A stretch of 59,486 nt of DNA, from NCBI GenBank assembly GCA_945865725.1, contig CAMBEO010000009.1, positions 1 through 59,486 of the forward strand. The letters run 5' to 3'. A program made the translations under genes and the position numbers. The notes beneath the pieces were generated by a model, which made no database searches, had not been told where the DNA came from, and saw only the letters and a list, made by a program, of their open reading frames with translations. Below are positions 1 to 59,486 of this stretch, piece after piece. Position 1 is the stretch's first letter; each line of letters starts with the position of its first letter. The DNA is from Thermoflexus hugenholtzii JAD2 (lineage in GTDB: Bacteria > Chloroflexota > UBA11872 > UBA12225).

Positions 1-35
1 GTGCCACGCGGGGCGGCGAGCGGGTCGCGAGGAGG

Positions 36-2858
36 CTACGCCTTCGGAACGACGATGCTCAAGATGCGATCCGCCACGTAGTGGTAGCGCGCGGTCCCAG
101 GGTCGGGCACGAACTCGCGGACGCGCGGCCGATCAAGAGCGGCGGCGCGGACGGCGTCCTCGGGTGTGCCGGCATCGACCTCGATGCGGTCGCGAACCTT
201 GCCGTTCACCTGCACCGCGATCATCACCGTCTCGTCCCGGGCGAGGGCGTCGTCCCACGTGGGCCACGGCTGCCGGTGGATGGTGCCGGGTCCATCGGCC
301 GCAAACGGTGCATCGGCGTCGCCCGAGGTGCTCGATCCCGGCGCGGCACGGCCGAAGCCACCGGTCAGCTGCCAAAGGGTCTCGGCGATGAAGGGGGTGG
401 TCGGTGCAAGCAGGCGCACGAGGGTCTCGACGGCGTCGTCGAACTCGGCAGTGTCGGCGGTGCCCGCGCGGGCGCGATCACCGAGGGCGTTGGCAAACTC
501 CATCAGCGCGGCGACCATCGTATTGAAGCGGAATCGCTCGATGTCGCGGGTCACCCGCGCGACGGTCTTGTGGCGCAGGCGTGCGAGGGAGGCGTCCGCA
601 ATGCCGTCCGGACGTCGAAGCGGTCGGTTCGCCTCGCGCGACTGCGCCGTCTCGGCGCGGCCGGCATGCCACCGCACGACCAGGTCCCAGACGCGCCCGA
701 GGAAGCGCCTCGCGCCGTTGATCCCTTCCTCGCTCCACTCGACCTCCTGGTCGAAGGGCGCCATGAACAACTCGTAGAGGCGCAGGCTATCGGCGCCGTA
801 GCGGTCGACCATCTCGTCGGGCGTTACGACGTTGCGCAACGACTTCGACATCTTCGCCGCCCGCATTTGAATGGCCTCGGCGCCGAGCGTCGCCGCCTCG
901 GCAGCCGTGATCGGCACCCAGTCCTCGGTCGCGCTCTCGTCGGTATTGCGACGGTGCGGCGTCTTGACGACCAGCATCCCCTGGTTGCGCAAGCGGGTGA
1001 ACGGTTCCGAGAAGGGCAGGAGGCCGGCGTCGTGCAGCACGCTGGTCCAGAACCGGGCGTAGAGGAGGTGCAGGACGGCATGCTCGGCCCCGCCGACGTA
1101 CTGGTCGACGGGCAACCAGTAGCGCACGTCCTCCTCGCGGAAGGGGCCGCCGTCGTAGCCGGGGCTGGCGAACCGCAGGAAGTACCACGAGGAGCAGGCG
1201 AAGCCGCCCATCGTGTCGGTCTCGCGCCGGGCCGGCCCGTGGCAGGACGGGCAGGTCGTGCGCACCCACTCCTCGGCGCGGGCGAGGGGCGAACGGCCGC
1301 TGCCGTCGGGCATGAAGTCGACCATCGCCGGCAACTCGACCGGCAACTGGTCCTCGGGGACCGGCACCTCGCCGCACGCGTCGCAGTGGACGATCGGGAT
1401 CGGCGCCCCCCAGTAGCGCTGGCGGGAGATAAGCCAGTCGCGCATGCGGTAGTTGACGACGCGCTTGCCGACGCCGCGGGCCTCGACGCCGTCGCCAATC
1501 GCCTCGATCGCGTCGGTAGCCGACCCGGCGACCCGGGCGTCCATGTCGGCGACGTCAAACCCCCACCGCGCGGCGAGGTCGGCCTTCTCGCTGGGTCCAA
1601 GCTTCGGCCAGTCCCCGGGCGAGAGCATGCCGTCGAAGCCGGGCGAGTTGACCATGATCCCGGGGGCGACGTAGGCGTCGGGCAGGTCGTCGCCCGTGCG
1701 GGAACCGTCCCAGTCAAGGGGGCTCACGACCAGCTTGACGGGCAACGCGTAACGGCGCGCGAACGCGAAGTCGCGCGTGTCGTGGGCGGGGACGCCCATG
1801 ACGATGCCGGTGCCGTAGGTGGCGAGGACGTAGTCCGCGACCCAGACGGCGACGCGGTCGCCGTTCAGGGGGTTGATCGCATGGCTGCCGGTGAAGACGC
1901 CGGTCTTCTCGCGGTCCGTCGAGAGGCGGTCGATCTCGCTGGTCTTGCGGGACGCCTCGACGTAGGCGGCCACCTCCGCCGCGTGGTCCGGGGTGACGAG
2001 GTCGGGCAGGGACGGGTGTTCCGGCGCGATCACCATGAACGTCACGCCGAAGAGGGTGTCGGGATGGGTGGTGAAGATCGGGAGGGGCACGCCCGACTCG
2101 GAGCGGAACTCGACCTGCACGCCGGTGCTGCGGCCGATCCAGTTCGACTGCATGGCGCGGATGCGGTCGGGCCAGTCGATCGTGTCGAGACCCGCGAGCA
2201 ACTTCTCGGCGTAGGCGGTGATCCGGAAGTACCAGGCAGGGATCTGGCGCTTCGTCAGGCCGGTATGGCCCCGCCAGCAGGTGCCGTCCTGGGCCTCCTG
2301 GTTCGAGAGGGTCGTCTGGCAACCCGGGCACCACCATTGCCAGTTGCTATCGCGATAGGCCAGGCCCCGACGGTGGAGGAGGAGGAAGATCCACTGGGTC
2401 CAGCGGTAGTACCCGGGATCCGACGAGTCGAGTACGCGCGACCAGTCGAAGGAGATGCCGATCAGGTCGTACTGGCGACGGTAGTTCGCGGCGTTGCGGT
2501 CGGTGGTGATGCGCGGGTGGACCCCTTGCGAGACGGCGTATTGCTCGGCCGGTTCGCCAAAGGCGTCCCACCCCATCGGGTGGACGACGTTGAAGCCCCG
2601 TGCCCGGAGGAAGCGGCTCAAGGTGTCGGTCGGCACGTAGTTGCGGCAGTGCCCGACGGAGAGGCCGTCGCCGGACGGGTACGGGAAGAAGTCGAGGCAG
2701 AAGTACTTGGGGCGCGTCGGGTCCCGGTCGGCGTCATGGAGGCCTTGGCGCTGCCACCGCGCCTGCCATCCTGCCTCGACCGCGGCCGGGTCGTAGGCGA
2801 GGCCGTCGCCCTCGCGCGCGGGGCGGCCGTGCCCGCGGGGCGGTGCCGAAACGGTCAT
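36..2858 (-). CDS. leuS: Leucyl-tRNA synthetase
   Basis: Cytoplasmic class I aminoacyl-tRNA synthetase that charges tRNA-Leu. About 940 aa, a little longer than the usual 800-880. The class I HIGH-type signature is SVGHCRNY near residue 70 and the KMSKS loop (KMSKSLRN) is near residue 668. A CP1 editing domain lies between them, with HPDTLFG and YGTGIVMGVPAHD, and there are zinc-type Cys pairs (CPGC, CDAC, CPSC). The reading frame stays open upstream to 2960, but that extension runs into a palindromic repeat. I chose the ATG at 2858, which has GGAG 11 nt upstream and a -10-like TACCAT at 2895-2900. The family call is very secure; only the exact start is uncertain. Confidence 0.97.
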   Translation of the reverse strand: MTVSAPPRGHGRPAREGDGLAYDPAAVEAGWQARWQRQGLHDADRDPTRPKYFCLDFFPYPSGDGLSVGHCRNYVPTDTLSRFLRARGFNVVHPMGWDAFGEPAEQYAVSQGVHPRITTDRNAANYRRQYDLIGISFDWSRVLDSSDPGYYRWTQWIFLLLHRRGLAYRDSNWQWWCPGCQTTLSNQEAQDGTCWRGHTGLTKRQIPAWYFRITAYAEKLLAGLDTIDWPDRIRAMQSNWIGRSTGVQVEFRSESGVPLPIFTTHPDTLFGVTFMVIAPEHPSLPDLVTPDHAAEVAAYVEASRKTSEIDRLSTDREKTGVFTGSHAINPLNGDRVAVWVADYVLATYGTGIVMGVPAHDTRDFAFARRYALPVKLVVSPLDWDGSRTGDDLPDAYVAPGIMVNSPGFDGMLSPGDWPKLGPSEKADLAARWGFDVADMDARVAGSATDAIEAIGDGVEARGVGKRVVNYRMRDWLISRQRYWGAPIPIVHCDACGEVPVPEDQLPVELPAMVDFMPDGSGRSPLARAEEWVRTTCPSCHGPARRETDTMGGFACSSWYFLRFASPGYDGGPFREEDVRYWLPVDQYVGGAEHAVLHLLYARFWTSVLHDAGLLPFSEPFTRLRNQGMLVVKTPHRRNTDESATEDWVPITAAEAATLGAEAIQMRAAKMSKSLRNVVTPDEMVDRYGADSLRLYELFMAPFDQEVEWSEEGINGARRFLGRVWDLVVRWHAGRAETAQSREANRPLRRPDGIADASLARLRHKTVARVTRDIERFRFNTMVAALMEFANALGDRARAGTADTAEFDDAVETLVRLLAPTTPFIAETLWQLTGGFGRAAPGSSTSGDADAPFAADGPGTIHRQPWPTWDDALARDETVMIAVQVNGKVRDRIEVDAGTPEDAVRAAALDRPRVREFVPDPGTARYHYVADRILSIVVPKA

Positions 2859-2916
2859 CTCTAGATCGACTCCATGGATTGGGGCGTGGAAGCGATGGTA
2901 CCCGCCGCCTGTCGCT

Positions 2917-2975
2917 TGCCCCCTCTCCCGCCGTAGCGCTGGGGGTGCTTGTTGCGGCAAATGGCTGCAGGGGGC
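2917..2975. repeat. Palindromic repeat R1 (variant copy)
   Basis: Copy of the dispersed R1 family between leuS and the next minus-strand gene. The arm CCCTCTCCCGCC is followed by GCGCTGGGGGTGCTTGTTGCG. The same CAACAAGCACCCCCA flank recurs in other copies at about 10490 and 34110. Confidence 0.8.
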
Positions 2976-2976
2976 G

Positions 2977-3411
2977 TCAACGTCGCGTCGGCGTGTTCGT
3001 CGGCAGGACCGGGATCGGGGTCGGCACGGGGGTGTTCAGAGCGACGGTCACCGGGGCGATGATGCCGAGTTCCCGCAGGCCGGCTCGCGCCTCGAGGTTG
3101 CCCGGGTCGATCTCAAGGACCTCGCGCAACCGTTCGATCGCCCATTCGCGCTTGCCGGCGTCTCGGAAGGCGTTCGCGGCGCCAAGGCCGTCCATCACCT
3201 GGCGAATGCGTCGGCCTTCCAGCATCGCCTTCGCAAGGTCGGGCACGGGCGTCGGCGTGAATGTCGCCACGACGCGCGCGAACGGTCGGATCTCCACCTC
3301 GTACGCATCCCAGGCGCGGGCGCCGAGGCCCGCGACGATGGTGGCGACGACGATGGTGGCGGCGACCTCGGCGAGGATGGGCGGAAGAGACCGGGGCATG
3401 ATGGCGACCAT
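2977..3411 (-). CDS. Small membrane-anchored TPR-like protein, function unknown
   Basis: About 144 aa. One N-terminal membrane segment (LAEVAATIVVATIVAGLGARAW) is followed by a soluble region holding one TPR-like helix pair (AFRDAGKREWAIERLREVLEIDPGNLEARAGLREL). The tail is Pro/Thr-rich (TPVPTPIPVLPTNTPTRR), which suggests an extracytoplasmic domain. Two starts are possible, ATG 3411 or ATG 3399. Neither has a good Shine-Dalgarno site. The gene diverges from mnmE, so the 3412-3461 gap must hold promoters for both. I do not recognise the family beyond the TPR resemblance, and no role can be assigned. Confidence 0.7.
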   Translation of the reverse strand: MVAIMPRSLPPILAEVAATIVVATIVAGLGARAWDAYEVEIRPFARVVATFTPTPVPDLAKAMLEGRRIRQVMDGLGAANAFRDAGKREWAIERLREVLEIDPGNLEARAGLRELGIIAPVTVALNTPVPTPIPVLPTNTPTRR

Positions 3412-3461
3412 GGAAGCGTACCGTCGCGCGGTGATCGGACGCGCGACATCCGGGGCGTGCG

Positions 3462-4946
3462 ATGCTGCGGGGCGTGAACCTCGCTGACACCATCGCCGCC
3501 ATCGCGACCGCACCGGGCGAGGGCGCCGTCGCGATGGTGCGGGTCAGCGGTGCGCGGGCGCGCGTGATCGCCGAGGCCACGTTTCGGCCCACCGGGGGCG
3601 GTGCGTTGCGACCGCGGCGCCTCGCCCATGGGCATGTCATCTCGCCAGCGACCGGCGCGGTCATCGACGAGGCCATGGCGGCGTGGATGCCGGCGCCGCG
3701 GACGTACACGCGCGAACCGGTCCTCGAGGTGACGTGCCATGGCGGGCGGGCGGCGACGGCGGCGGTCCTCCAGGCGATCCTGGCGGCGGGCGCGCGACTG
3801 GCCGAACCGGGCGAGTTCACGCTGCGCGCCTTCGTGAACGGCCGGATCGACCTTGCCCAGGCCGAGGCCGTGCGCGACGCGGTCGCGGCACCATCCGCGG
3901 ACGCGGTGGCGACGGCGGTCGCGCAGGCGGCGGGGGCCTTGTCGCGTGCCGTGGGCGCGATCCGCGACCCCTTGGCCGACCTCGCCGCCGCCCTTGAGGC
4001 GTCGCTCGACTTTGCGGACGACGGGGTACCGGACATCGACCGGATGAGGGCCGGAACCGTCCTTCGTTTGGCGGGCGAGGCTATCGACGACCTCCTCGCG
4101 ACCGCCGGTCCGGGGCGAGTGCGTCGCCATGGGCTCCGGGTTGCCCTAGCGGGGGCGACGAACGCCGGGAAGTCGACGCTGTTCAACGCGCTTGTCGGGA
4201 GCCCCCGGGCGATCGTCAGCGACGAGGCCGGGACGACGCGGGACACGATCGAGGAGGTAGTGGCGGTCGGCGGGACGGCAATCGTGCTGATCGATACCGC
4301 CGGATGGCGAAGTGGGCCGGGCAACCAGGCGGGCACGGCCGAGCGACTGGGGTTGGAACGGACGGAGGCGGCGCTTGCGGAGGCAGATGCCGTCGTGCAT
4401 GTGATCGACGGGACCGATCCGGGGATGGCTCCGACCGGTCGGGCGCGCCTCGCGACGTTATGCGCCGACCCCGTGCCGGTCGTCGAGGCCTGGACGCGTG
4501 CCGACCTCACGGGGTCGGCGCCAGTGGTCGAGGCTTGGGCGTTAGACGCGGTTGCGACGCAAGGCGTGGCAGGGGGAACCGGCGCGAGGCCAACCAGAGG
4601 GGTGCCCCCGGTGATCGAGGCAATCCGCGTCTCGGCGCTGACGGGCGAGGGGATCGATGTGCTTCGGGCGCGGCTTCACGCGCTGGCGGTGGCCGGGGGA
4701 ACCAACCCGCGCACCGCTGACCGCACCGGTGGCGAGGTGGTGACGAATGCGCGCCACGTCGCGGCCATCCAACGGGCGCGCGAGGCGATCACACGGGGGT
4801 CCGAGGTGGTGTCGGCAGGCCTGCCGGACGACCTGCTGGCCGCGGACCTGCGGGCGTCAGTCGCGGCGCTCGGTGAGATCACGGGCGAGACCGTGGGCGA
4901 GGACGTCCTCTCCCGAGTGTTTCGCACGTTCTGCATCGGCAAGTAG
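3462..4946 (+). CDS. mnmE: tRNA modification GTPase MnmE
   Basis: With MnmG this enzyme installs the cmnm5 group on wobble U34 of tRNAs. The N-terminal tetrahydrofolate-binding domain begins DTIAAIATAPGEGAVAMVRVSG. The inserted G domain has a P loop GATNAGKST near residue 229 and DTAGW (G3) near 278. The C-terminus is the family-typical FCIGK, whose Cys is catalytic. Two points are odd. The G4 position reads TRAD instead of NKxD. A stretch of about 30 residues containing a second PVVEAW lies between G4 and the SALTGEG (G5) region. ATG 3462 is used here; a GTG at 3474 is an alternative. 494 aa is slightly longer than the usual 450-460. mnmG is not in the window. Confidence 0.95.
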   Translation: MLRGVNLADTIAAIATAPGEGAVAMVRVSGARARVIAEATFRPTGGGALRPRRLAHGHVISPATGAVIDEAMAAWMPAPRTYTREPVLEVTCHGGRAATAAVLQAILAAGARLAEPGEFTLRAFVNGRIDLAQAEAVRDAVAAPSADAVATAVAQAAGALSRAVGAIRDPLADLAAALEASLDFADDGVPDIDRMRAGTVLRLAGEAIDDLLATAGPGRVRRHGLRVALAGATNAGKSTLFNALVGSPRAIVSDEAGTTRDTIEEVVAVGGTAIVLIDTAGWRSGPGNQAGTAERLGLERTEAALAEADAVVHVIDGTDPGMAPTGRARLATLCADPVPVVEAWTRADLTGSAPVVEAWALDAVATQGVAGGTGARPTRGVPPVIEAIRVSALTGEGIDVLRARLHALAVAGGTNPRTADRTGGEVVTNARHVAAIQRAREAITRGSEVVSAGLPDDLLAADLRASVAALGEITGETVGEDVLSRVFRTFCIGK

Positions 4947-5004
4947 CAGTGCTGGCCCGTGCCGCTGTCGTCGCCGATCAGTCTGGAGGACCGAGGGGAC
5001 GACG

Positions 5005-5034
5005 TTGACCGGCCTTCGGCGAGTGCGTTACCAT
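5005..5034 (+). promoter_or_regulatory. Candidate sigma-A promoter for the small Cys protein
   Basis: TTGACC at 5005-5010 and TACCAT at 5029-5034 are separated by 18 nt. Transcription would start near 5041, giving a leader of about 200 nt before the GTG at 5244. This is motif evidence only. Confidence 0.45.
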
Positions 5035-5040
5035 CTGGCA

Positions 5041-5243
5041 AGAATTACGCGGCGGTGCGCCACCCTCGCCGTCGGCGTGTCATCTGGTCCGGGACGGCGC
5101 GTGGCGCCCGACCGTACCGATGGACTCGACGCGAGGGTGCGCGTGGCGCGAGGCGCCATGGACACCTTGCGGAACGCACGGGGTGCCGTCGTCCGACCCG
5201 GGTGCCGATCGATGCGACGCAGGGCGCATCGGGAGGAGAGACG
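5041..5243 (+). promoter_or_regulatory. Long, structured 5' leader
   Basis: This fills most of the 297-base gap after mnmE. CACCCTCGC (5061-5069) can pair perfectly with GCGAGGGTG (5131-5139), closing a domain that contains further GC-rich complementary stretches. The leader ends in a strong Shine-Dalgarno site, GGGAGGAGAG, at 5231-5240. It matches no riboswitch class I can recognise. Confidence 0.3.
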
Positions 5244-5612
5244 GTGAACACTGATCGTTCGCGGGGGACCGCAGGCGGGGCGCGCGGACCTTCGCGGGCG
5301 GCGCCCTCCTCCGAAACCGAGGCCGGAAGCGCCTTGGGAAACTTCGGAAACTTGGGGCTCCTCCTCCAGCAGGCGCTGCGCGAGCAGAAGCCGGCGGCCG
5401 AGGCCGTGACACCGGAAGAGACCGAACCGGCCGCGCCCGCCAAGCCGTGCGCGGATTGCTGGCACGCAAAGGTGTTCCGGCGCGAAGGCGTCTCGATGGC
5501 GCGCTGCGAGCTGGACCTGTGGATCAAGCCGGTAATCACGGACACGGAGCTGAACGACAACGCGGTTCGGCGCTGGTATGTGGACTGCCCGGAATACGAC
5601 GACAGCGAGTAG
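5244..5612 (+). CDS. Small cysteine-rich protein, function unknown
   Basis: 122 aa, starting at GTG 5244 with GGGAGGAGAG about 4 nt upstream. The N-terminal 60 residues are low-complexity (Gly/Ala/Ser/Pro/Glu) with one amphipathic segment, LGNFGNLGLLLQQALREQ. The C-terminal half carries four cysteines as CADC, ARCELD and VDCPEY, a layout compatible with a small zinc or Fe-S binding knob. A Trp/His-rich stretch (CWHAKVF, RRWYVDC) lies among them. It stands alone between mnmE and the aminotransferase with a promoter and long leader of its own. I do not recognise the family, and metal binding is inferred from the Cys spacing. Confidence 0.75.
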   Translation: MNTDRSRGTAGGARGPSRAAPSSETEAGSALGNFGNLGLLLQQALREQKPAAEAVTPEETEPAAPAKPCADCWHAKVFRREGVSMARCELDLWIKPVITDTELNDNAVRRWYVDCPEYDDSE

Positions 5613-5696
5613 GCGCGCGGGCTCCTTGACCGGGCCCTCGCGCCAGAACCCGTGACGCCAGACGCTCGACCCGGCCGTCCTCGACGGCCTCGTGCC

Positions 5697-5723
5697 GGGC
5701 CCCGTTCCCGCAATTCGGGGCCC
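5697..5723 (+). other. Perfect 8-bp hairpin upstream of the aminotransferase
   Basis: GGGCCCCG (5697-5704) pairs with CGGGGCCC (5716-5723) across an 11-nt loop. There is no T-tract, so this is not a canonical intrinsic terminator. It could end the preceding transcript or influence translation of the gene 18 nt downstream. Confidence 0.45.
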
Positions 5724-5740
5724 CTTCCGGAGCTTCCCGA

Positions 5741-6940
5741 ATGTCCGAGACGACGTCGTTCCACCCACGCACCGCGCCCGGCCTGAGCGAGCGGCTCCGG
5801 ACGATGGCGCCGTCGCCGACGATCGCCGCCAGCGCGCGGGCGCGGGCACTGGCCCGCGAGGGGAAGCCGGTCCTCGAGTTGACGGTCGGGGAACCCGACT
5901 TCGAGACGCCGGATCACGTCCGCGAGGCCGCACACCGGGCAATCCGCGACGGCAAGACGCGGTACACGCCCTCAGGCGGGATCCCGGAACTGAAGGCGGC
6001 GGTTGCCCGCAAGCTGCACCGCGAGAACGGCGTCGAGTATGACCCGACGACCGAGGTCTGCATCTGCAACGGTGGCAAGCAGGCCCTCTTCAACGTGATG
6101 GTGGCCCTCCTCAACCCGGGCGACGAGGTCCTCGTGCCCGTGCCGACGTGGGCGACCTTCTCGGACCAGGTCGCCTTGGCCGGGGGCACGCCCGTGCACG
6201 TGCCGCTCGGACCCGACCACCGCCTGCGCGCCGCCGACCTCGAGGGGCATGTGACGGCACGGACGAAGGCCGTGATCGTCAATAGCCCGTCAAACCCGAC
6301 CGGGGTGGTGATGGATCCGGCCGAGGTTGTCGCCGTGACCCGGTTCGCGATGGCGCACGGCATCTACGTGGTCGCGGACGACACGTACGAGCACTTCCTG
6401 TACGACGGGGCGGCGCACCAGTTCGCCGCTGCCGGGACCGAGGGCGCGCGCGACTGGGTGCTTGCGGTGAACACGGTCTCGAAGACGTATGCGATGACGG
6501 GGTGGCGGATCGGGTACGTCGCCGGGCCGAAGGCGATCATCAAGGCGATCGACGCCCTGATGACGCAGACGACGTCGAACCCGAGCAGCATCGCGCAGTG
6601 GGCGGCGGTCGAGGCCCTGGATGGCCCGCAGGACTGCGTGCGGACGATGGTCGCGGAATTCGATGCGCGGCGCCGGATGTTCGTGGCGGGCCTGCGCGCG
6701 ACGGGCTACGCATGCCCGATGCCGGAAGGCGCCTTTTACGCGTACCCGCGAATCGCGAATCGTCCGGACGGCAGTCCGGGAGACTCGGATACCTACGCGA
6801 TGCGCCTCCTGAACGAGGCGCACGTGTCGTGCGTCGCCGGAAAGGCGTTCTTCGACGAGGGCTCGTTGCGGATGAGCTACGCCGCCTCCCGCGCGGTGCT
6901 CGACGAGGTCCTGGCCCGCCTCGCCACGTTCGGGCACTGA
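5741..6940 (+). CDS. Class I/II pyridoxal-phosphate aminotransferase, aspartate type
   Basis: Transfers an amino group between an amino acid, probably aspartate, and 2-oxoglutarate. 399 aa is the normal length for the AspC-like Ib subgroup. Family landmarks are LTVGEPDFETPDHV near the N-terminus, TRYTPSGGIPELKAAVA, NSPSNPTGVV and the PLP-lysine region VSKTYAMTGWRIGY with the Lys near residue 248. The cofactor phosphate-binding region includes CNGGKQALFN. The gene ends 8 nt before the ABC permease pair and may be co-transcribed with it. Exact substrate is uncertain: aspartate, aromatic or related amino acids all fit this fold. Confidence 0.9.
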   Translation: MSETTSFHPRTAPGLSERLRTMAPSPTIAASARARALAREGKPVLELTVGEPDFETPDHVREAAHRAIRDGKTRYTPSGGIPELKAAVARKLHRENGVEYDPTTEVCICNGGKQALFNVMVALLNPGDEVLVPVPTWATFSDQVALAGGTPVHVPLGPDHRLRAADLEGHVTARTKAVIVNSPSNPTGVVMDPAEVVAVTRFAMAHGIYVVADDTYEHFLYDGAAHQFAAAGTEGARDWVLAVNTVSKTYAMTGWRIGYVAGPKAIIKAIDALMTQTTSNPSSIAQWAAVEALDGPQDCVRTMVAEFDARRRMFVAGLRATGYACPMPEGAFYAYPRIANRPDGSPGDSDTYAMRLLNEAHVSCVAGKAFFDEGSLRMSYAASRAVLDEVLARLATFGH

Positions 6941-6948
6941 TCCCCGGC

Positions 6949-7806
6949 ATGTCGGCCACCGGGGCGGCCGAGGCGTCGCCGCTCGCGCCCTCGCGACCGG
7001 GGGCGACCGCGCGAAAGTTCGTCCGCCTCCTGCAGGCCTCATGGCAGGACGCCCTCGAATACCGGCTCGAGGGCGCGGTCTGGTTCCTGTACGACCTCCT
7101 GCCACCGCTCGGCATGCTGCTCCTGTGGCTTGGGGCGTACCGGGAGGGGAGTGTCGTCGCCGGCTACGACGTGGCTGGGATGGTGCAGTACTACCTCGGG
7201 GTGATCGCCTTGCGGACGCTGCTGAACCCCCATCCCGAGTGGGACCTCGCGGACAAGATCGCGACGGGGAAGTACGGCAACGTGCTGCTGCGCCCGATGC
7301 CGCTCGTGGCGTACCACCTCGCGGGCGAGGTGGCCTGGAAGGGGATTCGCCTCCTCTGGCTGATCCCCTCGTTCGCGGTCTGCGCCTTCGCCCTCTGGCC
7401 GTACCTCGAGGCGCCGACGCTGTCACCGGCGCATTGGATCGCGTTCCTCCTGTCCATCCCCCTCGGCTACCTGACCGCCTTCTTCCTCAAGATGATCCTC
7501 GGGTACGTCGCGTTCTGGGCGACGAACGCGGAGGGGATCTTCGTGTTCGCGATCTCGATCGAGATGGTCTTCACGGGAAACTTCCTGCCGTTGCAGGCGC
7601 TGCCGGCGTGGGTGCAGGCGATCGGCGAATGGTTGCCGTTCCGCTACTTCTACTTCTTCTCGACGCAAATCCTGCGGGGGACGCTTGACGACTGGGCATT
7701 GCTCGAGGGCCTCGCGGCGCAAGTGGCATGGGCGACGGCTGGGTACGTCTTGATGCGGGTGGTGCGTTCAGCGGGCATCCGGCGCTACGCCGCCTTCGGC
7801 GGATGA
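6949..7806 (+). CDS. ABC-2 type permease subunit (first of a pair)
   Basis: 285 aa integral membrane protein with about six hydrophobic segments, such as GAVWFLYDLLPPLGMLLLWLG, IRLLWLIPSFAVCAFALW and IFVFAISIEMVF. It resembles the ABC-2 permeases that occur as adjacent pairs next to an ATPase (COG4587-type). The ATG at 6949 lies 8 nt after the aminotransferase stop. Its stop codon overlaps the next permease start (ATGA at 7803-7806), so the two are translationally coupled. Export of a small molecule or lipid is the family expectation; the substrate cannot be told. No ATPase gene is in the window. Confidence 0.85.
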   Translation: MSATGAAEASPLAPSRPGATARKFVRLLQASWQDALEYRLEGAVWFLYDLLPPLGMLLLWLGAYREGSVVAGYDVAGMVQYYLGVIALRTLLNPHPEWDLADKIATGKYGNVLLRPMPLVAYHLAGEVAWKGIRLLWLIPSFAVCAFALWPYLEAPTLSPAHWIAFLLSIPLGYLTAFFLKMILGYVAFWATNAEGIFVFAISIEMVFTGNFLPLQALPAWVQAIGEWLPFRYFYFFSTQILRGTLDDWALLEGLAAQVAWATAGYVLMRVVRSAGIRRYAAFGG

Positions 7807-8645
7807 CGGTGGAGGCCTCGACGGGCACGATCCCCGGGCCCCCCGCATGGCGCGTCGTGCGGCGACACGCGCGCCTGTACCTGGCGATCGCGCGCTACTG
7901 CCTTGCGAGGGACCTCGAGTACCGCGCAAGCCTGGCGTTCAACCTCCTGCGCGAGTCGCTCTACGCGCTCCTGCAAGTGGCGTTCGTCGACATCGTGTTC
8001 CTGAACGTGGACGCCGTCGGCGATTGGACCGCCGACCGCATGCTGGTCCTCATGGGCACCTACACCCTCGTGTCCAACCTGACGTACGCCCTGTTCTGGG
8101 AAACGATGACGCGCCTGTCGTCGGTCGTGAACTCGGGGGAGCTTGACCTCGTCCTGACGAAACCGGTCAGCGCGCAGTTCTACGTCTCGGTGCGGCGGAT
8201 TGCCTTCATGAACTTCGCCCCAGCGGCATTCGGCGCCGGCATCGCCGCGTGGGGCATGACGCGGCTTGGCGTGAACCCGTCACCGGGAGACCTGGCCGCG
8301 TACGCGATCCTGTGCGTGTCCGCGGTCGTGACGTGCTACGCCTTGTGGTTCATGAGCGTGCTCGGGGTGTTCTGGACGGGGCGCCTGCAGAACGCCGGCG
8401 CAATGTTCGAGCCAGTCGTGTCGCTGGCGCGCGTGCCGAGCGACACGCTCAGGGGACCGCTGCGCGTCGTGTTGACGTTCGTGTTGCCCTTGGCGTTCGT
8501 GGGGACGGTGCCGGCCCAGGCGATCCTGGGGATTGCCGAGGCGTGGCACGTGCCGTACGCGATCGGGACGGCCGTCGTGGCGGTCTTCGCGTCGAACCGC
8601 CTCTGGCGGCGAGCGCTGCGGTCGTACTCGAGTGCGAGCTCGTGA
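7803..8645 (+). CDS. ABC-2 type permease subunit (second of a pair)
   Basis: 280 aa, about six membrane segments, COG3694-like. The start ATG at 7803 overlaps the previous stop. The features match the usual partner subunit: a short cytoplasmic N-terminus, the stretch FNLLRESLYALLQVAFVDIVFL, and the conserved region VVNSGELDLVLTKPVSAQFYVS. With the preceding protein it would form the heterodimeric membrane part of an ABC exporter. The ATP-binding subunit must be encoded elsewhere or be absent. Confidence 0.85.
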   Translation: MTVEASTGTIPGPPAWRVVRRHARLYLAIARYCLARDLEYRASLAFNLLRESLYALLQVAFVDIVFLNVDAVGDWTADRMLVLMGTYTLVSNLTYALFWETMTRLSSVVNSGELDLVLTKPVSAQFYVSVRRIAFMNFAPAAFGAGIAAWGMTRLGVNPSPGDLAAYAILCVSAVVTCYALWFMSVLGVFWTGRLQNAGAMFEPVVSLARVPSDTLRGPLRVVLTFVLPLAFVGTVPAQAILGIAEAWHVPYAIGTAVVAVFASNRLWRRALRSYSSASS

Positions 8646-8700
8646 ACGACCTACTCGAAGGGAAATCGGGGGCGAATGTGGTACCGTCCACCTCGTTCCC

Positions 8701-9177
8701 ATGACTGAAACGATTGCGGCGATCTCGCTGCGTCCGACCACCGCGACCTCCAAATGGGCGGGCGTGACCTGCCCGAGGTGCGACAAGCCGATCCCTGCAG
8801 GCGAGGGAGCGGTCCTCTGCCCGAAGTGCTATTCGCCGCACCACGCGAGTTGCTGGCGGGACCATGGAAACGCCTGCGCGAAGGACGGTGCCCTCGGGCG
8901 GATCCTCGAGCCGCGAGGTAGGAGCGCCGCCCCGGCCGAGGCGCCGGCCCCCGTGGCCAGCGTGCCCACCGCGCCAGTGGCTGTCGCGTCAGTGGCGCCG
9001 GTCACGGCCGCGGACGCGCCGCTCGTCGAACTGGCGAACCCGTGGAAGTTTGCCCGAGTGGTCCACGGGCCGAACGAGTCGGAAGTCTTCCGTCGCAGCG
9101 TGATGACGATCGTGTCGCTCCTCGCGTTCTGGGGTGTCGCCGTCCTCGTCGCCGCGCTCCTCGGCGCCGTCAAGTAG
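8701..9177 (+). CDS. Prokaryotic RING-like zinc protein with C-terminal membrane anchor
   Basis: 158 aa. The N-terminal zinc module has C24-x2-C27, C40-x2-C43, H48-x2-C51 and C59, in the form CPRC, CPKC, HHASCW. This resembles the Prok-RING_1 or treble-clef knuckles. A Pro/Ala/Val-rich linker of about 50 residues follows. The protein ends with one hydrophobic segment (MTIVSLLAFWGVAVLVAALLGAV), which would leave the zinc head in the cytoplasm. A -10-like TACCGT is 13 nt upstream and no Shine-Dalgarno site is seen. It is convergent with the next gene, 13 nt away. Families of this type have been linked to membrane-associated regulation, but no specific function can be given. Confidence 0.75.
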   Translation: MTETIAAISLRPTTATSKWAGVTCPRCDKPIPAGEGAVLCPKCYSPHHASCWRDHGNACAKDGALGRILEPRGRSAAPAEAPAPVASVPTAPVAVASVAPVTAADAPLVELANPWKFARVVHGPNESEVFRRSVMTIVSLLAFWGVAVLVAALLGAVK

Positions 9178-9190
9178 CGGCGGCGACCGC

Positions 9191-10411
9191 TCAGAGGGGT
9201 CCCCGCGCCTCGTCGTGCGCGAATGCGCGGTCGGCCCGGAACGGGTTCGATCCCGGCGCGACGACGCCGAGTAGTGCGTCGAGGGCGACGCGGCTGCCGG
9301 CTGGGGCCGCCATGATGCCGTGCCCCGAGTACCCGCCGTTGATACCCAGATTTGGGATCGCGGTTGGACCGAGCAATGGCTTGTGGTCGGGGGAGTACGT
9401 GTACTGCCCCGCGGTCACGTACCAGTGCTGCGAGCGACGCTCCCAGGTCGTGCGCCAGAACGGGGCGTGCCTGGCGACCGCGACAGGGCTCTCCGGATCA
9501 AGGAGAAGGTCGTAAAAGGCCCGGGGGGCGACCGGGTCGTGGGTGGCAGGGAGGACGGGGGCGTCCGGGTCGGGGCGCAGGACGTACGCGCCGCCTGCCT
9601 CCGGTCGCCAGTGGGAACCGCTGTCCTCGTCGATGGTCATTGGGGCGTCGCGGGGCACCTCCGGCACGGCTGGCAGGTACAGGCGCTGCCGCAAGCGCGC
9701 GGCGAGGGGAACGGTCACGCCGGCGAGGGCGAGAATCTCGCCGGTGAAGGGCCCGGCGGCGACGATCGCCCATCCGCACTCGACCCGCCCGGTCGCCGTC
9801 AGGACGGCGGAGACCCGGCCGGCGGAAACCTCGAACCCGGTGACTGGAGTGCCGAACGCGATGGTCGCGCCGCGCCGGATGGCGCCGTCGGCGAATGCCC
9901 GCGTGGCGATGAGGGGGTCAAGCCACCCGTCGAGGGCGCGATAGCGCGCGCCCACCACGTCCGGTGCCAGGAACGGGAATGATCGCCGGGCCTCGTCGCC
10001 CGCAAGCCACGTCACGGCGTCGACACCGATCGCCCGTTGTGCGTCAACCTGCGTGCGCTGCGAGGCCGCGCGTGCGGGATCGCGCGTGACCCAGAGGTAG
10101 CCGTTGCGGACGCGTCGCAGGTCGAGGCCGGGTTCGCCGACGAGATCGCCGAGGTGATCCCAGGCCTCGAGCGACTCGCGAAGCAGGGCAACCTCCTCGG
10201 GCGAGTCGAACTGAAGGCGGTGCCCGCCGGCGGAGGCCTGCGTGGTCAAGCCCCCAAGCCGGTGCCCGTGTTCGAGGAGGACGACGTCCAGGCCACGGGA
10301 TGCGGCATGGAATGCCGTCGCGGTGCCGAGGATTCCCCCGCCAACGACGACGAGGTCGGCGCGGGGAGGCGGGCCGCCGGTGGTCGTGGCGCTTGAGACG
10401 GGCGTAGGCAT
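9191..10411 (-). CDS. FAD-dependent oxidoreductase of the DAO / sarcosine oxidase-beta family
   Basis: 406 aa. The N-terminal Rossmann motif VVVGGGILGTATAFHAASRG is followed by the glutamate ribose contact (LLEHG). The C-terminal FAD motif is NLGINGGYSGHGIMAAPAGS. The family oxidises secondary or D-amino acids such as sarcosine, glycine, proline and D-amino acids. The open frame extends to 10612 but crosses a repeat. ATG 10411 is chosen because a -10-like TACCAT (10418-10423) ends 6 nt before it, suggesting a leaderless mRNA. It diverges from P5C dehydrogenase, so a DAO-type proline dehydrogenase is an attractive but unproven assignment. Confidence 0.85.
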   Translation of the reverse strand: MPTPVSSATTTGGPPPRADLVVVGGGILGTATAFHAASRGLDVVLLEHGHRLGGLTTQASAGGHRLQFDSPEEVALLRESLEAWDHLGDLVGEPGLDLRRVRNGYLWVTRDPARAASQRTQVDAQRAIGVDAVTWLAGDEARRSFPFLAPDVVGARYRALDGWLDPLIATRAFADGAIRRGATIAFGTPVTGFEVSAGRVSAVLTATGRVECGWAIVAAGPFTGEILALAGVTVPLAARLRQRLYLPAVPEVPRDAPMTIDEDSGSHWRPEAGGAYVLRPDPDAPVLPATHDPVAPRAFYDLLLDPESPVAVARHAPFWRTTWERRSQHWYVTAGQYTYSPDHKPLLGPTAIPNLGINGGYSGHGIMAAPAGSRVALDALLGVVAPGSNPFRADRAFAHDEARGPL

Positions 10412-10417
10412 GGCCCG

Positions 10418-10423
10418 ATGGTA
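10418..10423 (-). promoter_or_regulatory. Candidate -10 element, leaderless start
   Basis: Minus-strand TACCAT ends 6 nt before the ATG at 10411, and no Shine-Dalgarno sequence is present. Part of a pattern seen at ten or more genes here. Confidence 0.4.
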
Positions 10424-10489
10424 GTCACGGACGCCGGCCGCACGCGAACTGCACCCCGTCCCATCGCGCGGGGACGGCCCCTTCGAACT

Positions 10490-10530
10490 GCCGCAACAAG
10501 CACCCCCAACGCTGGCGCGGGAGAGGGGAG
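10490..10530. repeat. Palindromic repeat R1 (CAACAAGCACCCCCA variant)
   Basis: CCGCAACAAGCACCCCCAACGC is followed by GGCGCGGGAGAGGGGAG, a slightly decayed R1 copy between the divergent FAD oxidoreductase and P5C dehydrogenase genes. Confidence 0.75.
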
Positions 10531-10650
10531 AAGGACGCCGTGTGACGAGTCCCGACAAGGCGCCCGACGCGCGAGACCGGGAGCCCGTTGTCGTGGCACC
10601 CTTTTCACCCACCCCTCGCTTACCTCACCCCCGAGCCGAAAGGTTGCCCC

Positions 10651-12210
10651 ATGGACTACGCCCCCTTCGTGAACGAGCCACTCTCGGATTTCTCGGACCC
10701 GTCCCGGCGCGCCGACTTCGCGCGAACGGTCGCGACGGTCGATGCCGCCCTGGGTCCGGAATGGACGCGCCCGATCCTTATTGGGGGCCAACGGATCGAG
10801 ACTGGCGAGTGGATCGCCTCGACTGACCCGACGAACCCGGAGCGTGTCGTCGGCCGGGTCGCCCGCGCGACGTCCGCGATCGCGGACCGGGCCGTCGCGG
10901 CCGCGACGGACGCGTTCGCCACGTGGTCGCGAGTGCCGGCGACGGAACGCGCGGCGATCGTGCACCACCTGGCCGGCCTGATCCGGCGCGACCGGGACGA
11001 GCTGGCGGCCACGATGGTCATCGAGGCCGGGAAGCCGTGGGGCGAGGCCGACGCCGACGTTGCGGAGGCGATCGACTTCTGCGAGTTCTACGTGCGTGGG
11101 GCGCTGCGCCTGGCGGGACCGCAACCGGTCGCCCAGCGACCAGGCACGCGGAACCGCTTCACCTACGTGCCCCTTGGCGTCGGGGTCGCGATCCCGCCGT
11201 GGAACTTTCCCCTCGCCATCGCGGTCGGCCTGACGATCTCGGGCGTCGTAACCGGGAACGCGATGATCCTGAAGCCGTCAAGCCTGACCCCGGTGATCGC
11301 CGCGCGGTTCATCGACCTGTGCGTGGAGGCCGGCCTCCCTGACGGCGTGGTGAACTTCGTGCCGGGGCCGGGGGACGAGGTCGGCATGCACCTGGTCGAT
11401 CACCCGGGGGTCCGGTTCATATCGTTCACCGGGTCGAAGGAGGTCGGCGAGACGATCTACGCGCGGGCGGCCGAGGTGAAGCCGGGTCAACGCTGGTTGA
11501 AGCGCGTGATCGCCGAGATGGGCGGGAAGAACGCGATCGTGGTGGACGAGACGGCCGACCTGGACGCGGCGGCGCGCGCGGTCGTGGCGAGCGCCTTCGG
11601 GTTCGGGGGGCAGAAATGTTCCGCGTGCTCACGCCTCGTGGTCGTCGATGCGGTCCACGACGCGCTTGTCGACCGGGTGGTCGAGGTGGCGCGTGAAATC
11701 CGGATCGGCGACCCGCGCGACCCGGAGACCGACCTCGGCCCACTCGCGAGTGCGGACCAGCGCCAGACGGCGCTCCGGTACGCGGGGATCGGGCGGGAGG
11801 AAGGCACCGTCGCCGTCGGTCCGGGGACGGAAGTGCCCGCCACGGGGTTTTTCGTGGCGCCGCACGTGGTCACCGGCGTCGTGTCGCGCAGTCGCCTCGG
11901 GCAGGAGGAGATCTTCGGCCCAGTCCTGTCGGTGATCCGTGCGCGGGACTTCGCGGACGCGATCGCGATCGCGAACGACACCGACTTCGGCCTGACCGGC
12001 GCGGTCTTCTCGCGCGACGAGGCGCGGCTCGCTCATGCGGCCGAGGCCTACCAGTGCGGGAACCTGTACTTCAACCGCAAGTGCACCGGGGCGTTCGTCG
12101 GGGTCGAGCCGTTCGGGGGCTTCAACCTCTCGGGGACCGACAGCAAGGCCGGGGGCCACGACCACCTCTTGCTGTTCGTGCAAGGCAAGTCGCTGTCCCA
12201 ACCCGCCTGA
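10651..12210 (+). CDS. pruA: L-glutamate gamma-semialdehyde (1-pyrroline-5-carboxylate) dehydrogenase
   Basis: NAD-dependent aldehyde dehydrogenase that makes glutamate from P5C in proline or arginine breakdown. 519 aa matches the stand-alone RocA/PruA type (about 515 aa). Seen: FTYVPLGVGVAIPPWNFPLAI, the cofactor motif FTGSKEVG, the general base region IAEMGGKNAIVVDE and the catalytic Cys in FGGQKCSACS near residue 322. The C-terminal signature EPFGGFNLSGTDSKAGG is typical of this subgroup. The start is ATG 10651 with AAAGG 7 nt upstream. It is followed by a strong hairpin terminator. No PutA/PutB-type proline dehydrogenase is nearby, but the divergent FAD oxidoreductase may supply that step. 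Confidence 0.93.
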   Translation: MDYAPFVNEPLSDFSDPSRRADFARTVATVDAALGPEWTRPILIGGQRIETGEWIASTDPTNPERVVGRVARATSAIADRAVAAATDAFATWSRVPATERAAIVHHLAGLIRRDRDELAATMVIEAGKPWGEADADVAEAIDFCEFYVRGALRLAGPQPVAQRPGTRNRFTYVPLGVGVAIPPWNFPLAIAVGLTISGVVTGNAMILKPSSLTPVIAARFIDLCVEAGLPDGVVNFVPGPGDEVGMHLVDHPGVRFISFTGSKEVGETIYARAAEVKPGQRWLKRVIAEMGGKNAIVVDETADLDAAARAVVASAFGFGGQKCSACSRLVVVDAVHDALVDRVVEVAREIRIGDPRDPETDLGPLASADQRQTALRYAGIGREEGTVAVGPGTEVPATGFFVAPHVVTGVVSRSRLGQEEIFGPVLSVIRARDFADAIAIANDTDFGLTGAVFSRDEARLAHAAEAYQCGNLYFNRKCTGAFVGVEPFGGFNLSGTDSKAGGHDHLLLFVQGKSLSQPA

Positions 12211-12233
12211 GAAGGCAGGGGCGCCGGGAACGA

Positions 12234-12261
12234 CGAAGGGAGGGGTTTCCCCCTCCCTTCG
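12234..12261. terminator. Bidirectional hairpin terminator between convergent genes
   Basis: CGAAGGGAGGGG (12234-12245) and CCCCTCCCTTCG (12250-12261) form a perfect 12-bp stem with a 4-nt loop TTTC. It sits between the stop of P5C dehydrogenase and the stop of groEL. Only short T runs flank it, but the stem is strong enough to serve both strands. Confidence 0.75.
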
Positions 12262-12301
12262 TGCCGCTTTGCCGTGGACGGCGGGAAGTCCCGCCGGGCG
12301 G

Positions 12302-13924
<1,623 letters not shown>

Positions 13925-14123
13925 GGGTTGTCCTCCTGAGGTTCCCCGTCTTCGGGGGTCCTGTCGCGGGTCCCACCGCCATGGTGGACGGGGCCGACCG
14001 CGCGGTACGGCGGAGCGCACGAGGCGCCCCGCGAGTGCTCGAGTCCGGAGCGACGCCCTCCCGCCCTGCGCGCTGCCAACGGTCCGCGCGGGTTAGCAGT
14101 CGTCCGACCCGAGTGCCAGCGAA

Positions 14124-14152
14124 AGTATACGAGGCAAGTTAGCAGTTGGCAA
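14124..14152 (-). promoter_or_regulatory. groEL sigma-A promoter
   Basis: On the minus strand, TTGCCA (14147-14152) and TATACT (14124-14129) are separated by exactly 17 nt. This is the best sigma-A match seen in the window. The predicted start near 14117 gives a leader of about 190 nt before the GTG. The leader's last part can form CCCC-GAAGAC-GGGG just upstream of the Shine-Dalgarno site. Confidence 0.8.
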
Positions 14153-14165
14153 CGGAGAGTGCTAA
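14139..14165. promoter_or_regulatory. CIRCE operator (HrcA binding site)
   Basis: TTAGCAGTT-N9-GAGTGCTAA. The right arm is identical to the CIRCE consensus and the left arm departs at three positions from TTAGCACTC. It covers the -35 box and most of the spacer of the groEL promoter, the expected position for repression by HrcA. Confidence 0.85.
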
Positions 14166-14169
14166 CGCC

Positions 14170-14203
14170 CCGCCGGACCCGCCCCGCCCCGCCTGTCCGG
14201 CGG
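14170..14203 (-). terminator. Hairpin downstream of the beta-propeller gene
   Basis: CCGCCGGAC (14170-14178) pairs with GTCCGGCGG (14195-14203), a perfect 9-bp GC stem. It lies just after the stop of the last gene of the MoxR operon and immediately before the groEL CIRCE/promoter. No T-tract is present, so efficiency is uncertain. Confidence 0.5.
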
Positions 14204-14208
14204 CGGCG

Positions 14209-15840
14209 CTAGCGCCCTGCTGTCGGCCGGGTGCCTGCCGTCCCGGGCGAGAGCGCGAGGGTGGTCGCGCCGGGACCGATCACGATCGTGTCGCTGACCA
14301 CCATCGAATCGAGGTCGATGACGCTGACCGTGCCTGATGCGGAGTTCGCCACGTAGGCTCGTCGGCTGCCGTCGACGATGATCGCCTGTGGCTGTTGCCC
14401 GACCGGGACGACGTCGCGAACGTCACCCGAGCTGAGGTCGATCGCCTGGAGCATGCCGAGTTGCCCGTTCGCGACGAGGAACCGGTTGGCGCCCGGGACG
14501 ACCGCGAGGCTGGTCACCGGAGACCCGGCGTCATACGTGCGGTGCGCGGTGCCGGTCCCTCGATCGACCGCGTAGACAACCGACGTCGCCTGGTTCGAGA
14601 CGAGGATCGTGGCGCCGCCATCGGCGAACTGGAAGTCGCCGGGCCAGACCGGCACGTGCACTGGCTTGCCGATCGCGCCTGATGAAAGGTCGACAAAGCT
14701 GACCTCGCTGGTGGCGCGGTGAGCGACGCCAAGGACCGTGCCATCGGTCGTGAAGCGGAGGGTGCCGGTGCGGCGATTGAAGTCGAGGCGCCGAAGGACC
14801 TTCAGGCCGTCCGCATCGACCTCGATGACGTTCGAATAGTCCTGGCCCTCGGCGCCGGCCGTGGCGACCCAGAGGTTGCCGTCGACGGGATTGGTCGCGA
14901 GGGCGGCCACCGTGCCTGCACCGAGGGCGAGGCGCCCTTCCTCGCCGAGGTCGGAGGCTCGCAGGCGCACGACGTCGCCGGAACCGCCCCAACTGGCGAA
15001 GAGGCGGCGCCCCGACGCGGCGGCGGCCACGTGGGTAAAGCGCCCGCCGCCGAGGTCGATGGTCGCGCCAACGGTGGTCGCCGACGCGACGTCGATCGCG
15101 CTCACCCTTGGTGCGAGGTGGCCGACGAAGAGGCGCCGGGGCACCGATGGGCCCAGCAACTGGGGTGGCCGGAGGGGAGCGACGCTTTCCGTCCCCGGGC
15201 GGATGGGCCCAGCAACTGGGGCAGTCGCGGCCGCAGGCGCCGGTGGGGCCCCGGTGACCGGCGATGGGCCCAGCAACTGGGGCGTGGCGATCCGCGTCGC
15301 GGCCGGGATGGCCTGGCCCGGGGAGGTGGTCGGCGTTGGCAAGTCGTCCCCCACCCTCAATCCCTCCCCCGCTGCGGCGGGAGAGGGAAGCTCCACCGGG
15401 CCGCTGGCGAGGACGAGGTTGACTTCCACGTGAGCCTGGCCCCCGGACGTCCGGGCGATGGCCAGGCCGTTCGCGCGGGCCTGGCCAACGCCCGGCTTGC
15501 GCGCGCGGACCGTCGCGCCTTCCGTCGGGGGAGCCGCGAAGCGTGCCTCGCCCCCGGCATCGGTGACGACGCCTTGCGCGAGGGCACGACCGAAGCGATC
15601 CTGGGCGTCGATGGGCGCACCGGCAACCGGGCGCCCGGACATGTCGCGCACGCGCACGCGCACCTCGACGGGGGCGGGCGTCGGGGTCGCTGGTGCTTCC
15701 CCGACGATTTCCGGGTCGCCGATGTCGATGCCAGTGAGTGCCGCGACGTGCGCGGCGACGCCCCCGCTGGAGAGGCGGACGGCACCGACGACGCCAAGGA
15801 GGAGAACCAGGGCGATGGCGCCCGCAACGAGGCGGGTCAC
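14209..15840 (-). CDS. Membrane-anchored YVTN-type beta-propeller protein
   Basis: 543 aa, last gene of the MoxR operon. GTG 15840 overlaps the stop of the VWA gene (GTGA). One N-terminal membrane anchor (LVAGAIALVLLLGVVGAV) is followed by an Ig/carboxypeptidase-regulatory-like domain (VEVRVRVRDMSGRPVAGAPI). A Pro/Thr-rich linker comes next, then about 330 residues of propeller blades, for example YVANSASGTVSVIDLDS and FLVANGQLGMLQAIDLS. The linker is built partly from DNA repeats: one R1 copy (peptide LPSPAAAGEGLRVG) and three copies of repeat R3. It is probably exposed outside the cytoplasmic membrane. Role unknown; a scaffold or sensor for the VWA partners is possible. Confidence 0.8.
   Translation of the reverse strand: MTRLVAGAIALVLLLGVVGAVRLSSGGVAAHVAALTGIDIGDPEIVGEAPATPTPAPVEVRVRVRDMSGRPVAGAPIDAQDRFGRALAQGVVTDAGGEARFAAPPTEGATVRARKPGVGQARANGLAIARTSGGQAHVEVNLVLASGPVELPSPAAAGEGLRVGDDLPTPTTSPGQAIPAATRIATPQLLGPSPVTGAPPAPAAATAPVAGPIRPGTESVAPLRPPQLLGPSVPRRLFVGHLAPRVSAIDVASATTVGATIDLGGGRFTHVAAAASGRRLFASWGGSGDVVRLRASDLGEEGRLALGAGTVAALATNPVDGNLWVATAGAEGQDYSNVIEVDADGLKVLRRLDFNRRTGTLRFTTDGTVLGVAHRATSEVSFVDLSSGAIGKPVHVPVWPGDFQFADGGATILVSNQATSVVYAVDRGTGTAHRTYDAGSPVTSLAVVPGANRFLVANGQLGMLQAIDLSSGDVRDVVPVGQQPQAIIVDGSRRAYVANSASGTVSVIDLDSMVVSDTIVIGPGATTLALSPGTAGTRPTAGR
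15146..15165. repeat. Repeat R3, copy 1
   Basis: GATGGGCCCAGCAACTGGGG inside the beta-propeller gene, encoding PQLLGPS on the minus strand. Confidence 0.85.
15202..15221. repeat. Repeat R3, copy 2
   Basis: Identical 20-mer, 56 bp from copy 1 but in another reading frame: the minus strand here gives APVAGPI rather than PQLLGPS. Confidence 0.85.
15263..15282. repeat. Repeat R3, copy 3
   Basis: Identical 20-mer; the minus strand encodes PQLLGPS again, in the linker before the propeller. Confidence 0.85.
15350..15390. repeat. Palindromic repeat R1 inside a coding region
   Basis: CCACCCTCAATCCCTCCCCCGC followed by TGCGGCGGGAGAGGGAAG. Within the beta-propeller gene it encodes LPSPAAAGEGLRVG in frame, without disrupting the gene. 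Confidence 0.9.
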
Positions 15841-18728
15841 TGGCCCATCCCCGGCCCGACGACGAACCACTCCCATGCCCGCGACCCCCACCGGCGGGGC
15901 ACGCGCCAGAGGCGCGCCATGGCTTGCCAGGCATCGTGCGCGTCGGCCCAGGTGGGACGAAGGCGTCGCACGGCCACGTCGATGACGAAGGCGGCGACGG
16001 CGACTTGCAGGAGTTCCGGCCAGATGTCGCGCACGGCCAGGCGGTTGATCGTGTCGCGGCGCCATGCGTCCGTTGGGGCGATGATCGCGGGCGCGCCGCT
16101 CTCGGTGGCAAGGCGTTCGAGGAGGGTGCGGTTGGCGAGGACGGGCGCGACCTCGGCCGGGTAGGACCGCGCGTACCCGGCGACCTGCGAGGCGACGACC
16201 TGGCCCGCGGCGATGGGCCCAGCAACTGGGTCGGACTGGGTGACGCGCACGAAGTACGCGCCCGCCTGGGAGGCGGCGAAATCCGCCTCGTACCGGCCCG
16301 GCGCGACCTGCGCGAGGACGATCCGTCGTGAGGCACCGTCCGGTCCGGCCACGTCGGCGACGGTACCAGCCAAGTCCCGGAAGGCCCCGCCGGGCGTCCA
16401 GGCATCGACGACCACGCGGGCCCGCGATGACCCGCAGGCGGCGCCGGCGCAAGTGGTCACCGCATCGACGACGCGCACGGAGATCCCGGGTTCCCGGCTT
16501 GCGGGCATCACCCACTGGACCGACTGCGTCCAGAGGGTGCGGAAGGCGTCGCCATCCGAGACCCAGTCGCGAGACCATGGGCCTTCCGCGTCGGCAGTCC
16601 AGGCGACGGCACGACCGAGGCCATACTGCCACTGCGCGAGGATGGCCTCCTCCTGGTCGCTGGTGAGGACGATTTCGGCACCGGCGCGCGGGCTTGTTCT
16701 CAGGTACCCGTGCAGGGGGGGCATGGCGCTGGGCACGAGTCCCCGCACGGCGGCGACGGCCGACAGGAGCCGCGGGGTGAAGTCGCGCTCCTGCTTGTGG
16801 GTCCGGCCGGCGAGGCGCGCCTCCTGCGTCATGATCTGGGGTACGCCCGAGGCGGAGTCGGTGAAGTAGTAGCGTCCGCTACCGCGACGCGCGAGGTCCT
16901 GCAGCAACGCTCGGCCTGACTCGCTCGAGACGGCGACCGCCGAAAGGGTGACCCCGGCACGGCGGTAGGCGTTCATGAGGGTCGGGAACGGGGCGGGGGT
17001 GCCCTCGCCGTCGGTCAACAGGATGACGTGCTTGACGCGCGCGGACGCCGCCTGGATGCCACGCAGGGCGAGGTCAAGCGCGACGTAGATGTCGGTGCCC
17101 CCGTCCGGCTGTATCGTCGCGATCCGGTCCGAGATGGCCTTCACGTCAGCTTGGCCTCGCAAGGTGCGGATCTCGGAGTTCCACCGGGCGTTGTAGTCGA
17201 AGGCCACCACCCCGACCTGGTCGCCCTCCTTGAGGGTCTCGACCGCGAGGATCGCCCCCTCCTTGGCAAGGTCCATCCGGCTGGCCCGGCGGTCGCGCGT
17301 GTCGATGCCGGACATGCTCCCTGACCGGTCAACGACGAGGACGACGGCGAGGGTGGCCGCCTGGTCCTTGTCGGGCAACTGGACGGTGACGGGCAGGGCG
17401 TCCTCGAGGGGGGTATCGGAGTAGTCGCCTTGCCCGAAGGCATGCTCGCCCCCGGCGACGACCAGGCCGCGCCCGCGGTCGGCGACCACGTCCCGCAAGG
17501 CCGTCATCCCCGCGACGGAGAGTGCCGTCGCAGGCACGTCGGACAGGACGATCGCGTCGTATCGCGCCAGGCCGTCGACCGTGGTCGGCATGGTCGCCGG
17601 CGAGGCGACGTCGACCACCATCCGCGTGCCGACCAGGGCGGCGGCGATGCGGCTCGCATTCCCGGCGTCGCCCTCGACAACGAGGACGCGACCGGGATCG
17701 ACGACCAGGGCATGGGAGAAGGCGGCGTTGTTTGCGGCGACGGGGTCGCCATCGGCAGTGACCTCGGCGCGGAAGCCCCAGGCGCCGCGCCCGAGATGGC
17801 CGACCAGGACGGGAACCTCCGTCGGACCCTGGTCGACGTCGAAGGCGCGCTCGAAGACGAGGGTGCCGGGATCGATCGCGTCCCCCGGGCCGTCCGGCGC
17901 CCGGCGCGCCCAGACCCTTACGGCGACGCGACCCGGTCCTGGCGACTGCACGACGACGCGACCGCTGGCACGCTCGCCATCATGGAGGACGGGATCCACC
18001 TCGAACCCGGCGATGGCGACGTCATCGAGGCGTCCGGGGACGACGCGGGCGGCGATCTCGACACCGCGCAAGGCGGGGGCGCGGGCCGCGGCGAGGGCGC
18101 CCCCAGTCGTCTCGTTCCCGTCGGTCAGGAGGACAAGGCGGCGCAAGTAGCCGGCACCGGCGGGGGGCAACATGGCGGCGCCCGTCGCGATCGCCTCGGC
18201 GAGGTCACTTGATTCGCGGTCGCCTGCGTCAAGCGGGGGAGATGCCTCAAGTGCAGGGGCACCGGGGTCCCGGCGCCCGGCCGCGACGTCGATGCGACTG
18301 GTCCGTCCGAAACTCGCGACCGCCCCGAGGTCGTCCGGGCCCCGTGCCGCCAGGGCGGCGCTCGCGAACCCGGCGGCGGCGGCCTGCACGTCGGCGGGCA
18401 CGCTGGCCGACCGGTCGACGAGGATGACCGTCGCGACCCCGATGGCCGGCGCGAGGATCGTGAAGCCGGCAAGGGCGAGGACGAGGCAACCGGTGACGAG
18501 GGTGCGCAAGGTGGCATGGACCGCCCACGACCGGGAACGCCCGGCACGTCCCGCTCCGGTCCCCGGACGCCCGCGTGTCCCTGGGATGACGGCACGGCCG
18601 AACCCGGCGGCGACCCACCAGACCCAAGGCACGATGGCAAGGGCAAGCACCCACCACGGGCGCGCGAACGTGAACGGCAGGGGGCCGGTGAGGTCGGCAA
18701 GGGCTGCTTGGATGCCCGAGGGGTTCAT
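15837..18728 (-). CDS. Membrane protein with two VWA-type domains (glutamine-amidotransferase-like architecture)
   Basis: 963 aa. The start ATG 18728 overlaps the previous stop (ATGA). Membrane segments near residues 20-45 and 70-95 precede a first VWA-like fold with MIDAS DRSAS near residue 103. A flavodoxin/class-I-amidotransferase-like domain follows (RVLVVEGDAGNASRIAAAL, YDAIVLSDVPA, GRGLVVAGGEHAFGQG). A second VWA domain has the complete MIDAS DRSGSM near residue 466 and TDGEGTPAP. Another membrane segment lies near the C-terminus (LLQVAVAAFVIDVAV). This resembles large Bat-operon proteins. One copy of repeat R3 (16212-16230) lies within the coding sequence. It probably binds a divalent metal and protein partners outside the membrane; the biochemical role is unknown. 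Confidence 0.85.
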   Translation of the reverse strand: MNPSGIQAALADLTGPLPFTFARPWWVLALAIVPWVWWVAAGFGRAVIPGTRGRPGTGAGRAGRSRSWAVHATLRTLVTGCLVLALAGFTILAPAIGVATVILVDRSASVPADVQAAAAGFASAALAARGPDDLGAVASFGRTSRIDVAAGRRDPGAPALEASPPLDAGDRESSDLAEAIATGAAMLPPAGAGYLRRLVLLTDGNETTGGALAAARAPALRGVEIAARVVPGRLDDVAIAGFEVDPVLHDGERASGRVVVQSPGPGRVAVRVWARRAPDGPGDAIDPGTLVFERAFDVDQGPTEVPVLVGHLGRGAWGFRAEVTADGDPVAANNAAFSHALVVDPGRVLVVEGDAGNASRIAAALVGTRMVVDVASPATMPTTVDGLARYDAIVLSDVPATALSVAGMTALRDVVADRGRGLVVAGGEHAFGQGDYSDTPLEDALPVTVQLPDKDQAATLAVVLVVDRSGSMSGIDTRDRRASRMDLAKEGAILAVETLKEGDQVGVVAFDYNARWNSEIRTLRGQADVKAISDRIATIQPDGGTDIYVALDLALRGIQAASARVKHVILLTDGEGTPAPFPTLMNAYRRAGVTLSAVAVSSESGRALLQDLARRGSGRYYFTDSASGVPQIMTQEARLAGRTHKQERDFTPRLLSAVAAVRGLVPSAMPPLHGYLRTSPRAGAEIVLTSDQEEAILAQWQYGLGRAVAWTADAEGPWSRDWVSDGDAFRTLWTQSVQWVMPASREPGISVRVVDAVTTCAGAACGSSRARVVVDAWTPGGAFRDLAGTVADVAGPDGASRRIVLAQVAPGRYEADFAASQAGAYFVRVTQSDPVAGPIAAGQVVASQVAGYARSYPAEVAPVLANRTLLERLATESGAPAIIAPTDAWRRDTINRLAVRDIWPELLQVAVAAFVIDVAVRRLRPTWADAHDAWQAMARLWRVPRRWGSRAWEWFVVGPGMGQ
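16212..16230. repeat. Repeat R3, copy 4
   Basis: GATGGGCCCAGCAACTGGG inside the double-VWA gene, read in the same frame as copy 2 (protein DPVAGPIAAG). Confidence 0.8.
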
Positions 18729-20947
18729 TGGTCCGCCTCGGGAGCCGTCCGGCCTGCGGCCCATGCGGCTGCGGCGTCGCCCGGATGGACGGGGGTGGTG
18801 CTTCCCTCTCCCGCCGCAGCGGGGGAGGGATCGGATACGCGGATAACGAGGGAGGGGGCCCTCTCCCGCGAGGCGATCCCAATCGAGGCGGGGCGCGGTC
18901 GGCGCACGCCGCCGGCGTGGAACCACCACCACTCGGCGGCGACGGCGGCGAGGGCCGCTGCGCCGGCCCAAGGCCACCACTCGTCACGCTCGCGCGCCTC
19001 GCCCGGTCCAAGCAACAGGGGTCCTGGCTCTGCGCCCGGACCGACCGAGGCCAGCGCGAGGACGGGGCCGCGTGGACGCAAGTCGGCCAACGCGTCCTCC
19101 CGGCCAGCGGGGACGGTGCGAGCGATGGTCACGTGGCGCGCGATCATCACGTCTTGCTCGTACTCGCGCACGACATACGCGCCCGGTGCGCCGGTGTCGA
19201 GGAAGCGCACCGAGGGGCGCGCGGTCGATCCCGGCGTGTCGATGCGACGGACCTCGCCGGTCGGCATCTCGATCGTGAGGGAGGTGGTGCGCGGAAGGGG
19301 CGCGATCGGCAACGAGTCGCCCGGGACGATCGAGGCGTCGCTCCCGGCCGCGCCCTCGGCGCCCCCGGTCAACCAGGTGATCGCGTTGGACACCAGGACG
19401 GGGAAGCCGACGCGTCCGAGGAGGTTTGACGTCCGCAGGTCGAAGGCGACGACGATGGCGCGATAGGCACCGGGGTAGCCCATGAGGACGAGCGGGGCCC
19501 CGCGCGCCGAGACGACCTCTTCCGCCCAGGCGGGGAGGACGACCTGGCGTGCCTCGAGGACGGAAACGCCCGCGAAGTCGACGCCCCCAAGGAGGGGACC
19601 GGGGCGAACCCGGGCGACCTGGGCGGAGTTCCACTCGCGCCCGCCGTCGGTGCGGCGCCCAAGCGTCCCGTTGACGACGACGGGGCCGTCGGTGCGGGGC
19701 GGGTCGATCAGCAACCAGTGCGCCATTGGCGCCTGCGGCGGGAACCAGGCCTCGAAGACGACGACATCGTAGCGAGCCGTGGGGTCGTAGCGCGTCGGGT
19801 CGATGCGTTCGAGGGTGAGTCCCGGCACGGCCCGCAAGGCACGGTCAAGCTGTTCGGTGCGCCCGCCGACGAGGGCGACGCGCCGTGCGACCGGGCGGGG
19901 GACCGCGGCGGTGGCGAGGTTGTCGACCGCGAGGAGGTCCGGCGCGTCGAACCATGCCTCGACCCAGGAAGCGTCGGCCGGGAGGTTCGGGATCGCGATG
20001 GCCTCGCTCGCCCCGGCGCCGACCTCGAGGGGACGCGCGCCGAACGGCTTCCCGTCGACGCGCAGGCGAAGCGAACCGGTCGCAGGGGAAGGCCCGTGGT
20101 TGGTGACGCGAACGAATGCCTGCACTGGCGTGGTCGCGGGGTCGCACGGGTCGTCGCCGCAGGTGTCGGGCCGACGGGCGACGAGGGCGACGATCGCGGC
20201 GTTGCTCGGGGCGACGCCATCAACTGACGAGGCCTTGCCGACCCGTGCAACCTGGATCGGCACGGACGGGCGACGCACTGGACCCTCGATGTCGGCGACG
20301 GCACCGGTCACGAGGAGGACCTCGCCATGGAGGGCGTCGCGGATCTCCGCGCCCGCGAGCTCGAGGGCTTGCGCGAGGTTGGCCTCGGCCGGCCGGGCGA
20401 CCAGGCGCCCGATGGCGGCGACGATCGTGGCGGCGTCGGCGGGCATCTCGCCGGACGACTCGACGCGCGCGGCGCTCGCCGCCGAGATGATGACGGCCCG
20501 GTCGCCGGGGCGGAGGCGGGAGACGACGAGGGACGCCCGGGCCTTTGCCTCGTCGAGGCGGGTGGCGATGCCCCGGCGCCCGACGGCATCGGCGAATGGC
20601 CCGTCGGCCACGACCCGCGCGTCGCCATCGGCGGCCAGCATCGGTTCCGAGGTGTCGATGATGATCGCGACGATGCGCGGTACGGGGATCATGCGCTCCA
20701 GTGCGGGTCGGCCGAGGGCGAGGGCGACGAGGAGGGCCGCCGCGACTTGCATCAGGAGGATCGCGTGGCGGCGAAGCCAGGCCAGCGGGCTGCGCGTCGA
20801 GTCGGGTTCGAGGGCGCGTCGCCAGAGGAGGATGCTGGACACCTCGACGCGGCGGCTCCGGGGCCGGAGGAGGTAGAGGCCGAGGATGGCAGCGGCCGCA
20901 CCGGCCCACGCGAGGCCCCACGGCGTCAACAGGCTCGCCCCGCTCAT
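18725..20947 (-). CDS. BatA-like membrane protein with degenerate VWA domain
   Basis: 740 aa. It opens with the BatA N-terminal signature: LLTPWGLAWAGAAAAILGLYLLRPRSRRVEVSSILLWRRALEP, then a second membrane segment (AILLMQVAAALLVALALGRPAL). A VWA-like domain follows in which the MIDAS reads DTSEPM, so the third residue of DxSxS is Pro. A central immunoglobulin-like or CARDB-like stretch and a last membrane segment near residue 695 (WWPWAGAAALAAVAAEWWWFHAGG) complete it. The C-terminal 35 residues (IRVSDPSPAAAGEGSTTP and onward) are largely encoded by an R1 repeat. CAGGG lies about 9 nt before the ATG. A repeat cluster separates it from DUF58. Confidence 0.83.
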   Translation of the reverse strand: MSGASLLTPWGLAWAGAAAAILGLYLLRPRSRRVEVSSILLWRRALEPDSTRSPLAWLRRHAILLMQVAAALLVALALGRPALERMIPVPRIVAIIIDTSEPMLAADGDARVVADGPFADAVGRRGIATRLDEAKARASLVVSRLRPGDRAVIISAASAARVESSGEMPADAATIVAAIGRLVARPAEANLAQALELAGAEIRDALHGEVLLVTGAVADIEGPVRRPSVPIQVARVGKASSVDGVAPSNAAIVALVARRPDTCGDDPCDPATTPVQAFVRVTNHGPSPATGSLRLRVDGKPFGARPLEVGAGASEAIAIPNLPADASWVEAWFDAPDLLAVDNLATAAVPRPVARRVALVGGRTEQLDRALRAVPGLTLERIDPTRYDPTARYDVVVFEAWFPPQAPMAHWLLIDPPRTDGPVVVNGTLGRRTDGGREWNSAQVARVRPGPLLGGVDFAGVSVLEARQVVLPAWAEEVVSARGAPLVLMGYPGAYRAIVVAFDLRTSNLLGRVGFPVLVSNAITWLTGGAEGAAGSDASIVPGDSLPIAPLPRTTSLTIEMPTGEVRRIDTPGSTARPSVRFLDTGAPGAYVVREYEQDVMIARHVTIARTVPAGREDALADLRPRGPVLALASVGPGAEPGPLLLGPGEARERDEWWPWAGAAALAAVAAEWWWFHAGGVRRPRPASIGIASRERAPSLVIRVSDPSPAAAGEGSTTPVHPGDAAAAWAAGRTAPEADQ
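18790..18862. repeat. Palindromic repeat R1 with R1b half, inside a coding region
   Basis: Inverted copy relative to 15350-15390. It carries both the near-palindrome and the associated CGTTATCCGCGTA segment. Read by the BatA-like gene it again gives PSPAAAGEG, now from the opposite strand of the element. Confidence 0.9.
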
Positions 20948-20992
20948 CGTGGTCGCCCTGCCGCTGGCCTGCCGCCCGCTCCCACTGGTCCA

Positions 20993-21443
20993 CGGGCATC
21001 CCTGCTCGCCGGGGTGGTGGTGGCGTGGAGGGCGGCCGGGGGGGGCGGCGGGATCGCCCGCCGGTGAACTCGATCACGCGACTGGAGACGGGTTGGCCCC
21101 CACCAGGGCACGGCGGGCAGGGATGCCCGCGGACCAAGGGGACGGCCACCGCGTCCGCGCGACTGGAGACCGGTTGGAACCCACCAGGGCACGGCGGTCG
21201 GTGCGACACCAAGGCGGCGGAGCGGGCGAGACGCCCGCGGTCCCGGCGCACGGCGGTCGGTGCGACACCAAGGCGGCGGAGCGGGCAGGGATGCCCGCGG
21301 ACCAAGAGGACGGCCACCGCGTCCGCGCGACTGGAGACGGGATGGACGCCCACCGGGGCACGGCGTGGTGGTTGGGGGTGCCGGTTGGGCGGGGAGGGGC
21401 TTGGTCGGAGGGACGCGGAGGGGCTTGGTCGGAGGGACGCGGA
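20993..21443. repeat. Composite repeat cluster splitting the MoxR operon
   Basis: This fills the 543-base gap between DUF58 and the BatA-like gene; no gene is seen in it. Unit A (CGCGACTGGAGACGGGTTGG then CCCACCAGGGCACGGCG) starts near 21077, 21158 and 21326. Unit B (GCGGGCAGGGATGCCCGC, GGACCAAG, GGACGGCCACCGCGTCC) is at about 21114 and 21281; GCGGGCA-GGGA-TGCCCGC is a 7-bp hairpin. Unit C (GCACGGCGGTCGGTGCGACA then CCAAGGCGGCGGAGCGGGC) is at 21189 and 21248. A 24-bp direct repeat starting GGGGCTTGGTCGGAGGG lies at 21396-21419 and 21420-21443. Related fragments occur near 28979 and 44418. Confidence 0.85.
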
Positions 21444-21490
21444 GGAGAACGCTGACGGCGGAGGCACCCGTCGAACGGAGCGGGCACATG

Positions 21491-22531
21491 TCAGGCGACG
21501 ATCCGCCGGGCCCGCGCGTCGAGGAAGAGGAAGTCCTCCACCGGCACCGTCGTCGAGACCGGCACGTAGCGCACCTGGCGCCGCGCGCACGCGTCCTCCT
21601 GCTCCGCAAGCCACGCGGCGACCCGCTCCCGGTATCGCACGCCGAGCGTCGCATCCGCGGCGGTCCGCACGACCTCGCCGGTCTCGCGGTCGTAGAGGTC
21701 GACGTCCCCCTCGAGGTCGGGGTCGACCTCGGACGGGTCGATGACGTGGACGACGACGGCCTCGTGTCCGCGCTCGACGAGGGCGCGAAGGCCGTCGTGG
21801 ACGCCCGGTTCGAGGAGGTCGGAAATGATGATGACCAGTCCGCGGGAGCGCTGCCCAGCGGCGAAGGCACGTAAGGAGGCGCCGAGGTCGGTCTTCCATG
21901 CGGGTTGGAGGGCGCCGAAGAAGCCGAAGAGGCGTCGGTAGGCGGCGCGACCGCGGAGCGCCGGGGAGAGGGCGACGATCCGGTCGGCGATGGCGGCGCC
22001 CGTGACGACGTCCGACGCGCACAGGCCGACGTAGCCGATGGCGGCCGCGAGGCGGCGCGCGTGGCCAAGCTTGTTCTCGGTGCCCCAGTCCATGCTGCGC
22101 GAGACGTCGACCATGACGTAGATCGCCAGGCTCTCCTCGTCCTCGCGCAACTTCACCACGAGGCGGTCCGACCGCCCGTAGATGTTCCAGTCGATGCTGC
22201 GCGGGTCGTCACCGGGGGCGTACTCGCGGTAGTCCGCGAACTCGATCGAGGTGCCACGAAGGCGGCTGCGCCGTCCTCCGAAGCTGGTGGAACCGTGCTG
22301 GCGCCGCGCGACGACCCGCAACCGCTCGAGGCGGCGCAGGAACGCGTCGTCGAACGCAGTCGGGCCGGTCGGAAGGTCACCTGCCGGGGAGGGCGCGGGG
22401 GGCGCGACGGCGGTGACCGGGCGCGCGGGCATGGTGAACCACGGCAGCTTGAGGGCGCGACGGACCCTGCCGGTCTCGGGACCGTCGCCAGCGGGCGGGG
22501 TGCCGGTGGCCGGACTGGCGCCCGCGATCAC
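21491..22531 (-). CDS. DUF58 domain protein (MoxR-associated, VWA-like)
   Basis: 346 aa. GTG 22531 overlaps the moxR stop (GTGA). The DUF58 core is clear: LRGTSIEFADYREYAPGDDPRSIDWNIYGRSDRLVVKLREDEE, followed by the VWA MIDAS VDVSRSMDWG and LVIIISDLLEPG. About 80 N-terminal residues are Pro/Ala-rich. DUF58 proteins usually pair with a MoxR ATPase and are thought to act with it in assembly or activation of metal-dependent or envelope proteins. That role is inferred from the association only. Confidence 0.9.
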   Translation of the reverse strand: MIAGASPATGTPPAGDGPETGRVRRALKLPWFTMPARPVTAVAPPAPSPAGDLPTGPTAFDDAFLRRLERLRVVARRQHGSTSFGGRRSRLRGTSIEFADYREYAPGDDPRSIDWNIYGRSDRLVVKLREDEESLAIYVMVDVSRSMDWGTENKLGHARRLAAAIGYVGLCASDVVTGAAIADRIVALSPALRGRAAYRRLFGFFGALQPAWKTDLGASLRAFAAGQRSRGLVIIISDLLEPGVHDGLRALVERGHEAVVVHVIDPSEVDPDLEGDVDLYDRETGEVVRTAADATLGVRYRERVAAWLAEQEDACARRQVRYVPVSTTVPVEDFLFLDARARRIVA

Positions 22532-23562
22532 GATGCGCGCACCCGGTCGGCGACGTCGTCGGCGCGGGTGCCCATCAGGAGCTGGTCGATGATCGCATCG
22601 GTCGTCACGCCGTCGGACTCGGCCTCGAAGTTGAGGAGGAGGCGGTGGCGCAGGGCGAGGTGGGCGGCCCACCGGACGTCCTCGAAGGCGACGTTGTAGC
22701 GTCCGTCAAGGAGCGCCCGGACCTTGCCCGCGAGGACGAGGGCCTGGCCGGCCCGCGGGCTCGCGCCGAACCGGACGTACTGGCGGACATGTCGCGGGGC
22801 GTCCCGCTCGCCAGGATGGCTGGCCATGACGAGGCGGGCGACGTAGTCGCGCACGTGCTGTGCGATCGGGACCTGGCGCACGAGCGACTGCAGGCGCAGG
22901 ATCTCCTCGGCCCCGGCGACAGGGGTCACGCGAGGCGTCGCGTCGCCCGTCGTCAGGTCGAGGATCGCGGTCAACTCGTGCAGGCTCGGGTACCCGACCA
23001 GGATCTTGTAGGCGAAGCGGTCGAGCTGCGCCTCGGGCAGGGGGTAGGTGCCCTCCATCTCAAGGGGGTTCTGCGTCGCGAGGACCATGAACGGGGCCGG
23101 AAGGGGGCGCGCGGCATTCCCGACGGTTACCTGTCCCTCGGCCATTGCCTCCAGGAGGGCCGACTGCGTCTTGGGCGTGGCGCGGTTGACCTCGTCGGCG
23201 AGCACGAGGTTGGCGAAGACCGGACCGGCCTCGAAGCGGAAATGACGCCCGCCGCTCGGGTCGTCCGCGATGATGTTCGTGCCGGTGATGTCGGCAGGCA
23301 TCAGGTCGGGCGTGAACTGGACCCGGCTGTAGGCGAGGTCGAGGGCACCCGCAAGGGCGCGGACAAGGCGCGTCTTGCCAAGGCCGGGGACCCCTTCGAG
23401 GAGGACGTGCCCGCCGGAGAGGAGCCCGACGAGGGCACCGGAGAGGACGTCCTCCTGCCCGACGATCACCCGGCGAACCTCGGCGAGGATGCCGCTGGTG
23501 ACGCGAGCGAACAGGTCCAGGTCCGACTCGCGTCCGCCGGGACGAGTGAACGGGCTACCCAT
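22528..23562 (-). CDS. MoxR-family AAA+ ATPase
   Basis: 344 aa. Walker A GVPGLGKTRLVRAL near residue 60, Walker B LVLADEVNRATPKTQSALLEAM near 118, sensor-1 region MVLATQNPLEMEGTYPLPEAQLDRF and an arginine-finger/sensor-2 helix (GASPRAGQALVLAGK). ATG 23562 has GGAGGA 5 nt upstream. MoxR ATPases act as chaperones for VWA and metal-cofactor proteins. The coupled DUF58 gene and downstream VWA genes are its likely partners. Confidence 0.95.
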   Translation of the reverse strand: MGSPFTRPGGRESDLDLFARVTSGILAEVRRVIVGQEDVLSGALVGLLSGGHVLLEGVPGLGKTRLVRALAGALDLAYSRVQFTPDLMPADITGTNIIADDPSGGRHFRFEAGPVFANLVLADEVNRATPKTQSALLEAMAEGQVTVGNAARPLPAPFMVLATQNPLEMEGTYPLPEAQLDRFAYKILVGYPSLHELTAILDLTTGDATPRVTPVAGAEEILRLQSLVRQVPIAQHVRDYVARLVMASHPGERDAPRHVRQYVRFGASPRAGQALVLAGKVRALLDGRYNVAFEDVRWAAHLALRHRLLLNFEAESDGVTTDAIIDQLLMGTRADDVADRVRAS

Positions 23563-23604
23563 GTGGTCCTCCGGTGGTGGCGTGGGTGCTTGTAGCGTAG
23601 GCGG

Positions 23605-25506
23605 TCACGGGCGGACGTCCACGAGGCCCCGTGCGGGTGCGGGGGCCTTCGGCGGGGAAGCGCCTCCCTCGGCGTCCGGCGTGAAGTACTGGCGGATGGC
23701 CCCGGCGTGTTCCCGCGGGATGGCGTTGATGTCCGCACCGGCGCCGATCGGGGCGGCGCTTGCCGGTCCCGATGCGATGGCGGGGGCGGGCGGTGGCACG
23801 GCGGCCGGGGTGTCGGCGCGCGGCGGACGCCACGCCGACGGGCCGTCGCCCTGCTCCGCTTGCACCGACACCGGCACGGAGTTCGCTTCGAGACGCGTGG
23901 CCTGGCCGGGGGCGGTGCTGCCTGAACCCGACCCGACACCCGCGCCCTGTCCGGCGGCGTCCCCGGGGGCGTCGGGCGACCCGGACCGCAACTGCTGCTC
24001 GAGGTTGCCGAGGCCGCCCTCGGTACCGTCGCCTGATCGCGCCGCGCCGGTTCCGGCCTGGAGAGATTCGCCGGAACGATCAGGACTGCCTGACTGGTCG
24101 GGAAGCCGTGCTCCTGAGTTCGCCTGCCGTGCCCCCGATTGGTCGCCCTGCGGCAACGATGGTTGCGCGCCCCGCGCCAAGTCGCTCGCCCGCGCCTCGC
24201 GGTCCTGCTGCGCCGCGGAAGCGTCGCCGGCCTGGCGCACCGCGTTCGCCTCGCGTCGCACGGCATCGCGCGCGTCGTTGTCGCGGAACTGCCCGAGGGC
24301 CTGTGACGCCTGGCGCGCGGCGTCGGAGACCTGCCGGTCGCCTGACTGCGTGTCCTTCGCGGCCTGGTCGAACGCCTTCGCGAGCGTCTCGCGTTCACTC
24401 GGGCCAAGCGTCGAGAGCTGGTCGGCAAGCTGGTTCAACTGGTCCGCGGCGCGGGAGGTGTCGCCCCGGCGCAGGGACTCGCCTGCCGCGCGCGATGCCT
24501 GGGCCTGACGAAGGGCGTCCCCCAGCTTTTGCAAGGCGTCGGCGCGGGCGGCGGCCGACGGCGCCTGGTCGGCCCCGGTTGCCTGGCCCGTGGCGTCCTG
24601 GAGGCCACGATGGGCGTCACCGGCGGGTTGCCCGTTCGGGGAGGGTCCGGGCGTGTCCCCATCCAACGATTGGCCAAGGAGGCCGCTCGTCGGTGCGCCG
24701 GCCTCACCCGGGCGGGCGCCGCGGGCCTCGATCAGGTCGCCGGGTGCGACCTGGTCGAGGTCGGACGGCTGCGTCAAGGTCGGTGCCAGCGCCTCGCCGG
24801 CGGCGCGGGCGTCGGCAAGGACGAGGGTCGGTTCGTTGGGCAGCATCGCGGGATCGGGAGGTGGCCAGGCGACGATCACGCCGGCGGCGAGGAGGGCAGC
24901 GACGGCCGTGCCGGTCCGGACCGAGGCGTCGCGCCGCCAACGCGGATCGGTCGGGATCGCCGGCAGGGCGGTGCCGGGAATGATCGCGCGCGCCGCGCCG
25001 GTCGCGCCGAAGACTTGGAGGCCAGCGATCTCGCCCGTCGCACCCGCATCGACCAGTTCCATGCCGGTCGCAAGTTGCGCGCGCAGGCCAAGGTGGAAGT
25101 CCGCCCGCCGGGCCGCCTCGAACGGTCCGATGCGCCGGACAAGGGTGCGGACGAGCACCGCCGTGGCCCATGTTCCGGCGACCCCGGCGACGACGAGGCC
25201 AGCCAGGGCGAGGTCCATCGCGCGCGCGACCGCCACGGCGGCCAGGGCGATGACGGCGGCCCGCGCGATGGAGGAGGGGGCAGTGACGACGGCGTCCTGC
25301 AGGCGCAGGCGACCGACAAGGCCGGACAGCGACTGCTCGAGCTCGGTGCGTCCCCCGCGGGTCGCGAACGGGCGCCGGTGGGCGGGGGTCGGATCGACGT
25401 GGGGCGGGTCCACCCGGGTGGAGGGCGCCGCCCCAGGTCGGCCCGAGGCACGACGGGCGAAATGATGGCGCAGCCGGTGCGCGCCTCTGGCGATCCACTG
25501 CGGCAT
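23605..25506 (-). CDS. Large membrane coiled-coil protein heading the MoxR operon
   Basis: 633 aa. ATG 25506 is preceded by a weak GAGG site. Two membrane helices lie near residues 80-125 ([42 protein letters not shown]) and a third near 235. A long Ala/Gln/Asp-rich region follows, predicted as helical or coiled coil (QLNQLADQLSTLGPSERETLAKAFDQAAKDTQSGDRQVSDAARQ). The last 200 residues are Gly/Ser/Pro/Gln-rich and disordered. Its place upstream of moxR suggests a DUF4175-like partner, but I do not recognise it securely. Composition bias makes homology calls risky. Confidence 0.7.
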   Translation of the reverse strand: MPQWIARGAHRLRHHFARRASGRPGAAPSTRVDPPHVDPTPAHRRPFATRGGRTELEQSLSGLVGRLRLQDAVVTAPSSIARAAVIALAAVAVARAMDLALAGLVVAGVAGTWATAVLVRTLVRRIGPFEAARRADFHLGLRAQLATGMELVDAGATGEIAGLQVFGATGAARAIIPGTALPAIPTDPRWRRDASVRTGTAVAALLAAGVIVAWPPPDPAMLPNEPTLVLADARAAGEALAPTLTQPSDLDQVAPGDLIEARGARPGEAGAPTSGLLGQSLDGDTPGPSPNGQPAGDAHRGLQDATGQATGADQAPSAAARADALQKLGDALRQAQASRAAGESLRRGDTSRAADQLNQLADQLSTLGPSERETLAKAFDQAAKDTQSGDRQVSDAARQASQALGQFRDNDARDAVRREANAVRQAGDASAAQQDREARASDLARGAQPSLPQGDQSGARQANSGARLPDQSGSPDRSGESLQAGTGAARSGDGTEGGLGNLEQQLRSGSPDAPGDAAGQGAGVGSGSGSTAPGQATRLEANSVPVSVQAEQGDGPSAWRPPRADTPAAVPPPAPAIASGPASAAPIGAGADINAIPREHAGAIRQYFTPDAEGGASPPKAPAPARGLVDVRP

Positions 25507-25727
25507 CGTCGCGTCGCGGCCTCGCACCGTGCCTTGCCTCGCCCGGGGGCGCCGTTCCGGGTCGGTGCCCCGTCCGCCTGGCCGACGGCCTGCGCGCGAT
25601 GCCAATGATCGCGTCCCGGATGGGACTGGTGGCCAGTGGGGACCGTGCCACGCGGGACGCCCGCGCCTCTGACCAACAGGGTAGCACCGACGAGTGGCTG
25701 CCTCGGGTGGGGCGACGTGCCCTCCCG

Positions 25728-25733
25728 TAGACT
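25728..25733 (+). promoter_or_regulatory. Candidate -10 element, leaderless start (fur)
   Basis: TAGACT ends 6 nt before the ATG at 25740 and no Shine-Dalgarno site is present. No clear Fur box is seen in the 233-bp divergent gap. Confidence 0.4.
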
Positions 25734-25739
25734 TTGGCG

Positions 25740-26315
25740 ATGGTGCCGTTGCCGTTTGAGATCGACGCGGACGTACGCCCCACCGGCAACGCCCCGACCG
25801 CCCCGCCTCGTCCGGGCGTGCGAGTGCCGGTCGATGGCTTCCGCGACCATGCGGTCGCCGCCCTGCGGGCGGAGGGCTACCGCATGACCCACCAGCGGGG
25901 GGCGCTCCTTGACCTGATCGGGAGGAGCGGGGGACACCTCGACGCCGAGGCGCTGCACGTCCTCGCGCTCCGCCACGATCCGCGGATCAGCCTGTCGACG
26001 GTGTACCGCACGCTGGCCCTCCTCAAGCGCCACGATCTCGTGGCCGAGGTGCATCTGAACGAGGAACACCACCACTACGAGGCCCGGACCGGCGAGGTGC
26101 ACTACCACCTGGTGTGCCGGGAGTGTGGGGGGGTCGAGGAGTTCGGGGCGGAGCTGGTCGAGTCGATGCGCGAAATCTTGACAAGGGACTACGGTTTCCA
26201 CGTGCAAGGTGTCGATTTGGACGTCTCCGGCACGTGCCGGCGGTGCGTGACCGGAAGTGGTGCCCGGCTCGCGGGGACGGTGCCCGGTCGCGGGCGTATA
26301 CTCGCTGGCGCATGA
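25740..26315 (+). CDS. fur: Fur-family metalloregulator
   Basis: 191 aa, longer than the usual 140-150 because of a Pro-rich N-terminal extension and a short C-terminal tail. The winged-helix DNA-binding part includes YRMTHQRGALLDLIGRSGGHLDAEALHVLA and RISLSTVYRTLALL. Metal sites: the His-rich regulatory motif NEEHHHYEARTGEVHYHLVCRECG and structural zinc pairs CREC and CRRC. It could sense Fe(II), Zn(II) (Zur) or peroxide (PerR); residues alone do not decide. Its stop overlaps the next ATG (ATGA), coupling it to the small downstream protein. A TTG at 25734 is an alternative start. Confidence 0.9.
   Translation: MVPLPFEIDADVRPTGNAPTAPPRPGVRVPVDGFRDHAVAALRAEGYRMTHQRGALLDLIGRSGGHLDAEALHVLALRHDPRISLSTVYRTLALLKRHDLVAEVHLNEEHHHYEARTGEVHYHLVCRECGGVEEFGAELVESMREILTRDYGFHVQGVDLDVSGTCRRCVTGSGARLAGTVPGRGRILAGA
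26297..26302 (+). promoter_or_regulatory. Candidate internal -10 element
   Basis: TATACT inside the end of fur ends 9 nt before the ATG at 26312. It could give the downstream gene its own leaderless transcript. Confidence 0.35.
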
Positions 26316-26794
26316 CTTCCGACGCGCCGGACACGACGCCCGCGACGGAAGAGGGGCCACGTCGCACACCCGCGCAGGGGGCGACCGCACGGGCTCGACC
26401 CGCGCCGGCCCCGCGCGTCACCCGTCCGGTCGGCGAGGTGCGACGCGCCCTCGCGCCGATCGAGTTCACGTTCGACCTGCGCCAGACGCCGCCGGACAAG
26501 GTCCTCGGTCGCCTGTTTGCCGCCCTGGATCGCGTGACGCCGGACGTCACGCTGCTCGTGATACTGCGCGACGTCCCGGAGTTGGCCGGCGTGACCGCAA
26601 ACGCGGTCGCCCTCCTCGCGCGCGCGGGCTACGTTTCCGATCTGTCGCGCCTGCCCGGAGGGGGGCAGCGCATGCGGGTCCGTTCCCGGAGCCGCCCGCG
26701 CGACCCGTACTTGGCGGAGGCGTCGGAGACCCTCGAGGCTGCGGGCGCCCCCGACGCCGGCCCGCCCGCGAACGACCCGTTCCCGGAGGGCTAG
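26312..26794 (+). CDS. Small protein, possibly DUF2249-like
   Basis: 160 aa. About 45 disordered N-terminal residues are followed by a compact alpha/beta domain: IEFTFDLRQTPPDKVLGRLFAALDRVTPDVTLLVILRDVPELAGVTANAVALLARAGYV. The pattern of a strand, a helix holding the PP-DK-L motif, then L-V-I-L-R-D resembles TusA/SirA-like DUF2249 domains, but the match is by eye only. The start overlaps the fur stop. It converges with queG, 7 nt from its stop. A metal- or redox-linked role would be an inference from the fur coupling alone. Confidence 0.65.
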   Translation: MTSDAPDTTPATEEGPRRTPAQGATARARPAPAPRVTRPVGEVRRALAPIEFTFDLRQTPPDKVLGRLFAALDRVTPDVTLLVILRDVPELAGVTANAVALLARAGYVSDLSRLPGGGQRMRVRSRSRPRDPYLAEASETLEAAGAPDAGPPANDPFPEG

Positions 26795-26801
26795 GCCCGG
26801 G

Positions 26802-27950
<1,149 letters not shown>

Positions 27951-28034
27951 CGAATCCCCTCCCCCATGGTACCGGCGCCGAGGGCGGTCGTGCCGGTGCG
28001 GGTGCCCCCGGCCCCTGCTGCCGGGACGGTCCAG

Positions 28035-28043
28035 TGGTACGAT
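28035..28043 (+). promoter_or_regulatory. Candidate extended -10 promoter
   Basis: TG-G-TACGAT, giving a start near 28050 and a 20-nt leader that carries GGAAGGAG before the ATG at 28070. No convincing -35 is visible. Confidence 0.35.
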
Positions 28044-28069
28044 CCCGCGCCGGAAGGAGCAAACCCACC

Positions 28070-28948
28070 ATGCGAATCGTGCAATTCCACCGTCCCGGGC
28101 GCGGTCCGCGTACGGGGGTCGTCCGCGATGGCGTCGTGTACGACGTGACCGACGAGTCGGGCGACGCGCTGACCTTGTTGCTGGCCCATCGTGCCGGCGC
28201 GCCGGAGCCGCGAGGGGTCGTGGCCGGATCGTACGCCGCCTTCGACGTCGCGCCGCGCGACGAGGTCGCGCACCTGCTGATGCCGGTGTTCCCCGCGGAA
28301 GTGTGGGGTGTCGGCGTGACGTACAAGAGAAGCGCCGAGTTTCGCGACGAGGACGCTGGGACCTCGAAGGGCATCTACGACCTGGTCTACTACGGCGCGC
28401 GCCCGGAACTCTTCTACAAGGGGCGGGCGGCCCACTGTGCCGGTCCGAACGGTGACGGGGGCATCCGGGCCGACAGCACGTTCACCGCACCCGAACCGGA
28501 GATGGCGGTCGTCGTCGGCGCCGATGGGGGCATCCTCGGCTACACGTTGTGCGACGACGTCTCGGCGTGGGACATCGAGCGGGAGAACCCCCTCTACCTG
28601 CCCCAGTCGAAGATCTTCCGGGGTTGCGCGGTGATCGGCCCGACGATCGTGACGCCGGACGAGGTGCCCGACGTCTCGGCGCTGCACTTGCGGGCGACGA
28701 TCACGCGCGCCGGCCAGGTCATCTTTGATGACAATTGCGGCGTTGACCGCATGAAGCGCACGCTGCCCGAACTGGTCCACGCCTTGCGCCTGAACAACCC
28801 GATCCCCGACGGCACGGTCTTGTCGACCGGAACCGGGATCATCGTGACGCAGGAACAGGCCTTGCACGAGGGGGACGTGGTCACGATCGAGGCGGCACCG
28901 ATCGGTGTCCTGCGTCACGGGATGCGCAAGCTGGCCGTCGATGCCTAG
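28070..28948 (+). CDS. Fumarylacetoacetate hydrolase-family protein, 2-keto-3-deoxy-sugar-acid dehydratase type
   Basis: 292 aa. ATG 28070 with GGAAGGAG about 8 nt upstream. FAH-fold landmarks are EVWGVGVTYKRSAEF, the metal ligands in EPEMAVVVG, DDVSAWDIERENPLYLPQSKIF and LSTGTGIIVTQEQALHEGDVV. The WDIERENPLYLPQSK segment and the overall size resemble 2-keto-3-deoxy-D-arabinonate dehydratases more than true fumarylacetoacetases. It is a single gene without sugar-acid dehydrogenases alongside, so the substrate is a guess from subfamily likeness. Confidence 0.85.
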   Translation: MRIVQFHRPGRGPRTGVVRDGVVYDVTDESGDALTLLLAHRAGAPEPRGVVAGSYAAFDVAPRDEVAHLLMPVFPAEVWGVGVTYKRSAEFRDEDAGTSKGIYDLVYYGARPELFYKGRAAHCAGPNGDGGIRADSTFTAPEPEMAVVVGADGGILGYTLCDDVSAWDIERENPLYLPQSKIFRGCAVIGPTIVTPDEVPDVSALHLRATITRAGQVIFDDNCGVDRMKRTLPELVHALRLNNPIPDGTVLSTGTGIIVTQEQALHEGDVVTIEAAPIGVLRHGMRKLAVDA

Positions 28949-28965
28949 CAAGCGGTGAGGGTCGT

Positions 28966-29085
28966 GCCTCCCTCTCCCGTTGGTCCGCGGGCATCCTTGC
29001 CCGCCCCGGGGTGAGGGAGGGGTGGTGCTTCCCTCTCCCGCCGCAGCGTTGGGGGCGCTTGCGGCAGATGGAGGGGGGCCGTCCC
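28966..29085. repeat. Mixed repeats R1 and composite-unit B in an intergenic gap
   Basis: CCTCTCCCGTTGGTCCGCGG with GCATCCTTGCCCGCC is related to unit B of the 21-kb cluster. An R1 copy (TTCCCTCTCCCGCC, GCAGCGTTGGGGGCGCTTGCGGC) follows. It fills the gap between the converging FAH-family and epimerase genes. Confidence 0.8.
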
Positions 29086-29091
29086 CCCGGG

Positions 29092-30039
29092 TCAGGCTGG
29101 TGCAGGGGCCTCGCCAAAGTGCCATTCGCGCCACCACTGGAAGGCGAGCGGGATGCCTCGGGTGGCCGGGAACCGGGGCGAGTAGCCGAGGAGGTCGCGT
29201 GCCTTGCCGAGATCAGCGACGTACTTGGCGATCTCGCCGACCCGGATCGTGCCGAGGTCGAAATATGGCGGGACGCCGGCCGCCTCGGCGACAAGCGTCG
29301 CCGCTTGCAACAGTGAGGTGCCTTCCCCGGTGCCCAGGTTGATGGCGTGCCCCGAGACGGTTGCCGGCGCATGCACGAGGCGGTCGATCGCGCGCGCGGT
29401 CCCCTCGACGGCATCATCGACATAGGTGAAGTCGAAGGTCTTGTGCGGCCCGAAGATCGTGATCGGCGCGCGCCGGGGCACGCGGTCGCAGAGGAGGGGG
29501 ACGAACCGACCGTTCCGGCCGAGGTCATCGAACCGCCCGTAGACGTTGCTGAAGCGGAGGATGATGAAGGGCAAGCCGAAGCAGCGCGAGAAGCTGCGGA
29601 TCAACGCCTCCTCGGCAAGCTTGGCGGCGGCGTAGGGGCTGGCGGCGCCCTCGAGGCGTACCGCGTCCTCGCGGACCGGCACCGTGGCCTGGTCGCCATA
29701 GACCTCGCGGGAGCTGCCGAAGATCACCGGCGTGCCGGTCTGCCGGCAGTAGTCAAGGACCCGGTGGGTGACGGTGTAGTTCTCGAGGGCGTTCGCCGGG
29801 CGCTCGACCGACTCGTGGACCTTCGCCCGTGCGGCGAAGTGCACGACGACATCGGCCTTCCCCCACGTTTCGGGGTTCACGGGGCCGGTGGCGCAGAGAT
29901 CCTCAAGGCGGGTGGGGATGCGGTCGGTCCACGGATTCGGTAGGCGGTCGATTCCCGCGACCTCGATCCCGTCGTCCATCAGGCGCAGGCCGAGACTGGA
30001 CCCGATAAGCCCGCTCGAACCCGTGACGATCACCCGCAT
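29092..30039 (-). CDS. NAD-dependent sugar-nucleotide epimerase/dehydratase (extended SDR)
   Basis: 315 aa. The NAD-binding motif GSSGLIGSSLGLRL is at the N-terminus. The catalytic triad is seen as SSREVYG and SPYAAAKLAEE (Tyr-x3-Lys). FDFTYVDDAVEGTARAID and NLGTGEGTSLLQAA are typical of the UDP-glucose epimerase group. ATG 30039 has GAGG about 8 nt upstream; the open frame to 30168 is not needed. It is a single gene without a glycan cluster around it, so the substrate is unknown. Confidence 0.88.
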   Translation of the reverse strand: MRVIVTGSSGLIGSSLGLRLMDDGIEVAGIDRLPNPWTDRIPTRLEDLCATGPVNPETWGKADVVVHFAARAKVHESVERPANALENYTVTHRVLDYCRQTGTPVIFGSSREVYGDQATVPVREDAVRLEGAASPYAAAKLAEEALIRSFSRCFGLPFIILRFSNVYGRFDDLGRNGRFVPLLCDRVPRRAPITIFGPHKTFDFTYVDDAVEGTARAIDRLVHAPATVSGHAINLGTGEGTSLLQAATLVAEAAGVPPYFDLGTIRVGEIAKYVADLGKARDLLGYSPRFPATRGIPLAFQWWREWHFGEAPAPA

Positions 30040-30168
30040 CTCGTCGCCTCTCCCGTTCAGGCCAACGACCTGCCCCACGACCGGCGCGCTGCCATCCTGG
30101 GTCGCACAAGGGTACGGTCCGCGGGCCGTCGAGGGGGATGCGCCCGGCGCCACATGCCACGTCGCCAA

Positions 30169-30387
30169 CTAGCCGGACGTCTCCAGGAGCCAATCGGCGA
30201 GGCGCAGGACGCGTGATGCCACCCAGATCGTGACGCCGTACGCGGTTATCGCCGCGGCCGGGCCGAGGGACGGGCCGACCATCTCGCGCCAGAACTGTGG
30301 GCCGACGAGGAAGATGAGGATCGCGCCGAGGGAACATCCGCCGATGGCCAGGAACACGAGGGCAATCGAGGCGATGACGCGAAACAT
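30169..30387 (-). CDS. Small membrane protein, two helices, unknown
   Basis: 72 aa. Two hydrophobic helices (RVIASIALVFLAIGGCSLGAILIFLVG and GPAAAITAYGVTIWVASRVL) are joined by QFWREMVGPS. ATG 30387 is preceded 7 nt upstream by a -10-like TACATT (30395-30400) and no Shine-Dalgarno site. It diverges from the DUF167 gene. A longer frame upstream overlaps that gene and is rejected. No family recognised. Confidence 0.65.
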   Translation of the reverse strand: MFRVIASIALVFLAIGGCSLGAILIFLVGPQFWREMVGPSLGPAAAITAYGVTIWVASRVLRLADWLLETSG

Positions 30388-30394
30388 GGCGCGG

Positions 30395-30400
30395 AATGTA
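30395..30400 (-). promoter_or_regulatory. Candidate -10 element, leaderless start
   Basis: Minus-strand TACATT, 7 nt before the ATG at 30387. Confidence 0.4.
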
Positions 30401-30440
30401 ACCGGGGACGATCCCGCCGGACACGATGGCGGCACGGCGG

Positions 30441-30446
30441 TACCCT
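30441..30446 (+). promoter_or_regulatory. Candidate -10 element, leaderless start (DUF167 gene)
   Basis: TACCCT, 7 nt before the ATG at 30454; no Shine-Dalgarno site. Confidence 0.35.
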
Positions 30447-30453
30447 CGCCCGG

Positions 30454-30771
30454 ATGACCGGTGAGGGTGGTGCGGACCCGGTGACCGACGTGCCGGGGCG
30501 CCGACCCGGTTGCCGGATCGCGGTTGCCGCGGTCCCCCGGGCGTCGCGGACGTCGGTCGAGGGCATCCGGGCTGGTGCGGTGCGGGTGCGCCTGGCTGCC
30601 CCACCAGTCGAAGGGGCCGCGAACGAGACCCTGCGGCGGTTCCTGGCCGACCGGCTTGGCGTCACGGTGGCGGATGTCGTCATCGCGCGCGGGCAATCCG
30701 GTCGCCGCAAGCTGGTCGACGTGGCCGGCATCGACGCCGCGGGGGCGCGACGCCTCCTCGGCATCGAGTGA
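30454..30771 (+). CDS. DUF167 / YggU-family protein
   Basis: 105 aa. Conserved core: RIAVAAVPRASRTSVEGIRAGAVRVRLAAPPVEGAANETLRRFLADRLGV followed by IARGQSGRRKLVDVAGI. The APPVEGAAN and G-R-x-K-x-V elements are the family signature. The family is widespread and small, and its molecular role is not firmly established. The start is ATG 30454, with the promoter overlapping that of the divergent membrane protein. Confidence 0.88.
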   Translation: MTGEGGADPVTDVPGRRPGCRIAVAAVPRASRTSVEGIRAGAVRVRLAAPPVEGAANETLRRFLADRLGVTVADVVIARGQSGRRKLVDVAGIDAAGARRLLGIE

Positions 30772-30799
30772 GGCGCGGGATACGGGGCGCGCCCTGCCG

Positions 30800-31318
30800 T
30801 TACTCGGTGACCGTGTACGGCTGGAACCAGTGTTCCGACTCCCCGCGCGAGTCGCGGTCAAGGTCGGTGACGGCGGCCCGGGCGGCGGCCTCGGTCGCAT
30901 ACACGCCGACGAGGCTGTCACTCTCGCGAAGGCTCGCGCCGGCGTCGGCCCACGAGACCGAACGGAAGACGATGAACACCTGTCCGGTGACCGGCCCGGA
31001 TGGGTCCTCGTCGTCGTCGTCCTCGTCGTCGCCAGCGTCCTCGAGTTCGTCGTCGATGGGTTCGACCGAGGTGCCGAAGAAGGCGCTCAACTCTTGCTGG
31101 TGGCGGGTGGAGTCGCGTCGGACCTTCTGGCGTTCCCGGATCGAGCTCGACCGGGTTGCCGTGTCGCCAGCGGTGGTCGCGCCGGCCGGGAAGGCATCCC
31201 CGTCGCCCGGCTCGTCCACCGGTAGGGCGTCACCCGAGGTGCCAACGTTCCCCGGTGCGTCGCCTGTCGCGCCAGCTTCGCCTGGGCGTCGCCGACGGAA
31301 GAGGTCTCGTGGTTGCAT
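30800..31318 (-). CDS. Hypothetical acidic protein with C-terminal alpha/beta module
   Basis: 172 aa. The N-terminal 70 residues are disordered and begin RDLFRRRR. A strongly acidic tract (DDELEDAGDDEDDDDEDPSG) is followed by a folded-looking segment: QVFIVFRSVSWADAG, DSLVGVYATEAAARAAVTDLDRDSRGESEHWFQPYTVTE. ATG 31318 lies 7 nt after a minus-strand TAGGGT (31326-31331), with no Shine-Dalgarno site. Function unknown; the C-terminal module resembles small domains that report on adjacent-residue counting, but I cannot name it. Confidence 0.65.
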   Translation of the reverse strand: MQPRDLFRRRRPGEAGATGDAPGNVGTSGDALPVDEPGDGDAFPAGATTAGDTATRSSSIRERQKVRRDSTRHQQELSAFFGTSVEPIDDELEDAGDDEDDDDEDPSGPVTGQVFIVFRSVSWADAGASLRESDSLVGVYATEAAARAAVTDLDRDSRGESEHWFQPYTVTE

Positions 31319-31325
31319 CGTGGTT

Positions 31326-31331
31326 ACCCTA
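31326..31331 (-). promoter_or_regulatory. Candidate -10 element, leaderless start
   Basis: Minus-strand TAGGGT, 7 nt before the ATG at 31318. Confidence 0.3.
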
Positions 31332-31419
31332 CATGATCTGGGGCGCCATTCGGGCGTGACCAGGGTCGCGAGGCGGCGGCGGTCGTGACGGCGCGCCTCG
31401 CGGGCGGGGACCGCCAGGG

Positions 31420-32274
31420 ATGGAGGCCGACGACGTGGGGGACTTGGGTGATCCGGTCATCCGCGATGAGGTGGCCCGGGATGCGCAGGCGCGGTGGCAG
31501 GCTCTCGGGCAGGTCTCCGGGCCGTTGACGCGCCCATGGCGCCTCGACGATGTCGCCGCGGCGCGCGCGCGGGTTGATCCGTCGGGCCAGTTGGCGTCCC
31601 GGCTTGGCGCCGACCTGGCCGGGCGCAGCGTCCTCCTCGCGTGCGGGGGGGGCGGGCAACAGTCGGTCGCCCTCGGGTTGCTGGGCGCCCGCGTGACGGT
31701 CGTGGACCTCGATGCCGACCAGCTCGCGCGTGATCGCGAGACGTGGACGCGACGCGGCCTGCCTGCCGGGGGCCTCGCCACGATCCGGGCCGACGTGCGC
31801 GACCTTGCGCGCCTGGCCCTGCCCGGCGAACCGTTCGACCTCGCGTGGATGCCGTACTCGATCAACTTCGTGCCTGACTGTCGGCCGGTGATCGCGGCGG
31901 TCGCGGCACGTGTCGGGCCGGGTGGCCTCTTCCGCCTGCAGGCGGCGAACCCGTTCGTGCTGGGGATGCACCCGGATGACCGCGCGGGTGACGCCTACCT
32001 CCGGCGCGGGACGTACGTCGATGGCGACCGCGTGGCGGCGGCCGACCCGGAGTGGGTGTACGACCGGTCGCTGGGGGTCAAGGTGCCGCGGGCGGTCGAG
32101 TACCGCCACACGCTGGCCACGCTGGTGAACGCGACCGTCGGTGCGGGCCTGCGGGTCGTAACCCTCGAGGACGCGTTGGACGTGCCGATGGACCCGTCGG
32201 AGGCGCCTGGGACGTGGGACCACTTCTGCGCGACGAACCCGCCGTGGCTGGCGATCTGGGCGACGCGCGACTAG
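31420..32274 (+). CDS. SAM-dependent class I methyltransferase
   Basis: 284 aa. SAM motif I is SVLLACGGGGQQSVALGLLGARVTVVDLD, followed by the acidic motif II and a post-motif FDLAWMPYSINFV. This resembles methyltransferase domain 11/25 proteins. C-terminal aromatic-rich residues (WDHFCATNPPWLAIWATRD) may contact substrate, which is unknown. The ATG has CAGGG directly upstream. It converges with the amidohydrolase: both stop codons are read from the same CTAG tetranucleotide (32271-32274). Confidence 0.85.
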   Translation: MEADDVGDLGDPVIRDEVARDAQARWQALGQVSGPLTRPWRLDDVAAARARVDPSGQLASRLGADLAGRSVLLACGGGGQQSVALGLLGARVTVVDLDADQLARDRETWTRRGLPAGGLATIRADVRDLARLALPGEPFDLAWMPYSINFVPDCRPVIAAVAARVGPGGLFRLQAANPFVLGMHPDDRAGDAYLRRGTYVDGDRVAAADPEWVYDRSLGVKVPRAVEYRHTLATLVNATVGAGLRVVTLEDALDVPMDPSEAPGTWDHFCATNPPWLAIWATRD

Positions 32275-33674
32275 CCGGACGAGTGCCGGGTTCTCGTGCC
32301 GGTGCGCCCGGGCAGCTCGCCGAGGGGAATGCCGGCCCGGGCGGCGACGCGCGCGCGGGCGTCGTCGGCCTCTCGCACGACGGTCGACTCCTCGAGGGTG
32401 GCGACGCGTCCGTCGATGACCACGTGCCGGCCCGCGACCCAGACATGGCGGACGTCGTGGCGCGTCGTGGCGTGCACGAGGCGGGCGTACGGGTCGCCGC
32501 CGCCGGACTGGTGGGAACGGTCGGTTGCAACGGCGACGAGGTCCGCCTGCATGCCGGGAGAAATGGCGCCAACCTCGCCTTCAAGGCCGAGGGCGCGAGC
32601 GCCGCCCCGGGTCGCCAGTTCGAACACCTCGGCGGCCGAGACCGATCCCGGCCCGCCGGAAAGGGACGCCAGGAGGTGCGCGAGGCGCATCTCCGCCCAG
32701 GCGTCGAGGGAGTTGGCACAGGCGGCGCCGTCCGCCCCTATTCCGAGACTGACGCCCGCATCCAAGTAGCGACGGACGGGCGCGATCCCGCTGCCGAGTT
32801 TCAGGTTGGATGACGGGCAGTGGACGACGTGCGTGCCGTCGCGCGCGAGGAGGGCGACTTCCTCGGGCTCCGGCCACACGCCATGCGCGAGGACGGCGCG
32901 AGGGCCGGTGATGCCCATGCGGGCGAGGGTCGCGATGTTCGGCGCCCCATGCGCGGCGCGCACGATCGCGGCCTCGTCCGGTTGCTCGCTCGCGTGCGTA
33001 TGCACGACACCGCCAGTGGCGCGGCTCCGGTCGGCGACGGCGCGAAGGGCCTCGGTGGTGCAGGAGAGGACGAAGCGCGGGCACCACGCGTGGCGCAGGC
33101 GCCCGCCCGCGGCTCCCTCCCACGCGTCGCGGAGGCGGTCGCTTTCGGCGATCGAGGTGGCGGTGTCCTCGAGGAGCGAGGCGGGCACCCCCTCGCCGGC
33201 ATCCATCATCGCCTTGCCCCCGACGTACCGGATCCCCGCATCGCGCGCGGACTCGAACAGGGCGTCGGCATGGTGCACGCTGCCCATGTCGAGGACGGAT
33301 GTCGTCCCGCCGCGCAGCAGCTCGTGGATGCCGAGGTCCGCGGAGGCCCGCATGGTCTCGCGATCATGGGCGCCCTCGAGAGGCCAGATGCGCTCCCGCA
33401 ACCAGCGAAGCAACGGGCGCCCCTCGGCGAGGCCCCGGAGGAGGGTCTGGCAGAGGTGCACGTGTGCCTGCACGAGGCCGGGGATGAGGGTGAGGCCGCT
33501 CGCATCGACGTCGCGCGTGCCGGGGACCGGCGCACCGGGCGGGAGGACGGCGGCGATCCGGCCGCCTCGCCCGAGATGCACGTCCCTCCATGCGGTGGTA
33601 CGCGCGTCGTCCATCGCGACGACGAACGCGCCGCGCAACACGACCCCGTCGGGTCCGCCACGATCCTCGACCAC
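32271..33674 (-). CDS. Amidohydrolase of the TRZ/ATZ (nucleoside/guanine deaminase-like) group
   Basis: 467 aa metal-dependent hydrolase. Seen: the first metal motif GLVQAHVHL, second-site HTHASEQPDEAAIVRAAHG, HCPSSNLKLGSGIAPVRRYLDAG, and the catalytic Asp in GIGADGAACANSLD. The closing strands AVGAISPGMQADLVAV are typical of the family. Candidate substrates are S-adenosylhomocysteine/methylthioadenosine, guanine or triazines; 5'-deoxyadenosine/SAH deaminase likeness is strongest. The start GTG 33674 has GGGAGG 7 nt upstream; a GTG at 33689 is an alternative. Confidence 0.88.
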   Translation of the reverse strand: MVEDRGGPDGVVLRGAFVVAMDDARTTAWRDVHLGRGGRIAAVLPPGAPVPGTRDVDASGLTLIPGLVQAHVHLCQTLLRGLAEGRPLLRWLRERIWPLEGAHDRETMRASADLGIHELLRGGTTSVLDMGSVHHADALFESARDAGIRYVGGKAMMDAGEGVPASLLEDTATSIAESDRLRDAWEGAAGGRLRHAWCPRFVLSCTTEALRAVADRSRATGGVVHTHASEQPDEAAIVRAAHGAPNIATLARMGITGPRAVLAHGVWPEPEEVALLARDGTHVVHCPSSNLKLGSGIAPVRRYLDAGVSLGIGADGAACANSLDAWAEMRLAHLLASLSGGPGSVSAAEVFELATRGGARALGLEGEVGAISPGMQADLVAVATDRSHQSGGGDPYARLVHATTRHDVRHVWVAGRHVVIDGRVATLEESTVVREADDARARVAARAGIPLGELPGRTGTRTRHSSG

Positions 33675-33709
33675 GCCTCGCCCTCCCACCGATCGTATCG
33701 GGACGCCAA

Positions 33710-33730
33710 CCCGGTTGCCGGGCCCATCGC
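33710..33730. repeat. Repeat R3-like sequence (diverged)
   Basis: GGTTGCCGGGCCCATCGCAC resembles the inverted R3 sequence (CAGTTGCTGGGCCCATC) found in the VWA and propeller genes. Confidence 0.5.
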
Positions 33731-33805
33731 ACCCGCCGTGGTCCAGGGGAACTTTACGGAATGCCGTTTGTCCTTGCTGTTGACCCTCCCGTCAGCCTCA
33801 GCATG

Positions 33806-34147
33806 CACCCCCAACGCTGCGGCGGGAGAGGGAAGCACCACCCCCACCCTCAGTCCCTCCCCCGCTGCGGCGGGAGAGGGAAGCACCACCCCCACCCTCA
33901 ATCCCTCCCCCGCTGCGGCGGGAGAGGGAAGCACCACCCCCACCCTCAGTCCCTCCCCCGCTGCGGCGGGAGAGGGAAGCACCGCCCCTGCCCCTAGTGC
34001 CGGCCTCACGCGCCCCCACCATCGTTATCCGCGTACGCGGTCCCTCACCCGCTGCGGCGGGAGAGGGAAGCACCACCCCTGCCCCCGGGTAGCGCCCCCT
34101 TCCACTTGCCGCAACAAGCACCCCCAGCGCTGCGGCGGGAGAGGGGC
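33806..34147. repeat. Tandem array of palindromic repeat R1 (six copies)
   Basis: Most of the 652-base gap between the amidohydrolase and TauE genes; no gene is seen here. The centres GCTGCGGCGG of the first four copies are at 33817, 33865, 33913 and 33961, exactly 48 bp apart. A fifth copy, preceded by the R1b segment CATCGTTATCCGCGTACGCG, lies near 34050. A sixth, with the CAACAAGCACCCCCA flank, is near 34130. The array stays open in several frames, which creates long spurious ORFs. A -10-like TACACT follows at 34158-34163. Confidence 0.95.
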
Positions 34148-34326
34148 GTGAGCGCGCTACACTCCGGCAGCTGGAAGGGTCGGGCGCATCCGAGTGCCGT
34201 CCCGGGGTTCGCGCGTGTCGCGGGCGCCCGCCGGCCTCGCCGGACCGGTCGTCGGCCGTGAGGCGTGAGGAACCAGCGGCACCGCGCGATGCGTGGTGCC
34301 GCGCCGCGCCCCGGCAGGACCACACC

Positions 34327-35121
34327 GTGCCCGACCCTAGCCTGACTGACCTGTTCTCATTCCCGTTGCTGTTCGTCGCCGCCGTGCTTGGCGGGGCGCT
34401 GAACGCCGTCGCCGGCGGTGGCACCTTCATCACCCTGCCGTGCCTGATCTTCACGGGCGTGCCCGCGATCTCCGCGAACACGACCAGCACGATGGCGCTC
34501 TGGCCGGGATCGCTGAGCAGCGTGCTGGCCTACCGGCGCGAGTTCAGCCAGTTGCGCAACCTCGGATTGCTCGCGGTGCCCAGCCTCCTAGGTGGCTACG
34601 CGGGCGCGATCCTGCTCCTGCGCACCCCCGAGGACACCTTCGTCCAACTGGTCCCGTGGCTGTTGCTGGGCGCGACCGTGCTGTTCACCTTCGGATCGAC
34701 CCTGACGCGCCGCCTCCGCGACACCTTCCGGATGGGAACCACGGACGGGGTGCGCGGCGTGCTCGTCGTCGGCGCCCTGCAGGTCGCGATCTCGATCTAC
34801 GGGGGCTACTTCGGCGGCGGGATCGGCATCCTCATGCTCGCGTCATTCGTGCTCATGGGCATGGAGCGCATCCATGAGATGAACGCGCTCAAGACGATCC
34901 TCGCCAGCTGCATCAACGGCGTGGCCGTCGTGACATTCATCCTCAGCGGCAAGATCTTCTGGGTGCAGGCGGCGGTGATGATCGCCGGCGGGATCCTCGG
35001 GGGATACCTCGGCGCGCACTACGCGCGGCGTTTGCCCGGCGAGCGCGTGCGCCAGTTCGTCACGGTCGTCGCCACGACGATGACGGTGTACTTCTTCGCC
35101 AAGACATACGTCCTGGCCTAG
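34327..35121 (+). CDS. TauE/SafE-family permease (sulfite or organosulfonate exporter type)
   Basis: 264 aa, about eight membrane segments. The N-terminal motif LGGALNAVAGGGTFITLPCLIF and its repeat in the second half, GGYFGGGIGILMLASFVLMG, are the family hallmarks. GTG 34327 has CAGGA about 6 nt upstream. TauE/SafE proteins export sulfite, sulfoacetate or other small anions. The sulfite-oxidase-fold enzyme 1.2 kb downstream makes a sulfur role plausible, but the genes are convergent. Confidence 0.9.
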   Translation: MPDPSLTDLFSFPLLFVAAVLGGALNAVAGGGTFITLPCLIFTGVPAISANTTSTMALWPGSLSSVLAYRREFSQLRNLGLLAVPSLLGGYAGAILLLRTPEDTFVQLVPWLLLGATVLFTFGSTLTRRLRDTFRMGTTDGVRGVLVVGALQVAISIYGGYFGGGIGILMLASFVLMGMERIHEMNALKTILASCINGVAVVTFILSGKIFWVQAAVMIAGGILGGYLGAHYARRLPGERVRQFVTVVATTMTVYFFAKTYVLA

Positions 35122-35149
35122 GACCGGCGCGGGCGGCGGGCCGTGGTCG

Positions 35150-36295
35150 CTACCACTCGCGCATGAGGTCGGCGGCGGACAGGCCGGCGTTCTGGCCGAG
35201 GCCGAAGGCGGTGGCGATCAGGTTCCGCTGCCCCGACACGATGTCGCCCGCGGCGAACAGCCCGGGCACCGGTTCGCCGTCGGGACCAAGCACCGCGCCG
35301 TCCTCGTCGACGACAAGCAGGCCCTCCTCGTCGACCTTCAGGTCCCACCCGTCATCTGGCGACAGGTACTCCCGGTTGGCCTTGAGGCTGTAGTCGACGA
35401 AGAAGCCGTCGGCCATGACCTCGCGCCCCGAGGCAAGCCGCAGGCCGAGGAGGTCGGTGCCCTTGCCGACGTGGGCGACGATCGGTTCCGTCTCGATGGC
35501 GATGCCCCGCGCACGGAGGGTCGCGAGGCGCGCTTCCGACATGTCCGGGTCGGCGCCATTGGTCAGGATCGTCACCTCGGGCGTGAAGTCCTGCGCGCCA
35601 CGGGCGATGGACCACGCAAAGTCGCCGGACCCGACGACCGCGAGGTGCTTGTCGACGTGCAGGTGGCCGTCGCAGCGGATGCAGACGTGCCACCCCTTTC
35701 GGTTGCCGGCGTAGCGAAAGACGACGCGGTGCGACTGGTAGAGGCGGTTGGCGCCCTCCGTCACGTCGATGTCCGGCCAGATGTCCTCAAAGCCGCTGGC
35801 CACGACCAGGGTGCGGGCGCGAAACCGCTCGATCTTGAGCGGTTCGCCCGCCTTGAGGGGCCGGGTGGAGGCCCTGATCTCGTAGAGGAATCCCGCGGGT
35901 GCTGGCTCGCACTCCGGGGCGGGCACGCGGGTGACCCGAAGGACCATCCCGGCGCGACGCCAGATGCCCACGTGCCGGGGCGTGCCGCCGATGGAGGTGA
36001 CGTGTCCCGGCTGCGCCGCCATCCATTCCCGCAGGGCGACCGCGAGTTTCGGGCCAGTGATGGCCCGGAAGGTCGGGACGTCCAGGAACTCCACGCTCTT
36101 GGACCAGAAGGCGCGGCCCTTCCGTTGGCTGACCGGCCCGGCCTCGAGGACAAGGACTGACCGCATCTGGTGGGCGACGGACACCGCCGCCTGCGTGCCG
36201 GCCGGACCGCCCCCGATGACGGCAACGTCGAAGACGTCGGGGGGAGAGGCCGGCGCGCCCCCTTCAAGACTGCCTTCGGTGGCCCCTTCGCTCAC
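35150..36295 (-). CDS. Thioredoxin-reductase-like FAD/NAD(P) oxidoreductase
   Basis: 381 aa. GTG 36295 overlaps the stop of the sulfite-oxidase-like gene (GTGA). FAD motif VAVIGGGPAGTQAAVSVA near residue 22. A TrxR-type redox pair is present as CIRCDG (normally CATCDG), followed by the NAD(P) motif AVVGSGDFAW. C-terminal FAD contact: GLFAAGDIVSGQRNLIATAFGLGQNAG. The protein is longer than TrxB (about 310) through insertions between the FAD and redox motifs. It probably reduces a disulfide or acts as an electron donor. Coupling to the molybdoenzyme gene suggests a shared electron path. Confidence 0.85.
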   Translation of the reverse strand: MSEGATEGSLEGGAPASPPDVFDVAVIGGGPAGTQAAVSVAHQMRSVLVLEAGPVSQRKGRAFWSKSVEFLDVPTFRAITGPKLAVALREWMAAQPGHVTSIGGTPRHVGIWRRAGMVLRVTRVPAPECEPAPAGFLYEIRASTRPLKAGEPLKIERFRARTLVVASGFEDIWPDIDVTEGANRLYQSHRVVFRYAGNRKGWHVCIRCDGHLHVDKHLAVVGSGDFAWSIARGAQDFTPEVTILTNGADPDMSEARLATLRARGIAIETEPIVAHVGKGTDLLGLRLASGREVMADGFFVDYSLKANREYLSPDDGWDLKVDEEGLLVVDEDGAVLGPDGEPVPGLFAAGDIVSGQRNLIATAFGLGQNAGLSAADLMREW

Positions 36296-36936
36296 CAGTG
36301 CCGTTCCTCCTTCCACGGGTCGGCGTCGTTGTGGTAGCCGTTCTGCTCCCAGAAGCCGGGCTGGTCTTCGCGCACGAACTCGAGGCCGCGCAGCCACTTG
36401 GCACTCTTCCAGAAGTAGCGGGCCGGCACGACCAGGCGCAATGGCCACCCGTGGTCCAGGGACAGGTCGCTGCCGTCGGCCCGATGGGCAAGCAGGACCT
36501 CGTCGTCGAGAATCGCACTGATCGGCAGGTTTGCCGTGAAGCCGGCCTCGCAATGCGCGATCACGAAGCGCGCGTCGGCCGTCGGCCGGATCATGTCGAG
36601 GAGGTGGCGCATCGACACGCCTTCCCACGTCATGTCCAGCTTGCTCCACCGGGTCACGCAATGGATGTCCATCGTGCGCTCGACCGTCGGGAGGTCGCGG
36701 AACGCCCGGTAGTCCAGGGTGACCGGGTTTTCGACGTGGCCCCAGGCGCGGAACGACCAAGTCGCCTCGACGAACCGGGGGACGCCCCCGAAATGGAGGA
36801 CCGGCCACCCGTTCGTGACGAACTGGCCGGGCGGGACGCGATCGCGGACGGGTTCGGGCACCCGCTCGCGCAGGGCCGCGACCTTGGCCTCGTCGACGCC
36901 CTTGCCCTTGAGCTTGGCTGGCAAGCGAAAAAACAC
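36292..36936 (-). CDS. Sulfite-oxidase-fold molybdopterin oxidoreductase (YedY/MsrP-like)
   Basis: 214 aa, only the molybdopterin-binding domain. The Mo-ligating Cys lies in MDIHCVTRWSKLDMTWEGV near residue 93. LSLDHGWPLRLVVPARYFWKSAKWLRGLEF is the usual closing signature. No signal peptide or Tat motif is seen, so it is cytoplasmic unless carried by a partner. The start is GTG 36936 with GGAGGAG about 6 nt upstream and a -10-like TACACT at 36958-36963. It is coupled to the TrxR-like gene. Substrate may be sulfite, a sulfoxide or another oxo-anion. Confidence 0.88.
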   Translation of the reverse strand: MFFRLPAKLKGKGVDEAKVAALRERVPEPVRDRVPPGQFVTNGWPVLHFGGVPRFVEATWSFRAWGHVENPVTLDYRAFRDLPTVERTMDIHCVTRWSKLDMTWEGVSMRHLLDMIRPTADARFVIAHCEAGFTANLPISAILDDEVLLAHRADGSDLSLDHGWPLRLVVPARYFWKSAKWLRGLEFVREDQPGFWEQNGYHNDADPWKEERHW

Positions 36937-36999
36937 GTCAGCTCCTCCCTCGCCGAAGTGTACGAGGGCGTGCGGTCGTGCCGGCGCGGGTCGTGGCGA

Positions 37000-37458
37000 C
37001 TAGCGACCGACCGGCGACCCGGGCAGTTTCCCTGCGTGGGCGGACGCAGGCCCGTGGGGATGGCCCGCATACATCGCGCGCTGCACGATCATGAGGGCAA
37101 GCATGCCGAGAAGCATCGCGACGTGCGACGCAACGTTCACCGCCCCGGAGAACTCGGGCCAAATGAAGCCGGCCGCGTGGATCGGGATCGTGGGGACGAC
37201 CATCGCCAGCGACATCTCGGCCCCGTGGCGCCAGGAGTGCCCCCGGTAGCGCATCCACAGGACCATCGGGACGATCATGGCCAGGTCCATCGAGGCGATG
37301 CCGGCAAGGGTGCCCCAGGTCGAGTCAACCGTCCCGGACACGTCGTGGGGCACCCCGAATCCATCGCCGACTGCCAGGCGGGTTGCCAGGCCGAAGGGGA
37401 TCATGCCCGCGAACATCGCGACGACCATCTCGAGGTAGTGGCGAATGAACGATCCCAT
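37000..37458 (-). CDS. Integral membrane protein, four helices, unknown
   Basis: 152 aa, about four membrane segments, Met-rich (MVVAMFAGMIPFGLATRLA, LAGIASMDLAMIVPMVLWM, MSLAMVVPTIPIHAAGF, HVAMLLGMLALMIVQRAMYAG). Several His and Met residues in or near the helices could bind metal or heme. It has ATG 37458 and a -10-like TACGAT (37466-37471) 7 nt upstream with no Shine-Dalgarno site. It precedes the sulfite-oxidase-like gene on the same strand by 63 nt, so it might be its membrane partner. That is inference. Confidence 0.75.
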   Translation of the reverse strand: MGSFIRHYLEMVVAMFAGMIPFGLATRLAVGDGFGVPHDVSGTVDSTWGTLAGIASMDLAMIVPMVLWMRYRGHSWRHGAEMSLAMVVPTIPIHAAGFIWPEFSGAVNVASHVAMLLGMLALMIVQRAMYAGHPHGPASAHAGKLPGSPVGR

Positions 37459-37465
37459 CCGGGGG

Positions 37466-37471
37466 ATCGTA
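37466..37471 (-). promoter_or_regulatory. Candidate -10 element, leaderless start
   Basis: Minus-strand TACGAT ends 7 nt before the ATG at 37458. A plus-strand TACACT for the divergent TPP enzyme lies at 37545-37550. Confidence 0.4.
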
Positions 37472-37614
37472 TCGACGGCGGCTGGGCCTCGCGTGCGGGT
37501 TTCCCCCGGAGATCGGGGAGCGGCCCGCGCCGGGTGGGCGCCGCTACACTGGCCGGGCAGTCCAGAGAGACGGCCTGCCGTGCCGGCCGACAGCGCACCC
37601 CGGGGGATCCCACG

Positions 37615-39303
37615 ATGACCACGACCACGCCCGCGCGCCAGGCCACGGCCAGCGACGACGCGTCCGTTCCCGCGCCTCGCACCGGTGGCGAACTGATCGT
37701 CGATGGACTCATCGCCTCGGGCGTTCGCCATGCGTTCGGCATCGCTGGCGTCCACAACCTGCCCCTTTACGACGCCCTGCATCGACGGGGGGGCATCGAC
37801 ACGTTCGTGACGCGCCACGAACAGGGGGCGGCCTTCATGGCCGACGGCTACGCGCGCGTGTCGGGCACGCCGGGGGTCGCACTCGTCACGACCGGTCCGG
37901 GGATCACGAACACCGTGACGCCGATCGCCGGGTCGTGGTCCGACTCGGTACCGGTCCTGGTGATCGGCACGGCCGGCGAGGTCCCCCTCCTTGGCAAGTA
38001 CAAGGGGTACCTGCACGAGTACAAGGACCAGCATGGGGTGATGACGTCGGCGGCCGGAAGCCACCTCGTGACCCGCACGGAGGACCTCGAGGCGGCGACC
38101 ATCCAGGCGATCGCGGCGATGCGGACGGGGCGTGCGCGACCGTCCGTCCTCGAGGTGCCGATCGACGTGATGGCGGCCTCCGCCGCGGTTGCGCGGACGC
38201 CGCGACCCGCACCGGCGGAGGTTTCGGCGCCGGATGCCGGGGCGATCCGCCGAACCGCCCGGATGCTCCACGCGGCGCGCCGGCCGATCATCTTCGCCGG
38301 GGGCGGCGTCGCCAGTGCGGGGGCCGAGAGGCTCCTGCTGCGCCTTTCGGAACGGTTGCGAGCGCCGGTGCTGACGTCGATTCTGGGCAAGGGCGCGATC
38401 CCCGACAGTAGCCCCTGGGCGGCGGGTTGCACGTGGCGCACCTCGTCCGGCCCGGCGGACGGCTACCCCGATGCGTGGCGCACGGCGGATGCCGGCCTCG
38501 TCGTCGGCAGCCGGATGACCGGAATGTCCACGCGCGCGTGGCGGCTGCCGCTGCCCGCGCAACTGGCTCACCTGGACGTCGACGCGAGCGAGATCGGCAA
38601 GTCGTACCCGGTGGCCGAGGCCCTCGTCGGCGATGCCCGCGCGGGCCTGATCGCCCTCCTGGAGGAACTTGATCGCCTCGGCACGACGACGGCATCCGAT
38701 TGGCGCGCCGAGGAGGTCCAGGGCGCGCGTGACACCGACGACGCCCTCGGACGTGAGCGGTGCGCCGATGCCCTCACGATTGTCGACCAGTTGCGTGACG
38801 GGATCCCGGACGACGGGATCCTGGCCCTCGACCAGTCAATGGCCTGCTACTGGTCGGTCCGCCACTACCGCGTCAACGCGCCCCGGCAGTTCCTCTACCC
38901 GGCAGGGTCGGCCACCCTCGGGTTTGGCCTGCCCGTCGGGATCGGGGCGCAGGTCGCGGCGCCGGACCGGCAAGTGGTCGTCCTCGCCGGCGACGGCGGT
39001 TTCATGTTCACGTCGAACGAGCTGGCAACCGCGGTGCAGTACGCGCTGCCGGTGACGACGATCGTGTGCAACGACGACGCCTACGGGATGATCAAGGCGT
39101 CACAGGAGCGGCGGTACGGCGGCCGGGTGATCGACACGGTGCTGCGCAACCCCGACTTCGTGGGGTTCGCGCGGTCGTTCGGGGCGCATGCCGAGAAGTT
39201 GGGCGGGCCGGACGAGATCGCCGGCGCGATCCGGGCGGCGCGGCACCGCGTGGGGCCGACGGTCTACGTGCTCGACATCGTGCTCGAGCCGCCGTTCCAC
39301 TGA
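37615..39303 (+). CDS. Thiamine-pyrophosphate enzyme (acetolactate synthase / AruI-like decarboxylase)
   Basis: 562 aa. N-terminal PYR domain with catalytic Glu in TRHEQGAAFMADGYARVSGTPG; middle domain RRPIIFAGGGVASAGAERLL; C-terminal PP domain with the TPP/Mg motif LAGDGGFMFTSNELATAVQYALPVTTIVCNDDAYG. The LLGKYKGYLHEYKDQ region resembles 5-guanidino-2-oxopentanoate decarboxylase (AruI) as I remember it more than true IlvB. No ilvN lies beside it. The ATG at 37615 lacks a good Shine-Dalgarno site; a very long open frame upstream (from 36298) is antisense noise. Biosynthetic acetolactate synthase, AruI-type or sulfur-linked (Xsc-like) roles remain open. Confidence 0.85.
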   Translation: MTTTTPARQATASDDASVPAPRTGGELIVDGLIASGVRHAFGIAGVHNLPLYDALHRRGGIDTFVTRHEQGAAFMADGYARVSGTPGVALVTTGPGITNTVTPIAGSWSDSVPVLVIGTAGEVPLLGKYKGYLHEYKDQHGVMTSAAGSHLVTRTEDLEAATIQAIAAMRTGRARPSVLEVPIDVMAASAAVARTPRPAPAEVSAPDAGAIRRTARMLHAARRPIIFAGGGVASAGAERLLLRLSERLRAPVLTSILGKGAIPDSSPWAAGCTWRTSSGPADGYPDAWRTADAGLVVGSRMTGMSTRAWRLPLPAQLAHLDVDASEIGKSYPVAEALVGDARAGLIALLEELDRLGTTTASDWRAEEVQGARDTDDALGRERCADALTIVDQLRDGIPDDGILALDQSMACYWSVRHYRVNAPRQFLYPAGSATLGFGLPVGIGAQVAAPDRQVVVLAGDGGFMFTSNELATAVQYALPVTTIVCNDDAYGMIKASQERRYGGRVIDTVLRNPDFVGFARSFGAHAEKLGGPDEIAGAIRAARHRVGPTVYVLDIVLEPPFH

Positions 39304-39310
39304 GCGGCGG

Positions 39311-39398
39311 ACGAGTGCGAAGGGGGGACGGGTGCGAAGGGGGGACGGGTGCGAAGGGGGGACGGGTGCGAAAGGTGGGACGGGTGCGAAAGGTGGGG
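39311..39398. repeat. 17-bp minisatellite, five copies
   Basis: Unit ACGGGTGCGAAGGGGGG at 39311 (one mismatch), 39328 and 39345, then two 18-19 bp variants ACGGGTGCGAAAGGTGGG at 39362 and 39380. It lies between the stop of the TPP enzyme and the stop of the small minus-strand gene. Confidence 0.95.
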
Positions 39399-39403
39399 CG
39401 TGG

Positions 39404-39670
39404 TCAGTTGCGGACAAGGCCCTCGTCGCGGGGGTGCGCCTTCTCGAAGACGATGCGCCGCGCCTCGATGGTGGTGAACCCCTGCCGCTCGAGTTGCGTG
39501 CACCAGGATGCAAGGGTGCGCTTCGTCGGCTTGCGCCCGGGCCGTGGCGCCGCGGTGGCTGCGGGCGCCGACGCGCGGTTCGTCGCCTCGGCGCGACGAC
39601 GCGATGCCGGGCGCCCCGTGACCTCGGTGCCGTCCGCCCCGGCGCCAACGTCTCCGTCTTCGATCACCAT
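39404..39670 (-). CDS. Small basic protein, unknown
   Basis: 88 aa. ATG 39670 with GGAGAA 4 nt upstream. The first half is disordered and Ala/Arg-rich. The second half looks folded: RKPTKRTLASWCTQLERQGFTTIEARRIVFEKAHPRDEGLVRN, with two predicted helices and a single Cys. A longer frame upstream to 40051 overlaps the aquaporin gene and lacks a ribosome site. Family not recognised; a nucleic-acid or protein-binding role is only suggested by the charge. Confidence 0.65.
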   Translation of the reverse strand: MVIEDGDVGAGADGTEVTGRPASRRRAEATNRASAPAATAAPRPGRKPTKRTLASWCTQLERQGFTTIEARRIVFEKAHPRDEGLVRN

Positions 39671-39846
39671 GCCTTCTCCTGCCGGATCGTGCCGGTCAAG
39701 CCGACGGTTCCCCGGACCAATGATAGTGCGCGAGGATAGGGCGCCGCGCGAACCGATGGGGGTTGCCGCCCGTCTTTGACATGGCGAGGTCCGCGGCGCA
39801 CGTGCCGCACGGCCCGGAACGATGCTTGACCCGAGGAGCGAACGCC

Positions 39847-40647
39847 ATGCCAATGCCCCGGCCTCGTCGCGCCCCTGCCCGCCCTGGCGGGCCGCGTCCC
39901 GCGGAATCCACGGCCGAGGCGCCGCGTGACACCGACCTTCCAGACGATGGCACCGGCACGTCAAGCGCCGGCGTCGCCGGGGACATCGGGATCGCCTTCG
40001 GCGTCGAGGTGATCGGGACCTTCCTGATCGTCTTCGCGAGCGTCGCGTCAATCGTGGTGACGCAAGCGCAGGACGTGGCGGGTGCGGCCCTTGGCGCCGG
40101 CCTGGCGACGGGGGTCCTCGTCGCGTCGCTCGGACACTTGAGTGCCGCCCTGTTCAACCCGGCGATCGCCGTCGCCTTCGCCGTCACCGGTCGCCTCTCG
40201 CCCTCCCGGGCCGCCCTTGCAGTGCTCGGCCAGGCCATCGGGTCCGTCCTCGGCGCTGGCGCGGTCGCGTTCACGTTCCCGGCGGAAGTCGTCTCGAAGG
40301 TCGGCAACGCCACCCCAGGGATCGGGCCGGGCGCGACGGACGTCGCCGCGGCCGCCGTGGAGGCCATCGCCACCTTCCTCGTCGTGACCGTCCTGTACGG
40401 CAGCTGGTTTGACGAGCGGAACCGGTCCGCACTCGGGCCGCTGTACGTCGGCTTGGCGGTCACGGCGGCGATCATGGCCACCGCATCGATCTCCGGCGGG
40501 GCATTGAACCCGGCCAGGTGGTTCGGGCCCGCGCTCTACAACGCCACGTACGAGAACGGTTGGGTCTGGATCGTCGGGCCGACGCTTGGCGCGGTTGTCG
40601 CGGGCGCGACCTACCAGTTCGGCTTCATGCGCGGTCGCGCCCACTGA
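39847..40647 (+). CDS. MIP-family channel (aquaporin / aquaglyceroporin)
   Basis: 266 aa. An unusual 45-residue Pro/Arg-rich cytoplasmic N-terminus precedes six membrane helices. Both NPA boxes are present: LFNPAIAVAFA and GGALNPARWFGPAL. The second carries the conserved selectivity-filter Arg. ATG 39847 with GAGGAG 7 nt upstream. Water, glycerol, urea or ammonia are all known cargo in this family. The urease cluster 10 kb away makes urea or ammonia worth considering but proves nothing. Confidence 0.92.
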   Translation: MPMPRPRRAPARPGGPRPAESTAEAPRDTDLPDDGTGTSSAGVAGDIGIAFGVEVIGTFLIVFASVASIVVTQAQDVAGAALGAGLATGVLVASLGHLSAALFNPAIAVAFAVTGRLSPSRAALAVLGQAIGSVLGAGAVAFTFPAEVVSKVGNATPGIGPGATDVAAAAVEAIATFLVVTVLYGSWFDERNRSALGPLYVGLAVTAAIMATASISGGALNPARWFGPALYNATYENGWVWIVGPTLGAVVAGATYQFGFMRGRAH

Positions 40648-40734
40648 CGGGTGGCCGGTGCAACCGTGACCGGTAACGCGCGTTCTGTACGGTGAAGCCC
40701 CGCGAGCGCGGCCACGCGGACGGGGCTCGACCAA

Positions 40735-40767
40735 GGGGCCGTCGGTACCGCTTGTACCGGCGGCCCC
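40735..40767. terminator. Bidirectional terminator between convergent genes
   Basis: GGGGCCG-T-CGGTAC, loop CGCTT, GTACCG-G-CGGCCCC: a 14-bp stem with one T-G wobble. It lies between the channel gene and the RraA-like gene. T-tracts are missing on both sides. Confidence 0.65.
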
Positions 40768-40789
40768 GCTGGATTCCGGGGCCAGAGCG

Positions 40790-41551
40790 TCAGGCCTCGC
40801 CTGATGCCCCGGCCTCGCCGTAGGCCGCCAAGGTCGTCGCGTCGGGCGGGTACGTGCCGATGATCGATGCCCCGCCGGAGATACGGGCGAGGATGAAGCG
40901 CTCCCGGCGCTCCTGCTCGATCGCGCGGGCGGCGGACTCCTCGACGAGGTGCCGGGGCACGACGATCACGCCATCATCGTCGCCGACGATCGCGTCACCC
41001 GGGTAGACGGCGACGCCCCCGCAGGCGACGGGGCGCTGGACGTCGACCGGATGGTGGATGGTCACGTTCGTGGCGGCGTGCGTGCCGGCGCTGTATGCGG
41101 GCAGGCCGACGGCCGCGATCCCCGCGGCGTCGCGGAAGGACCCGTCGGTCACGATCCCGGCGGCGCCGCGAACGCGCATGCGCGTGACCAGGATGTTTCC
41201 GATCGTCCCGGCATCGACCTGCTCGCGCGCGTCGATCACCATGACGTCGCCCGGTCCGACATGCTCGACGGCGACCCGTTGGGCGTTGGCAAGGTTGTCG
41301 AAGCGGCCCTCGAGGGCATCGCCATCAAGGTCCTCGCGCATGGGGACGTAGCGAAGCGTGTACGCCTTGCCGACGAGGCGGCGACCCATGGCGACGGGAC
41401 GCACGCGCCGCATGAACGGGGTGCGGATCCCCAACTTGAGGAGGACGGAGGTCAGGGTCGCCGTGCTGACCCGTGCGAGGCGCTCGGTCGCCTCGGCGGC
41501 GAGGGGCGGGCTTGGCGTCGGGTCGTAGTCCCGGGCAGGGGGTGTGGTCAT
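40790..41551 (-). CDS. RraA-family protein (hydroxymethyl-oxoglutarate aldolase-like)
   Basis: 253 aa. Core motifs of the RraA/HMG-aldolase fold: DVMVIDAREQVDAGTIGNILVTRMRVRGAAGIVTDGSFRDAAGI, with the Arg/Asp of DGSFRD and a metal-site Asp, and VYPGDAIVGDDDGVIVVPRHL. The start ATG 41551 is 8 nt after a minus-strand TACACT (41560-41565) with no Shine-Dalgarno site. Family members are RNase E regulators in E. coli but 4-hydroxy-4-methyl-2-oxoglutarate/oxaloacetate lyases in many other bacteria; the latter is likelier here. Confidence 0.88.
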   Translation of the reverse strand: MTTPPARDYDPTPSPPLAAEATERLARVSTATLTSVLLKLGIRTPFMRRVRPVAMGRRLVGKAYTLRYVPMREDLDGDALEGRFDNLANAQRVAVEHVGPGDVMVIDAREQVDAGTIGNILVTRMRVRGAAGIVTDGSFRDAAGIAAVGLPAYSAGTHAATNVTIHHPVDVQRPVACGGVAVYPGDAIVGDDDGVIVVPRHLVEESAARAIEQERRERFILARISGGASIIGTYPPDATTLAAYGEAGASGEA

Positions 41552-41559
41552 GGGGCGCC

Positions 41560-41565
41560 AGTGTA
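41560..41565 (-). promoter_or_regulatory. Candidate -10 element, leaderless start (RraA-like gene)
   Basis: Minus-strand TACACT, 8 nt before the ATG at 41551. Confidence 0.4.
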
Positions 41566-41614
41566 CGCGCGCCACGGCGTCCGGACCGGGACCGCCTGCA
41601 CGAAAACCACCGCT

Positions 41615-42268
41615 TCAGACGGTCGGGAACGGGTAGCCCTTCACGGCAAGGTCGATCGCGACGGCGGCGCGCCGGAAGTAGTCATCAAGGGTCGGTACGA
41701 GGTCCGCCATGGCCACGACCCCGACGCCGCCCGTCCCGTCGGGCAGGCGCTGGCGTGACGCCACGGTCGTCCGCTGGCGGGTCACGAGCTCAAGGAAGGC
41801 CTCAACGGTCACGAGTTCGAGGGCCTTCACCTCCTCGGGGTTCGGTCGGAAGGAGTCGAATGGCAGCGGCGTGCGCCACAGGTAGACGTCCTGCACCTCG
41901 CGGTCCCTGATCCCTGCCTCCATGTCGCAGACGGCGATGCGGGTGCCGAGGGGGCGCAAGTCGGCGAGGGGCGCCCCCTGTCCGACCTCTTCGGGCATTT
42001 CGCGGATGACGTCGGCAAGGCCCTCGCCGGTACGGTAGTGGCCGCCGACCGAGACATCGATGCGCCCGGGATAGGTGTCCTTGTCGTCGGCGCGGCGCTG
42101 CAGGAGGACCGAGGGGGACGCCTCGCCGACCTCGATGACGATCCAGCAGTGGAAGGCCCGGTGCCAGTCCCCATGCCGGTGCACGAGGTCGCGGCGGCGC
42201 GTGCGGCCGGTCGGAATACCGTTCGGGCCGAGCACGTCGAACCGCTCGGGACGCGTCGGGCGGGCCAT
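41615..42268 (-). CDS. Nudix hydrolase, isopentenyl-diphosphate-isomerase-like subgroup
   Basis: 217 aa. It opens with RPERFDVLGPNGIPTGRTRRRDLVHRHGDWHRAFHCWIV, typical of the IDI-like Nudix subgroup. Nudix box: GHYRTGEGLADVIREMPEEVGQ. The gap between the first Glu and RE is six residues rather than the consensus seven, as I recall for this subgroup. ATG 42268 has AGGAGG 7 nt upstream and follows the glycosyltransferase stop by 11 nt, so the two share an operon. Substrate unknown. Confidence 0.88.
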   Translation of the reverse strand: MARPTRPERFDVLGPNGIPTGRTRRRDLVHRHGDWHRAFHCWIVIEVGEASPSVLLQRRADDKDTYPGRIDVSVGGHYRTGEGLADVIREMPEEVGQGAPLADLRPLGTRIAVCDMEAGIRDREVQDVYLWRTPLPFDSFRPNPEEVKALELVTVEAFLELVTRQRTTVASRQRLPDGTGGVGVVAMADLVPTLDDYFRRAAVAIDLAVKGYPFPTV

Positions 42269-42279
42269 GGCGGCACCTC

Positions 42280-44250
42280 CTAGCTGGTGCGGACGAAGAC
42301 CACGAAGACGCCCGACTGGAAGGCCACCTCGTAGCGGGTGCGGAGGAAGTCGTGGGCGATCCGCCCGAGGACGGGGTCCCAGAGGAAGAGGGCGAGGACG
42401 TCGATCTCGCTGCCGAGGAGGCTCGCGTCGAAGCTGGGGATGCCAGCACTGGCCCGTCGCTCGATGTCCGCCCACCAGACGTCCTGGTCGATGAAGGCGT
42501 CCTCGCGGGCGTAGTAGGCCACCTCGCGCGCGGCGACGTATCGCTCGCCGGGCTTGAGGATCGTGTCGAGGTAGGCGGCGACCTCCCGCTGCCCAGTCAC
42601 GCCGTAGTTGTAGGCCGTCGAGTAGGCGGCGTCGGCCTGGGCGACATTGACGCCCCAAGACCATGCCCCGGTAAGGAGGACCGCAAGGATCGCGAGCTGT
42701 CGGGGAAGGTGGTGGCGCCCGAGGAGCGTGCCCATGATCAGGAAGCCGAAGCCGGCGACGCCGGGCCAGGCGACGAGGGGCAACAGCCAGTCGTAGCCCC
42801 GGAAGAGGACGAGGCGGTCGCCCGCGACGAGCGAGTAGTAGCCGGTCATGCCGGCGAGGACGATGGCGTACGCGGGTGGTTCCCACCACGAGAGGCGACC
42901 GACGACCCGGGCAAGGAAGTATCCGACGACGACGGCCGCGAACGGCATCATCGTGATGTGGTATTTCGGGAAGGACCCGGCAAGCTTGATCAGGTACACG
43001 AGCCCGGTACCCGCGCCGGCGATGGCGACGAAGTCGATCGGTTCGAAGCCGAGGCGCACGCCCTTCGCGGTGGCCGAATCCCGGTCGCGACGCCCGCGCA
43101 CCCACCGCCAAGGACTTGCGGCGATCTCGCCGAGGCGCATGAGCCCGGCACCGATGAAGAGGGCGAGCAGGTAGGGGGAAGTCCAGAGGGCGACCTGGCT
43201 GGCGAGGTCGAGGACCACGAGCGGGTCGTGTTGCCATGCGGCGGTCGACCCGGCGGCCTCCTCGAACTCGAGCCAGAGGACGCGGAACGGGAACTCGAAC
43301 GGCATGCCGAGGCGCTTCGCCACCCACCACCAGGACCCGAGGAAGAGCCCCGTGCCTCCGCACGCGATGACGGGCAGTTCGAGCACGAGGCGCCACGGAC
43401 GCCAAGGGCGGCCGACAACGCGGTAGCCGGTCGCCGCGGCGATGACGGCAAGGACGGTGGTCATCTTCGCCCAGAGGCAGAGGGCGATCGCAAGGGTGGC
43501 GAGGAGGGTCAAGGCCCAGGTCACGGGATGGTTGAGGGGCCGGGCATTGCCGAGGAGGAGGACGTACGCGAGCATCGCGAGGGCAACCGTCGCGACAAGC
43601 ACGGTGCCGTCGATGTCGAGGAGCAGGGCGCTCTGGACGACGAACGGGTTGGTGACGTAGAGCGCGGCGGCGACGGCCGCGAAGGTCGGCGCCGCCCGGG
43701 TGATCGGCGCGGTGACGGCGAGTGTCGTCAGGAAGACGACCAGCCCGGTCGCGGCGGCGGCGGCGACCCCAAGGCCACGCGCGGTCCGTTCGGTCTCGCC
43801 GAACCGGGCGTACGCCTCACCGAGGGCGTACACGTACATGGGCGGGTGCCAGAGCGCCCAGTTGAATCGCTGCGAGAAGTCGCCGGGGACGAGGGTCTGC
43901 AGGTGGCCGAGGTTGCTCCACGGCAGGCCCGTCGTGGCCACCGCGTGGCCCGCGAAGGCGAAGGCGGCCTCGTCGTAGACGTAGGGCTTGCCGAGTTGCG
44001 GTTCGGCGAACGACCACGCGAGGGCGGCGGCAACGCCGAGGATCGCGATCGCCAGCAGCCATGCCCCGGTCGTCTCGAGGGCGAGGCGCAGTCGCGACGC
44101 CGGCATCCGGTCGCTCGACTCGAAGGCGTCAGACCCGTCGACGGGTCCACCTTGATCGGCCTCGGCCGGGAAGCCTCCCGGAACGGGAAGGTCCACTTCC
44201 AGTGGGGCTGGCGTGTTGGGAGTGGTTGGGGTGACGATCGCGACCACCAT
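42280..44250 (-). CDS. Polytopic membrane glycosyltransferase (GT39/ArnT-like)
   Basis: 656 aa, about eleven membrane helices. The first external loop carries YVYDEAAFAFAGHAVATTGLPW; its DE pair matches the acidic motif used by lipid-phosphate-sugar transferases of the PMT/ArnT superfamily. The family transfers sugars from polyprenyl phosphate to lipid or protein acceptors on the outer face of the membrane. A 60-residue Pro/Asp-rich N-terminus precedes the first helix. No clear Shine-Dalgarno site is seen at ATG 44250. An R1 repeat lies upstream. Confidence 0.82.
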   Translation of the reverse strand: MVVAIVTPTTPNTPAPLEVDLPVPGGFPAEADQGGPVDGSDAFESSDRMPASRLRLALETTGAWLLAIAILGVAAALAWSFAEPQLGKPYVYDEAAFAFAGHAVATTGLPWSNLGHLQTLVPGDFSQRFNWALWHPPMYVYALGEAYARFGETERTARGLGVAAAAATGLVVFLTTLAVTAPITRAAPTFAAVAAALYVTNPFVVQSALLLDIDGTVLVATVALAMLAYVLLLGNARPLNHPVTWALTLLATLAIALCLWAKMTTVLAVIAAATGYRVVGRPWRPWRLVLELPVIACGGTGLFLGSWWWVAKRLGMPFEFPFRVLWLEFEEAAGSTAAWQHDPLVVLDLASQVALWTSPYLLALFIGAGLMRLGEIAASPWRWVRGRRDRDSATAKGVRLGFEPIDFVAIAGAGTGLVYLIKLAGSFPKYHITMMPFAAVVVGYFLARVVGRLSWWEPPAYAIVLAGMTGYYSLVAGDRLVLFRGYDWLLPLVAWPGVAGFGFLIMGTLLGRHHLPRQLAILAVLLTGAWSWGVNVAQADAAYSTAYNYGVTGQREVAAYLDTILKPGERYVAAREVAYYAREDAFIDQDVWWADIERRASAGIPSFDASLLGSEIDVLALFLWDPVLGRIAHDFLRTRYEVAFQSGVFVVFVRTS

Positions 44251-44351
44251 GGGCGGCGTGTGGCGGCGCAGTTCGGCGACCCGCGGTCGAGAGGGTACCG
44301 ATGCGCCTGCCGCCGGCGCTCCGGCCTACGGGTGCGCTACCGGGATGCGAC

Positions 44352-44441
44352 GGACGGCCCCCACCCTCAGTCCCTCCCCCGCTGCGGCGGGAGAGGGAAG
44401 CACCGCCCCCTCCCCCGTTGGTCCGCGGGCCATGGCTCGCA
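44352..44441. repeat. Palindromic repeat R1 plus composite-unit B fragment
   Basis: GACGGCCCCCACCCTCAGTC leads into the R1 core, then CCCCCTCCCCCGTTGGTCCG with GCGGGCCATGGCTCGC, which resembles unit B of the 21-kb cluster. It occupies the 257-base gap before the next gene. Confidence 0.85.
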
Positions 44442-44507
44442 CCGGAAGCCGGGGCTGGTTGGCGACCTTCCCCTCCGACCGCTGAGATGTCGGACAGGTT
44501 CCTGGTG

Positions 44508-44810
44508 CTACGCGAGCGCGATCAGGGCGGGGCGTGCGAGCGCCGGCGTGCCCGCGGGGAAATCCGCGATCCAGGGCGTCGCCCGCTCGCGGCGTCGCCG
44601 GTCCGTCAGGCCTAGGGCCCGCTCGGCGGGTGCCCAGGCAACGGCGGCGGCGTAGAGGAAGAGGGCGCCGATCGCTCCAACGGCGCGGGAGGCCGCCCCG
44701 ACCGGCCCGCGTCGAGGCCGGCGCAAGCGGAACGGGCGGAGGCGCGTGAAGCGCGGCGTCGTGGCATGGGCATTGCGGGTGCTGGCGAGACCGAGGCTGA
44801 CCACTGCCAT
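44508..44810 (-). CDS. Small membrane protein, unknown
   Basis: 100 aa. ATG 44810 with AAGGAG 8 nt upstream, so it is probably real. The N-terminus is basic (RFTRLRPFRLRRPRRG), then one hydrophobic segment (VGAASRAVGAIGALFLYAAAVAWAPA) and a basic-to-hydrophobic tail (RRRRERATPWIADFPAGTPALARPALIALA). Composition is Ala/Arg-rich. No family recognised. Confidence 0.6.
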   Translation of the reverse strand: MAVVSLGLASTRNAHATTPRFTRLRPFRLRRPRRGPVGAASRAVGAIGALFLYAAAVAWAPAERALGLTDRRRRERATPWIADFPAGTPALARPALIALA

Positions 44811-44993
44811 GACGTCGCTCCTTCGGTGGCGGTCCAGCGAGGGGCCACACGGCCCGGACGCCGAGAGTGGACTGCCACTTGACGGAACGTCGGACGCTGG
44901 TCATCGTCTCGCGTCGCGACAGGTGGCGGACCGGGCCGCGGCAGGACGCGGCCGCCGGATGCCGCGGCGCCGCAATCTTGGAAGTCCCGGTCG

Positions 44994-44999
44994 TATCCT
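44994..44999 (+). promoter_or_regulatory. Candidate -10 element, leaderless start
   Basis: TATCCT, 7 nt before the ATG at 45007; no Shine-Dalgarno site. Confidence 0.4.
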
Positions 45000-45006
45000 G
45001 CCCGTG

Positions 45007-45651
45007 ATGGGACCGCAGATGGCCGGGGGCGAAGCGCGCGACGTCCAGGTCTGGCAGGCGCTGCGTGCTGCGCGCGAGCGCCCCGACCCGGGAGACCCGG
45101 CGACGTCGGTCGGTCCGCTTGACCAGTCGCGCGAGGCATTCCTCGCATGGGTACGCGCCGCGGGCGAGCCACATGTCGTGCGCGAGCACCCGCCGGTGCG
45201 CCACGCACGCCACCTCGCGGCATCGTGGGGGATGGCGCTTGGGGACGCGGTGCGCGCGACGCTGTTCGATGCCGACGGCGCGACGGTCCTGGTCGCGGTA
45301 CCGGCTGACCGGAAAATCGACGCGCCGCGGCTGCGGGTGGCGCTCGGTGTTGCCCGGGTCGCCGTGTTGCGGGCCGACCGGGGCGTCGGGCGCCTGGGGT
45401 GGGTCAACCTTCCGGGCGATCCCGGGGCGTTGCCCGGCCTGCCGGGGCCGTTCGGTGCGCACCTCTTCTTCGATCCGGAGGTGCTCGACCGCGACGAGGT
45501 CGTGGTCGCCTTCTCGCCGACCTCGTCGGTGAGGGTCGGGCCGGGCGCCTACTTGGCGGCCACGGGCGGGACGAGGCTGGCGTGCGTCGGCATCACGCGC
45601 CTGTTGCCTGAGGGCGGATCGGTTGAAGACCCGCCGCGCGACCGCGCGTAG
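45007..45651 (+). CDS. YbaK/EbsC-like aminoacyl-tRNA deacylase domain protein
   Basis: 214 aa. About 45 variable residues precede the YbaK-like fold: VREHPPVRHARHLAASWGMALGDAVRATLFDADGATVLVAVPADRKIDAPRLRVALG, GWVNLPGDPGALPGLPGPFGAHLFFDPEVLDRDEVVVAFSPTSSVRVGPGAYL. The Lys in PADRKID and the PFG loop match catalytic and structural features of trans-editing deacylases, which clear mischarged tRNAs such as Cys- or Ala-tRNA-Pro. GTG 45004 is an alternative start, in frame and adjacent to the ATG. Confidence 0.85.
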   Translation: MGPQMAGGEARDVQVWQALRAARERPDPGDPATSVGPLDQSREAFLAWVRAAGEPHVVREHPPVRHARHLAASWGMALGDAVRATLFDADGATVLVAVPADRKIDAPRLRVALGVARVAVLRADRGVGRLGWVNLPGDPGALPGLPGPFGAHLFFDPEVLDRDEVVVAFSPTSSVRVGPGAYLAATGGTRLACVGITRLLPEGGSVEDPPRDRA

Positions 45652-45784
45652 CGTTCGGCCACGACCAGGCGGGGCGACGGCATGTCGTGCGCCACTGGCA
45701 TCGTCAGCGCGACACCACGGCGCTGGAGCGAGCGAGATGCGCGCGCACCCAGGACGGTGGCCCAAGGACCGGGCATGGCGCACC

Positions 45785-45817
45785 AAAAAAAATCCCGCCC
45801 CCATTTCTGGAGGCGGG
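45785..45817 (-). terminator. Intrinsic terminator of the 5S rRNA gene
   Basis: On the minus strand a CCCGCC...GGCGGG stem (45794-45817, one internal mismatch, 6-nt loop) is followed by TTTTTTTT (45785-45792). It is the only canonical stem-plus-T-tract terminator seen in the window. Confidence 0.9.
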
Positions 45818-45821
45818 AAAA

Positions 45822-45943
45822 TGCCCGGGCAATGGCCTATCTTCCCACACCGTCTCCAGTGCAGTATTGTCGGCGCTGCTGCGTTTCACGACCGTGTTCG
45901 GGATGGGAACGGGTGGGTCCGCAGCGCTCGGATCACCTAGACA
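45822..45943 (-). rRNA. rrf: 5S ribosomal RNA, orphan gene
   Basis: 122 nt on the minus strand. Universal 5S segments are clear: CCCACCCGTTCCCATCCCGA then ACACGG, GTGAAACGCAGCAGCGCCGA, ATACTGC and GGGAAGATAGG. Helix I can be drawn as TGTCTAGGTG with TGCCCGGGCA, with one A-C mismatch and several wobbles, which sets both ends. No 16S or 23S gene is adjacent: clpS lies 55 bp upstream and a protein gene beyond the terminator downstream. It has its own promoter and terminator, so it is a monocistronic 5S unit. Confidence 0.95.
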
Positions 45944-45948
45944 GCCAG

Positions 45949-45977
45949 ATACTAGCACGTCCGGCCGGGACGCGCAA
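45949..45977 (-). promoter_or_regulatory. 5S rRNA promoter
   Basis: On the minus strand, TTGCGC (45972-45977) and TAGTAT (45949-45954) are 17 nt apart. Starting 6-7 nt past the -10 puts +1 at about 45942-45943, the nucleotide that helix-I pairing independently gives as the 5S 5' end. Confidence 0.7.
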
Positions 45978-45998
45978 GTCCGCGGTGACGCGTGCCCG

Positions 45999-46370
45999 TC
46001 ACGCGGGATCGGGTTCGACACGGACCTCGATGCCGATCGACCGGATGACCCCGGCGACGGCCTCGGCGCGCTCGCGCGGGCCCACGTACGGCACGGCGCT
46101 GCCGGTGGCATGGATCTCGTTCGCGTGTCCCTCGGCCTCGGGGCGCGACAGTCCCGGCACCGCGCGCATGAGGATCCGGATCACCTCGTCGAACGTGTTG
46201 TGGTCGTTGTTCAGGACGACGACCCGGAACGGCGGGAGGAGGCGCCGGAGGAGCTCCGGGTCGAAGTCCCGTTCGCGCACCGGCGATGCCGGCGCCTGGA
46301 CTGCCCTGTCGGGGGACTCGCCGCCGGCCGGCGCCGTCGCCAGGCGGAACCGCGGGACCGTGTTGACCAT
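45999..46370 (-). CDS. clpS: ATP-dependent Clp protease adaptor ClpS
   Basis: 123 aa from ATG 46370; ATG 46391 is an alternative. ClpS delivers N-degron substrates to ClpA/ClpC. Core: FRVVVLNNDHNTFDEVIRILMRAVPGLSRPEAEGHANEIHATGSAVPYVG. The N-D-H-N-T-F-D motif and the A/H-containing helix form the N-degron pocket. About 45 disordered N-terminal residues are longer than in E. coli ClpS. It diverges from gpmI, with 102 bp between starts. clpA/clpC is not in the window. Confidence 0.9.
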   Translation of the reverse strand: MVNTVPRFRLATAPAGGESPDRAVQAPASPVRERDFDPELLRRLLPPFRVVVLNNDHNTFDEVIRILMRAVPGLSRPEAEGHANEIHATGSAVPYVGPRERAEAVAGVIRSIGIEVRVEPDPA

Positions 46371-46460
46371 GCTTGCTCGATCTTGAATCATCTCGTCCAC
46401 GACGACTGGAACGCGCCGGTGCCCGGAAGCGACCCAACCGGTCGCGCCGGGCACCTTTGC

Positions 46461-46466
46461 TATGGT
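46461..46466 (+). promoter_or_regulatory. Candidate -10 element, leaderless start (gpmI)
   Basis: TATGGT ends 6 nt before the ATG at 46473; no Shine-Dalgarno site. Confidence 0.4.
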
Positions 46467-46472
46467 GGCTGA

Positions 46473-48008
46473 ATGCCCGCCGACGTCCGGCCGCTCGTAA
46501 TGATCATCCTCGATGGCTGGGGGATTGCGCCGGACGGGGTGGCGAACGCGATCACCTCCGTGCCGACACCGTGCCTCGACGCCTTAGCGCGCGAGGGGGT
46601 CTCATCGGTCCTTGAGGCGGCGGGCGAGGCGGTCGGCCTGCCCGACGGCCAGATCGGAAACTCGGAGGTCGGGCACCTGAACCTTGGCGCGGGCTTCCGC
46701 GTCATGCAGGAACTGCCCCGCATTGATGCCGCGATCCGCGACGGGTCATTCGACGAGAACCCGGCACTCGTCGGGGCGGTGCGCCACGTCCTCGGTGCGC
46801 CAGGTCGCACGCTGCACCTCGTCGGCCTGACCAGTCATGGGGGGGTGCACTCGCACGCGCGCCATCTTGACGCGATCGTCCGCCTAGCCTCGCGCCATGG
46901 CCTGGGGCGCGTTGCCATCCACGTGATCCTCGACGGGCGCGATACCCCGCCCCGCCAGGCCCTCAAGGACCTGCCCGGGCTGGAAGCGGTCCTGGGGGCC
47001 ACGGGGACTGGCCGGATCGCGACCGTGTGCGGTCGCTACTACGCGATGGACCGCGACAAGCGGTGGGACCGCGTCGCGCGCGCCTACGCGACGATCGTCG
47101 GGGGCGAGGGGCCGCGGTTCGCCTCGGCGGCGGCGGTGATCGAGGACGCCTACGCGCGGGGCACAACCGACGAGTTCGTCGAACCGGCGGTCGTCGGCGA
47201 CCCGGTGCCGGTCGCGGATGGTGACGCGGTCGTCGTGTTCAACTTTCGCGCCGACCGCGCCCGGGAGTTGTGCCACGCCCTCCTGCTCCCCGACTTTGAC
47301 GGCTTCCCGCGAGGCCGGTTTTCCAGGGACCTGCACGTCGTGACCTTCGGGGAGTACGAGGTCGGCTTGCCGGTGACGGGCATCGCGTTCCCGCCCAAAC
47401 ATGTCGAGGTGCCCTTGGCACGCGTCGTGAGCGACGCCGGGTTGGGGCAGTGCCACCTTGCCGAGACGGAAAAATACGCGCACGTAACCTTCTTCCTGAA
47501 CGGCGGGCGCGAGGCGCCCTTCCCCGGGGAGGATCGCGTCCTGGTGCCGTCGCCGCGGGTGGCCACCTACGACCTGCAACCGGAGATGAGCGCGCCGGCG
47601 CTTGCGCAAGCCGGGGCCGACCGGATCAGGGCGCACGACGACGCCCTCGTGGTGATGAACTTCGCGAACGGGGACATGGTCGGGCACACGGGTGTCATCG
47701 GGGCGGCGCAGGCGGCGGTCGCGGCGGTTGATGCGGCCGTCGGCACCGTCGTCGCCGCGGCGCGGGCGCGCGGGCGCATCGTCGTGGTCACGTCCGACCA
47801 CGGGAACGCCGAGACGATGGCGGACCCGGTGACCGGTGGCCCGTGGACGGCCCACACGACAAACCCGGTCCCCCTGGTCGTCGCCGGGGCGCCGGCCGGC
47901 ACGGCGCTTGTCCCGCGGGGCGACCTGTCGATGGTCGCACCGACGGTCCTGCGGCTCATGGGCTTGCCGGTGCCCGCGTCGATGACCTCGCCGGACCTCA
48001 TCGCCTGA
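46473..48008 (+). CDS. gpmI: 2,3-bisphosphoglycerate-independent phosphoglycerate mutase
   Basis: Interconverts 3- and 2-phosphoglycerate in glycolysis with two Mn(II) ions. 511 aa, standard length. Metal/phosphatase motifs: VMIILDGWGIAP, the catalytic Ser in QIGNSEVGHLNLGAG, HSHARHL, the NFRADRARELCHAL segment, NFANGDMVGHTG and VVTSDHGNAETM. All expected Asp/His ligands appear present. A single gene, probably leaderless. Confidence 0.97.
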   Translation: MPADVRPLVMIILDGWGIAPDGVANAITSVPTPCLDALAREGVSSVLEAAGEAVGLPDGQIGNSEVGHLNLGAGFRVMQELPRIDAAIRDGSFDENPALVGAVRHVLGAPGRTLHLVGLTSHGGVHSHARHLDAIVRLASRHGLGRVAIHVILDGRDTPPRQALKDLPGLEAVLGATGTGRIATVCGRYYAMDRDKRWDRVARAYATIVGGEGPRFASAAAVIEDAYARGTTDEFVEPAVVGDPVPVADGDAVVVFNFRADRARELCHALLLPDFDGFPRGRFSRDLHVVTFGEYEVGLPVTGIAFPPKHVEVPLARVVSDAGLGQCHLAETEKYAHVTFFLNGGREAPFPGEDRVLVPSPRVATYDLQPEMSAPALAQAGADRIRAHDDALVVMNFANGDMVGHTGVIGAAQAAVAAVDAAVGTVVAAARARGRIVVVTSDHGNAETMADPVTGGPWTAHTTNPVPLVVAGAPAGTALVPRGDLSMVAPTVLRLMGLPVPASMTSPDLIA

Positions 48009-48047
48009 GGGCAGGCGCGCCGCGTGGTCCCGCGGGTCGGTGGTGCC

Positions 48048-48053
48048 TATCCT
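48048..48053 (+). promoter_or_regulatory. Candidate -10 element, leaderless start
   Basis: TATCCT, 8 nt before the ATG at 48062; no Shine-Dalgarno site. Confidence 0.4.
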
Positions 48054-48061
48054 AGGCGACG

Positions 48062-49210
48062 ATGGAACCTGCGTTTGACGTGATCGTCCTCGGCCTCGGG
48101 GTGATGGGCGCCTCGGCGGCCTGGCAGCTGGCAGGGCGCGGCGCGCGCGTCCTCGGGATCGATGCGCACCCGCGGGGGCACGTCCTCGGGTCCTCGCACG
48201 GCCGGAGCCGGATCATCCGCGAGGCGTACTACGAGGCCGTCGAGTACGTGCCCCTCGTGCAACGTGCCTTCGGACAGTGGCGCGACCTTGAAGCGGAAGC
48301 CGGGGCGTCCCTCCTCCAGATGACGGGATGCCTGAACATCGGGCGCCCGGGTACGCCAGTCGTCGACGGGGTGATCGCGAGCATCGGGGCGCACCGACTC
48401 GAGGCGGAGGTCCTCGATGCGAGTGCGATGGGCCGACGGTTCCCGGCATTCCGTCTCCCGGAGGACCAGGTCGGGGTGTACCAGCCAAACGCGGGGATCC
48501 TGGATGCTGACGCGTGCGTCGGCGCCCTGCTTGATGGCGCCGCGCGGCGCGGGGCGACGATCCGGCACGCGGAGGCGGTGTGGTCGTGGCGTGCCGACGG
48601 TGACGGGGTCGTGGTCGAAACCGGCATCTCAACGTATCGCTCGGGTCGGCTGGTCATCGCGGCTGGCCCATGGTCTGCCGCGGTGCTAGCGGACCTCGGC
48701 TTGCCCCTGCAGGCGGTCCGCCAGTACGTGACCCACTTCGAACCGGACGAGCCGGCACGCTTCACGGCGCCAACGTGTCCCGCATTCATCTGGAGCGTGC
48801 CTGAAGGGGACATCTACGGGATCCCGTACCTGCGTGGCAGCGGCATGAAGTTCGGCGGGCATGATCCCGGTGAGCCGTGCACGCCCGAGACGGCACGGCG
48901 CGAGATCGGCTCGGAGGAGGTTGACCTCGTCCGGGGCATCGTGGAGCGGTGCTTGCCGGGTAGCACGGGGGCCTTCATCGCCGCCCAGGCGTGCCTCTAT
49001 ACCTTGACCCCCGACCGCCACTTCATCGTCGACCGGCACCCGGCGCACCCGCAGGTGTCGTTCGCCGCGGGGACTTCCGGCCACGGGTTCAAGTTCGGGC
49101 CGACGGTCGGAGAGGTGCTGGCCGACTTCGCGCTGGCAGGCGAGACGCGCCACGACGTGGGGTTCCTCGCGGCGGCGCGGTTCGGGCGGGCGCCGGCGGC
49201 GGATCGCTAG
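48062..49210 (+). CDS. Monomeric sarcosine oxidase / N-methyl-L-tryptophan oxidase-like enzyme
   Basis: 382 aa, standard length for MSOX/SolA. N-terminal FAD motif VIVLGLGVMGASAAWQLAGRG and the following GSSHGRSRIIREAYYE; substrate-side CPAFIWSVPEGDIYGIPYLRGSGMKFGGHDPG. QACLYTLTPDRHFIVDRHP contains the Cys that forms the covalent 8-alpha-S-cysteinyl FAD link, and GTSGHGFKFGPTVGEVLADFAL closes the fold. It oxidises N-methyl amino acids with O2, giving H2O2. Substrate preference cannot be set. Confidence 0.92.
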   Translation: MEPAFDVIVLGLGVMGASAAWQLAGRGARVLGIDAHPRGHVLGSSHGRSRIIREAYYEAVEYVPLVQRAFGQWRDLEAEAGASLLQMTGCLNIGRPGTPVVDGVIASIGAHRLEAEVLDASAMGRRFPAFRLPEDQVGVYQPNAGILDADACVGALLDGAARRGATIRHAEAVWSWRADGDGVVVETGISTYRSGRLVIAAGPWSAAVLADLGLPLQAVRQYVTHFEPDEPARFTAPTCPAFIWSVPEGDIYGIPYLRGSGMKFGGHDPGEPCTPETARREIGSEEVDLVRGIVERCLPGSTGAFIAAQACLYTLTPDRHFIVDRHPAHPQVSFAAGTSGHGFKFGPTVGEVLADFALAGETRHDVGFLAAARFGRAPAADR

Positions 49211-49217
49211 GTGCCAT

Positions 49218-49249
49218 CCCTCGCGGCGTCGAAGATAAGCCGGCGAGGG
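49218..49249. terminator. Hairpin after the sarcosine-oxidase-like gene
   Basis: CCCTCGC-GGC and GCC-G-GCGAGGG form about ten pairs with one bulge, 8 nt after the stop codon. No T-tract. Confidence 0.45.
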
Positions 49250-49549
49250 GAGTGGAGGATCCCGGCGGGACGTCGGCGCACCCCAGATACTGTGCAAGAT
49301 ACCTGAGCGAGTGGCGCCCGGGTCGTGCAGTTTCCGCCTGATCGCCGTGGACTCCGGCACCTACCATGGTTTCATGTCGCGTGCCGTCGGTTGCTCCACC
49401 GGGATCATGTGCATCGTGCACAAGATGGCGCGGCGTGACGGACGGCCCCCTTCCATCGGCCGCAAGCGCCCCACGCTTCGCGGGAGCGGGAGGAATCGCC
49501 TCCACCCCGCCGCCCCGACCCTCGATCACGCCGCCGGCGGGAGCGGCGC
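49250..49549. other. Intergenic stretch with a decayed R1-like segment
   Basis: No convincing gene. 49440-49502 (GACGGCCCCCTTCCATCGGC and CGCTTCGCGGGAGCGGGAGG) looks like a diverged R1 copy. A short open frame (49311-49553) lacks a ribosome site and is not called. GGGAG before 49550 is the Shine-Dalgarno site of the next gene. Confidence 0.4.
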
Positions 49550-51289
49550 ATGACGACGGTCGCGGCGCTTTGCGACGGTGCCTTCCCTAGCGGAACACGG
49601 CAACACGGCGGTCACGCCGGCGCCGGGCGGATGGTGACCGGCACGGCGCGGTACCGGGCACGGACGCCTGCCTTTCCGGCCCTGCGGGGCGGGGAGCTGG
49701 GCCTCGTCCCGGTCACGCTGATGGCAGCGGGAGGCGCGCCGGGCGAGCTCGACCGTCTCGTGGTGCAACTCGCCGCCGCCAACTTGGCCGGGATCGTGCT
49801 GTTCGATACCCAGTCGGTGCCGGTGACGGTCGCGCAGACGGCCGATGCCCACGCGCTGCCGCTCTTCACGGCTCCACCGGGTTGCACGCCCGATGCGTTC
49901 GACCTGGCCGTGACCGTCGCGCTCGCCCAAGGGCGGGAATCGCTCCTCGCTCAGAGCCAGGCGGCACAGGCGCGCTTCGCCGCGCTGGCGATGGCCGGAG
50001 CCGGACGCCAGGCGATCGTCGACGAACTTGCGCGGATACTGGGCGTCCCGACGGCGTGGGAGGACACCGACGCGCGCTGCATCGCCTGGGCGCTGCCGCC
50101 GGACGGCATGCCTGCCGCGTTGCGGGAACTCGCCGCTGACGTGCCTGCGCTGCTCCGACCGGCACGCCTGGACCTACTGCGTTGGGCGCGGGGCGTCCGT
50201 CCTAGGGGTGATCGGCCACCGGCGGTCGACGCGCTGGCCTTGGGCGACGGCAGGATCGGACTTCCGGTCCCGTGGCACCGCTTGGTCGTACCGATCACGC
50301 ACGGCCCGCGCCACCTTGGCTACCTGTCGGCCATCGTCCCCCGTCCTCCCTTCCACGCGGGTACCGATGTGCCTGCCGGCGCTCACTGGGCGCCGGTCCA
50401 GGCGGATCCGGGGACCGTGATCCCGATGGTCGCGGCCGCGATGTCGGCCTCGCTCGAAGAGTCTCGTACCCGGGTCGCGACGGATGCGCAGGGGTCCGCG
50501 ATCCAGGCCTTCCTGATGGAGTGGGTTGACGGAAGGCTTGACGGTATCGGTCAGGCCGAACGGCTCGGTGTTTCGCTCGGCCTCGAGATGGCGGGGCCGT
50601 TTCGCGCCATCTTGGTCGAACTAGAGCGAGACGCGTCGGAGGATGCGCTGGGCCTGGCCGCGCGCGAGACGGTCAGCGTCCTGGAGGCGACATGCGGAAG
50701 GCAGGCGGGCGGGCCGCCGGTTGCCATCTGGGCGCCCATCTCCGCGCGACGGGCGATCGTGGCGATGCTGACCGACACGCCTTCCCGGCGGACCGCCGAC
50801 CTGATGGGACCGCTACGCCGCACGATCGAGGACGGGCCTGCCCGGCGCATCGGCGTTAGCCGCGCGGTTTCGGATCAGGCGATGATCGCGCGGGCGGTGC
50901 GTGACGCGAACCGGGCGCTTGACGTGGCCACGCGCGTCGCTGGTGCGCCACGGGCGATCGCGTTCGATGAGATGGGCGTATACCGACTGCTCACTGGCGC
51001 GGATCCCGACGAGTTGACGGAGTTTTGCGACGCCACCGTCGGCGCGCTTCGGGAGGCCGACGTACGCAATGGCGGCGGCTTGATGCAGACGCTTGAAGCG
51101 TTCCTCGCGGCGGGCGGGGGGCTGCAGGAGACGGCGACCGCCATCCACGCGCATCGCAACACGGTCTCGTACCGGATCGAGCGCATCGAGCGGCTGCTCG
51201 GCACGTCGGTCCGCGATCCCGAGGCCCGGCTGGTCCTGGGACTCGCCGTCCGAGCTCGCGCCCTCCTTGGCGACGCGGCTTCGCGGTAG
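49550..51289 (+). CDS. PucR-type transcriptional regulator
   Basis: 579 aa. The N-terminal PucR-like sensor domain (residues about 40-120, LVVQLAAANLAGIVLFD) is followed by a GAF-like middle and a C-terminal helix-turn-helix of the PucR/CdaR class: FLAAGGGLQETATAIHAHRNTVSYRIERIERLLGTSVRDPEARLVLGLAVR. The N-R/H-N-T-V-x-Y-R-I-x-R-I-E core is diagnostic. Regulators of this type control purine, urea or amino acid use. Its position 150 bp from the end of the urease operon makes control of urease or urea uptake a reasonable inference. Confidence 0.88.
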   Translation: MTTVAALCDGAFPSGTRQHGGHAGAGRMVTGTARYRARTPAFPALRGGELGLVPVTLMAAGGAPGELDRLVVQLAAANLAGIVLFDTQSVPVTVAQTADAHALPLFTAPPGCTPDAFDLAVTVALAQGRESLLAQSQAAQARFAALAMAGAGRQAIVDELARILGVPTAWEDTDARCIAWALPPDGMPAALRELAADVPALLRPARLDLLRWARGVRPRGDRPPAVDALALGDGRIGLPVPWHRLVVPITHGPRHLGYLSAIVPRPPFHAGTDVPAGAHWAPVQADPGTVIPMVAAAMSASLEESRTRVATDAQGSAIQAFLMEWVDGRLDGIGQAERLGVSLGLEMAGPFRAILVELERDASEDALGLAARETVSVLEATCGRQAGGPPVAIWAPISARRAIVAMLTDTPSRRTADLMGPLRRTIEDGPARRIGVSRAVSDQAMIARAVRDANRALDVATRVAGAPRAIAFDEMGVYRLLTGADPDELTEFCDATVGALREADVRNGGGLMQTLEAFLAAGGGLQETATAIHAHRNTVSYRIERIERLLGTSVRDPEARLVLGLAVRARALLGDAASR

Positions 51290-51305
51290 CGGGGAGCCTT
51301 CACGA

Positions 51306-51401
51306 CCCCCACCATCGTTATCCGCGTACGCGATCCCTCCCCCGAGACGGCCCCCTCCCTCAGTCCCTCCCCCGCTGCGGCGGGAGAGGGAAGCACCACC
51401 G
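51306..51401. repeat. Palindromic repeat R1 with R1b half
   Basis: CCCCCACCATCGTTATCCGC-GTACGCGATCCCTCCCCC, then a full R1 core (GTCCCTCCCCCGC, TGCGGCGGGAGAGGGAAGC), between the converging PucR-type and ureD genes. CGCGTACGCG is a perfect 10-bp palindrome. Confidence 0.9.
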
Positions 51402-51435
51402 AGGCTCCGTTGGGGGGGTGCGGGTCGTGGCGTCG

Positions 51436-52362
51436 CTACGTCTTGCGCGGGGTCTCGGGTTCGGGCATACCGGACGCCCGGCGCAACGCCTTCCAGGCGC
51501 CGTCAAGGAGGGTTCTCGCCTCCTGGCCGTCAGCGGCGAGCGCCCGCAGGGCGACGCCCGCATCGTTGGGGAGGAGGGAGACGCCGGCGGCGCGCGCGAG
51601 GTCGGACGGGCCGCGTGCGAGGCAGTCGCGCAGGTTATCGACTGCCGCGTCGCGAACGCCGCCGGGCACGAAGGCGAGGACCGTCACGATCGTGCCCCGT
51701 CCTGATGGAAGCGTGTCGCGAAAGTGGCGTGCCCCTGCAGGCGCGGGTGCGAGCACCTGCGCATCGACGACGAGGAGGCGCCCGTCCGGCCGCCGCGCGA
51801 TCGTGCGAGTCGCATACGCCGCCGCGTCGTGCCATTCCCCACGCGCGACCCGTCCGGGCAGGACGGTGTCGGCGACGAGCACCGTGGCGTCCTCCGCCAC
51901 CGTGACCGTCAGGTCGGAACGGAAGGCCGCCCCCCGGTAGGGGATCGTCGCGTCCGGCCACCACTCGATGGTGGAACCCGGTCCGGCGCGCAGGTCGATC
52001 CGTTGGCGCACGTCGTCGCCCGCGCCGTCGGTCTCGGACCGGTCGCCCCCGTAGAGGCGGGTCGCGCCGGTAGTGGTCACGTGGAGGCGGCTCCCGCTTG
52101 CCGCCTCGACTTCGATGGCAAGCCGGTCCCCGGCGATCAACCCGCCGCCGAGCATCGCGACGTAGGCGTAGGCCATGTCGGGTGCGGTGGCGTCCGGGTA
52201 GAGGAGGCGTCCGAGGTGCACCGGTGCCCGGTGCCCGCCCGTGCCCCGGCGCGCCCGTCCCTCTCCGCCCGGTCGGTGGACCGCAAGCCGAAGCCACCCG
52301 TCGGTGCGCGCCGGGCGGATCAACCCCACCCCCTGGCTTGGGTAAAAGCTCCCACGTTGCAC
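51436..52362 (-). CDS. ureD: Urease accessory protein UreD
   Basis: 308 aa. Scaffold that, with UreF and UreG, delivers Ni to apo-urease. Family features: HLGRLLYPDATAPDMAYAYVAMLGGGLIAGDRLAIEVEAASGSRLHVTTTGATRLYGG and EWWPDATIPYRGAAFRSDLTV. Last gene of the operon, 65 nt after ureG, convergent with the PucR-type gene. The start is GTG 52362 or GTG 52329; neither has a clean Shine-Dalgarno site. Sequence upstream (CGGGAGAGGGGAG) again resembles R1. Confidence 0.9.
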   Translation of the reverse strand: MQRGSFYPSQGVGLIRPARTDGWLRLAVHRPGGEGRARRGTGGHRAPVHLGRLLYPDATAPDMAYAYVAMLGGGLIAGDRLAIEVEAASGSRLHVTTTGATRLYGGDRSETDGAGDDVRQRIDLRAGPGSTIEWWPDATIPYRGAAFRSDLTVTVAEDATVLVADTVLPGRVARGEWHDAAAYATRTIARRPDGRLLVVDAQVLAPAPAGARHFRDTLPSGRGTIVTVLAFVPGGVRDAAVDNLRDCLARGPSDLARAAGVSLLPNDAGVALRALAADGQEARTLLDGAWKALRRASGMPEPETPRKT

Positions 52363-52427
52363 GGGAGAGGGGAGAGAGGCGCGCCCCGACGCAGTCGTCC
52401 CGTCATCACGCGGCGCTCGAACTCCAC

Positions 52428-53114
52428 CTAGAAGAGCACGTCTTCCAGTAGGCGCGCGACGACGTCGCCGATGCCGTCGCCGGTCGCGCAGTTGGTGAAG
52501 AGGAAGGGGCGTTCCCCCCGCATCCGGCGCGCGTCGCGTTCCATCACGCCGAGGTCTGCCCCGACGTAGGGCGCCAGGTCGGTCTTGTTGATGACCAGGA
52601 GGTCGCTCTGCGTGATGCCGGGCCCGTTCTTGCGCGGGATCTTGTCGCCGGCGGCGACGTCGATCACGTAGACGAAGTAGTCGACGAGGAGCGGGGAAAA
52701 GGTGAGGGTGAGGTTGTCGCCACCGCTTTCGATAAAGATGACGTCGGAGTCGGGGAACTTCTGCACCATCTCCTCGACGGCGGCGAGGTTCATGCTCGGA
52801 TCCTCGCGGATCGCGGTGTGCGGGCAGGCGCCGGTCTCGACGCCGAGGATGCGCTCCTCCGCGAGGATGCCCTTGAGCGTGCGCCGGACGTGGTTGGCGT
52901 CCTCCACGGTGACGATGTCGTTGGTGATGACGACGATGCGCGTTCCGGCGGCGATCAGTCGCGGGACGACCTGTTCGATCAGCGCGGTCTTCCCGGACCC
53001 GACCGGGCCGCCAATGCCGACCCGCGGGATGCGCAGGGGCAGCGGTGCGGCACCGGCCTGCGACGGGGCGCGGGCCGGGGTCAACACCGCGCCGGGGTAT
53101 TCGACGGCAACCAT
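52428..53114 (-). CDS. ureG: Urease accessory GTPase UreG
   Basis: 228 aa. Ni-binding GTPase powering nickel insertion. P-loop [17 protein letters not shown], the metal motif [30 protein letters not shown] and the guanine motif [15 protein letters not shown] 53114 with GAGGAGGG 5 nt upstream. About 25 extra N-terminal residues precede the conserved start. Gap to ureF is 35 nt. Confidence 0.96.
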
Positions 53115-53149
53115 TTGAACCCTCCTCTGGCGCAGGCTTGGCGCGCCGG

Positions 53150-53935
53150 TCAACTCATGAAGAGGCGCACGTGCGCCGTTTCGTGACGCATCTGGCAGGC
53201 GTCGAACCGAACGTGCCCCGGCCGGGACTCGCGCCAGTCGGCGGCGAGCGAGTCGGAAGCGATCGCCGTCATGACCGGTGCCAAGTGGCGCAGGATCGAC
53301 TGCGTCTGTTCGTGATCGACCTTCATCAGGCGCAGGGCGGCGCCAAGGAGGCCGGAGGCCGCGCCATGCAGGGATGCGAGGACGGCAGACGGCGCGTCGC
53401 AGCCGAACGCGGCGGCGGCGGCGCCGAAAGCCACGGAGTACGGGAGCGGTTCGCGGCGCGCGACGAGAGCCCGAAGGGCGACGGCACCAGTCGTTTCGCC
53501 CATGAGCTTCACGGCGAGCGCGGCCATGCGCGCACCCGGGCGAGCGGCGGCGGCGCGTCCCTCGCGGGGTAGGCGGGACGCATGCGCCCACGCGGCGAGG
53601 TCGGCGAGGGTCGCCACATCGCCTTCGGTCGCCGCCCGGTGCGCACTGGCGACGAAGGTGGCGTCGCCGGGTCCGACCGTCCAGGCCAACCAGTCGCCGA
53701 CGAACGATTCGAGTGAGGTGGCGTCGGCGACGCTCCCGTCCTGCACCGCCGTCTCGAGACCGTGCGAGAAGGCGAAGAGCCCGGCGGGAAAGGCCGAGTC
53801 GGCGAGTTGGAAGAGGGCGAGACGTGCGTGCGCGTCCGTGAGGACGCCTCCACCCTCGGCGCGGTACCGACGCCTTTCAGTCCCCTCTCCCGCGCTGACG
53901 GTGCAGGGGCCACCCGGTACCGGACTAGTGGGCAT
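53150..53935 (-). CDS. ureF: Urease accessory protein UreF
   Basis: 261 aa. Conserved segments: [71 protein letters not shown] 53935 lies inside the end of ureE, an 11-nt overlap. The first 32 residues ([22 protein letters not shown]) are not typical of UreF. Part of them is encoded by a sequence with the R1 arm GCGGGAGAGGGG, so the N-terminus may be repeat-derived. UreF acts with UreD and UreG as the activation complex. Confidence 0.92.
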
Positions 53936-54536
53936 GGGGCGACCCGCCGTGTGCGTGGATCGCTCCGGCGCCGCTGGTGTAGGCGTGGTCGTCCGCATGG
54001 TCGTGGGCCGACGTGGCGTGGAGGCGCGCCTCGCCGGGGGAGGCTGGCCGGAAGTGGAATGCGACCCCCTCAAGTCGGTGCGCGCGCACGACGGCATCGA
54101 CGACGCGCCGGTCGACCGAGAGGGGCACGATGACCTCGAGCGATCCTGGACCGCCACCCGCCGTGTCGTGATGGACGATTTGCATCGGCCAGTGCTGGTT
54201 CCCAAGCACGTGCCCCAGGCGGAGCGCGCGAACGGCGGTCGCCGCGAGTGCGGGCGCGCCTTCGCCCTCGACCTCCGCCAAGGTGAAGACGAGGACCTCG
54301 CCCGCCTCGATGCGTGCGACGACCGCGGCACTGCCGTCTAGCGCAAGGACGTCACCGTCGCGCAACTCGCCCGCCTGCACGAGTGCCAAGGCGAGGTCGC
54401 GCCCATGCGCCGACCGCTTGCGCAGGCGGCGCTTCTGCGCGTCCCAACGGCTCAACCACAGGGTGTCCTCGGTCAATTCGGAGGGCAGGACGTAGCCATC
54501 GTGGAGATTGCCGACGACGGTCTCGATCCTGATCAT
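53925..54536 (-). CDS. ureE: Urease accessory nickel chaperone UreE
   Basis: 203 aa. RAHGRDLALAL-like N-terminal core (KRSAHGRDLALALVQAGELRDGDVLAL), the family motif LGHVLGNQHWPMQI with its Ni-binding His, and a His-rich tail ([26 protein letters not shown]) that stores extra nickel. ATG 54536 with GGAGG 4 nt upstream, immediately bordering the R1 array. Confidence 0.95.
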   Translation of the reverse strand: MIRIETVVGNLHDGYVLPSELTEDTLWLSRWDAQKRRLRKRSAHGRDLALALVQAGELRDGDVLALDGSAAVVARIEAGEVLVFTLAEVEGEGAPALAATAVRALRLGHVLGNQHWPMQIVHHDTAGGGPGSLEVIVPLSVDRRVVDAVVRAHRLEGVAFHFRPASPGEARLHATSAHDHADDHAYTSGAGAIHAHGGSPHAH

Positions 54537-54545
54537 GGTGCCTCC

Positions 54546-54921
54546 GACATCGTTATCCGCGTACGCGATCCCTCCCCCGCTGCGGCGGGAGAGGGAAGCA
54601 GGACGGCCCCCACCCTCAGTCCCTCCCCCGCTGCGGCGGGAGAGGGAAGCAGGACGGCCCCCACCCTCAATCCCTCCCCCGCTGCGGCGGGAGAGGGAAG
54701 CACCGCCCCAGCCCCGATACGACCCCCACCCTCAGTCCCTCCCCCGCTGCGGCGGGAGAGGGAAGCACCACCCCAGCCCCGATACGACCCCCACCATCGT
54801 TATCCGCGTACGCGATCCCTCCCCCGCTGCGGCGGGAGAGGGAAGCAGGACGGCCCCCGACATCGTCACCCCACCATCGTTATCCGCGTACGCGATTCCT
54901 CCCCCGCGCGGGAGAGGGAGG
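54546..54921. repeat. Tandem array of palindromic repeat R1 inside the urease operon
   Basis: Five full cores (centres GCTGCGG at about 54579, 54630, 54681, 54746 and 54826) and a sixth decayed copy near 54900. The first three are 51 bp apart. Copies 1, 5 and 6 carry the R1b segment ATCGTTATCCGCGTACGCG. The array sits between ureE and the unknown urease-operon gene, and supplies that gene's reading frame with its C-terminal codons. Confidence 0.95.
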
Positions 54922-55277
54922 GGGTCGGCAACTCGACGCACGCGCGCCGCCGCGACGGCCCGTTGCCACGCCACGCGCCGGGCGCCGAGATCAACCCTGC
55001 CCCGAGAGGCGACGTGCCCTGGCGCGCCGTACGCGACGGCGAACGCACCTGCCGCGTTGCGGACGACGGGGGCGCCGGGGGTGATCGCCGCCACGACCAC
55101 GCAGGCATCGAGGTGGTGGTCCGGGAAGTCAAGGTTGCAGTGCGTGTCAAGGTCGACCGGTCCGCCGACCGCGAAGACCGTCCCGCCGCGAATCGCGCCG
55201 TGCACGACGCGAGACGGGTCGGCAATCGTCCCGTCCGGCGCGAGATCGCTGGCCGCTACCAGATGGCGGACGGTCAC
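54732..55277 (-). CDS. Unknown protein in the urease operon, C-terminus encoded by repeats
   Basis: 181 aa from GTG 55277, 33 nt after the ureC stop; GAAGGG lies 10 nt upstream. The first 130 residues look like a genuine small alpha/beta domain: VRHLVAASDLAPDGTIADPSRVVHGAIRGGTVFAVGGPVDLDTHCNLDFPDHHLDACVVVAAITPGAPVVRNAAGAFAVAYG. From about residue 125 the frame enters the R1 array (PLPRGGGIAYADNDGG, LLPSPAAAGEG, WCFPLPPQRGRD) and stops there. I do not recognise the domain. It holds one Cys and an HH pair, so nickel or substrate handling is only a guess. Confidence 0.55.
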   Translation of the reverse strand: MTVRHLVAASDLAPDGTIADPSRVVHGAIRGGTVFAVGGPVDLDTHCNLDFPDHHLDACVVVAAITPGAPVVRNAAGAFAVAYGAPGHVASRGRVDLGARRVAWQRAVAAARVRRVADPLPLPRGGGIAYADNDGGVTMSGAVLLPSPAAAGEGSRTRITMVGVVSGLGWCFPLPPQRGRD

Positions 55278-55310
55278 CGGCGCGACCCTTCTCGCGAGAA
55301 AGCGACGGGG

Positions 55311-57025
<1,715 letters not shown>

Positions 57026-57029
<4 letters not shown>

Positions 57030-57592
57030 CGGGCCTCCTCCGGCGCGCCGGCGCGGGTGGGACGGTCAGGTGATCGAACGGGGTCGGGCGCGGGCCGGTC
57101 GGCGAACCCGGCGTCGACCGCACGGCGGTGGGCGCGGTGCACGAGCGACGACGCAGCCGAGGTACTGGCCGACCCGTCGACAAGGTTGGCGAAGCCGAGG
57201 GCGCGGCGCGCGCCGCCAAGCTCGACGACGGTGATCTCGCGGGTGTCTCCCGGTTCGAACCGCACTGACGTGCCGGCGGGAATGTCGAGGCGGGTGCCGA
57301 AGGCACCGGCGCGATCAAAGGCTAGGGCGCGGTTCGCCTCGAAGAAGTGGTAGTGCGACCCGACCTGGATGGGCCGGTCACCGGTATTCGTCACGGCAAG
57401 CACGCGCCGGGCCCGCCCCGGGGCCAGCTCGACGGGAGCGGTGGCGAGTTGCAGGCGCGGGAGCGGGGCGAACCACACCGGCCCGGCGGCGGCGTTCGGC
57501 GGGGGGAACTCCGGCCCGGACCCTTCCGGCGGGGCCTGGCCCGAGGGCGTCTCGCCCGCTCCGGTGGCGGGCGTGGGAGCAGGTGGCGGCAT
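57026..57592 (-). CDS. ureB: Urease beta subunit
   Basis: 188 aa, against about 100-125 in most bacteria. The conserved core is [68 protein letters not shown]. Extra length comes from a 45-residue Pro-rich N-terminus and a longer C-terminal tail (residues 150-188, [20 protein letters not shown]). ATG 57592; the stop overlaps ureC. A separate ureA precedes it by 26 nt. Confidence 0.95.
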
Positions 57593-57618
57593 CGTTCGGC
57601 GGTCCTTCCCGGCGACGG

Positions 57619-57921
57619 TCACGCGATGGGATCGTGGCACGACACCAGCTTGGTGCCGTCGGGGAAGGTCGCCTCGACCTGGACGAGGTGGAGCATCTCG
57701 GGCACCTCGGGGAGGACGTCGTCAGCCGTGAGGATCGTGCGGCCGAGGGCCATCATCTCGGCGACGGTCCGGCCGTCGCGCGCGCCCTCGAGCAACGCCT
57801 CGGTGATGAGCGCGATCGCCTCGGCATAGTTGAGGCGCAGGCCTCGCGCGCGACGGCGGCGGGCGAGTTCCGCCACCTGGTAGATGTAGAGCTTCTCGAT
57901 CTCGCGCGGCGTCAGTTGCAT
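57619..57921 (-). CDS. ureA: Urease gamma subunit
   Basis: 100 aa, standard. [57 protein letters not shown], then [31 protein letters not shown], both diagnostic. ATG 57921 with GGAGG about 16 nt upstream, so the ribosome site is weak. First gene of the urease operon. The open frame to 59244 is antisense to urtA and not coding. Confidence 0.97.
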
Positions 57922-58332
57922 CGCTGGTCCGCCTCGCCTCCGTCGGTCCGGGCCGTCATCACCGCACGCCAATGCGGTGCGCGACCGGAAACCACGGTAC
58001 GAGCCGGCCAGTTTGATGTCGTCATGCAGGTCGCACCACCGGCTTGACCGGCTTCTTGGGCAGCATGAACAAGCCCGCTGGCGTTGCACACGAACTACGC
58101 GCGCACGCCCGGTAATGGCCCGACCGCTGTGACGCGCGCACAAGATTCCTCGCCGGATCGTGTGCCAGCAGCACGGGGCGCCCCCCATCGAGGCCTTCCT
58201 AGCATCTGTGTGTCGGTTGCACGAGACGGCCCGGAAGACCCGGGACACCGACTCGGAGGACGGCCGGCGGCACGCCAGCGCTCCCAGTGGGGACGGATGG
58301 CGGGACCGCCCGGGTTTCAAGAAGGAGATGGG
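57922..58332. other. Divergent intergenic region between ureA and urtA
   Basis: 411 bases without a gene. A candidate ureA promoter lies at 57994-58022. A plus-strand TTGACC at 58044 has no matching -10. A short hairpin CCCGG-AAGAC-CCGGG lies near 58230. The Shine-Dalgarno site AAGGAG of urtA ends at 58327. I see no recognisable GlnR, NtcA or guanidine-riboswitch sequence. Confidence 0.4.
57994..58022 (-). promoter_or_regulatory. Candidate urease operon promoter
   Basis: On the minus strand, ACGACA (58017-58022) and TACCGT (57994-57999) with 17-nt spacing. Leader of about 65 nt before ureA. Four of six -35 positions match consensus. Confidence 0.35.
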
Positions 58333-59486
58333 ATGGGCACGAACCATGTCAACGGGACGGGCGCGGTAGTGACCGCGCTGAGCCGCAAGCGCTTGCTCGG
58401 GATGTTGGTCGCGGTCGCTGGTGCGGGACTCGCCGCCGCTTGCGGTGGCGGCACTACCCCCACGGCCGCGCCGAAGGCCGAAGCAACCAAGGCCCCCGCC
58501 ACCGCAGCCGGAGGCGACACGATCAAGGTGGGCGTGCTGCACTCGTTGAGCGGCACGATGGCCATCAGCGAGAAGTCCGTGCGCGACGCGACGCTCCTGG
58601 CGATCGAGGAGATCAACAAGGCCGGCGGCGTCCTCAAGAAGAAGCTCGAACCGGTCATCGAGGATGGCGCGTCCGACTGGCCGACCTTCGCCGAGAAGTC
58701 GAAGAAGCTCATCCAGTCCGACAAGGTCGCCGTCGTCTTCGGCTGCTGGACCTCCGCCAGCCGCAAGGCGGTGCTTCCCGTCTTCGAACAGCTCAAGGGG
58801 TTGCTCTTCTACCCGGTGCAGTACGAGGGCCTGGAGGCGAGCCCGAACATCTTCTACACCGGCGCCGCGCCGAACCAGCAGATCGTGCCTGCGATCGAAT
58901 ACCTGATCAAGGAGGGCAAGAAGAAGGTCTTCCTCCTCGGTTCCGACTACGTCTTCCCGCGCACCGCGAACGAGATCATCAAGTTGCAGCTCGCGGCGCA
59001 GGGCGCGACGCTTGCGGGCGAGGAGTACACCCCGCTCGGCCATACCGAGTACAGCACCGTCATCACGAAGATCCTCGCCGCGAAGCCCGACGTCGTCTTC
59101 AACACCCTCAATGGCGACAGCAACGTCGCGTTCTTCAAGCAGTTGAAGGATGCGGGCAACACGCCAGAAAAGATCCAGACGCTGTCGGTAAGCGTGGCCG
59201 AGGAGGAGGTCCGCGGGATCGGCGCGCCGAACATGGCGGGCCACCTCGCCTCGTGGAACTACTACCAGACGACCGACACGCCCGCGAACAAGAAGTTCGT
59301 CGAAGCCTACAAGGCGAAGTTTGGAGCCGATCGGGTCACCGACGACCCCATCGAGGCGGGCTACTTCGGCGTCTACCTCTGGGCCAAGGCGGTCGCGAAG
59401 GCCGAATCGACGGAGGTCGAGAAGGTCAAGGCGGCGGCCAAGGGGATCTCGTTCGACGCGCCGGGCGGGCCGGTGACGATCAACGG
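58333..59486 (+). CDS. urtA: Urea ABC transporter substrate-binding lipoprotein UrtA (partial, cut by window end)
   Basis: 384 residues visible, no stop before the window edge. ATG 58333 with AAGGAG 5 nt upstream; an out-of-frame ATG at 58328 stops early. Signal peptide with lipobox: [24 protein letters not shown]. The SRKRLL stretch hints at a Tat-like signal but lacks RR. The mature domain is a periplasmic-binding-protein type I fold of the urea/amide family: [62 protein letters not shown], the last being UrtA-specific. It captures urea outside the membrane; urtBCDE probably follow beyond the window. Divergent from urease, so import and hydrolysis are linked. Confidence 0.95.

Follow-up and report, generated by a model that had tools for sequence, protein, structure and literature searches.

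An in-frame REP-like palindromic repeat in the linker of a beta-propeller protein and in other proteins of a Chloroflexota genome

REPs are palindromes of 20–40 bp that occur at high copy number (PMC3733652), and high-copy palindromes are also described for REP-RAYT systems in the portions of PMC2817692 and PMC8266576 drawn on here. The GTAG and CGTC families of REPs are found inside ORFs as well, singly or in groups. According to the sections of Di Nocera et al. 2013 (PMC3733652) used for this comparison, more than half of the inserts encode 20–30 amino acids, clusters encode up to 82 amino acids, and many of the proteins with intragenic REPs act in DNA synthesis and repair. The same sections report GTAG repeats from Chloroflexi too, describe head-tail dimers as absent, under-represented, or negligible in the GTAG and CGTC families, which mainly form head-head or tail-tail arrangements, and name the Rickettsia palindromic elements (RPE). 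The enterobacterial MITE-like units RU-1, RU-2, and RU-3 are intragenic, measure 103–168 bp, and provide open frames within annotated genes, as stated in the excerpted part of Delihas 2007 (PMC2759123). In-frame palindromes in proteins are already known, as far as these excerpts go (PMC3733652, PMC2759123).

The locus compared here lies in a stretch of 59,486 nucleotides from a 2.3-Mb MAG (G000); this whole stretch is referred to as the window. At 14209..15840 on the minus strand, the window contains a gene of 543 codons whose GTG start overlaps the stop of an upstream VWA/GATase1-like gene (15837..18728, minus strand). The protein product, as predicted from the MAG sequence, would consist of an N-terminal hydrophobic segment, a CarboxypepD_reg domain, a disordered linker, and a YVTN-type beta-propeller. 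The domain labels proposed in a first-pass annotation of this DNA agree with the present analyses: CarboxypepD_reg (residues 60–130) scored above the Pfam cut-off, and the propeller, which begins at about residue 236, was recognized through the AlphaFold model (7 sequences, mean pLDDT 72), for which the YVTN propeller 1l0q is the top match in the PDB (E 9.1e-18). The Pfam Lactonase match to the propeller region was below the cut-off. The interdomain linker (residues 146–234; 15139..15405, minus strand) is P/A/T/G-rich and predicted to be disordered. In the model, pLDDT is below 50 over residues 148–231 and about 80 or more over nearly all of the propeller.

The linker carries a copy of a palindromic repeat, termed R1. 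The unit comprises 16 codons (VELPSPAAAGEGLRVG; 15349..15396, minus strand, with 15352-15399 as an alternative register), and its peptide, residues 149–164, falls entirely within the part of the model predicted to be disordered. The first-pass annotation had described a complete R1 element placed in frame in the linker of an otherwise intact gene, and the description holds in each respect, its coordinates included: LPSPAAAGEGLRVG is encoded by 15349-15390 on the minus strand, the exact 28-mer TCCCTCCCCCGCTGCGGCGGGAGAGGGA is found at 15361-15388 with flanks that follow the R1 consensus both to the left (CCCCCACCCTCAAT) and to the right (AAGCTCCACC versus the consensus AAGCACCACC), and the reading frame is open throughout. 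The 28-mer is the exact palindrome core (15361..15388, given on the plus strand). On the mRNA strand it is predicted to fold (-30.6 kcal/mol, z -2.91) into a hairpin of 12 bp with a loop of 4 nt, and the other strand is less stable (-25.0 kcal/mol).

The R1 repeat is about 48 nt long, including a palindrome of 26–28 bp, and its consensus from 87 copies, about 50 nt long, is CCCCCACCCTCA[AG]TCCCTC-CCCCGCTGCGGCGGGAGAGGG-AAGCACCACCCCC. The number of matches in G000 ranges from 239 to 344 by pattern and stringency: 344 for a 21-mer with up to two mismatches, 245 and 276 for a 26-mer with up to two and up to three mismatches, respectively, and 239 for a 28-mer with up to three mismatches. Reversed-pattern controls for these counts gave no match in the same genome, among them that for the 21-mer core at up to two mismatches. 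The same-genus genome G001 contains 52 copies (26-mer, up to two mismatches), which were taken for the stem count, and 24 further copies at three mismatches were left out. One C-A mismatch in the stem is kept in 51 of the 52 copies, and the loop-closing pair is C-G in 16, T-A in 21, C-A in 9, and another combination in 6. Within the class, 9 of 41 genomes have an R1 match at up to three mismatches. Phage records gave no R1 match; the exact 26-base core was seen in three viral-contig stretches (L128-L130).

In order to describe the distribution of R1, an 851-kb sample was used, consisting of the window and 40 further stretches, in which called genes cover about 85% of the bases; both this coding fraction and the genic status of copies were taken from our own codon-bias gene-calling script. 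At up to two mismatches, the sample contained 142 copies, of which 123 were intergenic and 19, at 14 sites, were genic. Since 123 of 142 copies are intergenic despite the coding fraction, genic copies are depleted (binomial p 3e-81 by copy and 2e-57 by site, with copies or sites treated as independent), and the copy in the propeller gene is an exception. A smaller sample (452 kb, up to three mismatches) had 77 of 87 copies between genes. The 117 intergenic copies with a called gene on both sides (of 123) entered the orientation counts, which gave 1.65 copies per intergenic kb between convergent genes, 0.97 between unidirectional genes, and 0.76 between divergent genes. Between unidirectional genes, 34 copies are sense and 33 antisense to transcription, showing no orientation bias, and a terminator or RNA role for R1 is not favoured because of this balance. 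Neighbouring copies within 130 bp are nearly always arranged head-to-tail, 38 in the same orientation and 1 in the opposite one. The intergenic copies of the window, all on the plus strand, comprise a head-to-tail array of three exact cores with a 48-nt period (33854..33977), single copies at 44371..44398 and 51364..51391, and a head-to-tail array of five exact cores (54569..54843). Some arrays have a 48-nt spacing, with which a unit of 48 nt would agree, though spacings vary widely. A second hairpin-like module (GCGGGCA...TGCCCGCGGACCAA) was observed at 21113-21357 of the window and in the linker of stretch L078 (KDARGPTGEG), where it adjoins R1-like arms, which suggests mosaic elements.

The propeller gene is present in all eight family relatives, with 35–61% identity in the best stretch. 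A contig scan with the propeller protein alone confirmed no loci. An alignment-based scan gave seven, which repeat seven of the eight family genomes, as judged from coordinates or identical linkers, and were counted once. The first-pass annotation had held that a segment common to all orthologues would speak against an insertion; none of the eight relatives has an R1-like sequence at this locus, allowing up to six substitutions in 26. It had further suggested that an alignment of orthologues might reveal a precise absence of 40–50 bp, and in this respect only the absence is clear, in 8 of 8 relatives, and the precision of the empty site is not. The linker, taken from [DN]L.L to the start of the propeller, measures 101 amino acids in this protein; G001 has 77, and four relatives have 65. 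Those linkers of relatives that were read are likewise P/A/T/G-rich. Excision of 16 codons at R1 gave the best alignment to G001 (score 127 versus 103 for the unexcised sequence), but other excisions reach 126. Random excisions of 16 amino acids scored at least as high as the R1 excision in 3.3% of cases with G001, 11% with G006, 36% with G005, and 18% with G008, and three of the four relatives tested thus give no clear support for a precise R1 excision. Because the propeller linker is hypervariable, the alignments locate the exact empty site only weakly.

Within genes, R1 copies of either orientation are found, in linkers, loops, and terminal tails; the genes at 12 of the 14 genic sites have a Pfam family. 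In the single array that was inspected, the sense frames are free of stops, as are two of the three antisense frames viewed; one frame per strand reads as small, flexible residues (PSPAAAGEG). This type of frame is used at 11 of the 14 genic sites, counting MutL, in which one of two copies uses it. The preference could reflect selection or, in part, a bias of the gene caller.

The fused IspD-IspF protein (IspDF; L078:14710-16197, G000:C8, minus strand) is a cleaner case of R1 insertion than the propeller linker. Its linker is made of R1-derived units, several of them at a 39-nt period, and the protein is 496 amino acids long, versus stop-to-stop frames of 405–439 amino acids in six relatives. 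The IspDF linkers of G002, G005, G007, G008, G009, and G010 and of the partial G001 protein are short, and R1 is absent from all seven. In QueA (L085:14299-15711, minus strand), an R1 copy and related units occupy a loop; six of seven aligned relatives have a shorter one. The case is blurred by a long insert that G004 has of its own in the loop and by R1-family palindromes in the stretch around the G001 queA gene. In G000, MutL (L065:8821-10776, plus strand) carries two R1 copies in the linker that separates DNA_mis_repair from MutL_C. C-terminal tails with R1 were found in YfhO, an ABC exporter, a histidine kinase, and BatA-type proteins. The YfhO tail has a near-identical R1 peptide, VLPSPAAAGEGLREGD, and a BatA/VWA-type gene in the window (18725..20947, minus strand) has a tail containing R1-encoded DPSPAAAGEGSTTP, with the core at 18803..18830 on the minus strand. 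R1 forms the C-terminal FPLPPQRGRD directly before the stop in a glycosyltransferase (L060:2545-3672) and a DegT-type aminotransferase (L091:13331-14665), both on the minus strand, and lies near the N-terminus of a Yip1 protein. LarC has a one-mismatch copy beside a His-rich linker, and its relatives also have long variable linkers there. The QueA, YfhO-tail, and LarC regions differ in length among relatives regardless of R1.

A second repeat, R2 (CCCAGTTGCTGGGCCCATC, 19 bp), occurs exactly four times, all within 1.1 kb and in two adjacent genes. Three copies, all on the minus strand, are in the propeller linker: those at 15263..15281 and 15146..15164 are read in a PQLLGPS frame, and that at 15202..15220 is read in another codon phase, as PVAGPI. 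The fourth is the one R2 insertion in the upstream VWA gene (16212..16230, minus strand), where it accounts for a net insertion of 18 bp, or six codons (PVAGPI). The sequence here is VRVTQSD-PVAGPI-AAGQVVAS, whereas in the five nearest orthologues VRVTQ[AT]D is directly followed by [AT][SG]G; the alignment of a sixth, more distant orthologue (L071) shows a gap of five residues following DPY. The eight other genomes of the family contain no R2 at up to two mismatches. Excising the three linker copies gave no gain in alignment over random excisions, 33%, 99%, 98%, and 83% of which do as well. Insertion of R2 into the linker is therefore unsupported, unlike that of the VWA copy. A fifth R2 with two mismatches was observed at 33710-33728 of the window, in no called gene and beside an R1 array; by inspection, its two changes together keep a stem pair, A-T becoming G-C.

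We consider it highly probable that R1 in the propeller linker is a tolerated REP-like insertion kept in a disordered, hypervariable linker. The first-pass annotation had already suggested toleration, which fits the predicted disorder, the intact frame, and the in-frame R1 copies in other proteins. R1 is a high-copy REP-like palindromic repeat of the lineage, and since it is present here and absent in the eight family relatives at this locus, it would most simply have entered the propeller gene once the lineage had diverged from the nearest relative sampled. Copies presumably arise via a DNA-level process, with most genic insertions being lost and survivors persisting where the frame is kept and the site is in a disordered linker, loop, or tail. 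The propeller copy may have stayed because both its frame and its hypervariable linker, predicted to be disordered, were permissive in this way. As R1 is mostly stop-free and has a PSPAAAGEG-like reading, it would add neutral extra linker length. Retention of the frame would then most likely reflect the survival of harmless insertions rather than targeting.

The stability of the mRNA-strand hairpin (-30.6 versus -25.0 kcal/mol) and the position of R1 between two folded domains in the propeller protein, MutL, and IspDF could also indicate a domesticated spacer or mRNA hairpin, kept for a longer linker or for slowed translation between domains. We regard this as unlikely, because genic copies are of either orientation and some lie in terminal tails, intergenic copies have no transcription bias, and the sequence and length of the propeller linker differ among relatives. 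Misplacement of R1 into the gene by the joining of MAG fragments through repeats is conceivable for a repeat-rich MAG of 106 contigs, but residues 1–536 of 543 match one relative at 61% identity with no stop, the flanks on either side of R1 belong to one gene, and the loci inspected in six relatives all include the upstream VWA gene; such an artefact is very improbable. Still less credible is a drift of low-complexity protein sequence converging on R1. The P/A/T/G-rich linkers of the relatives that were read out would suit it, but the identity is at the DNA level, an exact 28-mer with consensus flanks against 0 matches in the reversed-pattern control, and at other sites R1 is read in different frames and from the opposite strand. 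Chance or protein-level convergence is accordingly ruled out for the linker copy at the DNA level.

Beyond the tolerated insertion that we prefer, a broader and rather doubtful idea is that the lineage builds and lengthens linkers from mobile palindromes. At least these two unrelated elements, R1 (about 48 nt) and R2 (18 nt), would be copied at the DNA level into linkers and loops of the propeller protein, VWA, IspDF, MutL, and QueA without a RAYT, for example by hairpin-templated strand switching, and R2 would be an 18-bp unit active only around the propeller operon. Mobilization of R1 by a RAYT found no support in G000 (85% complete), where a search for Y1_Tnp gave no match; the same search finds two in G001. 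In stretch L045 (G001:C366), a RAYT-like Y1_Tnp gene was observed with a divergent R1-like palindrome nearby (four substitutions), which is too little for a conclusion.

These observations extend the in-frame decoration of proteins by palindromes to another Chloroflexota lineage and provide, within a single genome, several cases that can be aligned, the sharpest being R2 in the VWA gene and the IspDF linker. Such cases help to ask where proteins tolerate insertions and whether repeats supply new linkers. No description of R1 in Chloroflexota was found among the open-access papers searched, mostly by titles and the openings of abstracts. R1-like palindromes are found on plasmids: 33 records match a 50-nt R1 query, 29 of them from Azospirillum, and in 27 of the 33 one place covers at least 80% of the query. 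In the one record opened, NC_016624, the match has 90.5% identity over 42 nt and is located between genes. Azospirillum belongs to another phylum.

Compared with the described systems, R1 has the size and copy number of REPs in general, being a high-copy palindrome (26–28 bp, 239–344 matches) that is mainly intergenic. An imperfect stem is typical of REPs. Like the palindromes of REP-RAYT systems, R1 is present at high copy number; its stem keeps one C-A mismatch in 51 of 52 G001 copies. It resembles RPE in being a palindrome inside protein genes that is apparently tolerated, and differs from them in its sequence, its phylum, and its mostly intergenic location. RPE sizes also differ from that of R1. 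The likeness to the RU units, as they appear in the excerpted source, is that of a small repeat with open frames in genes, but R1 is about 48 nt long compared with 103–168 bp. R1 also resembles, within the sections of the source consulted, the GTAG/CGTC REPs, which are likewise short, high-copy, mostly intergenic, and in some cases intragenic, and MutL is comparable to their repair proteins. Unlike these families, R1 lacks a GTAG or CGTC next to its stem, the surroundings being CTCA[AG]T-stem-AAGCACCACC, and its neighbouring copies are in the same orientation in 38 cases and opposite in 1. The missing tag and the head-to-tail arrays set R1 apart from the GTAG/CGTC families as described in those sections. 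Because it lacks the tag, forms head-to-tail arrays, and is accompanied by no RAYT detected in G000, R1 is a variant of the known intragenic-REP type.
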